The notes under the pieces were generated by a model, which made no database searches, was not told where the DNA came from, and saw nothing but the letters and a program-made list of their open reading frames with translations. This document shows positions 1 to 64,000 of a stretch of 64,000 nt of DNA, one piece after another. Location: NCBI GenBank assembly GCA_947564735.1, contig CANOEC010000002.1, positions 124,001 through 188,000 on the forward strand. The letters are read 5' to 3'. The translations under genes and the position numbers were made by a program. How positions within the stretch are numbered: position 1 is the first letter of the stretch; every line of letters begins with the position of its first letter. The stretch comes from an uncultured Lachnospiraceae bacterium. Its GTDB lineage: Bacteria > Bacillota > Clostridia > Lachnospirales > Lachnospiraceae.

Positions 1-187
1 TCTTGACGGCTTCCTCCTGCAAGGCGGATAGCGAGGTGGATTTGTCTTCATTCTGTAAAGAAAAGTCTATTCCCGATGACGGCAGAACAGAACCAATATT
101 CCCAGAAGCATTTACATCAAATCCCGTACCGGAAAAAGTGATAATCGCCGCCATTGCACATGCTGTTATTTTAACATTCTTTTTCAT
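1..187 (-). CDS. Secreted protein, N-terminal part only (runs off the left edge)
   Basis: The start codon at 185-187 (minus strand) is preceded by GAGGTAA. The visible 62 residues begin MKKNVKITACAMAAIITFSG, a typical signal peptide: two lysines, then a hydrophobic stretch, then small residues before VNAS. The following residues are polar and Ser/Gln/Glu rich. The mature domain lies outside the window, so the function cannot be read. The upstream promoter and a possible WalR-type box fit a cell-wall associated secreted enzyme, but this is inference only. Confidence 0.7.
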   Translation of the reverse strand, partial: MKKNVKITACAMAAIITFSGTGFDVNASGNIGSVLPSSGIDFSLQNEDKSTSLSALQEEAVK

Positions 188-200
188 ATGTTACCTCATT

Positions 201-217
201 TGTTACGAAATTGTTAC
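201..217. promoter_or_regulatory. WalR-like direct repeat in the 5' leader
   Basis: Two TGTTAC hexamers (201-206 and 212-217) are separated by 5 bp. This matches the known WalR/YycF recognition pattern TGTWAH-N5-TGTWAH. A third TGTTAC lies at 189-194 with 6 bp spacing. The sites are downstream of the -10 box, where binding would be expected to repress. The match is by eye and short, so it remains a candidate. Confidence 0.4.
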
Positions 218-228
218 ATCTTGGCTAT

Positions 229-257
229 AATATAACATCGAAAAAGGGTTTTGTCAA
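229..257 (-). promoter_or_regulatory. Sigma-A promoter of the secreted-protein gene
   Basis: On the minus strand a perfect -35 TTGACA (252-257) and a -10 TATATT (229-234) are separated by exactly 17 bp. They lie about 45 bp upstream of the start codon at 187. Confidence 0.75.
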
Positions 258-411
258 CCACAGCATATACTAATAAAACCGCTAATTTACGCAACTTCTT
301 GTATCTTTTTCATAAATTCACAAATATTTCACATCTTTTAAAAAATTAAGCTTCGCTCAATTGCGGGATTATGAGTATTTCCACGAAAAAATCGTCGCAA
401 AATGAGAATGG

Positions 412-1404
412 CTACGCATTCCCGTTCAAGTATCTTTCAATTGAAGCGACTGCGCAGGCGCCATCCGACGCCGCAGTGATAATCTGGCGCACTTGTTTTG
501 TGCGGATATCTCCTGCCGCGAAAATACCCGGCACACTTGTCTTGCAGTCCTCACCCGCTATCACATATCCCGCTTCGCTGCAATCCACAACCTTGCGAAA
601 TGCTTCTGTATTAGGATGCATCCCGACAGCAATGAAGACGCCTTCCACTGCCAGATTCTCCATGGACTGTTCCGCCGCCGTCAACTCAGCACCGGACTGC
701 CCTGCCGCTGTCAGCTCTGCTCCGGACTGCTCCTCCGTTTGTTTTGACGTCCTGCGAAGCGTCACGCCTTCCACCAAATCCGAACCGTAAATGCAATCCA
801 CTACTCTGTTCCAGCACACTTCCACATTCTCACATTGCATCAGCTTATCCTGAAGCCCCTTTGCAGCGCGCAGCCTATCCCGTCTGTGAATCAGATAAAC
901 TTTACGGCACATACGAGACAAATAAATAGCATCCTCCACCGCCACATCTCCTCCGCCGACTACCGCTACGTCTCTCCCTTTGAAAAAAGCGCCGTCGCAT
1001 GTTGCGCAGTAAGATACGCCTTTTCCTTTATATTCGTCCTCCCCCGGCACACCAAGCACAGCGTGCTTTGCACCTGCGGCAAGTATCACCGTTTTTGCCT
1101 CATAACATGCCCCGTCTGCAGTCTTTACAATTTTTGTCTCTCCTTCCACTTCCATCTGCGTGACGACCGCTGTCTTAAATTCCGCCCCTGTCATATCCGC
1201 ATGTTCTTTAAACTTCATTCCCATATCAAACCCGTTCATACCGTGCAGACCCAAATAGTTATCCACCTCGTAGGTATCAAGTATCTGTCCGCCGCTCATA
1301 GGTTTTGCTTCTATCACCAACAATTTCAATCCGGCTCTTTTTCCATAGACTGCAGCCGACAATCCTGCCGGTCCGGAGCCCACTATAATCAGGTCATACA
1401 TCAT
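412..1404 (-). CDS. trxB: Thioredoxin reductase (TrxB) with a repeat insertion
   Basis: Cytosolic FAD/NADPH enzyme that reduces thioredoxin. The N-terminal FAD motif GSGPAG is at residues 9-14, the redox-active CATC is at 133-136, the NADPH-binding GGGDVA is at 150-155, and the C-terminal FAD motif AAGD precedes the VRQI segment. The start at 1404 has AAGGAGT seven bases upstream; an in-frame ATG follows immediately. The protein is 330 residues, about 20 longer than usual. The surplus lies at about 224-248, just before the FAD-domain strand VEGVFIAVGMHPNT, and is a duplicated ten-residue unit (QSGAELTAA type). This is a surface loop in known structures, so activity is probably kept. Confidence 0.93.
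   Translation of the reverse strand: MMYDLIIVGSGPAGLSAAVYGKRAGLKLLVIEAKPMSGGQILDTYEVDNYLGLHGMNGFDMGMKFKEHADMTGAEFKTAVVTQMEVEGETKIVKTADGACYEAKTVILAAGAKHAVLGVPGEDEYKGKGVSYCATCDGAFFKGRDVAVVGGGDVAVEDAIYLSRMCRKVYLIHRRDRLRAAKGLQDKLMQCENVEVCWNRVVDCIYGSDLVEGVTLRRTSKQTEEQSGAELTAAGQSGAELTAAEQSMENLAVEGVFIAVGMHPNTEAFRKVVDCSEAGYVIAGEDCKTSVPGIFAAGDIRTKQVRQIITAASDGACAVASIERYLNGNA
674..733 (-). repeat. Two tandem 30-bp units inside trxB
   Basis: Units 674-703 and 704-733 each encode GQSGAELTAA or a close variant in frame. They differ mostly at synonymous positions. A partial third unit (665-673, encoding EQS) follows. Confidence 0.8.
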
Positions 1405-1470
1405 CCCATCACTCCTTCACATACTTTCCATCGGTTATACTTTGCATTATTTGGTTCTTTCTATTAAAAT

Positions 1471-1698
1471 ATAAGAAAATCTGCTTCGCAGATTATCTTG
1501 AGAAGAACCTTCGGTTCTTCCACGCTTTACCGGAACTTCCCGCACCATAAGAAAATCTGCTTCGCAGATTATCTTGAGAAGAGCCTTCGGTTCTTCCACG
1601 CTTTACCGGAACTTCCCGCACCATAAGAAAATCTGCTTCGCAGATTATCTTGAGAAGAGCCTTCGGTTCTTCCACGCTTTGGCGGAACTTCCCGCACC
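1471..1698. repeat. Three tandem 76-bp copies of a double-hairpin intergenic element
   Basis: Copies at 1471-1546, 1547-1622 and 1623-1698 are nearly identical. Each contains the hairpin AATCTGC-TTC-GCAGATT and a second, GAAGARCC-TTC-GGTTCTTC. In copies 2 and 3 the A to G change still pairs as G-U in RNA. The third copy differs at TTGGCGG against TTACCGG. The element fills the whole gap between the divergent trxB and SDR genes and encodes nothing convincing. Confidence 0.85.
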
Positions 1699-1729
1699 AT
1701 AAAGTATTATAACACAAAAGGGGAATCCT

Positions 1730-2473
1730 ATGAACGCAGAAACTATCTCTTACAAACCAAAGCACGCACTTGTCACCGGCGCATCCTGTGGAATCGGTTA
1801 TGCCATCGCGCAAAGGCTGGCAGCGGAAGGATATCATCTGTATCTGACCTGTCGTCATTCCGGCAGGCTGTTATCCGAAACCGCAGAACATCTTGCAGCG
1901 CAGTATCATATTGCCTGTACGCCTTTTGAGGCGGATATGGGCAGCCCCGGTGACGTGGAAGGAATCTTTTGCGAAATTCCTTCACTTGACCTGCTCGTCA
2001 ACAATGCCGGCGTCTCTTATGTAGGACTGCTCCACGAAATGACGCTCGCTGACTGGCATGAAGTGATGCATACGAACTTAGACGCCCTCTTCTACACATG
2101 CAAAAACGCCATACCGCTGATGCTGCGAAACCACAGTGGAAAAATTATCAATATTTCTTCCGTATGGGGCAATGTGGGCGCTTCTATGGAAACTGCCTAT
2201 TCCGCTTCCAAGGGCGGCGTAAACAGCTTTACCAAAGCGCTTGCCAAAGAGCTTGCACCCAGCGGCATTCAAGTCAATGCGATTGCCTGCGGCGTCATTG
2301 ATACCCGCATGAACCAAGGTTTTTCCGCCGAAGCGATGGAACAGCTAAAAAGCGAAATACCGGCTGACCGGATAGGCACCCCCGAAGAAGTGGCACAAAT
2401 GCTCATCTCGCTTCTTCAGGCACCGGATTATCTGACCGGACAAGTCATAACAATGGACGGAGGGTGGACATAG
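1730..2473 (+). CDS. SDR-family oxidoreductase, probably EF-P 5-aminopentanone reductase (YmfI-like)
   Basis: A 247-residue short-chain dehydrogenase. Visible are the nucleotide motif TGASCGIG (16-23), NNAG (91-94), N116, and the catalytic S144, Y157 and K161. The stretch KIINISSVWGNVGAS followed by AYSASKGGVN is characteristic of the YmfI-type reductases that finish the EF-P lysine modification in Firmicutes. A generic FabG/3-oxoacyl reductase role cannot be excluded. There is no fatty-acid gene next to it, which argues against FabG. It is a single-gene unit ended by a terminator that overlaps its stop codon. Confidence 0.75.
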   Translation: MNAETISYKPKHALVTGASCGIGYAIAQRLAAEGYHLYLTCRHSGRLLSETAEHLAAQYHIACTPFEADMGSPGDVEGIFCEIPSLDLLVNNAGVSYVGLLHEMTLADWHEVMHTNLDALFYTCKNAIPLMLRNHSGKIINISSVWGNVGASMETAYSASKGGVNSFTKALAKELAPSGIQVNAIACGVIDTRMNQGFSAEAMEQLKSEIPADRIGTPEEVAQMLISLLQAPDYLTGQVITMDGGWT

Positions 2474-2497
2474 CCATAATGCTGTCCACCCTCTTTT
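2460..2497 (+). terminator. Rho-independent terminator overlapping the SDR stop codon
   Basis: A perfect 11-bp stem, GAGGGTGGACA (2460-2470) with TGTCCACCCTC (2483-2493), encloses a 12-nt loop and is followed by TTTTCC. The 5' arm is the coding sequence of the last residues of the SDR protein, and the stop codon TAG lies in the loop. Confidence 0.85.
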
Positions 2498-2542
2498 CCT
2501 TGTTGTTTATGTTGTTTACTACTGCTCCTGTCCCCGAATGCC

Positions 2543-5275
2543 TTACCGGGTCTTCCTTTGCTTCTCCCAGTCATCTATAATGGTCTCGCACTGGTCAACA
2601 TCCATCTCATCTGCAGCCTCTTTCAATTTCTCAAAAATCTCCTGCTGCCACTCATCATAATGGTATTGATCCATCTCACGGATGACTTCCTCCATCGCAT
2701 CCATATCCAAATCTTCCACAGCATCTCTGATCTTGCCAAAGCAGCTTTCCAGTGCGGTATCGGAAAATTCCTTCTTTTCTCCGCTCTCCTCCTCTTCCTG
2801 ACAGAAGGGCGCCAGCACTTCAAGATAACCGTGATACTGTTCCAGCATTTCGTCCGTACATCTATGTATCGTCTCGGCATCTCTTGCATTACCTGCCTTC
2901 TCCAGCAATGCCGCCTTGTCTGACAGAGCAATGGCGCCTATCTGCTTGGAGGAATTTTTTAACGCATGAACCTCAATCGTGTAACCCGTCCAGTCCTCTG
3001 CCTCCTCCAGAACCTTAATCTGATGTACTTTTTTCTCTATACTGTAATAAAATACCTTTAAAACCTTCCAGAACAAATCCTCGCTGACAAGAAATTCCAT
3101 GGCAAATTTCACGTTCAAATCACCGACCACAATCTGCTCTGCTTCCTTGATATTCTTGTCCGTGGTCATCGTATTGTATGCCTTCTGGATTTTCTCAACC
3201 GGCAGCCACTGTCTTACTTTGGCGGCAAGCATCCTAAGCTCAATCGGCTTTGCCACGAAATCGTTCATGCCCTCCCGGCAGAACATTTCTTTCGTTCCCT
3301 CCACGGCATTTGCCGTAAGCGCGATAATCGGAACATCATTGTACTCCGGATGGAAACGTCTGATGATATGCGTTGTCTCCACTCCATCCAGTTCAGGCAT
3401 CATATGATCCATGAACACAATATCATAGTGCACCTTGGATATCATTTCTATTGCTTCCTTGCCTCCGGTCACCGTCTCCACCTCCATCTTAAGAGGCTCA
3501 AGCAGTCCCTCTGCCACCGTCAGGTTCACTGCATTATCGTCTACAATAAGAATCTTTGCATCCGGAGCAATGAAATCAAATTCCTTTTCATCCGTATCAT
3601 CGTCAAAATGCAGTTCTTCTCCGTTTAATACCATCGCAATATTCAATGCAAACAACGGCTTTCTGAGCATGAGTAGATTCGGAATCTCATATTGCACACG
3701 ATCATAAAAATCAAGAATCAGAACTGCCGTCAGCTTGGGATGACTCTTAACATATTCTTCTACCCTGCCTTGAAACAGAGGAAGTTCTATGAAAAGAAAT
3801 ACTTTATCATGATCTGGAAGCGTATCAAGTTCTTTTGCCGACAGCACTCTGACATCCTTGACTCCCAGTCTGGCTGCATCGGCGCATAAACTATCCCGAA
3901 CAATCGGATGGGAAATCACACCCGCAATGGTCATCTTCTCCGGTTCCTTAATCTGTATGCTGGGTGTATCATCCACAATCCTCTGCGGAAGCACACAACT
4001 GAACTTACTTCCCTTACCATACTCGCTTTCCACCCATATGCTTCCATTCATTAAAGTGATAAGTCTCTTGGAAATTGCAAGCCCCAGACCCGTTCCTTCA
4101 ATATTACGGTTTCTTTTACTATCGACCTGCTGGAAAGACTGGAACAATTTGTCCATATCTTCTTTCTTGATACCGATTCCCGTGTCTTCCACGCTAATCT
4201 GAAGCCTTATTTCATCAGGAGTCATCTTGGAATATTCCAGCCGCATCGTAACTTTACCCTGCATGGTAAATTTCGCCGCATTATTGGCAAGATTTAACAA
4301 CACCTGCTTGATTCTGATATTGTCGCCCCACAATTTGTTTGGAAGATTCGGCGCCACATCGAGCACCAGTTCCACATCCTTATCCTTCAATCTTGTGGTA
4401 ACAATGTTGGCAACATCGTACAATACGGACATCGGCTCGTAATCCACCTCCGTAATATCCATTTTGCCCGACTCTATCTTGGAGAAATCCAGAATATCGT
4501 TGATAATCTTAAGTAACGATTTTCCTGCCTCCTTAATCTGTCCTATGTAATCTCTCGCCGCCTGCGGAAGTTCTTCCCTTAACGCCATCTCCGCCATCCC
4601 GATTACCGCATTCATAGGAGTCCTAATTTCATGACTCATATTCGCAAGGAAATCGGATTTCATATTTTCCGACCGCTCAAGCTGCTCATAGGACTTATAC
4701 ACAAGCTCCAAGTTTGCCTTCATGTTATCATTTACCTGATAAACGCGATATTTATTATATGCCATATCAGATATAACATCCGCGACCGTATATAAAAATT
4801 TTGCCGCATTGTCAATAGGCCTCTGCTCCAGAATAGGGATTCTGCCTGCTGCCTCTACATATTCTTCTTCATCAACCCCTATTTCCTTCGCGGTTTTTCT
4901 CACACGTTCCATATCTATCGGCTCAAGAAGCACCTGTCCGCCGACAAAACAACCCACCAGCTCGCCATCAGCCATAATCGGTGCGGCATAATTCATCAGC
5001 CCTGCATGGCAGGAATAAATAACCGACTTGCCACTTTCAAGTGCAAGCTCAGCGCCGTTTCTGTCACACTGTTCACAACGCGCGCATCCTATCATAGAAG
5101 ACCTCGTATACTTCATACAAAAATCGGAAAAATTAGACCCTTTTGTCACAGCCACGCCATTTATATCCGTCGTCAGCGCCGCCATGCCGGTCATATCTGC
5201 AAAACTGTCCTGTATCTTTTGCAGCATGCTCACATCAATTAAGTCTGTCAATTTCAATTTGCGTTCCATATCCAT
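2543..5275 (-). CDS. Hybrid sensor histidine kinase: PocR, HisKA, HATPase, receiver, HPt
   Basis: A 910-residue cytoplasmic phosphorelay kinase with no membrane segment. Residues about 10-170 form a PocR-type ligand domain with the cysteine cluster CARCEQC (64-70) and C89. A short coiled coil leads to HisKA with SHEIRTP (H215). HATPase motifs follow: NLANN (328-332), DTGIG (364-368) and GTGLGLA (394-400). Residues about 448-550 look like a degenerate receiver. A true receiver follows at 573-690 (DD579-580, phospho-Asp D623, K676), then an HPt domain with H770. The PocR family senses small hydrocarbon-type ligands or redox state. It lies 46 bp downstream of the response-regulator gene, so the two form one operon. 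Confidence 0.9.
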   Translation of the reverse strand: MDMERKLKLTDLIDVSMLQKIQDSFADMTGMAALTTDINGVAVTKGSNFSDFCMKYTRSSMIGCARCEQCDRNGAELALESGKSVIYSCHAGLMNYAAPIMADGELVGCFVGGQVLLEPIDMERVRKTAKEIGVDEEEYVEAAGRIPILEQRPIDNAAKFLYTVADVISDMAYNKYRVYQVNDNMKANLELVYKSYEQLERSENMKSDFLANMSHEIRTPMNAVIGMAEMALREELPQAARDYIGQIKEAGKSLLKIINDILDFSKIESGKMDITEVDYEPMSVLYDVANIVTTRLKDKDVELVLDVAPNLPNKLWGDNIRIKQVLLNLANNAAKFTMQGKVTMRLEYSKMTPDEIRLQISVEDTGIGIKKEDMDKLFQSFQQVDSKRNRNIEGTGLGLAISKRLITLMNGSIWVESEYGKGSKFSCVLPQRIVDDTPSIQIKEPEKMTIAGVISHPIVRDSLCADAARLGVKDVRVLSAKELDTLPDHDKVFLFIELPLFQGRVEEYVKSHPKLTAVLILDFYDRVQYEIPNLLMLRKPLFALNIAMVLNGEELHFDDDTDEKEFDFIAPDAKILIVDDNAVNLTVAEGLLEPLKMEVETVTGGKEAIEMISKVHYDIVFMDHMMPELDGVETTHIIRRFHPEYNDVPIIALTANAVEGTKEMFCREGMNDFVAKPIELRMLAAKVRQWLPVEKIQKAYNTMTTDKNIKEAEQIVVGDLNVKFAMEFLVSEDLFWKVLKVFYYSIEKKVHQIKVLEEAEDWTGYTIEVHALKNSSKQIGAIALSDKAALLEKAGNARDAETIHRCTDEMLEQYHGYLEVLAPFCQEEEESGEKKEFSDTALESCFGKIRDAVEDLDMDAMEEVIREMDQYHYDEWQQEIFEKLKEAADEMDVDQCETIIDDWEKQRKTR

Positions 5276-5321
5276 AAGTCAATCCTCTTTCTATGTATAT
5301 GCTGTAAACTATAATGATACC

Positions 5322-6161
5322 TTATCCGATTTCTTTTGCAATCGTTTCAAGCAGTTTTTCACGATCCACAGGCTTCAGAAGATAATTCTGCGGTTTTAGC
5401 GCAAGCGCTTCCTTAATCTTCTTTGTCTCCGTAACACCGGTTAAAAAAATCACCGGTATGTCTTTCGTTGCATCGGAAGAACGCAGTTTCTCCAAGACAG
5501 CGGGCCCGCTTTCATCCGGCATCTCATAATCAAGAAGAATCAGATCCGTCTTCTTTCTCTCCAAGAATTTCAACGCAATCTTGCCGCTTACGGCAGTCGC
5601 CACATCATACTTCCCGTGCAGATGCTCTTTGATAACCTTGAGCATCATCGAATTATCATCTACTACAAGGACATGTCTGCGCTGCAGGGATTGCGGATTC
5701 GACTGTTGCTCAGGCTCTTCCACCACCGCTTTCTCCTCACTTTTTGCCGCCTCCGCAGCAGCCTGCTGCGTATCCATCACTTCCATAAACTTTCTCTCTT
5801 TTAGAAGCGATATAATCCTTTCCTGAATAACGCCTACGGACAGCGGACGATACAACGTCAGATTCGCCGTATTCACCGCAATCTTCTCGAACATATCACA
5901 ATCTTCCTTCAACCCGATTACCACAAGCGGAATGTTTGCCTGCGACAAGCGGAACTTAAGATTCGCGATCTGCACAATATCATCCCTTGATTCATTATAT
6001 AAGCAATATACAAAAACATCCGGTGCAAAATAAGTTACATGCCTGATAATATCTTCATAACGGACAGATGTGGTCATAACTTCAAAGTTTTCAGTCATCT
6101 GCATAAAAAAATCATCAATGGCAGTATCATTCTTCCCCGTCAATAGAACCTTGTACTTCAT
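5322..6161 (-). CDS. Response regulator with pseudo-receiver plus CheY-like receiver
   Basis: A 279-residue protein. The N-terminal 120 residues have a receiver-like alternation of strands and helices but lack the Asp pair. An Ala/Glu-rich linker (about 130-160) follows. The C-terminal receiver has DD at 168-169, phospho-acceptor D211 in LILLDYEMP, T241 and K263. There is no DNA-binding output domain. It probably works as a phospho-intermediate or protein-interaction module with the downstream hybrid kinase. The start at 6161 has AGGGGG upstream. Confidence 0.85.
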   Translation of the reverse strand: MKYKVLLTGKNDTAIDDFFMQMTENFEVMTTSVRYEDIIRHVTYFAPDVFVYCLYNESRDDIVQIANLKFRLSQANIPLVVIGLKEDCDMFEKIAVNTANLTLYRPLSVGVIQERIISLLKERKFMEVMDTQQAAAEAAKSEEKAVVEEPEQQSNPQSLQRRHVLVVDDNSMMLKVIKEHLHGKYDVATAVSGKIALKFLERKKTDLILLDYEMPDESGPAVLEKLRSSDATKDIPVIFLTGVTETKKIKEALALKPQNYLLKPVDREKLLETIAKEIG

Positions 6162-6194
6162 TGTAATCCCCCTTATGTATTTGATTATTCAGAA

Positions 6195-6222
6195 CAACAT
6201 ATTCTTCTCCCATAATATGTTG
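6195..6222. promoter_or_regulatory. Inverted repeat upstream of the two-component operon
   Basis: CAACATATT (6195-6203) and AATATGTTG (6214-6222) form a perfect 9-bp inverted repeat with a 10-bp spacer, about 35 bp upstream of the response-regulator start. No T-run follows, so an operator is more likely than a terminator. The rest of 6162-6480 is AT-rich and I see no gene in it. Confidence 0.35.
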
Positions 6223-6480
6223 AAAAAGAAACTACTTGGTAATAGTTTACCATGATAAAGAAAAACATTCAAGAAGGGCTATCATATGCATTTGATTTCA
6301 TTTTACTTTTTGGTTTATGGGGAATGCTATCCTCTCCCATCACAGCAAGGAATATGACACAGATAACTAACGCAGCCGCCATCAGCCTGCGTAATCGCAT
6401 CTATGCTATTAAACTATTCCGCTTTTCAAAATTGTTTTATCGTTATGCTGCCACTCTTTTAATGTTATATTCATTGTTTT

Positions 6481-7503
6481 TCACTTCAATACATACAATG
6501 CTGTTACAATACATACATTTATTCCAATTACAATCATATGCTTTTTCCATGTCAGCCTTAAATATCCGACAAATTCCCGGATAAAAGCATTTAGTGTAAA
6601 ATACCATTTTGTTTTTGCACCAAAACCCACACATCTTATTCCCTGCCGCTTTGCCAGTATTAGCGCCCTTAGTATATGATAAGCGGTTGTGACAATAACA
6701 ATTTGTGGATTCTGTTTATTCATCAGTTCCCTTGAAAACCGCAGGTTCTCCTCTGTGGATACAGATTTCTGTTCCATAATGATTTTTTCCGCACCTACCC
6801 CCTTATCAAGCGCATATTCTGCCATAGCTTTACTTTCCGGAATATCCTCTCCCGAACCTTGCCCGCCAGACATAATCAGTACAGCATTTGGATTATAACG
6901 CAGCAATTCAATTCCTTTTTCAATCCGCGCCGCAAGTAATGGTGTCACCTTACTCCCAATAATTCCTGCCCCCAACACAATAATGTAATCTGCGTTTCTT
7001 TTCTTTTTTAGGTGAAAAAGATTGAATACTGCGGAAAGTGAATACACTGACAGCAGCGATAATACATATACTGCTATGCAACTGATAATTGTATAGAGCG
7101 TTGTACTCAATCTATTCTTACCTAAATTTCCAATTACTGGCCAGATCACAAGATAAATACATAACAGAACAGAAAACAACATCGACAATAAATTTGTCGG
7201 TTTTATTCCTTCATGTCTAATAACTTTTACCCCTTCTATAAAAAACACAAGCATCAGAATTGCCGGAAACAAAACAACACCGCCTACCGCCAAAACACAC
7301 ATAACAATCAGTATTCCAATCACGAAATCATGTGCTGCCAGCCATTCTGAACATTGGTATAAGACAAATAACAGAAATACCGACAGACATACCATCATAA
7401 TCAAAAATGAGGCGCCACTCCACAATGTTCTGGAATCATGCAGCATAATCCCCGCAAATATGCAGACCGAAATAAAAAATATAAGAAATGTAAACTGCCA
7501 CAT
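6481..7503 (-). CDS. YdcF/ElyC-family (DUF218) membrane protein
   Basis: About 340 residues from the ATG at 7503, chosen because AGAGGAGG lies five bases upstream. A longer reading from GTG at 7587 has no Shine-Dalgarno sequence. The N-terminal half holds five or six hydrophobic segments. The C-terminal half is a DUF218 domain: YIIVLGAGI, the MSGGQGSGE loop, SKAMAEYA, and the STEENLRFS and VTTAYHILRA motifs. Relatives such as SanA and ElyC act in envelope polysaccharide metabolism, but the exact reaction is unknown. It lies 80 bp downstream of the ABC permease and is probably co-transcribed with it. Confidence 0.8.
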   Translation of the reverse strand: MWQFTFLIFFISVCIFAGIMLHDSRTLWSGASFLIMMVCLSVFLLFVLYQCSEWLAAHDFVIGILIVMCVLAVGGVVLFPAILMLVFFIEGVKVIRHEGIKPTNLLSMLFSVLLCIYLVIWPVIGNLGKNRLSTTLYTIISCIAVYVLSLLSVYSLSAVFNLFHLKKKRNADYIIVLGAGIIGSKVTPLLAARIEKGIELLRYNPNAVLIMSGGQGSGEDIPESKAMAEYALDKGVGAEKIIMEQKSVSTEENLRFSRELMNKQNPQIVIVTTAYHILRALILAKRQGIRCVGFGAKTKWYFTLNAFIREFVGYLRLTWKKHMIVIGINVCIVTALYVLK

Positions 7504-7583
7504 ACAGCCTCCTCTTTCTTTTTCTGCTGCACGGCGGCTTTTTCCTTTTCCGTCGTGCAGCTGATTTTCATCATTTTTTCCTA

Positions 7584-9923
7584 TCACAATTCATTGATTG
7601 TTGCCGTAATCGTCATATTTCTAATCCGCTTTGCGGGTGCATATACCGCTAACGCAGCAGAAACAATATCGAATACAAGAATAATAGCAATTAAAACAAT
7701 CGGCAAACTCCACTGACTTCCAAAAAACCGTGTAACCAATTTCACATACAAAAAGCGGCTTAAAGCAATTCCTATACCACTGCCAACTATAAGACCAGAG
7801 ATAGCGTAAGTAAAGGCTTCCGCACCAATCATCCGGGTAAGCTGTTCCCCGTCCATACCAACCGCCCTCATAGCTCCATACTGCTTTATCCGGGCAGTTA
7901 CACTCATGGAAATGCTGTTGATAATATTAAACAGCGTAATCATGGCAATGATTGCCATAAAACTATACAGCAGAAATTTTGCAGCCAGATAAGTATTGGC
8001 ATTTTCCTGATTACTCTGACGCTGGTCAGTAAAAACAACATTGCTTTCCGTAAGACTGTTGATTTGTTTTACTGTTTCATCCGTAGCCTTGCTGCTTAAT
8101 TGTATTCCAATCATACTGTAATTTTGCTCCCCTGTCAGCCGGGCAAAAGTTTCCTGTGAACAAATCACGCTATATTCGCTGGGATACAACCCGCTGGATA
8201 TGCCACATGTAACTTCAACCTCCTGTCCCGCTATCTGAATCGTGTCTCCAACTTTTATCGGATTATCTTTATTCAAAACAGTCATAACCTTGTCACTGTC
8301 CCCATAGATTTCTGACAAATCTCCTTGCACAAGGCTGTCCTTGGCACAGTCAAGCAGATACTGGCTATATGACGTTATATTTACATGGTCAATGTCCTGC
8401 CGCGAAGAATTAACTGAAACATTCTCCATGTAGGAACTGCCCCAAATATGCCCTACACCTGTGATTCCGCTAATAGTATCACTCAGACTCTGATCCAGTA
8501 CGCGTTCATTTGCATAGCCCATAAGGGTAATATCCGGCTGCCATGAACGCATTGTGGGAAGCAGCTCATGCGCAAAATCCAACCCTACTGAAATGCAAAG
8601 AAACAATATAATGCTGAGTGAAAAGCTGGCTGTCAATAAAAACCAGTTTTTCTTAGATGCTGTTGCATGGTGGATACCCAATGTCCTTTCAACCTTTCTG
8701 ATCTTCCGTTTTGTTGCATGGCGTACAGAAAATACCATATCCGCATTTCCGGAAACCGCTGCCATCGGAGAAACCTTAGATGCATGTTTCGCAGGTGACT
8801 GCGCCGCCAGCAGGACAGTTACAATTCCAACCATCGCCCCACTGATTAGCCCAACAGGGCTGAGGGCAAATACCGGCATAGCGGCAAATTCACCGCCAAT
8901 CCCATAGCGGAGCAATGCACAAATGCCCCATTCGATTGCCGTACCTATGATTAACCCAGCAGGCACAGCCGTTTTGCACCAATTTAACGCTTCCAGCCGC
9001 ACATACCGGATAATCTGCTGACGGCTTGCACCAATACAGCGCATCATTCCAAAGAATTTTGTCCGTTGCGCTACATTGCTGTTCATACTGCCGGAAATCA
9101 TCAGTACGCCAGCCAATAATACTAAAACGAACAAGACTGCCGCTATTCCGTAAATATTCTTCATGGATTCATTGCTGCTTTGTCCGGCAAGACCCATAAT
9201 TGCCGTATTTTCTGAAATATCTTCCTCCGGCAAATGATACTGCTGTCTGATTTCCGCAATGATACCGGACGCCTTTGACACATCCTGAAACCGGATGTAG
9301 CAAACTGGGTTAATTTGGATATTGTTTTGTTCCATAATTGAAATATACGCATCCCGTGTCATATAGGCAGCAACCAAATATGTCTGATCCTGATAATACT
9401 CTGCATCATCCGAACCAAAACCACATATCGTAAAATCCGTATTCCCCGAAGGTGTCTTTACTGTCACATAATCGCCAATCTTTACATCCAACGCAAGTTT
9501 CGCATTGGAACTAAGCATAATATCATTGTCACTCTGCGGCAGACTGCCTTCTTCAAGGGCATTCACAAGCTCTGCCAGATAAATACTGTCAGTACCGTAT
9601 AATGTAGTTTTTTTCTCTCCGATATAGTAAGGCTGGTCTGCATCTGCGTTAAATATTTCCGACCAGCCGATGGCTGCAACATCCGGACGTTGGCTGATTT
9701 CTTCTGCTGTGTCCTGAGAGATATTTTCTAACTGGATATGCCAGTTTCCATGCTTCTGCTTAAGCCCCTCACTTTGATTCCGAAGAAACATGTCTGCCAC
9801 ACTGAAAATCGCAGTTACAAGCAATACGGAAATGATAATGCAGAAAATCGTCATACGGTTCTGCCGTTTCCGAACCTTTCCTGAAATAGCCACAAGGCTT
9901 AAATAGCTTTTCATTCTCTGCAC
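7584..9923 (-). CDS. FtsX-like ABC transporter permease (MacB/Lol type)
   Basis: A 779-residue membrane protein with an N-terminal transmembrane helix (about 24-44), a large extracytoplasmic MacB-PCD-like domain, and two FtsX three-helix blocks (about 255-385 and 675-779). A further helix lies near 430, and a second extracytoplasmic domain sits between the blocks. This is the fused two-FtsX arrangement of clostridial lipoprotein or peptide exporters and bacitracin-type sensors. The gene starts inside the 3' end of the ATPase gene (13-bp overlap), so the two are translationally coupled. The substrate is unknown. Confidence 0.88.
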   Translation of the reverse strand: MQRMKSYLSLVAISGKVRKRQNRMTIFCIIISVLLVTAIFSVADMFLRNQSEGLKQKHGNWHIQLENISQDTAEEISQRPDVAAIGWSEIFNADADQPYYIGEKKTTLYGTDSIYLAELVNALEEGSLPQSDNDIMLSSNAKLALDVKIGDYVTVKTPSGNTDFTICGFGSDDAEYYQDQTYLVAAYMTRDAYISIMEQNNIQINPVCYIRFQDVSKASGIIAEIRQQYHLPEEDISENTAIMGLAGQSSNESMKNIYGIAAVLFVLVLLAGVLMISGSMNSNVAQRTKFFGMMRCIGASRQQIIRYVRLEALNWCKTAVPAGLIIGTAIEWGICALLRYGIGGEFAAMPVFALSPVGLISGAMVGIVTVLLAAQSPAKHASKVSPMAAVSGNADMVFSVRHATKRKIRKVERTLGIHHATASKKNWFLLTASFSLSIILFLCISVGLDFAHELLPTMRSWQPDITLMGYANERVLDQSLSDTISGITGVGHIWGSSYMENVSVNSSRQDIDHVNITSYSQYLLDCAKDSLVQGDLSEIYGDSDKVMTVLNKDNPIKVGDTIQIAGQEVEVTCGISSGLYPSEYSVICSQETFARLTGEQNYSMIGIQLSSKATDETVKQINSLTESNVVFTDQRQSNQENANTYLAAKFLLYSFMAIIAMITLFNIINSISMSVTARIKQYGAMRAVGMDGEQLTRMIGAEAFTYAISGLIVGSGIGIALSRFLYVKLVTRFFGSQWSLPIVLIAIILVFDIVSAALAVYAPAKRIRNMTITATINEL

Positions 9924-10594
9924 CTCCCCATATCAGTAAGTTCTCCGTCTGACACTTGCAGAATCCGGTCTGCCGTCTGCGCAATACTGCGGCTGTGTGT
10001 AATCATAATGATTGTCTGCTCATACTTCTTTGACGCTTCTTTTAACAGCGCAATCACTTCTCTGGTATTCTGCGAGTCTAAATTTCCCGTCGGCTCATCT
10101 GCAAGTATTAGCGCCGGACGGGTAAACAAGGCACGACCAATCGCCACCCTCTGCTGCTGCCCGCCGGATAACTGGCTGGGCAAGTGATTCCGGCGTTCCT
10201 TCAAATTTAATATATCCAGTAAATCCTCCAAATATTTTCCGTTTGGCTTCTGATAATCCAAAAGTACCGGAAAAATAATATTCTGCTCCACTGTCAGTTC
10301 CGGAACAAGGTTAAATGCTTGAAATATAAATCCGATGTTACGTCGCCGGAACACTGTAAGATGCCTTTCCTTCATGGAAAACGTATCTTTTCCATCAATC
10401 ATCACTTTGCCGGAAGTAGGCACATCCAATGCGCCCAGCATATTAAGCAGCGTACTTTTGCCGGAACCGGATTCTCCTACTACCGCAACAAATTCTCCTT
10501 TCGGAACCGAAAAACTGACATTTTTCAAAGCATGGACAGCAGTTTCTCCTGCCCCATAAGTTTTTGAAATTCCATTCACTTCTAATAAATTCAT
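9911..10594 (-). CDS. ABC transporter ATP-binding protein (LolD/MacB type)
   Basis: A 227-residue nucleotide-binding subunit with Walker A GESGSGKST, signature LSGGQQQRVAIGRAL, Walker B LILADEPTGNLD and the switch H in MITHSR. It energises the FtsX-type permease encoded immediately downstream. Upstream are two inverted repeats and a decayed stretch that could once have held the cognate two-component regulator. Confidence 0.92.
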   Translation of the reverse strand: MNLLEVNGISKTYGAGETAVHALKNVSFSVPKGEFVAVVGESGSGKSTLLNMLGALDVPTSGKVMIDGKDTFSMKERHLTVFRRRNIGFIFQAFNLVPELTVEQNIIFPVLLDYQKPNGKYLEDLLDILNLKERRNHLPSQLSGGQQQRVAIGRALFTRPALILADEPTGNLDSQNTREVIALLKEASKKYEQTIIMITHSRSIAQTADRILQVSDGELTDMGRCRE

Positions 10595-10628
10595 GTTATG
10601 CCTCCTATTACTTTTTTGATTAACATAA

Positions 10629-10653
10629 GGACAGTTTACGAAGCGTACTGTCC
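10629..10653. promoter_or_regulatory. Inverted repeat in the leader of the ABC operon
   Basis: GGACAGT (10629-10635) and ACTGTCC (10647-10653) are perfect 7-bp arms with an 11-bp spacer, about 35 bp upstream of the ATPase start. Confidence 0.4.
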
Positions 10654-10670
10654 GTTGTTTGATAAAGTCA

Positions 10671-10710
10671 TGGGTGTTATCCTTCCTTCAGCAAAGAAGT
10701 ATAACACCCA
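10671..10710. promoter_or_regulatory. Perfect 10-bp inverted repeat upstream of the ABC operon
   Basis: TGGGTGTTAT (10671-10680) and ATAACACCCA (10701-10710) pair perfectly, and a CTTC/GAAG pair inside the 20-bp spacer can extend the stem. It could be an operator or a leader hairpin; no T-run follows it on the minus strand. Confidence 0.45.
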
Positions 10711-10777
10711 ATCCTTACTCTGATATTTCTCTAAACCGACAATTCTGTAATGTTCTCCTCAAAAATAAACAAATTTC

Positions 10778-10906
10778 TTACATTTTTGTAGTTTCTAGTA
10801 TATTTATAATAAAGGCACTCCCTTTTCCCAAAACACTGTTTACAATATTACCGCCTTTCTTTTTGTCAAATAAACTATCGTTATTTTGATAGTTTCATTA
10901 TACTGT
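10778..10906 (-). pseudogene. Possible remnant of a histidine-kinase C-terminus
   Basis: This open stretch between stop codons has no good start. It encodes a 42-residue tail containing KKKGGNIVNSV followed by LGKGSAFIINILETTKM. The pattern matches the end of HATPase domains (GG-I-V-S-x-x-GKGS-x-F-x-I-x-L). The upstream part of such a kinase is not recognisable. ABC exporters of this class often sit beside a two-component system, which fits a decayed partner. An AAACTATC/GATAGTTT inverted repeat (10873-10896) overlaps it. The reading is speculative because it is short. Confidence 0.3.
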
Positions 10907-11199
10907 CATTAAAAGCGTCAATATATTTTGACACTTTCAATGACAACAATAACAAGAAAAGATATTTTGACGATTTTCTCATCATATAAAACTTTGTCAC
11001 TAAAATTTGATAGGGAATTGTCACAAAACAAAGTATCTGGTAAAATATCAGCGAGTAACAATAGAAAAACCACCCCAAAACTTTGACCGAGTGGCAGGGT
11101 GGAATTTCTACTTTACTATTAGGTCAACCCACCTTGTGGGCGGTTGTTCCTTTTTGTAACTCTAAGATAGCACATTTAGACTGTCGTTTCAAGCGAAAA

Positions 11200-11594
11200 T
11201 TAGTATAGCACGTCCTGCATCCTGTCAGCGTATATGCTCCTGCTGCCTGTTGCATCATTGATACATCCCTCTTTTAAGATAATCGTATAGTACTTATTCC
11301 TACCGTTTATTTCTTCAACATGCATACTCTCTATCATTTCCCGGTACTTTACCGCCATTTGCCACTTATCAAGCATTTTTCGATGTTCCTCCGTAAATTC
11401 GTTACCCTGCTTTGATATATGGCTCTCTCCCCGCTCAAATCGGCACATACAAGCCTAAATAGATATTCATTGATACTTATTTGCATAGTTTCCACTACAG
11501 CTCTAATCTTAGCTTTCTCTCCTTTAGGAACACATAAGTTGATTCTGTCGTAATGCTCCCGGATATGCTGTCTCTTGTATGCTGTCCTTGTCAT
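11200..11594 (-). pseudogene. Small putative RHH-like DNA-binding/mobile-element protein, frameshifted
   Basis: Two overlapping reading frames make one protein. Frame 1 (from 11594) encodes MTRTAYKRQHIREHYDRINL and continues through VPKGEKAKIRAVVETMQISINEYLFRLV, the ribbon-helix-helix-like module of small proteins linked to integrative elements. Frame 2 (to 11200) continues with SHISKQGNEF and YYTIILKEGCINDATGSR. The frames join in a GAGAGAG tract near 11425: removing one GA gives a continuous protein of about 130 residues. Either the gene is inactivated or it switches by slippage. The surrounding 10.6-11.7 kb is AT-rich, which suggests acquired, decaying DNA. Confidence 0.55.
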
Positions 11595-11647
11595 AAAACC
11601 GCCCCTTTTTGCTTTATCATTCTATTGAACACGTAGAAAATAAAGAA

Positions 11648-11690
11648 AACTCCCGAAAACAAGCGGGTTTCCGCTAGACTTTCGGGGGTT
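11648..11690 (-). terminator. Terminator of the rplM-rpsI transcript
   Basis: On the minus strand, AACCCCCGAAA pairs with TTTTCGGGAGTT around an inner AGCGG/CCGCT stem. A T-rich run (TTTCTTTATTTTC) follows. It lies about 30 bp past the rpsI stop codon. Confidence 0.8.
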
Positions 11691-11718
11691 TTGCACTCTT
11701 TTTGAAATCTGTATGAAA

Positions 11719-12126
11719 TTATCGCTTCGAGAACTGCGGCGCACGTCTCGCTGCTTTGAGACCATATTTCTTTCTCTCTTTCATACGAGGGTCTCTTGTC
11801 AGATAGCCCGCTTTCTTAAGAACCGGTCTATAGTCTGCATCTGCCTGAAGCAATGCTCTTGCCGCGCCGTGTCTGATTGCGCCTGCCTGCCCTGTATAGC
11901 CACCGCCCTTGACGGTAACAATCATGTCAAACTTATCAACCGTATCCGTAGCCACAAGCGGCTGACGAACGATAACCTTAAGGGTCTCTAATCCAAAATA
12001 ATCATCAATGTTTCTTTTATTGATTGTAATCTCACCTTTACCCGGCACTAAATATACTCTGGCGATAGATTTCTTTCTTCTGCCGGTTCCGTAATATTTT
12101 GCTGCTGATTTAGCTGTCTTAGCCAT
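11719..12126 (-). CDS. rpsI: 30S ribosomal protein S9
   Basis: 135 residues including the [14 protein letters not shown] start and the conserved C-terminal tail with RAPQFSKR, whose last residues reach the P-site tRNA. AAAGGAG precedes the start. It is the second gene of the rplM-rpsI operon, 29 bp after rplM. Confidence 0.97.
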
Positions 12127-12155
12127 TCTTATTTTCTCCTTTCAGTCCCTGTGAA

Positions 12156-12584
12156 TTAAAATGTTAATACTTCCGGCTTCTGTGCTGCGTGCGGATGCTC
12201 TGCACCTGCATATACATGAAGCTTCGTGTACATTTGTCTTCCCAAAGGTCCTTTTGGAAGCATGCCTTTTACTGCGTGCTCTATCACTCTCTCAGGATGT
12301 TTGTTCATCATTTCTTTTAAGGTAGTCTCTTTCATACCACCGACATAATCTGAATGATGATAGTAAATCTTCTGATCCAACTTCTTACCGGTTACTTTCA
12401 CCTTCTCTGCGTTGATTACGATTACATAATCTCCTGTATCCATGTGAGGTGTAAAAATCGGTTTATTCTTGCCGCGTAACACCTTAGCAACTTCAGATGA
12501 TAAACGACCGAGTGTCATATCTGCCGCATCAACTACATACCATTTTCTATCGATTGTAGCCGGGCTTGCCATAAAAGTCTTCAT
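12156..12584 (-). CDS. rplM: 50S ribosomal protein L13
   Basis: 142 residues starting [20 protein letters not shown]. The start at 12584 has TTGGAGG upstream and gives the usual family length; a longer in-frame reading would extend into the leader RNA. L13 is a primary assembly protein of the large subunit. It is first in the operon, behind its own promoter and a structured leader. Confidence 0.97.
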
Positions 12585-12758
12585 TAATAATACCTCCAAG
12601 TAGTGATTCGTCTTTCGACTGCCTGTGTTGTCCCTGCCATTCCTCATGCGGATGTCCGGGCCGCATTCATGAATTTCGGAAACAACATTTTTACATCATT
12701 TCATATGTTAAAGTATCTTCGCCGGGGCTTTGGCTTGATACTTTTAAACACTGTCACA
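12585..12758 (-). ncRNA. rplM 5' leader RNA (L13-leader type)
   Basis: A leader of about 170 nt lies between the promoter and the rplM Shine-Dalgarno sequence. It has a clear stem AAAGTATC (12710-12717) with GATACTTT (12737-12744) that encloses a GC-rich apical part, followed by ATGCGG...CCGCAT. Firmicutes are known to carry an L13 leader motif at this position for autoregulation by L13. The assignment here rests on position and the stem, not on a covariance model. Confidence 0.6.
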
Positions 12759-12765
12759 GTTACCT

Positions 12766-12794
12766 ATTATATTATACGCGTCCGCGCGTGTCAA
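12766..12794 (-). promoter_or_regulatory. Strong sigma-A promoter of rplM-rpsI
   Basis: A perfect -35 TTGACA (12789-12794) and a perfect -10 TATAAT (12766-12771) are separated by 17 bp on the minus strand. The -35 overlaps the stop codon of the preceding SGNH gene. Confidence 0.9.
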
Positions 12795-14245
12795 CCTCTT
12801 TTTAACTCACTCTGAAATGTAAAATACGTGTGGTCTACAATCTCCATTGTATCCTTATCCAGAACGACAATCCTGACGTCAGCAGACGGATGATATTCCT
12901 CCGTTACTTCGTAAAACAACTCTCCATCCCGATACACTTGATAACTGCCTTCTTCTTCCTCCGTCCAGTCAAGCCTTCCAAGTAACGATTCAACACTTTG
13001 CTGCGTATCAAAAGACTGTGCATACCATTCTACCTGTTTTCCCGCCTCCTGTACAATAAGCACCCCGGTATCCCGCGTGCTCTGGTCGCTGTCCACCTTT
13101 AGGTTTGTGAGCAGATTACAATACATATCGTCCGCCCATAATTTCGGATTGTGAATCTCGATCAACGTCGTGTAATGCTCATTGGAAAGCATCATCAGAT
13201 ACTTGTCCAGCGATTCCAGACTTCGTAATTCATCACGCAGACTGTTCTGATAATCCCGATAGTCGTCATGCCATTTTTTGTATGCCTCATTTTCCCTTTG
13301 GTCTGGAATGTCATAGTGCTCCACGATATATTGACCAATATAGTCAGTGATTTTCCCGGCTCCCGATACATTCAAATGGCAATCCGTATCACAATAGTCT
13401 GTCGCATAATTTACCACGTCTTCCTTTAGAAAATTGATATAATCCACACCATACTGGCTGGCAATATCGTATACCCGGTCCGCCTCCTGTCTATTCAGTT
13501 CATCTGCGGAAGAGGGCAGATAGGTCAGCAAAACAGCAATCCCCCTGTCCTGACATTCTTCAATCATTTTCCGCAGATACTGAATTGATACCGTCTCTTC
13601 TTCCAGACTACGCTCCATCGGAGTCTGTTCCATTTTCTCTATCGGAATAACCCTCGCATAGTGTTCCGCCCCTTTTTCTTTGGAATATTCCGGTTCAAAA
13701 TCCTCTTTGCCAAGGTCGTTCCAACGGCTGTGATAAATCACATAATCCCACAACACTTCCGACCTCGTCTTCTTATCCTGCACCGCCTCCCTGTTCTGTG
13801 CATCATCATCATCAAGCAAATCCCGCACGGCGGCAATCTTATTCCTGCTAAGAGGAAATGCATCGAATGATAAATGGATACTGGAAGACGCCGAATGCGT
13901 CTTAACCTCAGAAGACAACAGATAGCAGTCAATGACTACCAGCTTCGGCGTCGTATAATCAAACGCATTCTCCATCGTCCAGTAAGTCGTCGCCATCGGA
14001 TTGCCGTGCCCTGCTAAATTATAGGACACGATGCCGTAGTCATTCCACAGTTCCATCGGATATACGCCGTACCCCATGCGGCTCGTTCCAAACAGCAGCA
14101 CATCATACTCCTCCTGTTCAAAGAAGGGCGCATTTTTGACATCGCTTTCTTTTCGTTCCAGCAAACCGGTGGAATACCATAAAAGCGCAGCCGTCAATGC
14201 AATTGTCACGATACAGCCTATAGTCCTTTTCATCACACACTTCAT
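12791..14245 (-). CDS. SGNH-fold (DltD/AlgX-like) membrane-anchored protein, MBOAT partner
   Basis: About 484 residues with one N-terminal membrane anchor followed by an extracytoplasmic domain. The SGNH serine block is DVLLFGTSRMGYG. Conserved VVIDCYLL and the C-terminal catalytic pair in DTDCHLNVSGAGK (Asp and His) follow. Such proteins complete O-acylation of surface polymers together with an MBOAT channel. That partner is encoded immediately upstream, 17 bp away. The start is uncertain: GTG at 14251, ATG at 14245 or ATG at 14233; 14245 is best placed relative to AGGGA. The modified polymer is unknown. Confidence 0.8.
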   Translation of the reverse strand: MKCVMKRTIGCIVTIALTAALLWYSTGLLERKESDVKNAPFFEQEEYDVLLFGTSRMGYGVYPMELWNDYGIVSYNLAGHGNPMATTYWTMENAFDYTTPKLVVIDCYLLSSEVKTHSASSSIHLSFDAFPLSRNKIAAVRDLLDDDDAQNREAVQDKKTRSEVLWDYVIYHSRWNDLGKEDFEPEYSKEKGAEHYARVIPIEKMEQTPMERSLEEETVSIQYLRKMIEECQDRGIAVLLTYLPSSADELNRQEADRVYDIASQYGVDYINFLKEDVVNYATDYCDTDCHLNVSGAGKITDYIGQYIVEHYDIPDQRENEAYKKWHDDYRDYQNSLRDELRSLESLDKYLMMLSNEHYTTLIEIHNPKLWADDMYCNLLTNLKVDSDQSTRDTGVLIVQEAGKQVEWYAQSFDTQQSVESLLGRLDWTEEEEGSYQVYRDGELFYEVTEEYHPSADVRIVVLDKDTMEIVDHTYFTFQSELKRG

Positions 14246-14262
14246 GTACACAGTCCCTGCCC

Positions 14263-15759
14263 TTAAAATTGGAAATAAATGAAATTAACATCCTGATAAC
14301 CCGGTCCCCATATTCCAAACGTCAGAATTGCCCATATACAGCCGGCAATCAATATGCAGCGGAACCATCCATCCTGCCTTGCAATGACATTCCTGATTTG
14401 AATGCCCTTTTCTTTACAGCAGTCCGCAAACAAAAGAATACACAGACACAAGAGCATCATATTGAAGTTTCTGCTATCCAGTCCGCAGTCATAGAGCGAC
14501 CCGTCATACAAAATCCACGGGTTCTTCACCACAATCATGCTTTTTACAATCCGCAGTGCATCGATTATCCGGTCAGCACGAAAAAATATCCATGCAAAAT
14601 CCACCAGCATAAATGTGGCTGACATACACAGGATTCTATGTCCAAGGGATTCCCTGTGTAAATTAAATGCCGAAACAATTTTATCCCGAAGTGGTTTTAT
14701 CATCTCTCCGAGTACCTGATAGCCACCGTTCAATCCGCCCCATAATACATACGTAAAATCCGCCCCGTGCCAGAGACCACTGACCAGAAAGACAAGCATT
14801 GTATTCCTATATTTTCTGATTTTTCCTTTTCTGCTTCCGCCCAGCGGAATATACAGATAATCCCTAAACCATGAGGTCAGCGAAATATGCCATCTCCTCC
14901 AGAAGCCTGCAACCGAAACCGCCAGATAAGGCGCCTCAAAATTTTCCATCAGCTGTATGCCCAGCACTTTCGCCGCACCCATGGCAATCACGGAATATCC
15001 GTAGAAATCACAATAAATCTGGAAGGCAAAAAGAACCGTTGCAACAATCAGATACATCCCCTGATAAGTCTGATAATCGCCGTAAACCGTATCTACAAAA
15101 ACCGCAATTCTGTCCGCCAGCACAACTTTCAGAAAGAAGCCCCACAGCATCAGCAGGATTCCTTCCCTAGCCCTCCCAAACTCAAACTTCTGCGGCTTGT
15201 CAAGCTGTTTTAACAGATTTTTCGACCGCTCAATCGGTCCCGCCACCAACTGGGGAAAGAAAGAGACAAACAATGCATAACGGAAGAAATTCTTTTCCGC
15301 ATAAATTTCATCCCGATAGACGTCCATCGTATAACTTAGCGCCTGAAAGGTATAAAAGGAAATTCCCACCGGCAGCATAATATCAAATGCCGGAGCATGC
15401 AGCTCAATATGAATCAGCCGAAAAAGCTCCCGCACCGCATCAAAAGCAAAATTAATATATTTAAAATAAAACAATACCGCCAGATTCAGGATAAAGCTGA
15501 ATGCAACCATATATTTCTTATATTTTATTTTTCGTAAATTATCCCACGAAGTCTCCTTGATTTTTTGGAGAAAAAGACCACTGCCATAAGTGATAACCGT
15601 CGAAAAAAGAATCAGAACCGCATATCGGGCATTCCAGCACATATAAAAATAGTAGCTGGCGATAAGCAGCCAGAACTGCTTTGCCCTTCGGGGCAGAATA
15701 AAATATACTGCCACAACAACCGGAAAGAAAATCATAAATTCCATCGAGTTAAACAGCAT
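14263..15759 (-). CDS. MBOAT-family membrane O-acyltransferase (AlgI/DltB/PatA-like)
   Basis: A 498-residue polytopic protein beginning MLFNSMEFMIFFPVVVAVYF, the standard start of this family. MLPVGISFYTFQALSYTMDVYRDE, the PQLVAGPIERS signature and the catalytic-histidine segment VSGLWHGADFTYVLWG are all visible. It moves acyl (usually acetyl) groups across the membrane to a surface glycan, acting with the downstream SGNH protein. The pair is inserted between truA and rplM, which are normally adjacent. Confidence 0.92.
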   Translation of the reverse strand: MLFNSMEFMIFFPVVVAVYFILPRRAKQFWLLIASYYFYMCWNARYAVLILFSTVITYGSGLFLQKIKETSWDNLRKIKYKKYMVAFSFILNLAVLFYFKYINFAFDAVRELFRLIHIELHAPAFDIMLPVGISFYTFQALSYTMDVYRDEIYAEKNFFRYALFVSFFPQLVAGPIERSKNLLKQLDKPQKFEFGRAREGILLMLWGFFLKVVLADRIAVFVDTVYGDYQTYQGMYLIVATVLFAFQIYCDFYGYSVIAMGAAKVLGIQLMENFEAPYLAVSVAGFWRRWHISLTSWFRDYLYIPLGGSRKGKIRKYRNTMLVFLVSGLWHGADFTYVLWGGLNGGYQVLGEMIKPLRDKIVSAFNLHRESLGHRILCMSATFMLVDFAWIFFRADRIIDALRIVKSMIVVKNPWILYDGSLYDCGLDSRNFNMMLLCLCILLFADCCKEKGIQIRNVIARQDGWFRCILIAGCIWAILTFGIWGPGYQDVNFIYFQF

Positions 15760-15784
15760 ATTCTTTTCCCTCCTCCCCTAAAAA

Positions 15785-16567
15785 CTATATATCCGCCTTC
15801 AAATCCCCGTCTGCATACGCAATACCCATAAGCGTCAGCCCGCAGGCAGGCGCAGTCGGTCCTGCCGCCTGTCTATTCCTTGCTTCCAGTATCCGCTCCA
15901 GCTCCTGCGGCTGTATATGTCCTCTCCCGACTTCCATTAACGTCCCTGCAATGATGCGCACCATATTATAGAGGAAACCTCCGCCTGTCACACGAATCAC
16001 AATTTCTCTGTCCTCTCCGTCATCCCTTCCATGTTCCGCCCACACTTTTATACTGTCAATCCGGCGCACCGTCGTCTCCACCTGCGCACCGGCGCTGCAA
16101 AAGCTCTGAAAATCATGTGTTCCTATCAGATAACGCGCCGCCTGACTCATCAGATTAACGTCCAGAGGAACATAAGTAAAATGAGAATACAATCTTTTTG
16201 TAGGCATCGGAAAGGCTGCGCAGTAAATCCTATACTCATACGTCTTATGGCTGTCGCAATGGCGGGGGTGGAAGGCGGGCGCCACTTCCTGCGATTTTCG
16301 GATTCTGATATCTTCCGGAAGGCTTCTGTTTAAGGCATAAGATATTTTGTCGGCAGGAATCGGGCTGTCCGTGTCAAAAACCGCAACGTTCCCCATCGCA
16401 TGAACACCGGAATCCGTACGGCTGGCGCCTATGACTTCCACCGGTTCCTTCATAAGCTCAGAAAGGCATCTGTTTAAGACGCCTTCTATGGTTTCCCCGT
16501 TCGGTTGTAGCTGCCATCCGCAGTAATTTGTTCCGTCGTACGCAACGGTTAACATCACTCGTTTCAT
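15785..16567 (-). CDS. truA: tRNA pseudouridine(38-40) synthase TruA
   Basis: 260 residues. The catalytic aspartate is D52 in the block GASRTDSGVHA, and the family motifs RSLPEDIRI and GGGFLYNMVRIIAGTLMEVG are present. It isomerises uridines in the anticodon arm of tRNA. It lies 76 bp downstream of ecfT, in the common Firmicute order ecfA1-ecfA2-ecfT-truA. Confidence 0.95.
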   Translation of the reverse strand: MKRVMLTVAYDGTNYCGWQLQPNGETIEGVLNRCLSELMKEPVEVIGASRTDSGVHAMGNVAVFDTDSPIPADKISYALNRSLPEDIRIRKSQEVAPAFHPRHCDSHKTYEYRIYCAAFPMPTKRLYSHFTYVPLDVNLMSQAARYLIGTHDFQSFCSAGAQVETTVRRIDSIKVWAEHGRDDGEDREIVIRVTGGGFLYNMVRIIAGTLMEVGRGHIQPQELERILEARNRQAAGPTAPACGLTLMGIAYADGDLKADI

Positions 16568-16643
16568 TGCATCACCAATTCTATGTTGTCACTTTCCAAC
16601 AACATTCCGCTTCTCCAAAACGGCGACAAGTCTTCCCAATCAT

Positions 16644-17444
16644 TTACAGATAAATTCTGATGACAATACACACCGCAAAATAGGCGGCAAGCACACCGTA
16701 CGCAATCCTGTCCCTGCCCGCATACTTAAGCGGCTTCATTTTTGTTCTGTGTTCGCCACCCCGATAACATCTGGCTTCCATCGCCATCGCCAAATCATTC
16801 GCCCTGCGAAATGCTGAAATAAAAAGCGGAACGAGAAGCGGCACCATCGCCTTTGCCTTCTTAATCAGATTTCCGCTTTCAAAATCCGCGCCTCTGGCAA
16901 TCTGCGCTTTCATAATCTTATCCGTCTCTTCCAGCAAAATCGGAATAAAGCGGAGCGCAATCGACATCATCATCGCCACCTCATGTACCGGCACTTTTAA
17001 TATTTTCAACGGCTTCATTAACTTCTCCATAGCATCCGTCAAGCTATTCGGCGTTGTCGTCAACGTCATCACGGAGGAACCGACAATCAAAAATGAAAGA
17101 CGGACAGCCATCATGACGGCAATCCTCAGCCCCTCTTTGGTAATCTTCAATTTCCATACGGAAACTAACACTTCACCCGGCGTCAGAAACAGATTAAACA
17201 CCACTGTAATCAGAAGAATAAAGACGATCGCTTTCATCCCTTTTACCATATATTTAAAGGGCACCTTTGAAAGCTTAATCATGACTGCCAGAAAAATAGC
17301 GGCAGCCAAATACCCCACCCAGCTTTTTACAACAAAAAGCGATATGATAAAGCAGATGGTTGCAATTAATTTTACCCGCGGGTCCAATTTATGAATGACG
17401 GAATCCGTCTGATAATACTGGCCCAATGTAATATCCCGTAACAT
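16644..17444 (-). CDS. ecfT: ECF transporter transmembrane coupling subunit EcfT
   Basis: 266 residues with about five or six membrane helices. The two coupling-helix motifs are visible as ARG (in IARGADFES) and ARC (in MEARCYRGG). It couples the EcfA1A2 ATPases to interchangeable vitamin-binding S proteins. The start at 17444 is close behind ecfA2. Confidence 0.93.
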   Translation of the reverse strand: MLRDITLGQYYQTDSVIHKLDPRVKLIATICFIISLFVVKSWVGYLAAAIFLAVMIKLSKVPFKYMVKGMKAIVFILLITVVFNLFLTPGEVLVSVWKLKITKEGLRIAVMMAVRLSFLIVGSSVMTLTTTPNSLTDAMEKLMKPLKILKVPVHEVAMMMSIALRFIPILLEETDKIMKAQIARGADFESGNLIKKAKAMVPLLVPLFISAFRRANDLAMAMEARCYRGGEHRTKMKPLKYAGRDRIAYGVLAAYFAVCIVIRIYL

Positions 17445-17475
17445 AACCCTTTCCTTTCATCATTTATATGTTTCT

Positions 17476-18333
17476 TCATGTGTATGATTTTCCAAGTACA
17501 CGCAGAATCTCCTGCTTCGCTTCCACAATCGTTGTCGCATCCGTCCTGACAGGCAGTCCCTTTTCCCGCAATTCCTGCATGATATATGTGACCTGCGGCG
17601 CCGCAAGACCTACCTCTTCCAGCTTGCGGAAATGCTGGAACACTTCCTTGGGAACGTCATCAAACAAAACGCTTCCCTGATTCATCACGATAATGCGCTC
17701 CACATACTTCGCCACATCTTCCATACTGTGCGACACAAGGATCACCGTGATTCCTGTCTCTTCTTTCAGCTTGGCAATCTGGTCAAGTATCTCATCGCGT
17801 CCTTTCGGATCCAGCCCGGCCGTAGGCTCATCCAATATGAGAACCTCCGGTTTCATGGCAAGCACACCGGCAATCGCCACCCTTCGCTTTTGTCCGCCGG
17901 ATAAATCAAACGGCGACTGATAAAAATATTCATCCTCAAGCCCGACCTGTTTTAGCGCAGCGTAAGCCCTGAGCTCCGTCTCCTGTTTTGTCAACCCCAA
18001 ATTCTTTGGTCCGAAACATACGTCTGAAAAAACATCTATCTCAAACAACTGGTGCTCCGGATATTGAAAAACAAGCCCAACCTTGCTTCGCAATTTCTTC
18101 TTATCATAATCCTGCGCATGGATATCTTCCCCGTTAAAATAGATTGTTCCGCCTGTGGGTTTTATCAGTCCGTTCAGATGCTGTACAAGGGTAGACTTAC
18201 CGGAACCTGTATGACCGATTAACCCAATAAACTGCCCGTCCGGAATCACCAGCTCCACATCTTTTAACGCATGTACTGCAAGCGCCGTATCTCCTCCATA
18301 TACATAATCTACATGATCTAATATCAACGACAT
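17476..18333 (-). CDS. ecfA2: ECF transporter ATPase EcfA2
   Basis: 285 residues with Walker A GHTGSGKST, signature LSGGQKRRVA, Walker B VLILDEPTAGLDP and the switch histidine in VSHSMEDV. The second copy position and the start MSLILDHVDYVYGG identify it as the A2 subunit. It works as a heterodimer with EcfA1, encoded 35 bp upstream. Confidence 0.93.
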   Translation of the reverse strand: MSLILDHVDYVYGGDTALAVHALKDVELVIPDGQFIGLIGHTGSGKSTLVQHLNGLIKPTGGTIYFNGEDIHAQDYDKKKLRSKVGLVFQYPEHQLFEIDVFSDVCFGPKNLGLTKQETELRAYAALKQVGLEDEYFYQSPFDLSGGQKRRVAIAGVLAMKPEVLILDEPTAGLDPKGRDEILDQIAKLKEETGITVILVSHSMEDVAKYVERIIVMNQGSVLFDDVPKEVFQHFRKLEEVGLAAPQVTYIMQELREKGLPVRTDATTIVEAKQEILRVLGKSYT

Positions 18334-18368
18334 GATGCTATCCTCTCATCCACCTTCGTCCTATTTAA

Positions 18369-19223
18369 CTACTTTTGAATCACAAGCAGCGCCTGCGTCA
18401 GCTCTTCCACCGTCAAAATACCATCCGGCAAATCAATACCGCTTTTCTGCAGTTCATAAGCAAGAAGCGTCACCTGCGGTACATCAAGCCGCAGCTCTTT
18501 TAATCTTTCTACTTGAGAAAAAATTTCCCGTGGCGTCCCCTGCATGGCAATCCTGCCTTTATCCATCACAAAGACTCTGTCTGCATGGATGATTTCTTCC
18601 ATATAATGTGTAATCAGAACTACCGTAATGCCTTCCACATCATTGAGCGCCCGCACCGCGCGCACGACCTCTTTGCGACCGTTCGGGTCAAGCATTGCTG
18701 TCGGCTCATCCAAAATAATGCATTTGGGATGCATAGCAATCACCCCTGCAATGGAAACGCGCTGTTTCTGTCCGCCCGAAAGCTTATTCGGCGAGTATTT
18801 TCGATACTGATACATTCCTACCGCTTTCAGACTTTCCTCCACACGCTGCCATATCTCTTCTGTCGGCACGCCCATGTTCTCCGGTCCGAAGCCCACATCT
18901 TCCTCTACCACCTGTCCGATAATCTGATTATCCGGATTCTGAAACACCATCCCTGCTTCCTGTCTGATATTCCATATATCGTTCTCATTCTTTGTATCCA
19001 TGCCGTCCACCCAGACGGTGCCCTCTGTCGGATAAAGAATTGCATTGATATGCTTCGCCAGCGTTGACTTGCCTGAACCGTTATGCCCTAATATTGCCAC
19101 AAAGTCACCCTGCTTAACGTCCAGATCCACTTCGTCTACCGCCCGCGTAATCCCCTCTACATTGCCTTCCTCGTCACGTCTGATATATTCAAATACTAAC
19201 TTATCCGTTTTTATGATTCCCAT
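18369..19223 (-). CDS. ecfA1: ECF transporter ATPase EcfA1
   Basis: 284 residues with Walker [10 protein letters not shown], signature [10 protein letters not shown], Walker [14 protein letters not shown] and ITHYMEE. It is first of the ecfA1-ecfA2-ecfT-truA unit. The family energises uptake of biotin, riboflavin, folate, thiamine and similar vitamins through separate S components, and a BioY S component is encoded at 44.2 kb in this window. Confidence 0.93.
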
Positions 19224-19430
19224 TTCATTTTCCTCAATGTATGCACTGCCCTTCTCATTCCTGTAACGCAGACTGAACTGTCAATCCCTCTCTCATTCTT
19301 ATAACGCAGACTAAATAGTCTGCGTTTATTATACTAACATCCTTCTTAAAAAACAAGTTTTTATGAAAAAGCTGATATAGTATGGTAAAATGGATAAATA
19401 ATAATTGTATCTTATCGGAGGAATGACTAT

Positions 19431-20390
19431 ATGTCACAAAATTTATCAAATAAATCTTCACCCGAATCATCTGTTAAATGGAAAGAATTGCTGCGTACTG
19501 CTGCAAAACCTACTATTTTCCTGCTTTTTTTTATTATGGTCTGCGCTTTTCTTGCCCATTATCTGACCGGCTCCGAGACCTTGGAAGACTATGCGCGCAA
19601 TCATCCGGAAATCGCTTACGGAAAAAATACGGCGGATGAAAACAGTCCTCCGGAGGCACCGCTGCCAGAAACAGAAACTTCTTCCGGTTCATCTGCATAC
19701 AATAGTGCAAAGGAATCCGTCTCAGATGTGGATGATTCTGAGACGCCAATGACGGAGAATGACATGATGGAAGTAAATGCAATGCGCACAACTTATCAAC
19801 CCGGATTCTACTATGAACCTTTAAGCGAAGATATCAAACAACGGATTACCGGTATTTCCTATCCGGAAGAAGGCTGCACGATTTCTTACGAGGATTTAAA
19901 TTATGTCGGACTGCTTTACATTGACTTTGATGGAAACGAGCAGCACGGCGAACTAATCTGCAATCAGGCTATTGCACAAGATATGGTGGAAATCTTTTAT
20001 GAACTGTATCGAAACGACTACCGAATTGAACGCGTCCGCCTCATTGATGAGTATAACGGAGATGACACGCTTTCCATGATGGATAATAATACATCCTGTT
20101 TCAATTACCGGGTTGTTGACGGCACAGACAATCTCTCGAAACATGCGCTTGGGTGTGCCATTGATATCAATCCCTTCTATAACCCGTATGTTGTATTTAA
20201 CAGAGGCGAAAATGGAGAACCCTATATTTCTCCCAAGGGAAGTGAAATATATGTTGACCGGTCTCAGGACTTCCCATACAAGATTGACGAAAACGACCTC
20301 TGCTACCGCTTATTTATCGAACACGGTTTTACATGGGGCGGTAATTGGAATTCCTGTAAAGACTACCAGCATTTTCAGATTGTACTCTAG
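19431..20390 (+). CDS. Membrane-anchored M15-family (VanY-like) peptidase
   Basis: 319 residues with an N-terminal membrane anchor (about 27-45), an acidic Ser/Thr/Pro-rich linker (about 60-115) and a peptidase M15 domain. Zinc ligands can be read as H238 and D245 in SKHALGCAID and H314 in DYQHFQIVL. Relatives cut D-Ala-containing or L-Ala-D-Glu bonds in peptidoglycan, outside the membrane. Upstream is ATCGGAGGAA at good spacing. It stands alone on the plus strand between ecfA1 and a chemoreceptor gene and ends at a strong terminator. Confidence 0.85.
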   Translation: MSQNLSNKSSPESSVKWKELLRTAAKPTIFLLFFIMVCAFLAHYLTGSETLEDYARNHPEIAYGKNTADENSPPEAPLPETETSSGSSAYNSAKESVSDVDDSETPMTENDMMEVNAMRTTYQPGFYYEPLSEDIKQRITGISYPEEGCTISYEDLNYVGLLYIDFDGNEQHGELICNQAIAQDMVEIFYELYRNDYRIERVRLIDEYNGDDTLSMMDNNTSCFNYRVVDGTDNLSKHALGCAIDINPFYNPYVVFNRGENGEPYISPKGSEIYVDRSQDFPYKIDENDLCYRLFIEHGFTWGGNWNSCKDYQHFQIVL

Positions 20391-20427
20391 TTTGTAATAA
20401 TTTACTGTAAAATTTTTTCTACTACCT

Positions 20428-20459
20428 AAAAACCTCGGGGCAGTTGCCTCGAGGTTTTT
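20428..20459. terminator. Bidirectional terminator between the M15 peptidase and chemoreceptor genes
   Basis: AAAAACCTCG pairs with CGAGGTTTTT around a short loop with GGCA/GCC pairing. The A-run and T-run flanks make it work on both strands, as expected for two convergent genes. Confidence 0.9.
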
Positions 20460-20539
20460 ATTATCATGATTTCTATCAAATTTACTTTTCATAAAACACT
20501 ATTCGTTAAATACGCATCCTGCGCATACATCCTGACATT

Positions 20540-22240
20540 TTACATTTCAAACATTGCCATACTGTCATCCATTCTGTTAGAAATGCCTTTAAGGTCTGCT
20601 GCGTTGCCTGCGATTTCACTGATGATACCATTAATCTCTGTAACAGATGCAGACGTTTCCTCAGTGCTTGCCGCATTCTCCTGTGCGATTGCCGACAGAT
20701 TCTGTACGGTATCAACTACGCTACTTCTTACATCGTTAACCTTATTGGTCTTCTCTGTAACATCACTAATCATAACGAGTGATTCATCTACATCACTAAG
20801 CAGCTGTGTAACCTGCGTACCTGTATTTGTCACATTCTCGTTCTGCAGTTCCATGATTTCTTTTACTTCGTTCATGGTTGCAACTGACTTATCAGAATCC
20901 TCAATCAACGCAAGGATAATTCCTTCAATCTGTCTTGCAGACTCATTAGACTGTTCAGCCAGCTTCTGAATCTGTGCAGCAACTACTGCGAATCCTCTGC
21001 CCTGCTCACCTGCACGTGCTGCCTCAATAGACGCATTGAGGGAAAGGAGATTTGTCTCTTCCGCAATATTTGTAATCAAAGCCGTTGCTTCTTTAATCTT
21101 CTGGGCTGACTCATTGGTTGTATTCGTCTGCTCATAAATGATATTAATAGATGCGCTGGTCTTCTCGTTCGTGCTCTGCAATTCACGAAGCGCTCCAATC
21201 GCAACCTCACCACGCTCTTTGATAGCGTTTGCTCTTTCGTTCAAATCTGCCAGCTCGCTTGCCGTCTCCTCAATCATATTACCCATAAGAATAATATGCT
21301 CTGTAGCATCCTGTGTCTCTTCCGCCTGACTTCCTGCACCAATCGCGATTTCATTGACAGCCTTCTCCATCTGCTCAACATGTTCGCTTGTAACATCAGT
21401 CTTCTCACGAAGTTTATCAGAGGCTTCCAGAAGCACAGCACTGTCTTCCTTAATCGTGGCTATAATATTTGACAGATTCGCCCGCATCTTCTCAATCGCG
21501 CGGCAGATGTCACCGATTTCATCCTTCTCCTCCAATATATTCTGGTCAATATGGATATTCATCTTTCCATCTGCAAGCTGGGATAATGCTACCACACCTT
21601 CTTCAAGATGCTTAACCATCTTATTTACCGTCAGGAAGATAAGCGTTGCACAAACAATACCTACAATCACAACAAGGGCAACAATCAATATAATAATTCT
21701 TCTAATCTCTGCTTTCGCATCTGCCTGCGGCATTCCAGCAAATACCATACCGACTGTTTCCTGTGTTGTAAAATCAAATAACGGTATGTAATATCCGAAG
21801 TATTCCTGCTCAGCAACAACGGCATCTTCCGCAAAGAATTCCTCACCTTTGCCCAATACATTCTCAATCGCCCGCGGTCCTGCTTTTGTACCGTTAATAC
21901 GATTTCCGTTCGCATCGACAACAGAAGTCATATATCTTGTGTCTCCATAAAAAATGGTTACATCAATATTTGTAGCTTCCTTAATACCGTCTGCTAAATC
22001 CGGTGTAAGTGAAATATTGAAATCACCTTTAACCAACTCGTTGTTCTCATTCAGTGTGTATGACTCATTGTTCAACTTTCTGAATGTAGAACGTACAGCA
22101 ATCGTCGTTGCACGCAGTCCACTTGCAATGTTTTCCGTCAACACATTTGTAATCTGTTTCTCACCAAAGAAACAAACAACAATGCCTAGAACTGCCAATG
22201 GTAAAATCGCAATTAAAAGAATTTTCTGCTTCAGTTTCAT
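20540..22240 (-). CDS. Methyl-accepting chemotaxis protein
   Basis: 566 residues from the ATG at 22240, which has TTGGAGG upstream; the seven residues before it are not preceded by a binding site. There is a first membrane helix (about 7-27), an extracellular Cache-type sensor (about 30-185), a second helix, a HAMP domain, and a signalling hairpin with the tip [20 protein letters not shown]. It signals to CheA/CheW when bound to its ligand. No flagellar or che genes occur in the window, so its partners lie elsewhere. Confidence 0.95.
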
Positions 22241-22272
22241 CGTAATGTTCCTCCAATACACTGTATTTTACA

Positions 22273-22293
22273 CATAACGTTATGACTATTATA
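22273..22293 (-). promoter_or_regulatory. Promoter and overlapping palindrome of the chemoreceptor gene
   Basis: A perfect -10 TATAAT (22288-22293) is preceded by TG, forming an extended -10; no good -35 is seen. Just downstream, across the expected start of transcription, is the 12-bp perfect palindrome CATAACGTTATG (22273-22284), a likely operator or dimer-binding site. Confidence 0.5.
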
Positions 22294-22424
22294 ACATATC
22301 TGTGGATAAATTCCAGAAGAAAATATGATTTTTCTGTTTTTTTGGTGAATTATATGATACGAATCAACTTATATACTTAATTGTATATATTTGAACGTAT
22401 ATTTTACAATATTAAATCTAGCGT

Positions 22425-22640
22425 AAGAAGTACTTCCGGATTTGCGAAACAAGTCATGCCCACAGCAAAGGCTGTTTCGCTAAGAAGCACTGCGATTTGC
22501 TTTATGCAAATCATTTTTTATGCAGGAGAATGTCCTAAATAGGGCATTCTCCGGAACAAACAACAAAATTTATTCGTTTTGCAAATATTGTGCCTGCACT
22601 CAAATTCGCAGATAAGGCAAAATTGAAGGATTCTAGTATA
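22425..22640. repeat. Non-coding stretch with several hairpins between the chemoreceptor gene and rplQ
   Basis: No gene is visible. It contains GATTTGC-TTTAT-GCAAATC followed by ATTTTTT, which could terminate plus-strand transcription. A 12-bp stem, GGAGAATGTCCT (22525-22536) with AGGGCATTCTCC (22541-22552), follows. The motif TTTGCGAAACAAG resembles pieces of the hairpin elements found in the ribosomal cluster. Confidence 0.5.
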
Positions 22641-22650
22641 CACAACAGAC

Positions 22651-22672
22651 GCCCCGCACATCCGTATGGGGC
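22651..22672 (-). terminator. Weak hairpin after rplQ
   Basis: GCCCC (22651-22655) pairs with GGGGC (22668-22672), with extra pairs inside. It lies about 25 bp past the rplQ stop but lacks a clear T-run, so it may be a processing or pause hairpin rather than a terminator. Confidence 0.35.
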
Positions 22673-22695
22673 ACCGCTAACACACTTTATTTATC

Positions 22696-23232
22696 CTACA
22701 CCAGCTCAAGAACAACTTCCATCGCCGCGTCGCCCTTACGGGGACCAATCTTGATAATCCGCGTGTAACCACCGTTACGGTTTGCATATTTAGGACCATA
22801 CTCGTCAAAAAGTTTGGCTACTAAATCAACCTGCTTCGTTCCTCTCTTTCTTCCAGCAGGTGTACTGGGCACTTCCGTAACAGGATATAATACTTTGAGT
22901 ATCTGTCTTCTTGCATGTAATCTGGAAGGCAAATCTTTCTTGATTTCTTTTTCAACCGTATCGTATACGGTAACCTTCTTGCCGTCCACTACTTCCTTTA
23001 CTCTCTTACCGTCTTTATCCTTGCGGGGAACTTTAGCGGTAACTTTTACAGTTTCAAAATTATCTTTCTCTTTTGCCGCAAGCGCAATCAGACCTTCTGC
23101 AATCTTGCGTACTTCTTTTGCTTTCGCTTCTGTCGTAACAATCTTTCCATGATATAAAAGAGCTGTTACCTGACTTCTCAACAATGCCTTTCTCTGGTCA
23201 GAAGTTCTGCCGAGTTTTCTGTATTTTGCCAT
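22696..23232 (-). CDS. rplQ: 50S ribosomal protein L17 (long form)
   Basis: 178 residues from the ATG at 23232 (AAAGGAG upstream; MAKYRKLGRTSDQRKALLRS is the family start). Most bacterial L17 proteins have about 115-130 residues. The surplus is a Lys/Asp/Val-rich insertion of about 50 residues (PRKDKDGKRVKEVVDGKK and onward) after the first domain. The conserved C-terminal GGYTRIIK block is intact. It ends the alpha operon. Confidence 0.95.
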   Translation of the reverse strand: MAKYRKLGRTSDQRKALLRSQVTALLYHGKIVTTEAKAKEVRKIAEGLIALAAKEKDNFETVKVTAKVPRKDKDGKRVKEVVDGKKVTVYDTVEKEIKKDLPSRLHARRQILKVLYPVTEVPSTPAGRKRGTKQVDLVAKLFDEYGPKYANRNGGYTRIIKIGPRKGDAAMEVVLELV

Positions 23233-23389
23233 AATGGCTCCTTTCTCACTGTGGGAGTTCTCTCCCTCAACATGGTGTACATACGGCAATGCTCGTCGGG
23301 CTTACTTACCGAATGCGTTAATAGTTCCATTCATGAGCAGACGCGCCGGTGCACCTCGGACTTATCCCACACGCCTTTCCTATGTTGGA

Positions 23390-24349
23390 TTAGACTTCAT
23401 CACTTGGATTAAGCTGCAAGCCTAACTCTTTTAGCTTTGCTAAAACTTCCTCCAAAGACTTGCGTCCTAAATTACGGACTTTCATCATATCCTCGGAAGT
23501 CTTATTGGTCAATTCTTCTACCGTATTGATTCCGGCTCTCTTTAAGCAGTTATAGGAACGAACCGACAACTCTAACTCGTCAATGCTCATTTCCAATACT
23601 TTCTCTTTCTCATCATCTTCTTTCTCAACCATAACCTCCGCAGTTTTGGCATTTTCTGAAAGATCAATAAAAAGACTTAAATGTTCGCTCAATACTTTAG
23701 CTGCAAGACTGACTGCCTCATCGGGCACCAATGTCCCATTCGTATAAACATCCAGCGTCAGCTTATCAAAATCGGTAATCTGACCTACTCGCGTATTCTC
23801 AACAGTTACGTTTACTCTCTCGACAGGAGTATATATAGAATCTATCGCAATTACACCTATCGGAAGGTCTTCTGTCTTATTTCTGTCTGAGCTGACATAT
23901 CCTCTTCCTTTAGTGATGGTAAGTTCCATATACAACTTCGTATCTTTACCGCTTAATGTGGCAATCACAAGATCCGGATTCAAAATCTCAATATCCTGAT
24001 CCACCTGAATATCGGACGCTCTGACAATGCCTTCGCCTTCATACTCGATGTATGCCGTCTTAGGCTCATTGGTATCGCTGCTATTCTTGATTGCAAGGCT
24101 CTTGATGTTCATGATAATCTCTGTAACATCTTCCTTTACACCCGGAATCGAGCTGAATTCATGTAAAACCCCTTCGATTTTAACCTGACTTACCGCTGCA
24201 CCCGGTAACGAAGAAAGCATAATTCTTCTGAGAGAATTACCAAGGGTAATACCGTAGCCTCTCTCTAAAGGCTCAACTACGAACTTACCATACTTCTTAT
24301 CTTCTGAGATTTCTGCAACCTCAATATTAGGTCTCTCAAAATCAAACAC
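23390..24349 (-). CDS. rpoA: RNA polymerase alpha subunit
   Basis: 319 residues. The N-terminal dimerisation domain carries [22 protein letters not shown]. The C-terminal domain ends with the helix-hairpin-helix [20 protein letters not shown] and [14 protein letters not shown], which contacts UP elements and activators. I set the start at GTG 24349: AAAGGAGG lies eight bases before it and the product begins (M)FDFERPNIE, the usual clostridial start. An upstream ATG at 24373 has no binding site. Confidence 0.96.
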
Positions 24350-24387
24350 GCAAATACCCTCCTTTGCGAACATGTTGGAATCAACGC

Positions 24388-24981
24388 CTATTTAGAGTAC
24401 AACTCGACGATAAGCATTTCGTTAACCGGAACGTCAATCATCTCTCTTGTCGGAAGGTATTTAATTGTTCCTTTCATCGCTTCCTGATCTACTTCCATCC
24501 ATTCCGGAACAAGTCTTCCTGCCGTTACTTCAAGGATATCTTTGTATCTTTGTAAGGATTTTGCCTTCTCCCTTACTTCAATCACATCTCCTGCCTTTAC
24601 CAGATAAGAAGGAATCTGAACCGGCTTGCCATTTACAAGGAAATGCTTATGACCTACTACCTGCCTTGCCTCTCTTCTTGTTCTGGCAAAGCCCATTCTG
24701 AATACGATGCTGTCCAGTCTGCTCTCAAGCATAACCATAAGGTTTTCACCGGTCATGCCCTGCATTCTATCCGCCTTCTTATAATAATTTCTGAAAGGCT
24801 TCTCAAGCACACCATAGATAAATTTTGCTTTCTGTTTTTCTCTGAGCTGAAGACCATACTCACTAATCTTCTTGCCGGCTCTTGCCGATGTTCTGTTGGA
24901 TTTCTTATCATATCCTAAATACGTAGGATCTAAATCAAGCGATCTGCATCTTTTTAATACAGGGACTCTGTTTACTGCCAT
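24388..24981 (-). CDS. rpsD: 30S ribosomal protein S4
   Basis: 197 residues beginning [20 protein letters not shown], with the S4 RNA-binding domain ([20 protein letters not shown]). GAGGAG supports the start at 24981. The N-terminal zinc-cysteine set of some S4 proteins is absent (C12 only), as in many clostridia. It primes 16S rRNA 5'-domain assembly. Confidence 0.96.
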
Positions 24982-25092
24982 TTTTTCGGCTCCTCTCATT
25001 ATCATTTTGTTTACAACGCCACATCTGACGCCTTCATCCAAAGTTATCTGTTTCTTTTTTCATTTACTGCATTAGACATTCTCTTTGTCCTA

Positions 25093-25488
25093 TTATACAC
25101 GGCGGCGCTTAGGCGGACGGCATCCGTTGTGAGGTACGGGCGTTACGTCACGGATACTGGTTACTTCCAGACCACACGCCTGCAACGCACGGATTGCAGC
25201 CTCACGACCCGAACCGGGACCTTTTACCATAACGTCTACTGTCTTTAACCCATGAATCAACGCAGCTTTCGCCGCTGTTTCTGCAGCCATCTGTGCTGCA
25301 TACGGAGTAGATTTCCTTGAACCTCTAAAACCAAGACCACCTGCACTTGCCCAGCTCAATGCATTACCCTCTGTATCTGTCAGGGTAACAATCGTATTGT
25401 TAAAAGAAGACTGGATGTGTGCCTGTCCACGTTCAACGTTTTTCTTTACACGCTTTTTTGTCACTTTTTTGGTAACTTTTTTAGCCAT
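25093..25488 (-). CDS. rpsK: 30S ribosomal protein S11
   Basis: 131 residues. The N-terminus is lysine-rich, then [16 protein letters not shown] and the C-terminal [18 protein letters not shown] are typical. It belongs to the platform of the small subunit. A 110-bp spacer separates it from rpsM and contains part of a hairpin repeat. Confidence 0.97.
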
Positions 25489-25598
25489 AATAAACTAACC
25501 TACTTTTCACCTTTCTTTTATTCTATAAATACTGTTCTCTTTCTCGATTTTGCGTAGCGTAAGCAAGCAAATCTCGCAAACAAGCTTTGCTCGTTCTG
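25489..25598 (-). repeat. Spacer with degenerate hairpin element between rpsM and rpsK
   Basis: On the minus strand TTTGCGAGATTTGCTTGC and a following CGCAAAATCGAG form an imperfect stem. They resemble the second hairpin of the repeats at 34.0, 36.6 and 37.7 kb. Confidence 0.4.
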
Positions 25599-25967
25599 CT
25601 ACTTCTTCTTGTTTGCTACTGTTCTCTTCGGACCTTTTCTTGTTCTTGCATTTGTCTTCGTCTTCTGACCACGAACCGGAAGTCCTTTTCTGTGACGGAT
25701 GCCTCTGTAACATCCAATTTCCTGAAGACGTTTGATGTTAAGTGCGATTTCTCTTCTTAAATCACCTTCCACCATGTAATCTCTGTCGATTATTTCGGCG
25801 AGTCTTTTGACCTCATCGTCTGTCAACTCTCTGACGCGGGTATCCGGATTCACATTTGCCGCCTCCAGAATCTTGTTCGCGCTTACTCTACCGATACCGT
25901 AGATATAAGTCAGACCAATCTCCACACGTTTTTCTCTCGGTAAATCAACACCTGCAATACGAGCCAT
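25599..25967 (-). CDS. rpsM: 30S ribosomal protein S13
   Basis: 122 residues starting [20 protein letters not shown], with the C-terminal tail [15 protein letters not shown]-type basic block. S13 sits in the head of the small subunit and contacts tRNA and the L5 bridge. Confidence 0.97.
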
Positions 25968-26137
25968 TTACGTTTCCTCCATTTTCTTTACGTTTCATCG
26001 CGAGTTCGCTCGCTTTACTAATTGATTGGGGTAGGTTCTACCCAACCGGATCAGATATCCGATCTTTCCAAACATCATTGTTGGTATCAAAAAGTAATCT
26101 CCCATAGGCTCCGGCATCTATATAAAATAGGCAAGAA

Positions 26138-26162
26138 CCCCGTTTAACTAAACAATGCGGGG
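26138..26162 (-). terminator. Hairpin just after rpmJ (attenuator or processing site)
   Basis: On the minus strand CCCCG and GTTTA pair with TAAAC and CGGGG, a ten-pair stem with a 4-nt bulge. It starts two bases after the rpmJ stop codon and is followed by a U-rich stretch. Since rpsM and later genes follow in the same operon, it is more likely a partial attenuator or processing element than a full stop. Confidence 0.45.
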
Positions 26163-26163
26163 A

Positions 26164-26277
26164 TTAACCTTGTACCTGTTTATGTTTTGGATTCTCACAG
26201 ATTACTCTGATCTTACCTTTTCTTTTAATGATCTTGCACTTTTCGCAAATCGGTTTTACGGATGACCTTACTTTCAT
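26164..26277 (-). CDS. rpmJ: 50S ribosomal protein L36
   Basis: 37 residues: [20 protein letters not shown], then [17 protein letters not shown]. The zinc-binding set C11, C14, C27 and H32 is intact, so this is the zinc form. It is the smallest gene of the cluster, between infA and rpsM. Confidence 0.95.
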
Positions 26278-26401
26278 CTCAAACCCTCCTTTCAAAAAAG
26301 ACCGTTTTACATTATATCATCAAACTTTTCGTTTGGCAAGCGGTTTTCTGAATCTTTTCTCAGCACTTTGTACTGTGCTTTTTGCATCGTATTCTACGCT
26401 T

Positions 26402-26620
26402 CTATTTATCTCTCCAAATGATTCTTCCTTTGGACAAATCATAGGGCGATAATTCCAAAGTAACTTTATCACCGGGTAAAATACGAATAAAATTCTGGCG
26501 CAGCTTACCGCTTATGTGCGCCAATACTACATGACCGTTCTCCAGTTCCACCTGAAACATTGTATTGGGTAACTTCTCAATAACTGTTCCTTCAATTTCA
26601 ATTACATCAGCTTTTGACAT
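26402..26620 (-). CDS. infA: Translation initiation factor IF-1
   Basis: 72 residues of an OB fold: [20 protein letters not shown] and onward, with [23 protein letters not shown]. It binds the ribosomal A site during initiation. It overlaps the end of the KOW-protein gene by 14 bp. Confidence 0.97.
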
Positions 26621-26861
26621 TTCCTTCCTCCTGATACTCTTTGATTGCTCTCTTGATTTCCAAATCCTTATAGCCGTCCTGTGGCTTTTCCATCTGTATC
26701 TTCTTAATTATCTGAATATGCTTTTTGTTCTTCTTCTTCGGTCTATCCACAGTTCTTGTTCTGCCATCGGCTACATATACATATTCGCCCACTTCTTCTA
26801 ATATGATGTAGACCGTTCCTTTGTCATGCCCAGCCGTTGATACAGCAAACATCCCCGTCAT
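26607..26861 (-). CDS. KOW-domain RNA-binding protein (L14e/YlxS-neighbour type)
   Basis: 84 residues from the ATG at 26861, which has GGGAGG six bases upstream. An alternative GTG at 26888 overlaps the map stop codon (GTGA) and would add nine residues. The N-terminal [20 protein letters not shown] is a KOW motif, followed by a basic helix. Clostridia commonly carry this gene between map and infA. Its binding partner is unknown; the position suggests a ribosome-associated role. Confidence 0.85.
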
Positions 26862-26884
26862 ACGAACCCTCCCGTTTTGTTCCG

Positions 26885-27634
26885 TCACAGTGTCAATATC
26901 TCCGGCTCTCCGTCCGTGATCAACACTGTGTTCTCATAATGAGCCGAGAGAGAATGATCTGCCGAAATCACTGTCCAGCCGTCATCCAGCCACTCCACTT
27001 CCGCACATCCCATATTAATCATCGGCTCTATCGCCAGTGTCATACCGGCACGGAGCTTCGGTCCTCTGCGCCTCTGTGCAAAATTAGGAATCTGCGGCTG
27101 TTCATGCATCTGTGTCCCAATACCGTGTCCGACCAGATCCCTGACAATGCCATAACCGAATGGTGTCACATAGGCAGCAATGGCATTGGAAATATCATGC
27201 AGATGATTACCTGCCTTTGCCATCTTGATTCCCTCGAAAAAACTTTGCCGGGTCACATCAAGCAGCTTCTGTACTTCGGGAGCAATCTGCCCAACCGCAT
27301 GGGTCCTCGCTGCATCGGAATGAAAGCCTTGATAAATCAGACCGGTATCCAGACTGACAATATCACCTTCCTTAATAATATGATCCTCTCGCGGAATACC
27401 ATGTACAACTTCTTCATTCACGGAAACGCAGACCGATGCAGGATATCCTTGATAATTTAAAAAGTTAGGAATACATCCACGACTGCGTATCAGTTCCTCA
27501 CACACTCTGTCAATCTCTTTCGTAGAGATTCCCGGTCTTACCACCTTCGCCAGCTCGTCATGCACTTCGCTCAACAGCCTGCATGACTTCCTCATTAACT
27601 CAATTTCTCTCGGAGATTTTATTGTGATTGCCAT
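26885..27634 (-). CDS. map: Methionine aminopeptidase, type I
   Basis: 249 residues from the ATG at 27634 (GGAGAGG upstream); an in-frame extension to 27673 lacks a binding site. The five metal ligands can be read in SLDTGLIYQGFHSDAARTHAVG (two Asp), LVGHGIGTQMHE (His), TLAIEPMIN (Glu) and HYENTVLIT (Glu). It removes the initiator methionine from nascent chains. Confidence 0.96.
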   Translation of the reverse strand: MAITIKSPREIELMRKSCRLLSEVHDELAKVVRPGISTKEIDRVCEELIRSRGCIPNFLNYQGYPASVCVSVNEEVVHGIPREDHIIKEGDIVSLDTGLIYQGFHSDAARTHAVGQIAPEVQKLLDVTRQSFFEGIKMAKAGNHLHDISNAIAAYVTPFGYGIVRDLVGHGIGTQMHEQPQIPNFAQRRRGPKLRAGMTLAIEPMINMGCAEVEWLDDGWTVISADHSLSAHYENTVLITDGEPEILTL

Positions 27635-27685
27635 CCTGTTTCCTCTCCATGCCACACTATCATCATCCTTCAAAAATCCGTGACG

Positions 27686-28327
27686 TTATCCGAGGATTTT
27701 TACGATTGCCTCAAACACGTCCTTCATATCCTGCGTACCATCTACAGTCTTAAGAACCCCTTTTGCGGCATAAAACTCAATCAAGGGTTGTGTCTGCTCA
27801 TGGTACACGTTCAAACGGTTCTGCACCGTCTCCGGCTTATCATCATCCCGAAGCACCAGTTTTTCTCCGCATGTATCACAGATTCCATCTTTTTTCGGCG
27901 GTATATGTTCTATATGATAGGTTGCACCGCAGGCAAGACATGCTCTTCTGCCACCCATTCTCTTTACAATATTCTCATCGGGCACATCCACATCAATGGC
28001 ATAGTCAATCTTATCACCAAGCTCCGTGAGCGCCTTATCTAATACCTCTGCCTGAGGAATCGTTCTCGGAAAGCCGTCTAACACATATCCGTTCTTACAA
28101 TCTTCGTTTGCTACCCTGTCAAGAAGAATCTTCACTGTCAGTTCGTCCGGAACCAACAATCCCTGATCCATATACTTCTTTGCTTCCATGCCAAGCTGTG
28201 TACCATTCTTGATGTTTGCGCGGAAAATGTCGCCAGTGGAAACATGCGGAACATCATATTTCTCTGCGATCATCTTTGCCTGTGTTCCCTTACCGGCGCC
28301 GGGTGCGCCTAACATAATTATTTTCAT
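27686..28327 (-). CDS. adk: Adenylate kinase
   Basis: 213 residues. The P-loop GAPGAGKGTQA is at 7-17. The LID domain carries the zinc-type cysteine set CLACGATYH and CDTCGEKL, as in Gram-positive long-form enzymes. DGFPRT is present. It converts ATP and AMP to two ADP. It is preceded by a 184-bp structured spacer after secY. Confidence 0.97.
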   Translation of the reverse strand: MKIIMLGAPGAGKGTQAKMIAEKYDVPHVSTGDIFRANIKNGTQLGMEAKKYMDQGLLVPDELTVKILLDRVANEDCKNGYVLDGFPRTIPQAEVLDKALTELGDKIDYAIDVDVPDENIVKRMGGRRACLACGATYHIEHIPPKKDGICDTCGEKLVLRDDDKPETVQNRLNVYHEQTQPLIEFYAAKGVLKTVDGTQDMKDVFEAIVKILG

Positions 28328-28342
28328 TCTTCCGTCTGCTCC

Positions 28343-28415
28343 TTCCCAAAGCGAGTGATATCTCGCAAGTCATATCTGTGTTGCAAGTCCGCCGGAGACT
28401 GTATCACTCTGGGAA
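28343..28415 (-). promoter_or_regulatory. Long-range hairpin in the secY-adk spacer
   Basis: TTCCCA and AGTGATA on the 5' side of the transcript (28402-28415) pair with TATCACT and TGGGAA (28343-28360), 13 pairs with one bulged strand. The 41-nt loop holds a repeated GACTTGC-like motif. The stem ends just before the adk ribosome binding site, so it could control adk translation or mark an mRNA end. Confidence 0.4.
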
Positions 28416-28511
28416 CCCGAAATCACTCATGATAACTTTCATATATAATATAGTAAACTAATGTAAGGGACGCGCCATGCTTCCTGCTCGTCCCCACAAT
28501 GCTCATATACA

Positions 28512-29825
28512 TTAATCATTTAAGAATCCCTTGTAATTGCGAACTAACATCTGGGATTCAATCTGCTTGACAGTCTCCAGAACAACACTGACGATAATAA
28601 TCAGACTCGTTCCGCTGAACGATACGCTCGCACCAAATATTCCATTGAAGAAATATGGCACAACACATACGATTGTAAGACCGACCGCACCGATAAAGAT
28701 AATATAGGTGAGTACCTTGCTCAGATAATCGCTGGTAGGTCTGCCCGGTCTGATACCGGGAATAAATCCGCCCTGCTTCTTCATGTTCTCCGCAATCTCT
28801 AACGGATTAAAGGTAATCGAGGTGTAGAAGTATGCAAAAAGAATAACTAATACAATGTACACCACCAAACCTATCGAATAAACCGGCTGACTCGGATTGC
28901 ACCAGTAATTAGAATTTAATCCCTTTAAAATCTCACCCCAGACGCCCGTTCCGTTAATATTGAAGAAAGAACAAACGATAACGGGGAGCTGTAAAAGAGA
29001 GGATGCAAAGATAACCGGAATAACGCCCGCCGTGTTTATCTTGAGGGGGATATTTGTTGTCTGACCGCCAACCATCTTCCTGCCCTGCACCTTTTTTGCA
29101 TACTGCACCGGAATCCTCCGCACACCGTCATTTAAGATAATGACAAGTACTACCATCAATACAATAATCGCAATGATAATGATTGCTGCAACCACACCCT
29201 TCGCAATCGATCTGCCAATTACAAACTGTTCAAACAACTGGGTAATATCCTGCGGCATACGCGACAGAATATTAATTGTCAGCACGATAGAGATGCCGTT
29301 TCCCACACCTCTCTCGGTAATTCGCTCACCAATCCACATAAGGAATGCGCTGCCCGCCGTCAATGCCGCAATAACCGTGACGACATTGATTACATTATAC
29401 GTCTGAAGAAGTCCCTGCCGTCCGAAGCCGATTGCCATCGCACTCGCCTCTATCAGTGCAAGAACCACCGTCACATATCTGGTGATGGATGCGATTTTCT
29501 TTCTTCCATCCGCACCGTCACGCTGCATCTCTTCCAGTTTTGGAATCGCTATCGTCATAAGCTGCATGATAATAGAAGATGTGATATATGGTGTGATATT
29601 CAGCGCCAGTACAGACATGTTCAAGAATGAACCGCCTGTAAAAGCATTAAAAAAATCAAACGCATCTCCGGTCTGCCGTGCAAACCAATCTGCAAAAAAG
29701 TTCCTGTTAATGCCCGGAACGGGAAGCTGTGACCCGAGACGGATCACAACTAACATCATAAAAGTAAAGAAAAGTTTTTGCCTGATTTCTTTGATCTTAA
29801 ATGCATTCTTTAAGGTTGTAAACAT
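28512..29825 (-). CDS. secY: Protein translocase subunit SecY
   Basis: 437 residues with ten membrane helices. The start [20 protein letters not shown], the plug-region LPVPGIN, and the cytoplasmic loop VQYAKKVQGRKMVGGQTT are typical. It forms the protein-conducting channel. Its start codon overlaps the rplO stop codon. Confidence 0.97.
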   Translation of the reverse strand: MFTTLKNAFKIKEIRQKLFFTFMMLVVIRLGSQLPVPGINRNFFADWFARQTGDAFDFFNAFTGGSFLNMSVLALNITPYITSSIIMQLMTIAIPKLEEMQRDGADGRKKIASITRYVTVVLALIEASAMAIGFGRQGLLQTYNVINVVTVIAALTAGSAFLMWIGERITERGVGNGISIVLTINILSRMPQDITQLFEQFVIGRSIAKGVVAAIIIIAIIVLMVVLVIILNDGVRRIPVQYAKKVQGRKMVGGQTTNIPLKINTAGVIPVIFASSLLQLPVIVCSFFNINGTGVWGEILKGLNSNYWCNPSQPVYSIGLVVYIVLVILFAYFYTSITFNPLEIAENMKKQGGFIPGIRPGRPTSDYLSKVLTYIIFIGAVGLTIVCVVPYFFNGIFGASVSFSGTSLIIIVSVVLETVKQIESQMLVRNYKGFLND

Positions 29826-30265
29826 TAAATCACCTCTGCTGTTCCACCAAGCGCCTCGATTTTCTCCTTTGCAGATGCACTGAAGGCATTCACTTTCACA
29901 TCGAGCTTCTTGGTAAATTCTCCGTTTCCAAGAATCTTAACACCATCACGAGGATGCTTTACAATCCCCTTTTCAATCAATGCATTTACGTCAACTGTTG
30001 TACCATTATCAAATACTTCCAAAGCACTCAAATTAATTGCGACGATTTCTTTGGAGTTTCTACACTTGAATCCCCTCTTAGGAATACGTCTGTATAACGG
30101 CATCTGACCACCTTCAAAGCCCGGTCTCGGTGCTCCCGAACGAGCCTTCTGACCTTTGTGTCCCTTACCGGCTGTCTTACCGTTGCCTGAACCGTGTCCA
30201 CGACCTCTTCTAAAATTATCACTGTGCACTGACCCTGCTGCGGGTCTTAAATTTGATAATTCCAT
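29825..30265 (-). CDS. rplO: 50S ribosomal protein L15
   Basis: 146 residues with the glycine-rich N-terminal arm ([20 protein letters not shown]) that threads into 23S rRNA. It is translationally coupled to secY by a shared base at the stop/start. Confidence 0.97.
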
Positions 30266-30279
30266 TCTGACACCTCCTT

Positions 30280-30480
30280 TTACGCTTCTTCTACTTTAAC
30301 CATATGTCTTACTTTCTGAATCTGACCTCTGGTTGATGCATTGTCAGGCAGTTCAACTGTCTGGTGAATCTTACGAAGTCCCATAGCCGCAATTGTAGCT
30401 CTGCATTTCGGGATCTGACCAATGGTAGATTTCACTAAAGTAATCTTTAATGTTTTTGCTGTTTCCTTATTTTCTGCCAT
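30280..30480 (-). CDS. rpmD: 50S ribosomal protein L30
   Basis: 66 residues: [20 protein letters not shown], then [15 protein letters not shown] and [13 protein letters not shown], the full bacterial L30 fold. A strong AGGAGG precedes it. A 14-bp gap separates it from rplO. Confidence 0.96.
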
Positions 30481-30527
30481 TTCTTTTTCCTCCTAAATAT
30501 TATGACCGTTTCCTAACTTCCGGTAAC

Positions 30528-31037
30528 TTAAGCGCGAATCTCTTCTACCGATTTGCCGCGGTTCTTAGCTACTTCTTCAGGAGTCTTTAACTGGCGCAGG
30601 CCCGCGATTGTAGCAAGTACAACATTCTGCTTGTTGTTGGAGCCTAAAGATTTCGTACGGATATTCTTGATTCCTGCAAGTTCACATACGACACGGGCAG
30701 GACCTCCTGCGATGATACCGGTACCTTCCGGAGCTCTCTTTAAAAGAACGGAAGCAGAACCGAACTTACCAATGAAATCATGTGTGATACTGCTATTATC
30801 ATCAAGTGCAACAGAAACTAAGTTCTTGACTGCATCTTCCTTACCTTTACGAATTGCCTCAGGGATTTCAGTTGCTTTGCCTAAGCCTGCACCAACATGA
30901 CCATTGCTGTCACCGACCACTACAAGAGCAGTGAAACGCATGTTACGACCACCTTTAACAACCTTGGTAACACGTTTGATCGTTACTACTTTTTCAGTCA
31001 ATTCTAACTGACTTACATCAATGATTGTACGTCTCAT
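30528..31037 (-). CDS. rpsE: 30S ribosomal protein S5
   Basis: 169 residues starting [20 protein letters not shown]. The dsRNA-binding-like N-terminal domain has [15 protein letters not shown] and [10 protein letters not shown]; the C-terminal domain has [12 protein letters not shown]5 contributes to decoding fidelity near the mRNA entry site. Confidence 0.97.
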
Positions 31038-31056
31038 GTGATTTCCTTCTCCCTTC

Positions 31057-31425
31057 CTAGAATTCTAAGCCAGCTTCTCTGGCTGCTTCTGCTAATGCTG
31101 CAATCTTACCTTGGTATATAAAGCCGCCTCTGTCAAAGACAACAGTTTTAATGCCCTTTTCAATTGCTCTCTTAGCGATTACTGTTCCTAAATATGCTGC
31201 TGCATCAACGTTATTGGTTTTCTCCAGCTCAGACTTCACAGACTTCTCGAGAGTAGACGCTGAAACTAAAGTATTTCCAACTGTATCGTCAATAATTTGA
31301 GCATACATATGATTATTACTTCTGAATACTGCCAGACGCGGTCTCTCAGCGGTACCGCTGAAACGGTTACGCAGTCTGTTGTGTTTTTTTACACGAACTT
31401 TTTGTCTTGATTCCTTACTAACCAT
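31057..31425 (-). CDS. rplR: 50S ribosomal protein L18
   Basis: 122 residues from the ATG at 31425; AAGGAG is only two bases from the alternative ATG at 31431 but correctly spaced from 31425. The basic N-terminus is [20 protein letters not shown] and the C-terminus [21 protein letters not shown]18 binds 5S rRNA. Confidence 0.96.
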
Positions 31426-31445
31426 TTTCATACTCTCCTTATCTG

Positions 31446-31988
31446 TTATTTCTTACCAGTCTTACCAACTTTACGTCTAATTGTCTCATCAGCATATTTG
31501 ATACCCTTGCCCTTATAAGGCTCCGGTCTTCTCTTATCTCTGATTTCAGCCGCAAATTGACCAACTTTTTCTTTATCAATACCTTTGACGATGATTACGT
31601 TCTGTCCTTCCATGACAGTCTCGATTCCTTCCGGATCCGTCATCTCTACCGGATGGGAATAACCAAGGTTCAATGTCAGGGTCTTGCCAGACTTAGACGC
31701 TCTGTAACCTACGCCGTTTACTTCCAATTTTTTCTCATAACCTTGTGTAACACCAACTACCATGTTATTAATCAGTGTTCTTGTCAGACCATGGAAAGAT
31801 TTCATTTTTTTCAAATCATTTGGTCTGGATACGATTACCTGCTCGCCTTCTACTTTGATTTCCATTTCTGCCGGAAGCACTCTCTCAAGTGTTCCCTTAG
31901 GACCTTTTACAGTCACTTTATTATTTTCTGCTACCTCTACGGTTACTCCCGCAGGAATAGCGATTGGCATTCTTCCTATACGTGACAT
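31446..31988 (-). CDS. rplF: 50S ribosomal protein L6
   Basis: 180 residues with the two repeated L6 folds. [15 protein letters not shown] begins it, and the C-terminal signature [19 protein letters not shown] is intact. It lies next to the sarcin-ricin loop. The 110-bp spacer to rpsH holds a hairpin element. Confidence 0.97.
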
Positions 31989-32039
31989 GCCCGTACCTCC
32001 TGTTTTTATTTGCTATATTAATTAGCTTCCTTTTCTCAT

Positions 32040-32095
32040 TGCCGTCAAAAGAATGACACAAGGCGTTTTTTGACGCCTTAGAAATTCTTTTCGCT
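32040..32095 (-). repeat. Hairpin element between rpsH and rplF
   Basis: On the minus strand AAAAGAAT...AAGGCGT pairs with ACGCCTT...ATTCTTTT, a two-part stem. It starts a few bases after the rpsH stop codon and matches the first hairpin of the repeats at 34.0, 36.6 and 37.7 kb (TTCTAAGGCG core). Confidence 0.6.
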
Positions 32096-32098
32096 TTA

Positions 32099-32500
32099 TT
32101 ACCAGACAAACGCCAGCACTTCGCCGCCTACCTGCAGCTCTCTTGCCTTCTTATCCGTTACAACTCCCTGATTGGTGGAGATGATTGCAACACCCAGACC
32201 GCCTAATACTCTCGGCAAATCCTCCTTGCCTGCATATACACGAAGACCCGGCTTGGAAATTCTCTTGATACCGGAAATAATCTTGTCGTTCTTGTCCTCG
32301 CCATATTTTAATGTGATATGGATTGTCTTAAAGTTGCCGTTGTCAATCAAATCAAATTTTCTAATATATCCTTCGTCTAACAAAATCTGCGCAATTGCCA
32401 GTTTCATCTTCGATGAAGGTACATCTACTGTATCATGTTTTGCAGTATTCGCATTACGAATTCTTGTAAGCATATCTGCAATCGGATCGCTCATTGTCAT
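32099..32500 (-). CDS. rpsH: 30S ribosomal protein S8
   Basis: 133 residues: [20 protein letters not shown], then the RNA-binding C-terminus [27 protein letters not shown] lies seven bases before the ATG at 32500; a second ATG two codons later is less well spaced. S8 is a central-domain primary binder. Confidence 0.97.
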
Positions 32501-32515
32501 GATTTTTCCTCCTTC

Positions 32516-32701
32516 CTACCAGCTTGCTTTCTTCACGCCGGGAATCTGACCTTTATATGCTAATTCACGGAAGCAAATTCTGCAAATTCCGTATTTTCTT
32601 AAATAAGCATGTGGACGACCACAAATTTTGCAACGGTTATATTCTCTTACAGAGAACTTCGGTTTGCGCTGCTGTTTAATCTTCATTGCTGTCTTAGCCA
32701 T
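32516..32701 (-). CDS. rpsZ: 30S ribosomal protein S14, zinc-ribbon type Z
   Basis: 61 residues with two CxxC pairs, CKIC and CRIC, that hold zinc. The short length and the motif mark the type Z (zinc-dependent) paralogue, the only S14 in the cluster. Confidence 0.95.
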
Positions 32702-32715
32702 GAATTTACCTCCTT

Positions 32716-33258
32716 TTATTTAGCGAATGGCATGTTAAATAATCTCAACAACTCACGAGCTTCTTCATCTGTCTTAGCGGTAGTTACAAAAATAACGTCC
32801 ATACCTCTTACCTTATCTACCTTATCGTACTCGATTTCAGGGAAGATAATCTGCTCTTTGATACCCAGCGCATAGTTGCCTCTGCCGTCAAAAGAGTTGG
32901 GGTTAACTCCTCTGAAGTCACGTACACGGGGCAGCGCGAGGTTTACGAGACGATCAAGGAACTCATACATCTTATCGCCACGGAGTGTTGTCTTACAACC
33001 GATGGACTGACCTTCTCTGATTTTGAAGTTCGCAACGGAATTCTTTGCCTTTGTGACAATCGCCTTCTGACCGGTAATCGTTTCCATATCGCTCACGGCT
33101 GCCTCTAACACTTTCGCATTTTCCTTCGCCTCGCCGACACCCATATTGATCACAATCTTGTCAAGTTTCGGAACTTGCATCACATTTTTATATCCAAACT
33201 TTTTAATCATAGCATCTACGATTTCGTTCATATACATTTCTTTCAGTCTACTACTCAA
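32716..33258 (-). CDS. rplE: 50S ribosomal protein L5
   Basis: 180 residues: [45 protein letters not shown] and [13 protein letters not shown]. It binds 5S rRNA and forms the bridge to S13. Confidence 0.97.
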
Positions 33259-33282
33259 CGTTCTAGACCTCCTTTCTTAGAA

Positions 33283-33594
33283 TTAATCCACAATATCGCC
33301 TGTGGACTTAGCAAAACGGACTTTCTTGCCGTTCTCAATTTTAAAACCGATTCTGGTTGCTTTTCCTTTGTGCACATACATAATGTTTGAAGCATCAATC
33401 GGCGCTTCCTTCTGAACAATACCGCCGTTCTGGTTAGCAGCCGAAGGCTTCTCATGTTTGGTAATCATATTGATTCCCTCAACCAGAACTCTATTGTTCT
33501 TTCTGTCTACAGACAGAACCTTGCCTTCTTTGTCCTTATCTTTACCTGCGATTACCTTAACGGTATCGCCTTTTTTAATCTTAAATGTTGACAT
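33283..33594 (-). CDS. rplX: 50S ribosomal protein L24
   Basis: 103 residues with the KOW motif [20 protein letters not shown] at the N-terminus, and [21 protein letters not shown] at the end. An assembly initiator for the large subunit. Confidence 0.96.
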
Positions 33595-33605
33595 ACCGGC
33601 ACCTC

Positions 33606-33974
33606 CTATAATACTTCCGGAGCCAGTGAAACAATTTTCATAAACTGTTTATCACGAAGCTCTCTTGCCACTGGTCCAAAAATACGGGTTCCTCTCGGAG
33701 TCTTATCCTCCTTGATGATAACAGCAGCATTTTCATCAAATCTGATATAGGAACCGTCTTTACGACGAGCGCCTTTTACACTGCGAACAACTACGGCTTT
33801 CACTACATCGCCTTTTTTTACAACGCCGCCTGGTGTTGCATCTTTGACCGTAGCTACGATAACATCACCAATACGTGCATATCTTCTTGTAGAACCGCCT
33901 ACAACTCGGATGCACAGAAGCTCTTTTGCACCGGTATTGTCAGCGACTTTAAGTCTGCTTTCCTGTTGAATCAT
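33606..33974 (-). CDS. rplN: 50S ribosomal protein L14
   Basis: 122 residues beginning [44 protein letters not shown] closes it. It lies at the interface with S12 and the silencing-factor site. It follows a 137-bp spacer that contains a repeat element. Confidence 0.97.
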
Positions 33975-34023
33975 GCTGATTTCTCCTTCTTTCCATATTT
34001 ACTCAACTATCAATTGGCTAAAT

Positions 34024-34110
34024 CCCCGACTTTGCAAAGCAAACGTCGCAGACGAAACTTAGTTTTTCTTAGGCGGCGTTCTTTGACGCCTTAGAAGAAC
34101 TTTTCGTCTT
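34024..34110 (-). repeat. Two-hairpin repeat element between rpsQ and rplN
   Basis: Read on the minus strand, the element starts directly after the rpsQ stop. Hairpin A has TTCTAAGGCG with CGCCTAAGAA-type arms and an alternative inner GGCGTC/GACGCC-like pairing. Hairpin B (34029-34048) has TTTGC-TTT-GCAAA flanked by GAC/GTC. The same element recurs at 36.6 and 37.7 kb. Confidence 0.75.
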
Positions 34111-34111
34111 A

Positions 34112-34366
34112 TTACTTAGCCCTCTCAATAATCTCAACAAGTCTCCATCTCTTATCTTTAGATAAAGGTCTGGTTTCCATCACTTTAACCGTATCACCGA
34201 TATTGCACTCGTTGTTCTCGTCGTGTGCTTTTAATTTATAGGTTTTCTTTACAATCTTTTTGTAAAGCGGATGTTTAACGTGGTCTTCAATGGCTACCAC
34301 AATTGTTTTATCCATCTTATTACTGGTTACTTTTCCAGTACGTGTTTTTCTCAAATTTCTTTCCAC
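34112..34366 (-). CDS. rpsQ: 30S ribosomal protein S17
   Basis: 84 residues: [20 protein letters not shown], then [19 protein letters not shown] and [22 protein letters not shown]-fold primary 16S-binding protein. Confidence 0.97.
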
Positions 34367-34442
34367 GATTGAGTCTCCTTTCTTATGATTTCACAAATGC
34401 GAAATCGAATGAATTGTTTTACAATTCTTACAACGCTGCTAT

Positions 34443-34652
34443 CTAATTTGCCGCCTTTGCTTTCTCTGTGATGACTGTCTGAATCCTAGCGATATTTCTT
34501 CTCACATCTTTGATTCTAGCCGTATTATCTAACTGGTTCGTTGCATTCTGGAATCTCAAATTGAAAAGTTCTTTCTTAGCATCAACCAATTCCTGCGCTA
34601 ATTCTGCATCTGATTTTTTCTTTAAATCTTCTACATACTTATTTGTTTTCAT
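34443..34652 (-). CDS. rpmC: 50S ribosomal protein L29
   Basis: 69 residues starting [20 protein letters not shown], a two-helix protein at the exit tunnel. The start at 34652 lies inside the 3' end of rplP (14-bp overlap) with GGAAGGCGG upstream. An in-frame extension to 34769 would run deep into rplP and is rejected. Confidence 0.95.
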
Positions 34653-35079
34653 TTGATACACCGCCTTCCAAATCTGCTTTAGAAACGATCTTACATTTGC
34701 AGGGAAGCTTATGTGTTGCAAGACGCAGCGCTTCTTTTGCCACCTCTTCAGCCACTCCTGAAATCTCAAACATTACACGTCCCGGTTTTACAACCGCTAC
34801 CCAATATTCCAGAGTACCTTTACCGGAACCCATACGCGTTTCTGCCGGTTTTGCTGTTACAGGTTTATCAGGGAAAATCTTAATCCAGACTTTACCACCA
34901 CGCTTGATATGACGAGTCATAGCTATACGGGCTGCCTCAATCTGATTCGATTTAATCCAACATGGCTCTAATGCTACAATACCGTACTCGCCATATGTGA
35001 TTGTATTACCGCGAGTCGCTTTACCTGCCATAGAACCACGAAACTGTTTACGACGTTTTACTCTCTTAGGCATTAACAT
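34639..35079 (-). CDS. rplP: 50S ribosomal protein L16
   Basis: 146 residues: [20 protein letters not shown], then [20 protein letters not shown] and [12 protein letters not shown]. It orients tRNA in the A site. The first base of its start overlaps the rpsC stop codon. Confidence 0.97.
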
Positions 35080-35735
35080 TATTTATCGCTCCCTTCCACG
35101 TTAGATTTTGTAGGAAGTACCTCACCTTTGTAAATCCATACTTTGACACCGAGTTTACCGTAAGTGGTATCTGCCTCTGCGAATCCATAATCAATATCTG
35201 CTCTCAGCGTCTGAAGCGGGATGGTTCCCTCGCTGTAGAACTCTGTACGAGCAATATCCGCTCCGCCGAGACGTCCGGATACAGCCGTCTTAATTCCCAA
35301 TGCACCGGCTTTCATTGTTCTGCCCATGCAGGATTTCATGGCACGTCTGAAAGAAACACGGTTTTCCAACTGCTGTGCGATATTCTCAGCAACCAGCTGT
35401 GCATCTCTATCCGGTCTCTTAATCTCTTTGATATCTACAAATACTTTCTTATTTGTCAGTTTAGAAAGCTCTTTCTTGGTTACTTCAATCTCTGCACCGC
35501 CTTTACCAATCACGACACCCGGTTTTGCTGTGTAGATGATAACTTTTACTCTGTCGGATGCTCTTTCGATTTCAATCTTAGAAACACCGGCACTGTATAA
35601 TTTCTTCTTTAAGTATTCTCTGATGTTATAGTCTTCTACCAAGAAATCAGAAAACTCTGCATCAGCATACCATTTAGAATCCCAATCTTTAATGATACCG
35701 ACTCTCAAGCCGTGTGGATTAACTTTCTGTCCCAT
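35079..35735 (-). CDS. rpsC: 30S ribosomal protein S3
   Basis: 218 residues with the KH domain motif [16 protein letters not shown] and the C-terminal [20 protein letters not shown]. It lines the mRNA entry channel. Confidence 0.97.
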
Positions 35736-35758
35736 TTTGTTCTCCTTCCTATATAATC

Positions 35759-36145
35759 CTATCTTTCATCGAGAACGATCGTGATATGGCTCATTCTCTT
35801 TTCGATTCTGTAAGCTCTGCCCTGCGCTCTCGGTCTTACCCTCTTCATGGTAGGTCCCTTATTTGCATAACACTCTGCAATATAAAGGTTTTCCGCATTC
35901 ATACCATTATTGTTTTCTGCGTTTGCAATTGCAGACTCTAACAGTTTCTTAATAATGCTCGATGCATATCTCGGATTATAAGTAAGGATTGCAAGCGCTG
36001 TCTCGACATCCTTTCCTCTGATGGCATCCAATACGAAACACGCCTTCTGAACGGACACCCTTGCATAAGACAATTTTGCAGAGGGTCTTGTATCTTTTTT
36101 CGCGTTTCTCTCTCTCTTTATCTGGGATCTATGTCCTTTAGCCAT
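35759..36145 (-). CDS. rplV: 50S ribosomal protein L22
   Basis: 128 residues. The extended loop that reaches the exit tunnel is [20 protein letters not shown]. This loop is the known site of macrolide-resistance changes; it looks normal here. Confidence 0.97.
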
Positions 36146-36166
36146 AGATTTAAGCCTCCTTTCAAA

Positions 36167-36448
36167 TTAGCGAACTTTGGATTTTCTCTCATCCTTATCA
36201 TGTCCTCTATAAGTTCTGGTCGCTACGAACTCGCCGAGCTTGTGTCCAACCATATCTTCTGTAACATATACCGGCACATGCTTTCTTCCGTCATGAACAG
36301 CAAATGTATGTCCTACGAAGGAAGGGAAAATCGTAGAGCGGCGGGACCAAGTTTTGATAACCTGTTTCTGTCCTGACGCATTCATCGCATCTACTTTTTT
36401 CAATAAGCTCGCATCTGCAAACGGTCCTTTTTTCAATGATCTAGCCAT
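36167..36448 (-). CDS. rpsS: 30S ribosomal protein S19
   Basis: 93 residues beginning [20 protein letters not shown] and ending with the family tail [20 protein letters not shown]. It contacts S13 in the head of the subunit. Confidence 0.97.
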
Positions 36449-36489
36449 TTGAAACCTCCTTGTTTATTTTCATATTCTCACGTTTTTCA

Positions 36490-36766
36490 GAGAATTGTTC
36501 TGCAATTCCCACAGACGAAACATAGTATTTCTTAGCAGCGTCCTTCGACGCCTTAGAAATCCTTGGTCGGCGTCTCTAAGACGCCTTAGAAAAGCTTCAT
36601 CCCGACTTTGCAAAGCAAACGTCGCAGACATGACTTAGCTTTTCTTAGGCGGCGTCCTTTGATACCTTAGAAAAGCTTCATCCCGACTTTGCAAAGCAAA
36701 CGTCGCAGACATGACTTAGCTTTTCTTAGGCGGCGTCTTTTGACGCCTTAGAAAAGCTTCATGTCT
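36490..36766 (-). repeat. Tandem two-hairpin repeats between rplB and rpsS
   Basis: The 320-bp gap holds two near-identical units of 81 bp (36601-36681 and 36682-36762) and a degenerate third unit (about 36500-36600). Each unit has hairpin A: AGCTTTTCT-A-AGGCG paired with CGCCT-A-AGAAAAGCT, with an alternative inner GGCGTC-AAAG-GACGCC. Hairpin B is TTTGC-TTT-GCAAA flanked by GAC and GTC. No open reading frame of interest is present. Confidence 0.85.
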
Positions 36767-36768
36767 TA

Positions 36769-37611
36769 TTACTTAATCGCTCTTCCGTCTCTTCTTCTTA
36801 CAATCAGCTTATTAGATGCTTTCTTTTTCTTACGCGTCTTCAAGCCGAGCGCCGGTTTGCCCCAAGGTGTGCACGGACCGGGACGACCAATCGGTGCTCT
36901 TCCTTCACCACCACCATGCGGATGGTCATTGGGGTTCATAACGGAACCGCGGACCGTAGGGCGGATACCCATATGGCGCTTACGTCCGGCTTTACCAATT
37001 TTAATCAAGTTGTGGTCTACGTTTCCGACCGTACCTACTGTTGCACGACACACAAGCGGAACCATTCTCATTTCACCCGATGGGAGTCTGAGCGTTGCGT
37101 ATTTGCCTTCTTTTGCCATAAGCTGTGCGCTGTTACCTGCAGAACGAACCATCTGTCCGCCTTTGCCCGGATGAAGCTCAATGTTATGAATCAGTGTACC
37201 TACAGGAATCGCTGATAACGGCAGACAGTTACCTACTCTGATTTCTGCCTCAAGACCATTCATAACCTTCATACCATCTGTCAATCCTTCTGGTGCAAGG
37301 ATGTATGACTTTTCACCGTCTTCATAACAAATCAACGCAATATTTGCCGTTCTGTTCGGATCGTACTCGATGCCGATTACCTTCGCGGCAATGCCATCTT
37401 TGTTTCTCTTAAAATCAACGTTTCTATATAATCTTCTGCTTCCGCCGCCATGATGTCTGACTGTAATTTTACCCTGATTGTTACGTCCCGCATTCTTCTT
37501 AACGGATGTGCAAAGTGCCTTTTCCGGCGTCTTCTTCGTAATCTCAGAGAAATCGGAACCAGTCATGTTACGTCTGGAAGGTGTATATGGGTTATATGTC
37601 TTAATTCCCAT
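36769..37611 (-). CDS. rplB: 50S ribosomal protein L2
   Basis: 280 residues from the ATG at 37611, with AAGGAG upstream; an extension to 37659 is not supported. [20 protein letters not shown] begins it, and the peptidyl-transferase-adjacent [18 protein letters not shown], including the conserved histidine, is intact. Confidence 0.97.
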
Positions 37612-37679
37612 GATCTTATCTCCTTTTCTATGATTTTGCGCGATGCTTATCGCCCGCATACCTTATCTTTACTTTGCAG

Positions 37680-37794
37680 TCTGGGGAGAATCGCCTCAGC
37701 AGCTCTTTCGAGTTTGCGAAGCAAATCTCGCAGACAAAGTTTTAGTTGTTCTTAGGCGATGTTCTTTATCGCCTTAGAAGAACTCTTTGTCTTA
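37680..37794 (-). repeat. Two-hairpin repeat element between rplW and rplB
   Basis: Hairpin A here has GTTCTT-CT-AAGGCGAT paired with ATCGCCTAAGAAC. Hairpin B is CGAGATTTGC-TTC-GCAAACTCG. Relative to the 34.0 and 36.6 kb copies, both arms of hairpin A changed together (GGCGTC/GACGCC to GGCGAT/ATCGCC), so the fold rather than the sequence is kept. Confidence 0.75.
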
Positions 37795-38094
37795 TTAGAG
37801 TCCTGCAAATATCTCAATATCCTTGCTATCCTGTGTCAACTGCACGATTGCTTTCTTGGTCTTAGCCGTCTTGCCATATACCATGCCGCGTCTCTTTGTC
37901 TTGCCGTCCATGTTCATGGTATTGACTTTCGCTACCTTTGTACCCTCAAACATCTTCTCGACAGCTTCTTTAATCTGTGTCTTGTTCGCTTCAGGATGAA
38001 CTAAAAAAGTATACTTTTTCTCGCTCATGCCAGCCATACTCTTCTCTGTGATGACCGGTTTGAGGATTACATCATAATATTGGATTGCTGCCAT
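37795..38094 (-). CDS. rplW: 50S ribosomal protein L23
   Basis: 99 residues: [20 protein letters not shown], then [20 protein letters not shown]. It is the docking point for SRP and trigger factor at the exit tunnel. Its start shares a base with the rplD stop codon. Confidence 0.97.
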
Positions 38095-38714
38095 TATGCA
38101 TACACCTCCTCAATCTTCGCTACGGCGTCCTTCGTGATTACCAGCGTGTCACCCTTCAGAATATCATATACATTAATATTTTCCGCTACTGCTGTAGATA
38201 CCGTGGGGAGATTTCTTGCTGAAAGGATTACGTTCTTGTCCTGCTCGCCAATCACTACCATTGCCTTCTCTACTTTGAGGTTATCCATAACCTCCTTGAA
38301 CTTCTTTGTCTTGATTTCATCAAGCTTAAGCTCTTCTAAAACAATCAGCTTGTTGTCCTGCACCCTGCTGGTCAGAACGGATTTGAGAGCTGCCTGTTTC
38401 TCTTTCTTGTTCAGTTTAAAAGAGTAATCTCTCGGAACAGGTGCGAATACAACGCCGCCGCCTTTCCACTGTGGAGCTCTTGTCGAACCCTGTCTTGCAT
38501 GACCGGTTCCCTTCTGTCTCCAAGGTTTTCTACCACCACCGGAAACTTCGGAACGTGTCTTGGCTTTCTGCGTTCCCTGACGTTTATTAGCAAGTGTCTG
38601 GACTACTGCCATGTGTACCAGATGTTCATTAATCTCAACACCGAATACCGCATCGTTTAAATCCATCTTGCCGACTTCTTTACCTTCCATATTATAAACA
38701 GATACGTTTGCCAT
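38094..38714 (-). CDS. rplD: 50S ribosomal protein L4
   Basis: 206 residues with the tunnel loop [20 protein letters not shown] and [15 protein letters not shown]. In other bacteria L4 represses its own operon through the S10 leader. The structured leader at 39.9 kb would be the place to look for that here. Confidence 0.97.
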
Positions 38715-38749
38715 CTGAATGGTCCTCCTTTCATCTGTGACTTACGCCA

Positions 38750-39436
38750 CTATTTCGCATTCACCTTAGTTGTCTCTTTAATAGTTACTAAGGCTTTTCT
38801 TGGGCCCGGCACCGCGCCTTTGACAAGAATCAGATTCTTGTCTGCATCAACTCTTACCACCGTAAGATTCTGAACCGTTACCTTTACGCAGCCCATGTGT
38901 CCCGGCATTCCTTTTCCCTTAAACACTTTACTCGGAGAAGAACATGCACCGTTGGAACCCTGATGGCGATGGAATTTGGAACCGTGAGTCATAGGTCCTC
39001 TGTGCTGACCATGTCTCTTGATTGCACCCTGAAATCCTTTACCTTTAGAGATTGCAGTCGCATCAACCCTGTCCCCTGCCTCAAAAATATCAGCCTTGAT
39101 TTCGCTTCCGAGTGTGTACTCTTCCGCATTCTCCAGCTTCAATTCTCTGACATATCTCTTGCTAGATACGCCCGCTTTATCAAAGTGACCTTTTAATGCC
39201 TTGTTTACGCCATGTCTGTGGATTACTTCTTTTTTACCACCCTTATCTTTGTTGACAATTCTGTCCTTCTTGTCTACAAAGCCGACCTGTACAGCACTGT
39301 AACCGTCATTTTCTTTCGTTTTAACCTGTGTGACTGCACAAGGTCCTGCCTGAAGCACGGTAACAGGCGTCAGTGTTCCGTCTTCGCCGAAGATTTGAGT
39401 CATTCCGACTTTTGTTGCCAAAATAGCTTTTTTCAT
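38750..39436 (-). CDS. rplC: 50S ribosomal protein L3
   Basis: 228 residues from the ATG at 39436 with AGGAGG upstream. [20 protein letters not shown] begins it, and the loop [20 protein letters not shown] reaches the peptidyl-transferase centre. Confidence 0.97.
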
Positions 39437-39498
39437 TTCTTTTACCTCCTGTCGTTCTACAGCGGATTTCCTCTCTTTGCAACCCTGCTTCATCACTT

Positions 39499-39522
39499 CA
39501 AAGAACTACTCGCAGTTCTTTG
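39499..39522 (-). repeat. Hairpin between rpsJ and rplC
   Basis: CAAAGAACT (39499-39507) and AGTTCTTTG (39514-39522) form a perfect 9-bp stem with a 6-nt loop, extendable by TTC/GAA. It lies in the 136-bp rpsJ-rplC spacer and contains the CTCGC loop sequence seen in other elements of the cluster. Confidence 0.55.
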
Positions 39523-39572
39523 GAAGTTCAACACGAAGCAATTACTTCCGGGAAATCGTCCTAGTAGGGGTC

Positions 39573-39890
39573 TTATTTGTTCTTCATCTTGATGTCGATA
39601 TAAACACCTGCGGGCATCTCCAATCTCTGCAGCGCATCCACCGTCTTCGGTGTGGGTGTGATAATATCGATGAGTCTCTTGTGAGTTCTCTGCTCGAACT
39701 GCTCTCTGGAATCCTTGTACTTGTGAACCGCTCTAAGAATTGTAACTACCTCTTTCTTAGTCGGCAGCGGTACCGGTCCGCTCACCTGAGAACCGTTCTT
39801 CTTTACTGTTTCGATGATTTTTTTTGCAGATGCATCAACCAGCTGATGATCATAAGCCTTTAGTGTAATTCTCATTACTTGACTTGCCAT
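39573..39890 (-). CDS. rpsJ: 30S ribosomal protein S10
   Basis: 105 residues from the ATG at 39890, which has AAAAGGAGG upstream. [20 protein letters not shown] begins it. The longer open frame to 40160 is the leader RNA. It is the first gene of the S10-spc-alpha cluster and also a transcription antitermination factor (NusE). Confidence 0.97.
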
Positions 39891-40121
39891 AAAAAAAGTC
39901 GCCTCCTTTTCGCACTTTTGTTTCATAAGTACGACAAGCGGTGACTGTACACTCTCCCGTGTGTGTCCTAAACAAAAGACGTCAACACGTTGTTTCCGGC
40001 TGTACCGGACGTTCTTGCTTGTACAGTGACTTGTCGTCAGTTTCCTAACTTGACATTCGCTCCACGGAAAACCTGCCACGAAGGCAGCAACCTCACGCTT
40101 CATAGCTATCATGCCACAGCA
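39891..40121 (-). ncRNA. Structured S10-operon leader RNA
   Basis: The transcript from the promoter at 40.13 kb has about 230 untranslated nucleotides. The ACGACAAG and CACTGTAC segments of 40021-40038 pair with GTACAGT and CTTGTCGT of 39929-39952, closing a large domain. Inside it is a strong hairpin UCCGG-(5 nt)-CCGGA (39995-40009). The GC-rich stems contrast with the AT-rich flanks. Autoregulation by a ribosomal protein is the expected role, by analogy with S10 leaders elsewhere; which protein binds cannot be told. Confidence 0.65.
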
Positions 40122-40128
40122 ATGACTA

Positions 40129-40157
40129 GTATATATGATGTTTTGGAAAGATGCAAG
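40129..40157 (-). promoter_or_regulatory. Promoter of the S10-spc-alpha ribosomal cluster
   Basis: On the minus strand -35 TTGCAT and -10 TATACT are spaced by 17 bp, giving a start near 40121. No other convincing promoter is seen before rpoA. The str-operon genes that often precede rpsJ are absent, so the cluster is transcribed separately. Confidence 0.7.
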
Positions 40158-40316
40158 CATTTTTTCCAGAAATATTAAAAAATTTTAAAATAATGTAAAA
40201 TATAGAAAAAAATTATCGCAACCGCCATATAGCCTAAAGAGTGAAAATGTGATATTCTTTATTTCAGCACTGCATTAGCGACGCACATATTATAGAAGAA
40301 AGGGAATCAAAAAGCA

Positions 40317-41177
40317 ATGTGGACAGCCAATAACTGGAAAGATTATGAAGTGATAGATACTTCCTTGGGAGAGAAACTGGAGCGATGGGGCGAGTATATT
40401 CTGGTACGCCCCGACCCACAGGTCATCTGGGACACCGGGCAAAGCGACCGGCGTTGGAAACATATGAACGGACATTACCACAGGAGCTCCAAGGGCGGCG
40501 GCGAATGGGAATTCTTCAATCTCCCCGAAGAATGGAGCATAAGCTACAAAGAACTGACCTTCCGTTTAAAGCCGTTCAGCTTTAAGCATACCGGACTTTT
40601 CCCAGAACAGGCTGTCAACTGGGATTGGGTTTCTTCTATTATAAAGAGCGCCCACAGACCGGTCAAAGTTCTGAATCTTTTTGCATATACGGGCGGTGCA
40701 ACGCTTGCCTGCGCAAAAGCCGGCGCAAACGTCACCCATGTCGATGCCTCAAAAGGCATGGTAGCTTGGGCAAAAGAAAACGCTGCCGCCTCCGGACTTG
40801 CCGAAGCGCCAATCCGTTATCTGGTAGACGACTGCGTGAAATTCGTGGAGCGTGAAATCCGGCGGGGCAACACCTACGATGCAATCATCATGGATCCTCC
40901 CTCTTACGGCAGAGGTCCCAAAGGTGAAATTTGGAAAATCGAGGAGAGCATCTTTCCCTTTATCCGGCTCACCACACAGATTCTATCTAAGGACGCACTT
41001 TTTTATCTGGTGAACTCATACACTACCGGTTTGCAGCCCGCCGTATTGACCTACATGATTCACACTGCGCTTGTTCCCGCTTTCGGCGGTTTTGTGGAAT
41101 CCTCGGAAATAGGACTTCCTGTCACCGCAAGCGGTCTGGTTCTTCCCTGCGGCGCCTCCGGCAGATGGGTATCATAA
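40317..41177 (+). CDS. Class I SAM-dependent methyltransferase (RlmI/RlmK-like)
   Basis: 286 residues. An N-terminal RNA-binding-like region (about 1-95) precedes the Rossmann domain with motif I VLNLFAYTGGATLACAKAGA, acidic VDAS, and the catalytic motif DPPSYGRGPKG. This DPPSYG type methylates cytosine or guanine in 23S rRNA in characterised relatives (COG1092). The exact target is unknown. It is divergent from the ribosomal cluster. Confidence 0.88.
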   Translation: MWTANNWKDYEVIDTSLGEKLERWGEYILVRPDPQVIWDTGQSDRRWKHMNGHYHRSSKGGGEWEFFNLPEEWSISYKELTFRLKPFSFKHTGLFPEQAVNWDWVSSIIKSAHRPVKVLNLFAYTGGATLACAKAGANVTHVDASKGMVAWAKENAAASGLAEAPIRYLVDDCVKFVEREIRRGNTYDAIIMDPPSYGRGPKGEIWKIEESIFPFIRLTTQILSKDALFYLVNSYTTGLQPAVLTYMIHTALVPAFGGFVESSEIGLPVTASGLVLPCGASGRWVS

Positions 41178-41642
41178 GATTCCTGCCTGTTGCAGTATTT
41201 GTCTGTAAAAAGGCAGTATGCGCGCCAGAATGTTGTCTTCCGTATAAACGTAAGGTACCCTGTCCGGAAAATACAAATACATGCGCACAATATAAATGAC
41301 GGCTAATAGTACGAATACCGCTGCTATCAGCCACTTGAGCGCCACTGCCCTTTTTCCCAGCAGATAGCGGCAAATAGCAAAATACACTGCTGTAACCGCA
41401 AGCAAAAAGACAGCCGGATTCAGTTGCCACGCCCGCTGCCATCTTCCAGTTATCAAGCACACTGCTGCTCTGGTAATCCCGCAGCCCGGACATGGAAAAC
41501 CACAGAAAATTACAACCGGACAAAACGCGTGAAACACCAGATTTACGAGCAGTGCATATGCAATAAATACCACGACTGCCATGCCGTATTCTTTTATGTC
41601 TGCTGTAATTCTTGTACAAACCGTTCTCACATATGTTCTCAT
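41172..41642 (-). CDS. DUF2752-family membrane protein
   Basis: About 156 residues from the ATG at 41642. A longer reading from TTG at 41774 would overlap the TraX gene and adds an unlikely segment. The signature GFPCPGCGITRA sits between two membrane helices, with two or three more helices after it. Its function is unknown. The 3' end overlaps the methyltransferase gene by 6 bp, in convergent orientation. Confidence 0.75.
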   Translation of the reverse strand: MRTYVRTVCTRITADIKEYGMAVVVFIAYALLVNLVFHAFCPVVIFCGFPCPGCGITRAAVCLITGRWQRAWQLNPAVFLLAVTAVYFAICRYLLGKRAVALKWLIAAVFVLLAVIYIVRMYLYFPDRVPYVYTEDNILARILPFYRQILQQAGIL

Positions 41643-41752
41643 GTGCCTGTCCCTGCCCTCCCGTCTGAAACTTGGGCATCCCACTTTCTCCAATCCGGTC
41701 GCAGCGCCGTCCGTGTGATATCTTCTCCCCCATGCCGCATCACCTGATGAAA

Positions 41753-42664
41753 TCACAGCATCCGTGCAATACAATGAAGTACAAGTAAATGTACCGGATA
41801 AAATCCATAATAGAACGCTTTCGGAAGCTGCCTTCCTTTGCTGCCGTTGTAACAGTAAATCGGAATGAAGGAAAACAACCCATACAACTCACGAGCCGAA
41901 AACCGCATCAAATACGATATGTCATACTGCGTGGCATAGCGCAGACAATTCGTACTCCATGTACCGAAAAACATCACTGCCGCCGCTGCTGTCAGCACAA
42001 CGCAGAAATGATTTCCACGTAAAAGATAAAAGACAAAAATCAGCAGTACGCCCATATATCTGTAATCGGTCTTCAGGTAATATGCCGCCACACAGCCTGC
42101 CGGCACACTCATGAACCTTACCGTCCAAAATATAAATCGGCTCATTTGCCAGCCGCCCGTTCTACTGCTCCCGCTCTTTTCCAGCATCCGGATGCTCTTT
42201 CCTGTCCATTCCCACACCGTCAGGACAAACACCCCTATCAGCAGCGTAAAAAATACATTTTGACTCCCCGGATGAATCACCTGTTCCGAAAATGCAAGGT
42301 CAAACGGTATTTCCGAAATAAGGGCAAAACCGCCCAGTCTCAGCAGATAGTTTTTCCTGCTTCTCGTATGCATAAAGCTTTCCACTGCAAGATAGCAGAA
42401 CAAAACAAATGAAGTCCTCCCGATTGCCCTCCCTGCATTGTAGCAAATCTGCAGCCGATTTGTCTCATATCCTGTCAAAAAAAGCCGTTGTATTATCTTT
42501 GTAAATACAACGGCAAAAAAATGGTCAATAAACATGGTCACATATGCTATATTTTTTAATACTGCACTGCTAAAAAAACCTTTTTTTTCCTCATAAAAAA
42601 CCATATGCTCTTGCAATCCTATCGCAGCCTTATTCCACTTTCTTTCATATACCCGCCATTCCAT
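41753..42664 (-). CDS. TraX-family membrane acyltransferase-like protein
   Basis: 303 residues with eight or more helices. LKNIAYVTMFIDHFFAVVF, the AGRAIGRTSFVLFCYLAVES block and RLGGFALISEIPFDLAF identify the TraX family, named for the pilin acetylase. In gut Firmicutes such chromosomal copies are common and the substrate is unknown. The DUF2752 gene follows on the same strand. Confidence 0.85.
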   Translation of the reverse strand: MEWRVYERKWNKAAIGLQEHMVFYEEKKGFFSSAVLKNIAYVTMFIDHFFAVVFTKIIQRLFLTGYETNRLQICYNAGRAIGRTSFVLFCYLAVESFMHTRSRKNYLLRLGGFALISEIPFDLAFSEQVIHPGSQNVFFTLLIGVFVLTVWEWTGKSIRMLEKSGSSRTGGWQMSRFIFWTVRFMSVPAGCVAAYYLKTDYRYMGVLLIFVFYLLRGNHFCVVLTAAAAVMFFGTWSTNCLRYATQYDISYLMRFSARELYGLFSFIPIYCYNGSKGRQLPKAFYYGFYPVHLLVLHCIARML

Positions 42665-42760
42665 ATCGTATATGGAGCCACGCTCATGATATATTTATAT
42701 ACTACTACAAAAACGACGAAAGGTAAACTGCTTCATATTAACTCCTGCCGCTAATCCTGC

Positions 42761-43609
42761 TTACAATCTGACATCTACCGGCTGATAACCACGGCTGAAC
42801 GCTACACCCATCATCTGCACATCAAACGTATTCTGACTGGCTGTATTGCTGTTGCCATCCTTTCCTTTCTCCGCGCTCTTGGTTGCTGCCTCTGCGCCTT
42901 CTTCTCCCTGTGTCTTGTCTGTAACGCTATCCGATGTTTCTTCTACCGCCTTATCTGCTGTCTCCGGCGTCTTCTTGTCTTCGTCCTTACGCTCATCTTC
43001 TGCCGCATCCTGTACGGTCTTGTTTGCCTGTGCAAGCGACTCCATCTGGGATGCCGAAGCACGCTCTGCCGCTGCCTTCGTCTCCGCAAGCTGCTCCTGC
43101 TTATAGCCAACATTACTGCTGCCTCCTCTGCCGGAATCCAGCTTAATCTCACTTTCTAACACAGCCGCCTTACCTTCCATTTTCTTTGCGGTACTGCCAT
43201 GCACATCAGCCTGCTTCATAGATGCGTCAGCAGAAATGAGCGCCTCCATACTGCCCGCTGACATCCCTGCGCCTTGGCTGCCATTCTTCTTTGCCTGTTG
43301 TTTTGTTCCTAGCAGCTCGTCCATGTCACTTCCCTGCTCTCGCTTCTTCATCGCCGCCTCACGCCTTACTTCCATTTGATGCTGGCGAAGCTGCACTTCC
43401 AAATCGCTGATTTGCTTCTGCAAATCCTGCCGTTTCTTCATCTTTGTTTCCGTCGCCAGCTCCTGATTTGAAGACAATTCCTGCATCTGTTTTTGCAGAT
43501 TCTCTATCTGACTGCGCAAATCCTTGCTGACTGCATCCATTTGTGTGCCGGCTCCCGCTCCTACCGTACCGGGCTGCATACCTATGCCGCTAACTCCGTT
43601 TATTGTCAT
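42761..43609 (-). CDS. FlxA-like coiled-coil protein of unknown function
   Basis: About 282 residues from the ATG at 43609 (GGAGGG upstream). Residues about 25-85 form a long coiled coil (LRSQIENLQKQMQELSSNQE and onward) of the FlxA-like type. The remainder is Ala/Glu/Lys/Ser-rich and low in complexity. It has no signal peptide and ends with QMMGVAFSRGYQPVDVRL. Neighbours give no clue. It may be a small cytoplasmic structural or regulatory protein. Confidence 0.65.
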   Translation of the reverse strand: MTINGVSGIGMQPGTVGAGAGTQMDAVSKDLRSQIENLQKQMQELSSNQELATETKMKKRQDLQKQISDLEVQLRQHQMEVRREAAMKKREQGSDMDELLGTKQQAKKNGSQGAGMSAGSMEALISADASMKQADVHGSTAKKMEGKAAVLESEIKLDSGRGGSSNVGYKQEQLAETKAAAERASASQMESLAQANKTVQDAAEDERKDEDKKTPETADKAVEETSDSVTDKTQGEEGAEAATKSAEKGKDGNSNTASQNTFDVQMMGVAFSRGYQPVDVRL

Positions 43610-43838
43610 ATTGCCCTCCATTCCGAGGCGTCCATGCCTCTCTTGATTTACTCTATTTTCTATATCGAATGTTCCGATAAAAATATAAAGTAAATTGTTG
43701 TCAACAGACTTTTATCGGTTGTGAGCAAAAATCAGCCGCAATCATCCTTATAACACCTTATAACATCTCATATCACAAGCCCCAAACACGAGAATCTCAC
43801 ATACAGAAATCTTAAATGCAAGAACCGAAAATGCACCG

Positions 43839-44213
43839 TCAGAGCACACATAATTCACTCCACTCACAGTCTTTGCAGATTTCCTCTCTCCTGCCCGGTT
43901 TCAGTATTTTGTCCTGCACCGTCTTCTCGAAATCTTTCCACCTCATCCTCACTCCCGGTTCAAGTCCGCACAAATCAAGTACCTGCCTATCATAATCAGC
44001 CACCTTCTCCATGGAAATACACGTGCCTTTCTGATTGTTTGGGCAATGTGCACACACATCATCCGCCTCCTTCAGCAATATGACGTCTGGGTTATGCGCT
44101 AAATTCTCTTTCATCTTCCACATATTATCAGTAAATTCGCCGCTGTACCCTTTTCCCCGAAAAAAGGAAAAGCACATACCATGATGCGCCCTAATCCTAT
44201 ATACTATTGCCAT
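43839..44213 (-). CDS. DUF1284-family protein, iron-sulphur-like cysteine pattern
   Basis: 124 residues from the ATG at 44213, which overlaps the bioY stop codon (TAATG). YRIRAHHGMCFSFFRGKGYS begins the conserved block. Cysteines cluster as CAHCPNNQKGTC and, at the end, CKDCEWSELC, a ligand set that could hold a metal or cluster. The family has no assigned reaction. Coupling to bioY suggests co-expression with biotin uptake, although this could be simple read-through. Confidence 0.8.
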   Translation of the reverse strand: MAIVYRIRAHHGMCFSFFRGKGYSGEFTDNMWKMKENLAHNPDVILLKEADDVCAHCPNNQKGTCISMEKVADYDRQVLDLCGLEPGVRMRWKDFEKTVQDKILKPGRREEICKDCEWSELCVL

Positions 44214-44818
44214 TACTGTGCCTCCCCCATAATCGAAGCAAGCGGTTTTTTCAATGTATTGCTCAATACAAGCGCCAACGCAATCTTGACTATATCCGGA
44301 ATGATAAAGGGAAACACGCACCAGCCAAGTACGGTCACAAGTCCCACCGCCCCGGTATTTCTCATATAAACCAGCATAAACCATATCGTTCCAAATGCAT
44401 AGCAGATTATCAGTCCAAGCGCCATCGAGACTGCCTGCACCCACAATTTCCTGCCGAACAAACGCTCCACCAGCCACATAGCTAACGCTGCAAAGATAAA
44501 TCCAATAATATAACCGCCCGTATTATTCATGATAATACCAAGTCCGCCTGTAAAACCTGCAAAGACCGGCACCCCAATTGCTCCTAACAGCACATAGACT
44601 ACCACCGACAATGTACCGCGCCTGCCTCCCAGTACTGCCACCGCAAGAAATACCGCAAAAGTCTGCAACGTAAAAGGGATTTCCACCGGAATAGATATCC
44701 ACGAACATATTGCAATCAGCACCGTAAACATACCGATATATGCTATATCATAGGTCTTGCTCTTTCCCACTGTTCCCATACGCCTGTTTTCTGTCTGTGT
44801 CTCTGCTTTCGTGCCCAT
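44213..44818 (-). CDS. bioY: Biotin ECF transporter S component BioY
   Basis: About 201 residues from the ATG at 44818 (GAGGAGG upstream); in-frame codons up to 44905 are untranslated leader. Six helices are visible. The BioY signatures are IPFTLQTFAVFLAVAVLGGR, LGAIGVPVFAGFTGGLG and GGYIIGF. It captures biotin and docks on the shared EcfA1A2T module encoded at 16.6-19.2 kb. The promoter carries a BirA-type operator. Confidence 0.95.
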   Translation of the reverse strand: MGTKAETQTENRRMGTVGKSKTYDIAYIGMFTVLIAICSWISIPVEIPFTLQTFAVFLAVAVLGGRRGTLSVVVYVLLGAIGVPVFAGFTGGLGIIMNNTGGYIIGFIFAALAMWLVERLFGRKLWVQAVSMALGLIICYAFGTIWFMLVYMRNTGAVGLVTVLGWCVFPFIIPDIVKIALALVLSNTLKKPLASIMGEAQ

Positions 44819-44929
44819 AGCTTCCTCCTCAATCTTATCCGTTCTCGGTCCATTCTTTATATGGCAGACTGCGTACCCACGTAACAAAGTACATGAAATA
44901 AGCAATACATATCTGCCTTTGACGAAGCT

Positions 44930-44958
44930 ATCGTATCATGTGCCCTCCCAGTTGTCAA
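44930..44958 (-). promoter_or_regulatory. Promoter of bioY
   Basis: A perfect -35 TTGACA (44953-44958) and -10 TACGAT (44930-44935) are separated by 17 bp on the minus strand. The -35 lies inside the left half of the BirA-type box. Confidence 0.8.
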
Positions 44959-44982
44959 CCATATTTTATCTTTGGTTAACAT
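44952..44982. promoter_or_regulatory. BirA-type biotin operator at bioY
   Basis: TTGTCAACC (44952-44960) and GGTTAACAT (44974-44982) form the split palindrome known for Firmicute BirA repressors (TTGTTAACC-N-GGTTAACAA), with a 13-bp centre. It covers the -35 element, so biotin-loaded BirA would block bioY transcription. A further GGTTAC half-site follows at 44992-44997. Confidence 0.75.
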
Positions 44983-45013
44983 CATATCTTTGGTTACATC
45001 TAACAAATTATTC

Positions 45014-46054
45014 TTATGAATCAGTCAGTACTCCACAGACTTCACAAATTTGTTCCACATCATAATTTCCCACTTTCTTCTGCGCTGCGATAATTCTCTC
45101 TATTATCGTGATTTCCTCTTCCAACTCATCCGCAATAACATCTACAGGCTTATTCTTTAACAGCTTCTTACAGACAAGATAAATAAGCTGTTCACGCTTT
45201 CCTTCTATTTTTCCTTCTATTTTCCCTTCTTCCACTCCCTCCTGTCTCCAATCTGCCCATGCCTTACAAACATCATATTTTTTCTCTTCATTTCCCATAC
45301 CAGCCTCTCCTCCCACTATAATCCTGCTTGCCTGCGGTATTCTTACTTTCGCTACCACTTCCAACAGTTCTCGTGTATCACTGTCCAGACTGCTGTAAGC
45401 CTCTCTATTTTCCATCAACAATCTTTTCATCTGTTCTTTATCCCTGCCATATCTGACAACCTCAAACAGCTGGCGCAAACCGGTATGATATTCATCAAAA
45501 GTGTCATGCTCATGGCAGTCATACAGATTCAATTTATAATTTGTCACATATGCTTTCATCTCCTCATTCATTTCCAACAAATCATGTAAACATTTTGCGC
45601 CATCCCATGGATGCTCCGTTCCGCAATATACAACCAACGTGATGATTGGCACAAACTTCTCCTCTTTAGCCATACCTGACAGGAACGCATCTGTTCCTGT
45701 CGCCAAATCCTTCTTCCTATCGTGAATTACTTTCTTCTGTTTCCATTGTTTGTGATACCCGATACTTTCTGACAGCATGTTTCTCAAAATCATCCGATAA
45801 TCTACATAAGTCTGATTCTCTACCGCCAATACGTGAATCAGGCTGCCACGCCACATACGCGCCTTATCCACAATCGCCTTAAAATTCTCCCGTAATCCGG
45901 ATTCTTTTCCCAAATATACCATCCGGGCTTCCGCAGGTTCTAATTCATCAGGCTTCACCACCTGCTTTCCATGAAAAAGCGCTCCGTTCACTTGGTCTGC
46001 AAACCTGATGTTATTATCCAGATAATCAAACTGATACTCATCCGATTTTCCCAT
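45014..46054 (-). CDS. Rpn-family recombination-promoting nuclease / putative transposase
   Basis: 346 residues. DYLDNNIRFADQVNGALFHG begins it. ENQTYVDYRMILRNMLSES is the PD-(D/E)XK-type region in which the E and the YVDYRM block are conserved. The tail has the repeated motif EGKIEGKIEGK and a C-terminal helical domain. Rpn proteins are DNA endonucleases that raise recombination, encoded in many lone copies in clostridia. The gene stands alone. Confidence 0.85.
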   Translation of the reverse strand: MGKSDEYQFDYLDNNIRFADQVNGALFHGKQVVKPDELEPAEARMVYLGKESGLRENFKAIVDKARMWRGSLIHVLAVENQTYVDYRMILRNMLSESIGYHKQWKQKKVIHDRKKDLATGTDAFLSGMAKEEKFVPIITLVVYCGTEHPWDGAKCLHDLLEMNEEMKAYVTNYKLNLYDCHEHDTFDEYHTGLRQLFEVVRYGRDKEQMKRLLMENREAYSSLDSDTRELLEVVAKVRIPQASRIIVGGEAGMGNEEKKYDVCKAWADWRQEGVEEGKIEGKIEGKREQLIYLVCKKLLKNKPVDVIADELEEEITIIERIIAAQKKVGNYDVEQICEVCGVLTDS

Positions 46055-46140
46055 TCCTTAATCCTCCCTTGTGTTCTTTCCATATAAGGGACTCATTATG
46101 AATGAACGATATGACACAGACGTGATATCAGAATTTCAGA

Positions 46141-46178
46141 TTCCCAGATATGTGTAGTTATCATAACATATCCGGGAA
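46141..46178. promoter_or_regulatory. Inverted repeat upstream of the Rpn gene
   Basis: TTCCC-A-GATATGT (46141-46153) and ACATATC-C-GGGAA (46166-46178) pair at 12 of 13 positions around a 12-bp spacer. There is no T-run on either side. It may be an operator or a weak terminator of the ABC_ATPase gene. Confidence 0.4.
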
Positions 46179-46271
46179 GAAATTGTAAAGTAAAATTATA
46201 AAAAAATTGCATTTAACTCAAACGAAATATCGTTAACGCATCGTAAGCTTCCTACAAGCAAATCGCTTTCA

Positions 46272-47981
46272 CTATATACGCAGTCTCCTATAACGATTGA
46301 TACATGCGGTAATCTCCTGTTTCCTCGGTCTGGCAAGCTGGGACGACACGTCCCCATGCTCAAAAAGGCTTTCGAGCCCTTTTTGGGCAAGCTGTTCCTC
46401 CAACATGTCCACAATCTGCCCGATTTCCTTCTTACCATCCATCATCTTAAGCTGCGCATATTTTAGCAAATAGGCGAGCGCCGCCGTCTGCTCCTGATCT
46501 TTTAGCTGCTCTAAATAACGCAGCTCCACGCTCTCCTTCGCAAGAGAAAGTTCGCTTGTTCCCATCGTCTTTATCTTAATCCGGTCTTCTTTGCGAAGCG
46601 CCATATCCGGCTGCGGACATCTTTTTCTGTTAAATTCCGGAAATGCTCCGGCTCCCGGCAGGTCGCTCTTTGCTTCATTGTCATATTCTTCCGCCGCCTT
46701 TTTCGCCCTGTCCGTGATATCGATAGGAACATACTCCTTCATCTGGATAATCGTGTCAGCCATGTGAAAGAATGCGCCGGAGCTTCCTGCCACAATCACG
46801 GACGATACACCCATGTCCTCATACATTCCCCGTACTCTGTTGATAAAGGGCGTAATCGGCTCCTCGCCGGGCGTAATCACCTGCGCCATCAGCCGGTCGC
46901 GCACCATGAAATTCGTCGCTGAAGTATCCTCATCAATCAAAATCAATTTACTGCCGCTCTCTAACGCTTCCATCAGGTTTGCCGCCTGCGAAGTACTTCC
47001 GCTGGCATCCTCCGTGGAAAAATGTACCGTATCTTTTTTGTTCGGAAGATTCTTGATAAAGGGGGAAATATCCACTCCCGTAATGCTCCGCCCGTCTTCG
47101 GCACGCAGCTTAAAAGCGGAACTGTCCGTAATGACAAGTTCTCTGCCGTCCCCCAATATATGATTGTACACGCCATTCTGTAATGCCTGTAAAATTGTAG
47201 ACTTGCCATGGTAACCGCCGCCCACAAACAAAGTGATCCCTTTGGGAATCCCCATTCCTGTAATCTCTCCCCTGTGAGGAAGGTTTAATGTTGTCCTCAA
47301 ACTCTCCGGTGATAGGAAAGTTACAGCATCTTTCATAGGTTTTTCAGATACTCCGCTCTCTCTTGGAAGAATGGAACCGTCCGCAATAAAAGCGCATAAT
47401 CCTTTCCCATCCAGACATTCTCTGATATACTGCTGGTCCTCGCACAGCGAGATGGCTTTTTTCAGTTTCTCTTTATCTATATTGGCATAATACAAACTCT
47501 TCTGCACACAATCGGGAAGAATGTCAAAAAGCATCTTCTCCAGTTCTCTCGCGTTAATTGTCCGCCCGTTCGCCGGAAATCCCGCCTCAAACCGCAGCGT
47601 CACATCACCGTCGGCAATCCGCAGCGCCGTGCGCTCCAACACCTGCTGACCGCAGCGGGAAACCGTCATCAGTCCGCTCTTACCGGATCCTTTCGCCTGA
47701 AAACTGCCGCCGGACACCCATCTTCCAAACAATCTTGTCAAGTGGTCCTGCAAAGTTATTCTCTTTGCCGGCGTTTCATAATATTCTGCCGGAAATCCCG
47801 CCTTACCTTTCTGTACGCGCACAGAGAGTCTGGAAGGAGCCGCAAACGGGTCCCCCTGCACATGGTCAATGGACAACACATAACCGCCAAAATTATATTG
47901 TCCCCTCAATTCCTTGTATGCAGGATAGCCTCTATGGTCAATATTTTTAAGCTTTGTCCGTAGTTCTGTAGCAGTATTCAT
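46272..47981 (-). CDS. ABC_ATPase-domain P-loop protein (COG3044 type)
   Basis: 569 residues from the ATG at 47981; upstream codons to 48110 lack a binding site. The Walker A is GGGYHGKST (about 254-262), Walker B LILIDEDTSATN (about 347-357), with a signature-like STEDASGSTSQAANL before it. The N-terminal 230 residues and the C-terminal helical part are specific to this family. No membrane segment is present. The family is widespread but has no assigned function; nucleic-acid handling is a reasonable guess. Neighbouring genes do not help. Confidence 0.82.
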   Translation of the reverse strand: MNTATELRTKLKNIDHRGYPAYKELRGQYNFGGYVLSIDHVQGDPFAAPSRLSVRVQKGKAGFPAEYYETPAKRITLQDHLTRLFGRWVSGGSFQAKGSGKSGLMTVSRCGQQVLERTALRIADGDVTLRFEAGFPANGRTINARELEKMLFDILPDCVQKSLYYANIDKEKLKKAISLCEDQQYIRECLDGKGLCAFIADGSILPRESGVSEKPMKDAVTFLSPESLRTTLNLPHRGEITGMGIPKGITLFVGGGYHGKSTILQALQNGVYNHILGDGRELVITDSSAFKLRAEDGRSITGVDISPFIKNLPNKKDTVHFSTEDASGSTSQAANLMEALESGSKLILIDEDTSATNFMVRDRLMAQVITPGEEPITPFINRVRGMYEDMGVSSVIVAGSSGAFFHMADTIIQMKEYVPIDITDRAKKAAEEYDNEAKSDLPGAGAFPEFNRKRCPQPDMALRKEDRIKIKTMGTSELSLAKESVELRYLEQLKDQEQTAALAYLLKYAQLKMMDGKKEIGQIVDMLEEQLAQKGLESLFEHGDVSSQLARPRKQEITACINRYRRLRI

Positions 47982-48389
47982 AATTGATATGTCTCCTTTT
48001 CTGATTCGGTATATACGGAAAATGCTGATTTGCACTTCCTTTGTTTTTATCCGCGTATCCATCCTATTATGTACAATATGAAAATTATAACACTTAGCCG
48101 ACCGTCCCACAATGCTCTATCTCTTTACAATCGAAATATATCCTTACAGTCAAGAACTACTCCGCAGGCAGCAAGGCGTCAAAAATAATATATCTCCCAC
48201 TTCCAAAAATCATGAATAATTGATAACACAGAATCCCCATTTCGTAACCAACCACTAAAAAACTCTCCCACATGTGACGAAATGAAAAATATCTAAATTT
48301 ACTGCATATACATCGCATCCTTACTTTCCCAAAGGCTGCTTCACAATAGTATGCGATTATATGGCAAACCATAGATAAGGAGGTATTCT
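47982..48389. other. 408-bp gap between two divergent genes
   Basis: The stretch is AT-rich and should hold the promoters of both flanking genes. A 71-codon open frame on the minus strand (48157-48372) has no binding site or recognisable composition and I do not treat it as a gene. I see no clear repeat. Confidence 0.4.
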
Positions 48390-49241
48390 ATGAATCCGTT
48401 CAACATTATGGGCATCAATCAGCCCACAACGATATATAATACACCCACCATAACTTCTTCCAAGAAACCGGAAACTTCAAGCACTTTCAAAGATGCTTTA
48501 GAAGAAAGCGCCGTCGATGCCTTCAAAAGAAGACGTCCCGACTGTGCCAGACATGTGGACCAGCAGGTGAAAGCCGGCAGAGCCGTAAAAGAACGAAACG
48601 GCGTCATAGGCCTCTCTACCGAGGATATGACTATGGAAGAATATCAGGCATATTTCTATGGTCTTCTTGAAACAATTCCCTATGACTCCACACGAGTCAA
48701 TGATACCAGTATTATTACCATTTCCGAAAAAGGCTGGGAACAGATGCGTAAGGACCCCGATTACGAGTCATGGATTCTCGGATATTTTGTGGAAGACCGC
48801 TCGGTGCGCAATCCTTTCTTTGGATGGGGAAACGATGCCGGCTGCATGATTACCGAACATTTTGGCGCTTCTATCGAGGAACACCACGGCGAAGGCTTCA
48901 GCAAAGCTGCCCTCAACGGAAATTCAGATAAAGACGCGGATGACGATGAGGAAGACTGGTGGATTAAACGGCATAAGAGAATGAAGAAATTGATACGGGA
49001 ACAGGTCGAACGCACCTCGAAAAAAGATGCCGCAAAAAAAGCCGCAGTCAAAGAGGAATACGCAAAACAACAGTATCTGAGCAGTCAAAGACAGCACCTC
49101 TTCCTTACGTCCGATACAACGGCTTCGGTAAACGACATGGCAAGACCCAATCCGGAAGGCATCGCCGCCTCCATGGCTGCTGCGGCTTATGTCAATACAA
49201 TAGACTTATTCGGAACCGGAATGGTTGGCGATATACATTAA
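48390..49241 (+). CDS. Conserved clostridial hypothetical protein
   Basis: 283 residues, AAGGAGG before the ATG. No signal peptide or membrane helix. The central part (about 75-150) has LSTEDMTMEEYQAYFYGLLE and ISEKGWEQMRKDPDYESWIL, a pattern seen in uncharacterised Lachnospiraceae proteins (DUF6033-like by impression only). A charged coiled region (about 190-235) and a C-terminal Ala-rich helix follow. The N-terminus MNPFNIMGINQPTTIYNT is Thr/Ser-rich. No function can be assigned. It ends at a good terminator. Confidence 0.65.
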   Translation: MNPFNIMGINQPTTIYNTPTITSSKKPETSSTFKDALEESAVDAFKRRRPDCARHVDQQVKAGRAVKERNGVIGLSTEDMTMEEYQAYFYGLLETIPYDSTRVNDTSIITISEKGWEQMRKDPDYESWILGYFVEDRSVRNPFFGWGNDAGCMITEHFGASIEEHHGEGFSKAALNGNSDKDADDDEEDWWIKRHKRMKKLIREQVERTSKKDAAKKAAVKEEYAKQQYLSSQRQHLFLTSDTTASVNDMARPNPEGIAASMAAAAYVNTIDLFGTGMVGDIH

Positions 49242-49255
49242 TACCATATTATAGA

Positions 49256-49285
49256 AGGTGCGGCAAAAACCGCACCTCTTTTATG
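49256..49285 (+). terminator. Terminator of the conserved hypothetical gene
   Basis: AGGTGCGG (49256-49263) pairs with CCGCACCT (49270-49277) around CAAAAA, followed by CTTTTATG. It lies 15 bp after the stop codon. Confidence 0.85.
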
Positions 49286-49448
49286 TAATAAAAAAATGTA
49301 ACAGCGTAAATCATTCAAAGGGAATACAAGGCATTCCCTAAATCGAGTTGGCTGGCATTCTACTTTTCATGTTCTTTCTGAAATCTTCCACATCGCCATT
49401 TTCTCTGCCCTTATGGCAGACTCCTCTATGCAGTTACACCTGTTTTTC

Positions 49449-50759
49449 CTATTTCTCCAATGCCCAGATATCCTTATTACGCCTAAAATACAGACACACG
49501 CCGATTCCCGCAAAGGCTATCACGAAAAACAGAAACGCCGCTCCGCTTCCTTTTCCGCTGCCAAACAGCTTCGTCAGGATACCATTTTCACGCTGTGCCT
49601 CCATAATCGGTTCAAACACTTGGTCCACCAGAAAACCGCCGAGAAAATACCCGATGGGTATCGTAAAAAACTGAAACGAATTTCTTACGGAATATACCCG
49701 TCCCTGCATTTCCTCCGGCACATGCAGACGCATAATGGCGTCCAGATTCGTGTTCATAAGAGGAATCGCAATCCATCCGAGGAATCCGCCAATACACCAG
49801 ACAAGCGGTGTCCTTCCGAACGCAAGCAGGAAATTCTCCGTACTCATGGATAATAGCAGACAGTTGCAGATAAGCCGCACCCTGCTCTTCGGTTTTTTGA
49901 CAAACGACGCCAGAATGCTTCCCACAAAAGTGGTCACGCCAATCACTGCATTCACCAGCCCCAGTGTCCGTTCGCTGCCGCCGTTTCTTGAAAGCATCAT
50001 CGCCGGAAAAGCTGCATCATAAATGGAGGCAACCAGATTAATCGCTGCAAGGAACATAATCAATCCAAAAATTCCTCGTTCCTTGCGAAGATAGGTCAGC
50101 CCTCTTTTGGCGGAAACGAGCAATTTCTCCTCCCTTTCTGAAGCCTCTTCACTCTCCGGAATCCGTATGCCGAATGCCAGCGTTACAAACGCCACCCCGA
50201 ACGTAAATAAGTCAAACGCTACAATCGCATTCATTCCAGCGATTCCCATAACCGCTGTCGCAATAATCGGCGTCATAATGGAATTTAAGGAACTGGCAAA
50301 ATAACGCATTCCGCCTACACGCTGATAATATTTCTTGGGCAGCACCCTCGTGGTCGCCACCTCAGACGCCGGCTGCTGTACCGTGTTCATAAGACCATTG
50401 AATCCGTTAATCAGATATAAATGCCAGACCTGCAGCGCATCGTTCTTCATTAAAACCAGCATCACAATCGTACTGGCTGCCGCCAGTGTATCGCATACTA
50501 ACATTGTCGCCTTTTTATTCCACTTATCGCTCAAAGCACCCGCAAATATACTAAGCAGCACATACGGCGCATAAGAACTCACCATCAAAAGCGCCGTCAT
50601 AAGCGCGGAACCCTTCTGCGTATAAGACCAGATTACAAGTGCATAGCCTGTCATCGCACTCCCCAGCCCCGAAAAGGACTGTGTACTCCACAGTAATAAA
50701 TAGGTTTTCATCTCTCCCAAAGCATGGAAGAACTCCTTGTTTTTTATTTTATTTTTCAT
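49449..50759 (-). CDS. MFS transporter
   Basis: 436 residues with about twelve helices. The loop 2-3 motif is FAGALSDKWNKKATMLVCDT, and the centre has a long cytoplasmic loop (about 185-215). It belongs by eye to the MFS_3 exporter type (EntS/MefE-like). The S66 peptidase gene is 89 bp upstream on the same strand, so the two may form a unit that deals with a peptide-like compound. The substrate is unknown. Confidence 0.88.
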   Translation of the reverse strand: MKNKIKNKEFFHALGEMKTYLLLWSTQSFSGLGSAMTGYALVIWSYTQKGSALMTALLMVSSYAPYVLLSIFAGALSDKWNKKATMLVCDTLAAASTIVMLVLMKNDALQVWHLYLINGFNGLMNTVQQPASEVATTRVLPKKYYQRVGGMRYFASSLNSIMTPIIATAVMGIAGMNAIVAFDLFTFGVAFVTLAFGIRIPESEEASEREEKLLVSAKRGLTYLRKERGIFGLIMFLAAINLVASIYDAAFPAMMLSRNGGSERTLGLVNAVIGVTTFVGSILASFVKKPKSRVRLICNCLLLSMSTENFLLAFGRTPLVWCIGGFLGWIAIPLMNTNLDAIMRLHVPEEMQGRVYSVRNSFQFFTIPIGYFLGGFLVDQVFEPIMEAQRENGILTKLFGSGKGSGAAFLFFVIAFAGIGVCLYFRRNKDIWALEK

Positions 50760-50848
50760 AGACTTTGCTCCTTATGTTCCAATTTTATCGTATTTGAAAC
50801 ATGCAAAGCCCAAGAGCAGTTTTCCTACTCCATGCAATCACTGCCCGA

Positions 50849-51781
50849 TCAGACTTTGCATGGAGCGTATGCACTCATTAATTTCATTGTTCTCCCAACT
50901 TCCTTTCCAATCCAGACTGCCTTCGCGTCCGTCCCGTGTCCAATCTGACCCGTCACTGCAACCGGCATCTTCATTCCAGCGTATCTGCGCACAAGCGCTC
51001 GGATGTCCGGTTCATATTTTTTATGCTGCATCTCGGTAAATGTTCCAAGTAAAATCCCGGAAATTTTCTGAAAAACGCCCATTTGCTCCAACTGACACAA
51101 ATAGGTTTCTATCCGGGCAGCATCTCCCCGATAACTTTCCAACAGCAATATCTTATCTGTCAAATCCGGCATATACTCTGTTCCCGCCAGTTTTAAGAAA
51201 CATCTGATATTGCCGCCTACTACGATGCCGCGCATTGTCCTGTCATTCTTATCCGCTGACGCCGGCGGTCTTTCTTCCTCATCATTTCCGGAAAGAAAAT
51301 GATAATCCGTCTCAAAAAGGTCGTCAGCATCGCCGATAACCGTATTCTTAAAATCATTCGTCTGCTGCTCTCCATAATCGTAAATCAGATTGCGAATCTG
51401 ATACAGCACCGAAGCCTTCCCTGTTTTGGCATAAATTGCATTGATTACAGTAGTAAGGTCACTGTATCCCCAGAACACCTTACTACTATCCGCAATCACA
51501 TCATAATCCAGATAAGGCAGTACCCCGTTTGCCAAGTCGCCGCCGGAAATATCAAATATCCCTTTGATTTCATCGTCACGATAAAAATCCATCAGCGCGC
51601 TGGCACGCTCCAATCCCGTGCTGCTATATCCCTCTTCAGTCACATAAATATGTTCACTAAATATAGGTTCCAAACCGATGTTCCTCAGAACCCTTTCTAG
51701 TTTTTTGATTTTTCCTTCATATTCTCTGCTTTGCCCGTTTGAGCAACAGACAATTCCTATTTTTGAACCGGCAGCTATCAT
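50849..51781 (-). CDS. S66-family peptidase (LD-carboxypeptidase / MccF-like)
   Basis: 310 residues. The nucleophile block is FWGYSDLTTVINAIYAKTG (S107). The acidic residue is in ILLLESYRGD, and the histidine in GQIGHGTDAKAV (about H282). The family includes peptidoglycan recycling LD-carboxypeptidases and MccF, which cuts microcin C-type peptide-nucleotides. The loop composition does not let me separate them. There is no signal peptide, so it acts in the cytosol. The MFS exporter follows. Confidence 0.88.
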   Translation of the reverse strand: MIAAGSKIGIVCCSNGQSREYEGKIKKLERVLRNIGLEPIFSEHIYVTEEGYSSTGLERASALMDFYRDDEIKGIFDISGGDLANGVLPYLDYDVIADSSKVFWGYSDLTTVINAIYAKTGKASVLYQIRNLIYDYGEQQTNDFKNTVIGDADDLFETDYHFLSGNDEEERPPASADKNDRTMRGIVVGGNIRCFLKLAGTEYMPDLTDKILLLESYRGDAARIETYLCQLEQMGVFQKISGILLGTFTEMQHKKYEPDIRALVRRYAGMKMPVAVTGQIGHGTDAKAVWIGKEVGRTMKLMSAYAPCKV

Positions 51782-51810
51782 CTCATGAACCCTCTTTCAC
51801 TATATCCTTT

Positions 51811-52090
51811 CTACTCATAAACTTCAATAATAACTTTCTCTGCCATAAATTCTTCCCCTTCAAAACGTCCCTGTGCTTCCAGACCGATACCCTCGCTAAT
51901 CTCCGTAAAAGCCGCTTTCTCTACGTCAATGCCTGCGCCTCCGCCCTGAATCCTCCACCGCTCATACACAGTCCCTTCTGTACACCGTACCGTCACCCGT
52001 TCTTCTTCCGGGCTGCCTGCTTCCGCCCCCTGCCGCCAGCATTACAAGCGCCAATACTACAGTTGCCATCATACATCTTCTTTTCATCAT
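51811..52090 (-). pseudogene. Small secreted protein gene with a single-base frameshift
   Basis: The frame starting at ATG 52090 (GAGAGG upstream) encodes MMKRRCMMATVVLALVMLAA, a signal peptide. It then runs out of phase at a run of five G on the coding strand (52026-52030). With four G the protein continues as AGAEAGSPEEERVTVRCTEG and ends WRIQGGGAGIDVEKAAFTEI...EVYE at 51811, about 93 residues with an AEA signal-peptidase site. The two halves fit so well that the gene is either freshly broken, phase-variable, or the base is a sequencing error. Function unknown. Confidence 0.6.
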
Positions 52091-52266
52091 TGGTTTCCTC
52101 TCTTTGCTGTTATTTTCTGGCACAGACCGTTCAAATCTGCACACATCGTAAGATTTCGCTGTCAAAAGATACTCTGTTGACAACTGAATCAGTATAGCAA
52201 AGAATTTTCTAACCTTTCTCTAAGCGATTTATTCAGATATTTCTTTTATACTTTTTTTAATTTCTA

Positions 52267-52317
52267 TTGAAATCTCTTCTTTCCAATAGTATGATTAGTT
52301 ATACAAATCATACTATT
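52267..52317 (+). promoter_or_regulatory. Promoter and 12-bp perfect inverted repeat upstream of the AbrB-type regulator
   Basis: The -35 TTGAAA (52267-52272) and -10 TATGAT (52290-52295) are 17 bp apart. AATAGTATGATT (52285-52296) and AATCATACTATT (52306-52317) form a perfect inverted repeat with a 9-bp centre that covers the -10 and the expected start. This is an ideal site for repression, most simply by the AbrB-family protein encoded 87 bp downstream. Confidence 0.75.
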
Positions 52318-52403
52318 ATAACATAGACAGCAGTTTTTCCTACATAACAAGAAAATCTGATCTTTGGAAAAATTTCCTATAAATAATTAACGGAGGAACA
52401 ACT

Positions 52404-52610
52404 ATGAATAAACCGGCAGGCAAAAACGCATGGACCGTAAAAATCGGTGAAAAAGGTCAGTTCGTCATTCCAAAAGAGGCGCGTGAAATGTTAGATATCC
52501 ATCCCGGCGATACGATTCTGGTACTCGGAGATGTAAAAAGAGGAATTGCGATTCCGCCGAAATCAATGATGGAGAAATACATTTCCATGATTTTCGGTGA
52601 ACTATCCTGA
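52404..52610 (+). CDS. AbrB/SpoVT-family DNA-binding protein
   Basis: 68 residues. The swapped-hairpin domain is read as WTVKIGEKGQFVIPKEAREMLDIHPGDTILVLGD. Such proteins bind DNA as dimers or tetramers, often at palindromes of their own promoter. CGGAGGA precedes the start. The glycosyltransferase gene follows 110 bp later on the same strand; this pairing of a small AbrB protein with a transport or surface-modification gene is common in clostridia. Confidence 0.9.
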   Translation: MNKPAGKNAWTVKIGEKGQFVIPKEAREMLDIHPGDTILVLGDVKRGIAIPPKSMMEKYISMIFGELS

Positions 52611-52720
52611 CCGCTCCTTTTATAACTGATTACACATTTTTTGCGATTTGGATGTCAAAAGGTACTTTTCAAAAAAGGGCACATGCACAAATTGTATTCT
52701 GCAAAACGGAGGTATTACCC

Positions 52721-53956
52721 ATGAGTAAAATTGTATTTTTCTGTATCCCGGCACACGGACACACCAATCCCACATTAGGCGTCGTACAGGAATTGACTGC
52801 ACGAGGGCATCAGGTGCGCTACTACTCCTATCACTCTTTTCAAGAAAAAATTGAAGCGGCAGGCGCGGAATTTATCTCCTGTGATGCCTATGATGCAGAA
52901 CTTAATCTGACGCCCAAAGACGCCGAAAAAATCGGCAAAGACATGGCTTTCTCCACACATGTATTGGTAAATACAACGCTGGCTTTAGACGCCTTCGTTT
53001 GTGAAGATATGAAAAAATTCCGTCCCGACTGTATCGTGGCTGATTCCATGGCAATCTGGGGCAAAGCGGCAGCCTTAAAGCTACACATCCCGTTTGTCTC
53101 TTCCACTACCACGTTTGCCTTTAACAAGCATTCCGCCAAAGTGATGAAACAGAGTTTTGGGGAATTATTCCGCATGATTTTTTCCATGCCAAAGATAAAC
53201 AAAGACATCAAACGCTTACAGGATTACGGATATCCTATCCGAAATATCATGGATTTGATGCAAAGCGACCCTGAGACAAACACCATCGTCTACACCTCGG
53301 CTGCTTTTCAGCCATGTGCTGAGACCTTTCCCGACACCTACGCGTTTGTTGGTCCTTTAGTCAGACCCGTTACCGCACAATTGACAAAAAACAAAAAGAA
53401 ATTAATCTATATTTCCATGGGCACCGTCAATACGGATATGCTGCAATTCTACCAAAACTGCATCGCCGCGCTGGAATCTACCGATTATCAAGTCATTCTT
53501 TCTGTCGGTGAACTGGTAGATACCGGTGCATTCGGGAATTTGCCCGAAAATATTACTGTCAAGCCGCATGTAGACCAGATTGCCGTGCTTGCACAGGCGG
53601 ACGTTTTTCTCTCCCATTGCGGCATGAACAGCGTCAATGAAAGCCTATACTATCGTGTTCCTCTGATTATGTACCCGCAGACAACCGAACAGGGCGGCGT
53701 GGCAAACCGGGTTGCCGAGCTTGGCGCCGGCATTTTCCTTGGAGATGATACAAACACAGAGCATGGCGGTCGTCCGTCTGCAGCAAGCCGCAGTCACATA
53801 CCTTCTCCCGCCCAAATCCGCTCTGCCGTAGAAAGCGTATTACATAATGACTCTTACCGCCAGAACGCTTCCGCCATTTCAGACAGTTTTCAAAATTGTT
53901 CCGGTGCAAAAGGCGCGGCGGAGAAGATATTGGCGGTATGCAATCAGAAAAACTAA
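52721..53956 (+). CDS. UDP-glycosyltransferase, MGT (macrolide/YjiC-like) type
   Basis: 411 residues from the ATG at 52721 (GGAGG eight bases upstream), not the ATG at 52652. GT-B fold: N-terminal ACIPAHGHTNPTLG-like FFCIPAHGHTNPTLGVVQEL, and the C-terminal donor site FLSHCGMNSVNESLYYRVPL with PQTTEQGGVA. It moves a sugar, usually glucose, to a small hydrophobic acceptor such as a macrolide, flavonoid or lipid. The acceptor is unknown. Regulated together with or by the AbrB protein upstream. Confidence 0.9.
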   Translation: MSKIVFFCIPAHGHTNPTLGVVQELTARGHQVRYYSYHSFQEKIEAAGAEFISCDAYDAELNLTPKDAEKIGKDMAFSTHVLVNTTLALDAFVCEDMKKFRPDCIVADSMAIWGKAAALKLHIPFVSSTTTFAFNKHSAKVMKQSFGELFRMIFSMPKINKDIKRLQDYGYPIRNIMDLMQSDPETNTIVYTSAAFQPCAETFPDTYAFVGPLVRPVTAQLTKNKKKLIYISMGTVNTDMLQFYQNCIAALESTDYQVILSVGELVDTGAFGNLPENITVKPHVDQIAVLAQADVFLSHCGMNSVNESLYYRVPLIMYPQTTEQGGVANRVAELGAGIFLGDDTNTEHGGRPSAASRSHIPSPAQIRSAVESVLHNDSYRQNASAISDSFQNCSGAKGAAEKILAVCNQKN

Positions 53957-54020
53957 ATCTGCACAGCCTTTGCTTATATGGATTCGGGTGTCAAAAGGTG
54001 CTCTGGCGATTTTGTATTGG

Positions 54021-54091
54021 CAGATTGCACAAATTGCCCGCGCAGTCGTTTTGCAAAAGAGATTGTGATTTATTTGTGCAATCTGTTTTTT
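54021..54091 (+). terminator. Long-loop terminator after the glycosyltransferase
   Basis: CAGATTGCACAAAT (54021-54034) and ATTTGTGCAATCTG (54072-54085) pair perfectly over 14 bp, followed by TTTTTT. The 37-nt loop has its own weak pairing. It separates the plus-strand unit from the minus-strand M56 gene. Confidence 0.75.
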
Positions 54092-54097
54092 CCCTAC

Positions 54098-56926
54098 CTA
54101 TAGCTGCAACCCATACCACTGAATCCGGAAGCCTTCCGGCGTTTTTATCATCAAAATGCTTAAATATGCCACCACATTGTCTTCAGCTTCCGCTAAACCC
54201 GTAAATTCATAATACACATATCCCCTAACGCCTATGTCAATATTCATGCTGGGAATCCCTTCTCCGCCGACATAGGTTTCCTTAATTTTGTCCGCCTGTT
54301 CCGGATACTCATACAGTTCCACGTTTCCTTCAAAATCATCCGACAAAAGCCCGCGCAGCGTCTCCTCGTCATTGGTAAAATATGCCGTCGCAAAAGCACG
54401 TATTGTCTCCTTCATTTCCACAGCGTCCTCACATGGCACACCATCGTTGATACCCTGCATCCCGTTCACCTCCGGGTCAAGACGAAAAGATTCCCGGTTA
54501 TCAAAATACATCCATCCGCCATACACACCGCAATGCCTGTACCAGCCATTATCCCCATACATGCGCACATTCTCCGGAAACCGGTACACCTTCTGCGCCT
54601 CTCCATCCGCTCTTGGAACGCGCACCAGATAACACTCGTCTACACTTCTCTTTTGCATATCTTCCCCAATATGCTTATTCTGTATCATATAGACATAATC
54701 GGCGTCATACGTCACCAGAGAAAGATCTGACCATTCCCTGTCAGCCCTGTCGGTTCTTCTGTAAAACATCTCCTTCTGTTTTGTCTCAAAATCTGCATAC
54801 CATATTTCTCCCGAAATATCGTTATAATAGAGTCCCGTTTCCGTCACCAGCATAGGGATGCCCGTCGTATCACAGAGATACTCATACGTTCCATCCTCGT
54901 TTTCCAGATAAACGCTTCTTAATGACTCGTCCTTATACCGGCTCACAACCTGTCTGCCGTCTAACAGCTTCTTGCACGACGCCACGTCAATGACTGCCTG
55001 ATACATCTGGTCCCGCTCGTTTGCAAGTTCCCAGTATTCTTCCGAATCATATACCGCATTCAGACTCGCAAATTCCATTTCCATATATTCATTGTATTCT
55101 TTATAGAGAAAATACGGATCCCCATCGTCCAACTGACTGACCGCATCACCGTTTTCATCCAATGCATAACCGGTTCGCATTGACGCTGCGCCAAGCGCCA
55201 CATATAAGTTTCCTTCATAAACCGATAGATTGGTAATCAGATAATCCGGCTGCTCCAACTCGAATCCGGCAAGCGCGTCTACCACTTCGTGCGTGTCCAA
55301 ATCCATCCTGTAAACTGTCTCCAAGCTGTTCTTTCCCTCCGGCGCCTGTCCGCTGAAATAGAGATTCTTTCCGTCTAACTCCATTCTGCGTGCGTCTTCA
55401 TATGCATTGGCATAGAGGAGCCGCTCTTCTCCCTGACCGTCTTTCAAATAGTAAATGCCGTCCTTTTTACTCAGATATACATCTCCCTGATAGCCCTTAA
55501 CCACATGATTATAGGCATAATTATAGTCAGCATCCAATTCATCCTGCCCCGACGGGCTTACTTCTATATCATCACTTGTCACACTGCCGTCTTCTGTTTC
55601 GCTGCCCTCAGTATACGGATTTGCATCACCTTGCAATAGTCTGTCTTCCTCTGACAAACCATCGCCGCCAACCGTACCGTTATTTTCTGTTTCTCCCATG
55701 CCGCCGTCACTCTCCTGTTTATATCCGCAGGAGACAACAATACCCAGCAGCAAGACAAGCAGCATTGCAATGACGATACTCAGTCTTCCCTTTTTCTTTG
55801 TGCCTGCATCCAGCATATAGTCGATTCTTGCCTTCATCTGCTTGCGGCTGCCGCCAAAGCTTGTGGAAAACGCAGCCGTCCCTTTCCTATTGCCTGCAAA
55901 CATCAGCATGACTTTCGCATATTTTTCCCGTTCTTCTTCATCTTTGCCTGCAAGGACACTGCCATCGCAGGCAAGCTCCATATCATAGAAAAACTGCTTT
56001 TTCATCAGCCAGACACAAGGGTTGAACCAGTGGAGGCGGCAGACTGCTGCCATCAACATTTTCAGCCAGAGATCCCTTTTGCGGTAGTGGCATAGCTCAT
56101 GCGCTATCACCAGTTCAAGTTCCGTCTTCTTCCACCTGCTCCCGTCTGTGGGAAGCACCAGTTTCGGGCGCAGCAGTCCCATCAGACACGGACTTGCGAC
56201 AGCCCCACTCTGGTACACCATCAGCCGCGCATGCCCGATGGTTCTCTTTTGCAGGATACAGATTCGCTTTACCAGCTGTGCATCTGTCACCGGACGCAGC
56301 CTCTTGCGATACCTATGGAAAACAATCAGATAACTCCCCGCTAAATGCAGAAACCCGATGCCCACTCCTACAAGCCAGATTGTAACAAGAATCCGCGTGT
56401 AGAAATAGGGCGACCGACCCGAACCATCCTTCATCATGCTGTCGTTCCCTACCCTTACCGTTTGCGCATCTCCCATAGCAGCAGTTTCGCCAGTTACCTT
56501 CTGTGCGCCGGGCGTGTTACCCATTCCTGTACTTTCCGCTTGTGCGCCGAGCGTATTGCTTAGTCCTGCACTTTCCGTCTGCACACCGACCATGTTGCCA
56601 GCACCGGCATCTGCCTCCTGCACGCCATCCGTATACATAGCCGCCTGCATACCGTCCACATGCACTTCTGCACCTGCCAAGAGAAAATCCTTTTCCCCCA
56701 TCAAACTTTCCTGCTCAAATCCAGCATAATTAAGCAGCCTGATTTCCGTCCCCGGCAGTGAAAAATTATAGGGAATGAGCAGCCGTACCGCCAGCAATAG
56801 CCAAGCCAGTTTCATCCAACCCGCACCGTACCGTCCGCGCAGCCTGTCCGCAAAGATACAAAGAAAAATAATTGCACCGCCTGCCACAATATTGATTTCC
56901 AGAATATCAAAAAAGATTCCGATCAT
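54098..56926 (-). CDS. BlaR1-type M56 metallopeptidase fused to a sensor-like C-terminal region
   Basis: About 942 residues from the ATG at 56926; the ATG at 56950 is an alternative. Membrane helices near 10-27, 38-53, 178-205 and 383-399. The zinc site is HELCH (276-280) with the third ligand in ELACD (E317). A Gly/Gln/Thr-rich repeat (about 100-148) is inserted in an extracytoplasmic loop. After the last helix come C400, a Gly/Glu linker, a beta-propeller-like DUF5050-type region (about 480-800) with repeated GIYYLKD/NLYFSGQ strands, and an NTF2-like end (about 830-942). The extracellular part is far larger than in BlaR1 and has no penicillin-binding domain. It likely cleaves the co-encoded BlaI repressor upon an extracellular signal. 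Confidence 0.82.
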   Translation of the reverse strand: MIGIFFDILEINIVAGGAIIFLCIFADRLRGRYGAGWMKLAWLLLAVRLLIPYNFSLPGTEIRLLNYAGFEQESLMGEKDFLLAGAEVHVDGMQAAMYTDGVQEADAGAGNMVGVQTESAGLSNTLGAQAESTGMGNTPGAQKVTGETAAMGDAQTVRVGNDSMMKDGSGRSPYFYTRILVTIWLVGVGIGFLHLAGSYLIVFHRYRKRLRPVTDAQLVKRICILQKRTIGHARLMVYQSGAVASPCLMGLLRPKLVLPTDGSRWKKTELELVIAHELCHYRKRDLWLKMLMAAVCRLHWFNPCVWLMKKQFFYDMELACDGSVLAGKDEEEREKYAKVMLMFAGNRKGTAAFSTSFGGSRKQMKARIDYMLDAGTKKKGRLSIVIAMLLVLLLGIVVSCGYKQESDGGMGETENNGTVGGDGLSEEDRLLQGDANPYTEGSETEDGSVTSDDIEVSPSGQDELDADYNYAYNHVVKGYQGDVYLSKKDGIYYLKDGQGEERLLYANAYEDARRMELDGKNLYFSGQAPEGKNSLETVYRMDLDTHEVVDALAGFELEQPDYLITNLSVYEGNLYVALGAASMRTGYALDENGDAVSQLDDGDPYFLYKEYNEYMEMEFASLNAVYDSEEYWELANERDQMYQAVIDVASCKKLLDGRQVVSRYKDESLRSVYLENEDGTYEYLCDTTGIPMLVTETGLYYNDISGEIWYADFETKQKEMFYRRTDRADREWSDLSLVTYDADYVYMIQNKHIGEDMQKRSVDECYLVRVPRADGEAQKVYRFPENVRMYGDNGWYRHCGVYGGWMYFDNRESFRLDPEVNGMQGINDGVPCEDAVEMKETIRAFATAYFTNDEETLRGLLSDDFEGNVELYEYPEQADKIKETYVGGEGIPSMNIDIGVRGYVYYEFTGLAEAEDNVVAYLSILMIKTPEGFRIQWYGLQL

Positions 56927-56974
56927 TTTACTGCATCTCTCCTCCCGCATCAGTGCCTTTTGACGTCATTCACC

Positions 56975-58045
56975 TTACTCATACGCCCGTATCATCTCGT
57001 AACGCCCCGAAATTCCGTAGCCAATCACATTGTCTTCCGCCATCTTGTAATCTAAAACCTCTACTGTAATCTGATTTGGTAAAAACACCATATGGAGCGT
57101 ACCCGTCCCTCCCCAGCCGTCATCCATAAATTCATAGAACAGTTCCCCGTTCTCTATCGTCCCCGTTATCCCTTCTATAGACGCAATCCGCTCCGTCAGC
57201 CCCTGTTCGGTAAACATATTTCCGTCAAATTCATTACCATTGGATATGCTGCATGTCAATTCATTCCTGCTTACCGGTTGCGGATTCTCATACGCTGCAA
57301 TCTCTCCGGCGCTCACCGCCCATTTTCCCGAATAGCTTTCGTAATTTGTCAACGGTTCGTTTCCGGCAAACAGTTGGATGAGTCTCTTGACATCCTTTGC
57401 CAAAACATGACTATCCCATGCAAGATGTTCATTTATTTTGTCGCTCAGTCCTTCCTGATAAGTAAAAAATTCTCCGCAATCCTCATAAATTCTCACAACC
57501 GTATGCGGAATCGCCCCCTGCGGTCCAGCGCCCGTCATATACTGCACCCCGATAACGACATCCTTTCTTCCGTCTCCGTTCGTGTCCATGAACATCACAA
57601 ATGTCATATCATAATATAATCCGTAACCACTCTCATGCTCCGAACCAATATACGGAAACTGATAGATAACATCCTTATTCCTCAACAAATAAAAAGAGAC
57701 ATCTTCGTTTGGATCCGTACCCGGCGAGTCGTCCGGCTCATAGGACACGAACCGTACTTCACCCCAGTCGTTCAAATCCACGGAAAAAGAATGTTCCTGT
57801 ATGATTCTGCTCTCGACGAGTCTGCCTTGTGCATCTAAAACTGTATCATATTCTGACTGTCCGGACTGCTGCTCCGGCATCGGAACATCAACAACATCCA
57901 TGCTTGCCTCTTCCTCTGTCTGCGTGTTCAAACTTGAGACTGTCTGGTCTATTGTCTCTTCTGAATTTTCATACCCGCCACAGCCCACAAGCAGAACTGT
58001 GGCAATCACAATACCTAATGTTCTGCCAATTCCTTTTTTACCCAT
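56975..58045 (-). CDS. Lipoprotein of the BlaI-M56 operon
   Basis: 356 residues from the ATG at 58045 (GGAG upstream). Signal peptide with lipobox LVGC, then an acidic linker and a globular domain. DTNGDGRKDVVIGVQYMTG resembles a calcium-binding FG-GAP/VCBS-type strand loop. No catalytic motif is seen. It is located between blaI and the M56 gene (48 bp and 65 bp spacing), so it is probably part of the same extracellular sensor or its target. Confidence 0.8.
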   Translation of the reverse strand: MGKKGIGRTLGIVIATVLLVGCGGYENSEETIDQTVSSLNTQTEEEASMDVVDVPMPEQQSGQSEYDTVLDAQGRLVESRIIQEHSFSVDLNDWGEVRFVSYEPDDSPGTDPNEDVSFYLLRNKDVIYQFPYIGSEHESGYGLYYDMTFVMFMDTNGDGRKDVVIGVQYMTGAGPQGAIPHTVVRIYEDCGEFFTYQEGLSDKINEHLAWDSHVLAKDVKRLIQLFAGNEPLTNYESYSGKWAVSAGEIAAYENPQPVSRNELTCSISNGNEFDGNMFTEQGLTERIASIEGITGTIENGELFYEFMDDGWGGTGTLHMVFLPNQITVEVLDYKMAEDNVIGYGISGRYEMIRAYE

Positions 58046-58110
58046 GTCCCACTCCATTCTGCACCTGCTTCACACAGCATCCGATTCGATATCATCCGCC
58101 CAAGTTCGTA

Positions 58111-58488
58111 TTACTCCCTTGCCCTGCGCTTCTCACTAATGTAGTCTTCTAATTCCTTCAGCTCCTCGTCCGAAAGACTGTTGCCGTCATAGAGCGCGGC
58201 AATAAAATTCTTGGCGGAGTTCTTGTAAATACGTTTTAAGATACTTCTACTCTCCGCCTGCATATAGCTTTCCTTGTCAACCAGCGCAAGATAAACATTG
58301 TTTTTACCGGATTTTTGCACATCAAGAAATCCCTTCTCCTGCAGTCTTGACAGAAATGATAAGATAGTCGTGGGCGAAAGCTTCCGCTCTGCGTCCATGT
58401 GCTCCTCTATCTCAAATCTTGTCACAGGCTTGTCCAACTCCCATATAATCATCATAAGTTCCAGTTCCGAATCCGGTAATCTTTTCAT
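58111..58488 (-). CDS. BlaI/MecI-family transcriptional repressor
   Basis: 125 residues from the ATG at 58488 (GGAGG upstream). The winged helix is read in LPDSELELMMIIWELDKPVT and LSPTTILSFLSRLQEKGFLD, followed by the dimerisation helices. The cleavage-type Asn-Phe context is KNFIAALYDG. It represses its own operon until cleaved through the M56 protein. Confidence 0.93.
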   Translation of the reverse strand: MKRLPDSELELMMIIWELDKPVTRFEIEEHMDAERKLSPTTILSFLSRLQEKGFLDVQKSGKNNVYLALVDKESYMQAESRSILKRIYKNSAKNFIAALYDGNSLSDEELKELEDYISEKRRARE

Positions 58489-58553
58489 CTTTCCTCCACT
58501 TCCGAAGCGTTTTACGCCACACATATCTCAACCCCTGTATCTGCCCAAAGCAC

Positions 58554-58612
58554 ATTCGGCAAATGCAGAATATATTTTCTCTCATTCTACACTTGCCGAA
58601 TATATATGTCAA
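58554..58612 (-). promoter_or_regulatory. Promoter with an overlapping BlaI-type operator
   Basis: On the minus strand -35 TTGACA (58607-58612) and -10 TAGAAT (58584-58589) are 17 bp apart. ATTCGGCAAATGCAGAAT (58554-58571) and ATTCTACACTTGCCGAAT (58584-58601) are 18-bp inverted arms that match at 16 positions with a 12-bp centre. One arm covers the -10. The arm-to-arm distance is about three helical turns, suited to two dimers on one face. Confidence 0.8.
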
Positions 58613-58672
58613 GACTTTTTTGAATAGCCATAAGCCGTCTCAAACCGCCACTCATAAATTACTTTCCCCAGC

Positions 58673-59905
58673 CTACCCCTTTACTACGCCAACGGTCTTC
58701 AGCTTCCTTAGCGGCGTCACAAGATCTGCCTGCTGCATCATCACTTCATCAATATCCTTATAAGCGAATCTGCACTCCTCGGCAACATCGTTTTTCTTCC
58801 GTTTGCCAAGAATCACGCCCTGCTCCTTCAAATCCACCATGACCTGCTCCGTTGTAAATGCATTCATCGCCCCGGTCCGGGAATAAGCTCTGCCTGCGCC
58901 ATGTGATGAAGTACAGAAAGATTCCGCGTTTCCTTTTCCCTCCACCACATAGCTGTAAGACCCCATAGCTCCCGGTATCACGGCACGCTCTCCAAGTCTT
59001 GCCCGCGTTGCACCCTTCCGGTGTACCCAGACATTGGCGCCGTAATGATTTTCCAAAGCCGCATAATTATGATGGCAGTTAATGCGGTCGATAAAGGAAA
59101 CCCTCCGTCCTGCATATTTTTCTATCTGCTGCCCTACAATAGCGCAGACTGCTTCCATCATATGCTCCCTGTTTTCAAAAGCATAATCCAGCGCAAGGTT
59201 CATCCAGTTCAAATACTGCTGTCCTTCCTTGGTATCCACTGGCAGAAAAGCCAGTCTGTACTCATCCGGTACCTCGCTGCACCATGTCCGGTTCAGTTCC
59301 CTTGCCTTGTTATGAAAATAGTCGCAGATTTCTTTTCCCAAATGTCTGCTGCCCGAATGAATCATAATGCACAGATAGCCTTCCTCATCCTCCTGCAATT
59401 CAATGAAGTGATTGCCTCCTCCCAGCGTTCCCACCTGAAAATATCCTTCCTCAATCAGATGCGTAAGTTCCGGATTTGTCTCGTACCGCTCCATGTTCCC
59501 AAACGCCCTGTCAAGCACCGCCGACGCCTGCTTCTGCCTGTGTTTCTCGAATCCTACGGGAACGGTGCGCATAATATTGCCTATCATGGACTGCATGATG
59601 GAAGCCGTTCCCACCATCACATCCTTAATTTCCTCATATTTGATATCTGTCGCCATAAATATCATCCCGCACCCGATGTCCACGCCGACCGCATTCGGAA
59701 TAATGACATCTTTCGTGGCAATCACACCGCCGATTGGCATCCCTTTCCCCGTATGGGTGTCCGGCATCAGGCACACCCATTTATGAAGAAAGGGAAGATT
59801 TGCTAAATGATAAGCCTGCTCCACACAGGACTCCTCCATCCGGTCGAGCCCGGACAACCATGTCTTTACCGGAAATTTTGTTTTCTCATCATATATTACG
59901 AACAT
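58673..59905 (-). CDS. rtcB: RtcB-family RNA ligase
   Basis: 410 residues from the ATG at 59905; the extension to 59959 is less likely. Metal and nucleotide residues are read as D76 and C79 in GVDIGCG, N165 and H166 in GGGNHFIEL, H183 in IHSGSRH, H279 in CHHNYAALE, and the guanylate-accepting H335 in SSHGAGR. It joins 2',3'-cyclic phosphate or 3'-phosphate ends to 5'-OH ends. No archease or RtcA is next to it. It overlaps the end of the DUF2828 gene by 10 bp, so the two are coupled. RtcB here may repair or circularise the tRNA-like RNAs upstream. Confidence 0.93.
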   Translation of the reverse strand: MFVIYDEKTKFPVKTWLSGLDRMEESCVEQAYHLANLPFLHKWVCLMPDTHTGKGMPIGGVIATKDVIIPNAVGVDIGCGMIFMATDIKYEEIKDVMVGTASIMQSMIGNIMRTVPVGFEKHRQKQASAVLDRAFGNMERYETNPELTHLIEEGYFQVGTLGGGNHFIELQEDEEGYLCIMIHSGSRHLGKEICDYFHNKARELNRTWCSEVPDEYRLAFLPVDTKEGQQYLNWMNLALDYAFENREHMMEAVCAIVGQQIEKYAGRRVSFIDRINCHHNYAALENHYGANVWVHRKGATRARLGERAVIPGAMGSYSYVVEGKGNAESFCTSSHGAGRAYSRTGAMNAFTTEQVMVDLKEQGVILGKRKKNDVAEECRFAYKDIDEVMMQQADLVTPLRKLKTVGVVKG

Positions 59906-61410
59906 AATCTTTCTTCCACCTTTCTGTATCGAGCGCCATCCAGTATCTTCTTTAAGCATTGAAACGGGTCTAACTCATTGGAGAGAACCATCTGACAGAC
60001 TTGGACTGAGAAACCGCTCACCAGTCCCACGCCCAGCTCATTCTCCCGCACCGGAATCACATTCGTCCTGCTGTTCACGTTCCAGAACACCAGCTTCGGC
60101 ATCCGGTAGCCGTATCCCGCAAAGCGTCTCCTGATTGTTCCAAAGAGAGTCTGCATACCGCATCCCCTTACCGCCGCATCAAATTCCATGTCGGATATCA
60201 CAAGAATCGTGCCGGGAAGTTCCTCCTGCCGCAGACGGTTTCTGACCGCTGTCTGCAAAATCAAATCAAAAGTCGCCTCTACATTCGTATTGCTGCAATC
60301 ATTATGCGAAAATGCCAGTTCCAGCTTCTGCCGCAGCGTTTGACACTTCGACAAATCCACATACTTCGGCGTTGCGGAAAAAGTGATGTAACGATTCTTA
60401 TATACGCCGCTCATGCGCTCTGCAAAATAAATCCCCAGCGCATTGGAAACATGTAACGCTGTAATATTGCCGTCCCCCACCGGACACAGCATACTGCCGG
60501 AACCGTCCACCACGCAGAGCACACTGCCTGCCTCCGCTACCGTATCGGGAAGTTTCTTCCACAACGCTTCCAGCGCCGCATCCTCCGCAGAAGTTTCCAT
60601 CCGCCAGCCGTTTCGTACTATATACTGCGCCACAATCTCATGGGGCATAAGCACTCCCGCATGTATTACCGCCTGATTTTTCTGCACCTGCTGCAGATAT
60701 TCCTTCCGGCGTGCCCCATCTCTGTGAAGAAACGCCTTCCGGTACAAAAGATTGGCACGCGATGCAACATGTGTATAGTCAATTTCATCCCATCTGTTGC
60801 TGCTCATGTACACTTCCGTCACATCAGTATACGCTCTTAAGGAAGATAACATTTGTCTGTACTCCTTCGCAGTCATCCCCATAAACTGCTGCAGCTTCGC
60901 CGCATTGCTTCGGGACTCCTTGGAGGAAGTATTGTTGCCAGACATCCACTTCGCACACAGAGAAACCTTTCCCTCATTCTCTCTATTCTCCATATCTTCC
61001 CGAAGCTGCTTTGCCAGTACCGCGAGTGCAGTCTTCTCAAGCGGCGTATCAATCAGGCACAGCAAATCATCGTATCTGCCGTACTCCGCCATAAGCTCCA
61101 CCAGACCGCCCATTATCCCCGGCTCACACTCTGCCAGATAACGGACAATTATGCGAAAGGAACGCCTCTCACCCATGCCGCCCCTTACGTCGCGCAAAAA
61201 GAACAGCCACTTTAACGCGAGGATTCTATCCTCATAAAATGCCGGAATAAATCTTCTGACAATCATCTCCTCGGACATACTCCTAAGCGATGCCGCCGCA
61301 AAATTCAAATCCACCAAAGCCTTGCCCGTGGTTTCGTATCCAGCCGCACCGTTTTCGGTCATCTTCTTATTATCATTTATCGTCTTATGTAATTTTTCCA
61401 TAAAATTCAT
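59896..61410 (-). CDS. DUF2828 / vWA protein, Ro60-like architecture
   Basis: 504 residues from the ATG at 61410 (GGAGG upstream); 61443 is an unlikely earlier start. The N-terminal helical part has LKWLFFLRDVRGGMGERRSF and MAEYGRYDDLL, typical of DUF2828. The C-terminal von Willebrand A domain has an intact MIDAS: DGSGS (302-306), T375 in SNTN, and D407 in VISDMEFD. Ro60 proteins share the plan 'helical RNA-binding ring plus vWA' and bind Y RNAs. Here two tRNA-like RNAs are encoded directly upstream and rtcB directly downstream. A role as an RNA chaperone or quality-control protein is inferred. Confidence 0.8.
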   Translation of the reverse strand: MNFMEKLHKTINDNKKMTENGAAGYETTGKALVDLNFAAASLRSMSEEMIVRRFIPAFYEDRILALKWLFFLRDVRGGMGERRSFRIIVRYLAECEPGIMGGLVELMAEYGRYDDLLCLIDTPLEKTALAVLAKQLREDMENRENEGKVSLCAKWMSGNNTSSKESRSNAAKLQQFMGMTAKEYRQMLSSLRAYTDVTEVYMSSNRWDEIDYTHVASRANLLYRKAFLHRDGARRKEYLQQVQKNQAVIHAGVLMPHEIVAQYIVRNGWRMETSAEDAALEALWKKLPDTVAEAGSVLCVVDGSGSMLCPVGDGNITALHVSNALGIYFAERMSGVYKNRYITFSATPKYVDLSKCQTLRQKLELAFSHNDCSNTNVEATFDLILQTAVRNRLRQEELPGTILVISDMEFDAAVRGCGMQTLFGTIRRRFAGYGYRMPKLVFWNVNSRTNVIPVRENELGVGLVSGFSVQVCQMVLSNELDPFQCLKKILDGARYRKVEERLCS

Positions 61411-61475
61411 CGCGTTTCCTCCTCTTATGATTCCATCGTCCACCCTTTTTACAGAATTGTCACTGTCATTTGCAA

Positions 61476-61567
61476 AGCCTTACCGGGGCAGGATTCGAAC
61501 CTGCATATGCCAATATGTTGATTGCTGTGAAAGTCTTTGCCAAGACTTGTTATTCCACGGTAAGGCT
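61476..61567 (-). ncRNA. tRNA-like RNA 1 (Y-RNA-like candidate)
   Basis: On the minus strand the ends AGCCTTACCG (61558-61567) and CGGTAAGGCT (61476-61485) pair perfectly over 10 bp, extendable to 12 of 13. A perfect T-arm follows the fold: GCAGG-TTCGAAT-CCTGC (61488-61504). There is no D-arm or normal anticodon arm. Instead, a 35-nt core is present that is shared with RNA 2, with the hairpin AAGTCTT-GGCA-AAGACTT. About 92 nt. It is 66 bp upstream of the DUF2828 start with no terminator between, so it is probably processed from the same transcript. Confidence 0.75.
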
Positions 61568-61593
61568 GATATAGACAGAGAAAGTTTCCGAAA

Positions 61594-61715
61594 GCCGCCA
61601 CCCTAGACGGGACTCGAACCCGCGACAACGCACTGAAAAGGTGTTTTGTTTGCTGTAAAAGTCTTTGTCAAGACTTGTAATTCCGCGCTCTACCATCTGA
61701 GCTACTTACGGCGGA
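61594..61715 (-). ncRNA. tRNA-like RNA 2 (Y-RNA-like candidate)
   Basis: On the minus strand CCGCCGT (61708-61714) pairs with GTGGCGG (61595-61601) using two G-U pairs. A canonical D-arm follows, GCTC-AGATGGTA-GAGC, with the invariant GG. The T-arm is GCGGG-TTCGAGT-CCCGT (61607-61623). The anticodon region is replaced by about 60 nt that hold the core shared with RNA 1, with the hairpin AAGTCTT-GACA-AAGACTT. It cannot be a functional tRNA. About 120 nt. A tRNA-like domain with a missing anticodon arm is the hallmark of bacterial YrlA Y RNAs. Confidence 0.75.
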
Positions 61716-61731
61716 GACTTTTGTCGTCTCC
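61713..61731 (-). other. Hairpin at the 5' edge of tRNA-like RNA 2
   Basis: GGAGAC (61713-61718) and GTCTCC (61726-61731) pair around a 7-nt loop. It overlaps the 5' end of RNA 2 by two bases and may compete with, or guide, 5' processing. Confidence 0.45.
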
Positions 61732-61865
61732 CTCTGTCTGGATATAGGATACAGCAACCCGCCTGCAGAATCATTTCAAAAAAGTTGCGAAGTTGTGATT
61801 GTTGCCAGAGTAATACCGCAGGTTAAGATATTTTTCGGTATAAATTGTTAATTCTTCATTATACT

Positions 61866-61915
61866 CTCATGAAATGTGACGAATTACATTGATTACCCTC
61901 ATAAAATGTGATAAT
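61866..61915. repeat. Two direct repeats upstream of the DUF4143 remnant
   Basis: CTCATGAAATGTGACGAAT (61866-61884) and CTCATAAAATGTGATAAT (61898-61915) are spaced by 32 bp centre to centre, i.e. three helical turns. They lie in the AT-rich 61.76-61.99 kb gap, where no gene is seen. They could be binding sites or leftovers of a larger array. Confidence 0.5.
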
Positions 61916-61988
61916 CCTGTTAATTTTCCCTATTTTTTTGTGATGATTGTGTTGTAAAACACGCCGGAAAAGGATATAGAATCAGATT

Positions 61989-62666
61989 TTGCTCGATTAC
62001 GAAGAAGATATCAGAAAGTATGCATCGGGTCTTGAGCAGACAAAGATTGTCAGCATTTATCGCAATATTCCGGCGCAGCTGGCAAAAGAAAACAAAAAAT
62101 TCCAGTTTAATAAATTGGGAAAAAACGCCCGTTCCAGAGAATATACCGGATGTATAGAATGGCTGATTGACTCCGGCATTATCAACGCTTGTTACTGCCT
62201 TAACTATCCGGAACTCCCCTTGAAGGGAAATTATGATGCTTCAAAGTTCAAACTATACTATTCCGATACCGGGCTCTTAATTGCCACTTTAGATGAAGAA
62301 GCGCAGGAAGACCTCAGAGCCAATAAGAATCTTGGTATTTATAAAGGTGCGCTTTACGAAAATTTTGTCGCCGAAGCCTTTACCAAACAAGGGCACGGAC
62401 TCTACTATTTCAGCAAAGAAAACTCAACACTGGAAGAAGATTTCTTTGTGCGCTCTCAAAGCGAACTCATTCCCGTAGAAGTCAAAGCGAACAAAAACAG
62501 TTCCAAGTCATTAACCGCGCTGATCAAGAATGAAAATTACAGCGATATCCATCACGGAATCAAACTTGATGCCGGAAATATCGGCTATGCCAATCAAATA
62601 TATACCTTCCCGTATTTTTGTGCCTTTTTGATAAAGCGGTATTTGAGGATACAGTCCGAGATGTAA
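61989..62666 (+). pseudogene. C-terminal part of a DUF4143 AAA-type ATPase, N-terminus missing
   Basis: About 225 residues that match the second half of the AAA_14-DUF4143 proteins: IYRNIPAQLAKENKKFQFNKL, YTGCIEWLIDSGIINACYCL, KLYYSDTGLLIATL, GALYENFVAEAF, and the PD-(D/E)XK-like end PVEVKANKNSSKSL. The ATPase domain with the P-loop (usually about 200 residues) is absent. The only start is a TTG without binding site. The upstream sequence does not contain the missing domain in any frame, so a deletion joined this end to unrelated DNA. Confidence 0.8.
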
Positions 62667-62860
62667 CGCTTCCATAGCCCATATCCACTCCCACAGGGCA
62701 GTCAGCCACTGCATCTGCACACCCACAGCTGCAATTGGCTGATATTAAAATAAACGCATCATAATCGTTACCACCTCCACTTCTCTGCTCGTCAAAAACT
62801 TTACAGAAAATGATATATCGGTTGATGATGTCCACATAAAATACTTTTTAAAGTCCTATA

Positions 62861-63646
62861 TTACCATTCCTTTATATTCGGTCTCGGATTTCTCCACCAT
62901 TCCTGATAGTCTTTTGAATATCTTGTTAAAACTACTGCGATGTCTTTAGGCGGCTCGTAAGTTGTAATTTCAACAAATTTATCTACAAATCTATCTGCAT
63001 CTTGTATACTTTGAGAACGCTCAAGTTCTCGCCCTAATCTTACTAATTCTGCTGTTTTTTCAGATACAAATTCGACCTGCTTTTCTAATCGCCTATTACA
63101 ATCAAATAGTATTTCATTTTCTTGTAATATCATTCGATATACACTGTAAATAATTTCTACTATCGTTTGCATTTTCATATACCCATCAATTTCACATGAT
63201 TTTAAAAAATAATGATAATTAAGCCAAAAATCTGAATAAAATGATAAAAACTTTTCCTCTTTTTCCTTTTTCTGGAATACTGGAATCTGAGGTATGATAC
63301 CTTCAATTTCCACATCACTGCAAAATAGTATTCTGGCTTTTGTAAAACCATTGCGGGCTGGCTCACTTCCTCTCTCTGCCAAATCCTTAAGATATTCCTT
63401 TGTCATGTATTTCACATCAAAGTAACCGCCTTCATAAGTACATAGTCCATCTATTGTTTCTGTGGTTGTGTTATTTTTCTCTTTTTCTTTATATTCTTCC
63501 TCTGAAACAATAACCACGCAGTCCAAATCAGAATCTGCTCTCTCAATTTCCTTCGCTACAGACCCTGTAAGTATTAAAGCTATGGCTCCCTGCTTTCTAA
63601 AATACTCCTTCATATTTTCAATAGATTCTTCGTGATGCTTAAGCAT
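62861..63646 (-). CDS. Nucleotidyltransferase-domain protein
   Basis: 261 residues from the ATG at 63646 (GGGAGA upstream). The nucleotidyltransferase motif is GSVAKEIERADSDLD (G28, S29, D40, D42). The rest is mostly helical. It resembles stand-alone aminoglycoside-adenylyltransferase-like or MNT-type proteins, but lacks an adjacent HEPN partner, so a toxin-antitoxin role is not supported. Target unknown. The partial gene upstream ends 27 bp before it. Confidence 0.8.
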   Translation of the reverse strand: MLKHHEESIENMKEYFRKQGAIALILTGSVAKEIERADSDLDCVVIVSEEEYKEKEKNNTTTETIDGLCTYEGGYFDVKYMTKEYLKDLAERGSEPARNGFTKARILFCSDVEIEGIIPQIPVFQKKEKEEKFLSFYSDFWLNYHYFLKSCEIDGYMKMQTIVEIIYSVYRMILQENEILFDCNRRLEKQVEFVSEKTAELVRLGRELERSQSIQDADRFVDKFVEITTYEPPKDIAVVLTRYSKDYQEWWRNPRPNIKEW

Positions 63647-63673
63647 TATTACATTCTCCCTCTCCATTTTGAT

Positions 63674-64000
63674 TCATTTAAATGTAACTTTTAATAGACA
63701 AAAATCAAACCCTTGTCGTATGCTGTGTATAATCTCCACATCAACAGGGCTTTCAAAAACCATCTCAAATAACTTTTTGTTGTAGCCCGCTGTACAATGA
63801 CACCATGTTAATGAATTGGTATTCTTTGCTTTTTCTAACATAGGACATTCACATGCAAACATCTTTGTATATAATTGATTGTCCTTTATGTACCAGCAAG
63901 CACCGTTCTCATTTAGGGCATTTACAAAGCTATGCAAATTTTTGTTATGGGATATATACAAATCTTTTAAATATTTTGCTGTATCCTCCAGTCTGCCATT
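63674..64000 (-). CDS. Partial gene for a DUF6144 / L-2-amino-thiazoline-4-carboxylate hydrolase-like protein
   Basis: The frame is open to the right edge and reads NGRLEDTAKYLKDLYISHNK at its visible start, so the beginning lies outside the window. The cysteine pattern ACECPMLEKAKN and WCHCTAGYNKKLFEMVF resembles small hydrolase-like or DUF6144 proteins of clostridia. This is from memory of the pattern; family membership should be confirmed. A TTG at 63961 is not a needed start. Confidence 0.6.
   Translation of the reverse strand, partial: NGRLEDTAKYLKDLYISHNKNLHSFVNALNENGACWYIKDNQLYTKMFACECPMLEKAKNTNSLTWCHCTAGYNKKLFEMVFESPVDVEIIHSIRQGFDFCLLKVTFK

What the first reader, a model, noticed from the sequence alone, without database searches (positions are those of the whole stretch)
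58673..61731. rtcB-DUF2828 locus with two tRNA-like RNAs: a candidate Ro/Y-RNA-type system on a different vWA protein
Seen: a DUF2828 protein with an intact MIDAS, overlapping rtcB by 10 bp, and directly upstream two RNAs with perfect tRNA T-arms. RNA 2 also has a canonical D-arm. Both lack an anticodon arm. Established: Ro60/Rsr proteins join a helical ring and a vWA domain, bind YrlA RNAs with tRNA-like domains, and are often next to rtcB. Inference: the DUF2828 protein is the Ro60 counterpart and the two RNAs are its guides or gates, and RtcB seals or circularises RNA for this machine. Ro60 itself is absent here, so the set may be a parallel, little-described version.
Basis: partly seen in the sequence, partly recalled or inferred. 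Interest (0 to 1): 0.92.

Follow-up and report, generated by a model that had tools for sequence, protein, structure and literature searches.

The report
Ro60-like protein with tRNA-mimic RNAs
A bacterial gene pair is preceded by two small tRNA-like RNAs; the protein is predicted to have the shape of the human RNA quality-control protein Ro60, and related proteins in bacteria and phages travel with relatives of these RNAs, some of which copy the anticodon loop of real tRNAs, which suggests bait or sensors for enzymes that cut tRNA.

Summary
The core of the finding holds. The DUF2828 protein is predicted to have the Ro60 fold over its full length: all 10 PDB matches with E<=0.001 are Ro60/TROVE. 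Both upstream RNAs are real: each carries a 7-bp hairpin followed by ACAGCAA. A model built from other loci finds exactly those two places in the window. In 99 related genomes it hits 9, all among the 11 with DUF2828, and 0 of 88 without. Viral contigs found by the RNA alone encode DUF2828 in 86 of 117 records; 1.3% of named phage records do.
Corrections: RNA 2 has a 3-bp anticodon-like arm. rtcB is a close neighbour in only 20 of 80 bacterial and 0 of 79 viral loci.
New: the RNAs often display anticodon stem-loops (31 of 99 short units, 4.2 by shuffling).
Best reading: a Ro60/Y-RNA-type RNP on a divergent Ro protein with its own RNA family. The most novel reading not excluded is a decoy or sensor for anticodon nucleases, coupled here to RtcB repair. 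Binding, expression and function are untested.

The parts
61595..61714 (-). RNA 2: tRNA-like RNA; D-arm, hairpin+ACAGCAA inserted in the anticodon stem, 3-bp anticodon-like arm, T-arm, extended acceptor-like stem
61687..61702 (-). RNA 2 D-arm GCUC-AGAUGGUA-GAGC
61650..61676 (-). RNA 2 shared element: 7-bp hairpin AAGUCUU/AAGACUU, UU, ACAGCAA (model hit 61648-61680, 40.1 bits)
61631..61643 (-). RNA 2 anticodon-like arm CAC-CUUUUCA-GUG
61607..61623 (-). RNA 2 T-arm
61478..61565 (-). RNA 1: 88-nt RNA with acceptor-like stem, shared hairpin+ACAGCAA, T-arm; no D-arm or anticodon arm seen
61522..61548 (-). RNA 1 shared element: 7-bp hairpin AAGUCUU/AAGACUU, UC, ACAGCAA (model hit 61520-61552, 41.5 bits)
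61488..61504 (-). RNA 1 T-arm
59896..61410 (-). DUF2828-vWA (DUF7788) protein, predicted Ro60 fold, intact MIDAS
58673..59959 (-). RtcB RNA ligase (likely start ATG at 59905), the only RtcB found in this genome

Best explanation
The locus encodes a Ro60/Y-RNA-type ribonucleoprotein on a divergent Ro protein. Shown by computation: DUF2828 has a predicted helical-ring-plus-vWA fold like Ro60, and most DUF2828 genes examined are accompanied by an RNA family whose constant part is a 7-bp stem (consensus AAGRCRC/GYGYCUUG), two nucleotides and ACAGCAA. Inferred: this constant part is the site that the DUF2828 ring binds, as the basal stem of YrlA binds Rsr. Attached to it is a variable effector part. 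It can be a circularly permuted tRNA-like core as in YrlA, a cloverleaf with the element put into the anticodon arm (the window's RNA 2), a T-arm with acceptor stem only (RNA 1), or just an anticodon-type stem-loop. Inferred: the effector part presents a tRNA mimic to an enzyme that acts on tRNA (a nuclease, or PNPase as in RYPER). In this operon RtcB is the repair partner for cut RNA ends. The two RNAs probably come off the 5' leader of the operon transcript.
Against: No binding, expression or processing data exist here. 31 of 146 loci with enough flank have no strict unit, among them Lachnospiraceae loci L067, L071, L072, L075, L076, L077, L083. The stem sites used for the covariation count had been selected for pairing. 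Four of the nine genomes hit (G013, G023, G031, G045) gave rows to the model, and G000, G001, G042 and G051 are close orthologues of rows; only G081 is distant. The model finds only the permuted form: it misses two DUF2828 genomes among the relatives and three in the phylum sample, which need the open form or variants read by eye. 31 of 117 RNA-first records show no DUF2828, though the records may be fragments. RNA 2 does not fold as a cloverleaf by free energy. Sub-threshold YrlA scores are weak evidence: 32-33 bits occur in ordinary genomes and 7 of 14 control genomes ring. TROVE-linked RNAs of Bacillota have another stem, so RNA recognition, if it exists, has diverged.
Confidence: 0.75

Rival explanations
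1. Decoy or sensor for anticodon nucleases: the RNAs display anticodon stem-loops of several tRNAs on a Ro-like scaffold so that host or phage anticodon nucleases bind or cut them instead of real tRNAs; where present, RtcB reseals the cut RNA.
For: 31 of 99 short units carry a >=5-bp hairpin with a 7-nt loop, U33 and purine 37 (shuffles mean 4.2, max 11 of 200). 110 of 416 sites against 4.6% in plain shuffles. In RNA 2 homologues the arm is nearly constant but the triplet differs: 9 triplets in the 20 of 28 units that have it (U33 was asked for). In print: phage tRNAs proposed to counter anticodon nucleases (PMC10264068, abstract); YrlA suggested as competitive inhibitor of such a nuclease, and the RtcB operon tied to cut tRNAs (PMC7790460, passages).
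Against: 306 of 416 sites have no such arm; RNA 1 has none; the window's own loop CUUUUCA has a non-purine at 37. Within one locus anticodons are not more varied than chance (2 of 60 pairs equal, expected 2.8, P 0.46). No PADLOC family matches either protein at E<=0.01. rtcB is mostly absent.
Confidence: 0.35
2. RNA-decay adaptor as in RYPER: the RNA tethers the DUF2828 ring to PNPase or another exonuclease and shapes its substrate choice.
For: This is the known role of Rsr and Y RNA in Deinococcus (PMC8394870 and PMC7790460, passages); same predicted fold and a similar modular RNA plan here.
Against: Does not explain anticodon-type loops in units with little or no tRNA body. A link to PNPase was not tested: the neighbour clusters were not identified by family search.
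Confidence: 0.3
3. tRNA introns: the hairpin+ACAGCAA insert sits between nt 28 and 29 of tRNAs and is removed, with RtcB as splicing ligase.
For: In many units both flanks of the insert fit a canonical 5-bp anticodon stem and a U33 loop; four units have a 7-of-7 acceptor and an encoded ACCA (L045, L110, L139, L169); RtcB is a tRNA-splicing ligase elsewhere (recalled).
Against: The element also occurs with little or no tRNA around it (99 short units, 14 with TTCRA), around a whole permuted tRNA-like core, in anticodon loops and in RNAs without any anticodon arm (RNA 1); the window's RNA 2 has no canonical acceptor; rtcB usually absent.
Confidence: 0.07
4. Cis-acting leader: DUF2828 binds the two elements in its own 5' leader and regulates the operon; no free RNA is made.
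For: In the window genus the RNAs are directly upstream; no terminator-like site was found between.
Against: In 4 of 6 named phage loci the units lie downstream of the gene, others are kilobases away, and they carry T-arms, acceptors and anticodon loops that a leader does not need.
Confidence: 0.1
5. Decayed ordinary tRNA genes without function.
For: ARAGORN finds no gene, Rfam scores below cut-off.
Against: Conservation with 18 double-change cells against 5.9 shuffled in RNA 2, and co-occurrence with DUF2828.
Confidence: 0.02

Closest known systems
Ro60/Rsr (TROVE-vWA) with bacterial Y RNA YrlA (RF02553), rsr-yrlBA-rtcBA operon
   Same: Predicted full-length Ro60 fold; small RNAs with a protein-side stem and a tRNA-like part joined where the anticodon arm would be; rtcB next door in some genomes; YrlA hits below cut-off at two DUF2828 loci
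   Different: Different Pfam families (DUF2828/DUF7788), no TROVE hit, 12-17% identity; other conserved stem (AAGRCRC-NN-ACAGCAA instead of the TROVE-linked GAGGCGC..UUACUUCG seen by eye in L185, L186, L188); multi-copy arrays in some genomes; anticodon-type loops displayed; no rtcA seen in the printed operon
Phage 'Ro-like RNA binding protein' / PHROG 850 / 'ROT/TROVE' of jumbo phages
   Same: The window protein matches phrog_850 'RNA-binding protein' (E 1.5e-124); a DUF2828 relative in mycobacteriophage Aegeus is annotated Ro-like
   Different: No RNA partner is named in the annotations that I saw; the jumbo-phage review speaks of a tRNA-like partner only for cellular organisms (passages)
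Anticodon-nuclease-evading phage tRNAs
   Same: Phage-borne tRNA features centred on the anticodon loop (PMC10264068, abstract)
   Different: Those are tRNAs; many units here have no complete tRNA body
Intron-containing or permuted tRNA genes
   Same: Insert in the anticodon stem; permuted order in some units
   Different: The element also stands alone; no splice products known

Membership tests
Ro60 (TROVE-vWA) protein | Ro60 fold: helical-repeat ring plus vWA | tested here: met
   predicted model only; ranks 1-10, all E<=1e-3 hits
Ro60 (TROVE-vWA) protein | Pfam TROVE (PF05731) match | tested here: not met
   none for the window protein nor among the 25 of 56 families listed for 68 members; none in the own genome
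Ro60 (TROVE-vWA) protein | MIDAS metal site in the vWA domain | tested here: met
   D301, S303, S305, T374, D406 invariant in 68
Ro60 (TROVE-vWA) protein | binds Y RNA | not testable with these tools
   only co-occurrence
YrlA / bacterial Y RNA | matches RF02553 at gathering score | tested here: not met
   window RNAs: no YrlA hit up to E 10; best elsewhere 45.6 bits against 69 (L011)
YrlA / bacterial Y RNA | basal stem plus tRNA-like domain (D, T, acceptor arms) | tested here: met
   in layout by RNA 2 (permuted relative to YrlA, acceptor not canonical) and by units of L011 and L204 read by eye; RNA 1 lacks the D-arm
YrlA / bacterial Y RNA | gene next to the Ro-type protein gene | tested here: met
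   next to DUF2828, not TROVE
RtcB RNA ligase | Pfam RtcB and conserved metal/nucleophile motifs | tested here: met
   PF01139 E 3.5e-114; DIGCG, GGGNH, HSGSR, HRKG, SHGAGR present (which residues are catalytic is recalled)
functional tRNA | 7-bp acceptor, 5-bp anticodon arm, found by ARAGORN | tested here: not met
   for the window RNAs
tRNA intron | spliced product seen in cells | not testable with these tools
   no RNA data

The most novel reading that the evidence does not exclude
DUF2828 proteins of bacteria and phages are a second, widespread Ro60 lineage whose RNAs form a modular decoy set: a constant Ro-binding stem carries anticodon stem-loops copied from many tRNAs. The set diverts or reports anticodon nucleases in phage-bacterium conflict, and in the bacterial operon RtcB reseals the cut bait or tRNA.
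Probability: 0.35. Interest if true: 0.93.

Novelty: new variant of a known kind. Interest (0 to 1): 0.88.

Why it matters
It links a common, functionally unexplained phage and bacterial protein (682 of 50,697 phage records) to a concrete RNA partner. It gives the Ro/Y-RNA field a second system, present in a coliphage (CL1) that grows on a laboratory E. coli, with a built-in prediction of what the RNAs act on: enzymes that recognise tRNA anticodon arms. It also makes the old question of why Ro-type proteins sit next to RtcB testable.

Tried and rejected
Considered and dropped: ordinary tRNA pair (no ARAGORN gene, acceptor not canonical); known Rfam RNA (only sub-threshold tRNA in the window RNAs; only tRNA at gathering in 10 other loci); a PADLOC defence system (no hit at E<=0.01); rtcB as defining partner; a rule that anticodons in one array differ (not significant); promoter or terminator signals in the leader (1 promoter-like site on the other strand, 0 terminators, not above shuffles).

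Led nowhere or repaired: the output was cut in the middle; the expression matched nothing and was redone; one search counted T-loops as anticodon loops and is replaced; alignment A3 had wrong window coordinates and was replaced by A4 without the window; one search took only 79 of the 119 new stretches (the listing showed 80 rows), and searches added the other 40. D-arm detection is faulty for some rows (chance D-arms far upstream), so its type counts are rough. In some searches the observed sites were de-duplicated and the control sites were not. Burroughs and Aravind 2016 on RNA repair systems (recalled) is not held, so a mention of DUF2828 with RtcB there is not excluded. Paper searches; no held paper has both DUF2828 and RtcB, and the 4 with DUF2828 are on plants by their titles (listing only).
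Full report
WHAT IS THERE. The protein matches PF11443 and PF25043, the ligase PF01139. In the held draft genome (99.5% complete) no TROVE/Ro60 gene and only this one RtcB were found.

THE SHARED RNA ELEMENT. Upstream of DUF2828 genes in the same genus both RNAs recur. I fetched 80 bacterial loci (best of 479 matches) and 80 viral loci (best of 362) by the protein. Around 158 of their ORFs, within 1.5 kb, the word ACAGCAA stands 376 times on the sense strand and 35 times on the antisense strand; the median of all 105 words of the same letters is 33 and 30. The logo of 395 unique sites reads AAAGRCRC-UN-ACAGCAA. The seven bases before it pair with a strand followed by G. Either that strand lies downstream (open form, 7 of 7 pairs plus G: 195 of 395 sites, control words 503 of 6855), or just upstream, closing a hairpin (permuted form, at least 6 of 7 plus G: 92 of 395, control 161 of 6855). 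Both RNAs of the window have the permuted form. At locus level, 54 of 69 bacterial and 61 of 77 viral loci with at least 500 nt on both sides hold a strict unit; 104 control words give 2.5 and 3.3 on average, 11 and 10 at most. The 31 loci without one are listed.

SPECIFICITY. A covariance model of the permuted hairpin, built from 50 sites outside the window (96.3% of cells paired and 112 double-change cells against 32.7 shuffled, with the caveat that sites had been chosen for pairing), finds two places in the window, at 41.5 and 40.1 bits, the next at 13.6. Over 99 related genomes it hits 9, and all 9 are among the 11 genomes in which the protein search found DUF2828; none of the 88 others, some of them incomplete, is hit. 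In G081, where DUF2828 is found only in pieces, the RNA still stands about 225 bp upstream. The two misses, G067 and G085, have open-form units (L010, L011). Four of the nine genomes contributed rows to the model and four more are close orthologues. Over 299 Bacillota genomes the protein occurs in 4 and the model hits only the window's own; the other three have open-form units or variants of the motif by eye. In 56 of the fetched loci the model gives 60 hits at E<=0.01, all on the DUF2828 strand (many are training rows).

RNA-FIRST TEST. One was already held (L139); of the 119 new ones 61 hold DUF2828, on the same strand in 61 of 61 (35 of 79, median distance 188 bp; 26 of 40, 25 to 3284 bp). 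The other 58 stretches lie in 57 records, of which 22 of 43 and 4 of 14 encode it; one of the 4 is the record of L281, already counted. Together that is 86 of 117 distinct records. For comparison, 682 of 50,697 named phage records have DUF2828 (another collection). Many records are fragments, some are related, and some had been found by the protein too. No rtcB was seen in the 119 stretches. In six named phage loci (coliphage CL1, and mycobacterial, Listeria, Staphylococcus, Klebsiella and Enterococcus phages) at least one unit lies near the gene in each, downstream in four; in the mycobacterial phage the open-form unit is a variant, ACAGCGA (no control was run for these six).

tRNA MIMICRY. 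RNA 2 is a cloverleaf in which the element sits between positions 28 and 29 of the anticodon stem. In 19 aligned homologues 99.7% of cells of the proposed pairs are standard, with 18 double-change cells (shuffled 5.9); the number of further pair types is not above shuffles (9 against 9.3), and 13 of 21 pairs never vary. Behind the element follows a 3-bp arm with a 7-nt loop in 20 of 28 units, nearly constant in stem while the three anticodon positions show nine triplets, e.g. UUU 8, GAU 3, GUU 2, GUC 2 (U33 was asked for; column variation). The window's own loop, CUUUUCA, is atypical at position 37. RNA 1 has acceptor-like stem and T-arm only. Elsewhere the element wraps a circularly permuted T-arm/acceptor/D-arm as in YrlA: L011 scores 45.6 bits with the YrlA model (cut-off 69), L208 has 40.1 and 34.3, and coliphage CL1 has such a unit by eye. 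These scores are only suggestive, because 32-33 bits also occur in genomes at large and TROVE loci give 39.9 and 39.8.

ANTICODON STEM-LOOPS. Short open units also hold anticodon-type stem-loops. Of 99 units with at most 55 nt inside (14 of them contain TTCRA), 46 have a hairpin of at least 5 bp with a loop of exactly 7 (shuffled 20.2), while loops of 4, 5, 6, 8 and 9 stay at 18, 25, 18, 21 and 14 (shuffled 22.6, 21.2, 21.7, 20.2, 18.7). With stems of 4 or more, 7-nt loops are again raised (71 against 45.5), and so are 9-nt loops (59 against 40.6), in part because a 7-nt-loop hairpin also counts as one with 9; 23 units have a 9-nt loop that cannot close further. With U33 and purine 37 required and T-loops left out, 31 remain (shuffled mean 4.2, maximum 11 of 200). 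Many loops are those of real tRNAs, e.g. CUUUUAA Lys, CUGUUAA Asn, CUGCUAA Ser (assignment recalled). Over all 416 sites, 110 have such an arm against 4.6% in plain shuffles; C32 in 71 and A38 in 82 of the 110 were not asked for. Anticodons within one locus are not more diverse than chance (2 equal pairs of 60, expected 2.8).

RTCB IS OPTIONAL. rtcB is found somewhere in 21 of 80 bacterial loci: directly downstream in 19, within 1.5 kb in 20; and in none of 79 viral loci. By the lengths printed there, 7 of the 59 bacterial and 4 of the 79 viral loci without it have under 1.5 kb of sequence downstream. It is the largest cluster among the downstream neighbours compared.

MECHANISM. Shown by computation: Ro60-like predicted fold, an RNA family tied to the gene, tRNA-like and anticodon-like parts. 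Inferred: the constant stem is the protein site and the variable part the effector, as in YrlA, where the basal stem tethers Rsr and the tRNA-like domain binds PNPase (PMC8394870, passages). The anticodon loops point to partners that read the anticodon arm. Anticodon nucleases are a good candidate: the related Salmonella operon answers to cut tRNAs, and its authors suggested YrlA as a possible competitive inhibitor of such a nuclease (PMC7790460, passages); phage tRNAs have been proposed to counter anticodon nucleases (PMC10264068, abstract). RtcB would then reseal bait or tRNA. Confidence in the Ro/Y-RNA-type RNP is 0.75, in the decoy function 0.35. The figures overlap, since the decoy and decay rivals are refinements of the main reading.

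COMPARISON. It works like Ro60/YrlA but is not a member by the tests run: no TROVE match, no YrlA match at cut-off, another conserved stem. TROVE-linked RNAs in three Bacillota loci carry a GAGGCGC...UUACUUCG stem instead (by eye; one ACAGCAA stands nearby in L188). The jumbo-phage review names a ROT/TROVE protein with a tRNA-like partner in cellular organisms (PMC7824862, passages). I found no description of this RNA family in the searches listed under Tried and rejected; the 2016 survey of RNA repair systems was not available to me.

Noticed in passing
window 40031-40111(-) and 26021-26068(-): S10-Clostridia and S4-Clostridia ribosomal protein leaders above gathering score.
   Followed up: no
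window 58111-58524(-) and 54098-56950(-): Penicillinase_R (BlaI-type) repressor and a 950-aa protein with an HELCH motif downstream of rtcB, looking like a BlaI/BlaR1-type pair (the pairing is recalled).
   Followed up: no
window 61989-62666(+): DUF4143 protein, perhaps the C-terminal part of an AAA-type ATPase (recalled) whose N-terminus is missing.
   Followed up: no
L206 1454-2005(+): ROOL RNA (87.4 bits, cut-off 99.1) about 1 kb upstream of DUF2828 in a Listeria phage.
   Followed up: no
L047, L050, L051, L114, L115, L158 (+1 gene); L205: A NifS-like cysteine desulfurase (named by eye) follows DUF2828 directly in 6 loci; a band-7-like protein (by eye) is within three genes in 5 loci and is annotated near it in mycobacteriophage L205.
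   Followed up: no
G081:C1:393701-394861: DUF2828 gene found only in pieces, with the RNA element retained upstream.
   Followed up: partly
L067, L071, L072, L075, L076, L077, L083: Lachnospiraceae DUF2828 loci without any strict ACAGCAA unit; either another motif or no RNA.
   Followed up: no
L043 4890-5000, L050 4310-4425: Cys-like units (loop CUGCAAA) in which the element seems to replace the D-arm rather than the anticodon arm.
   Followed up: partly
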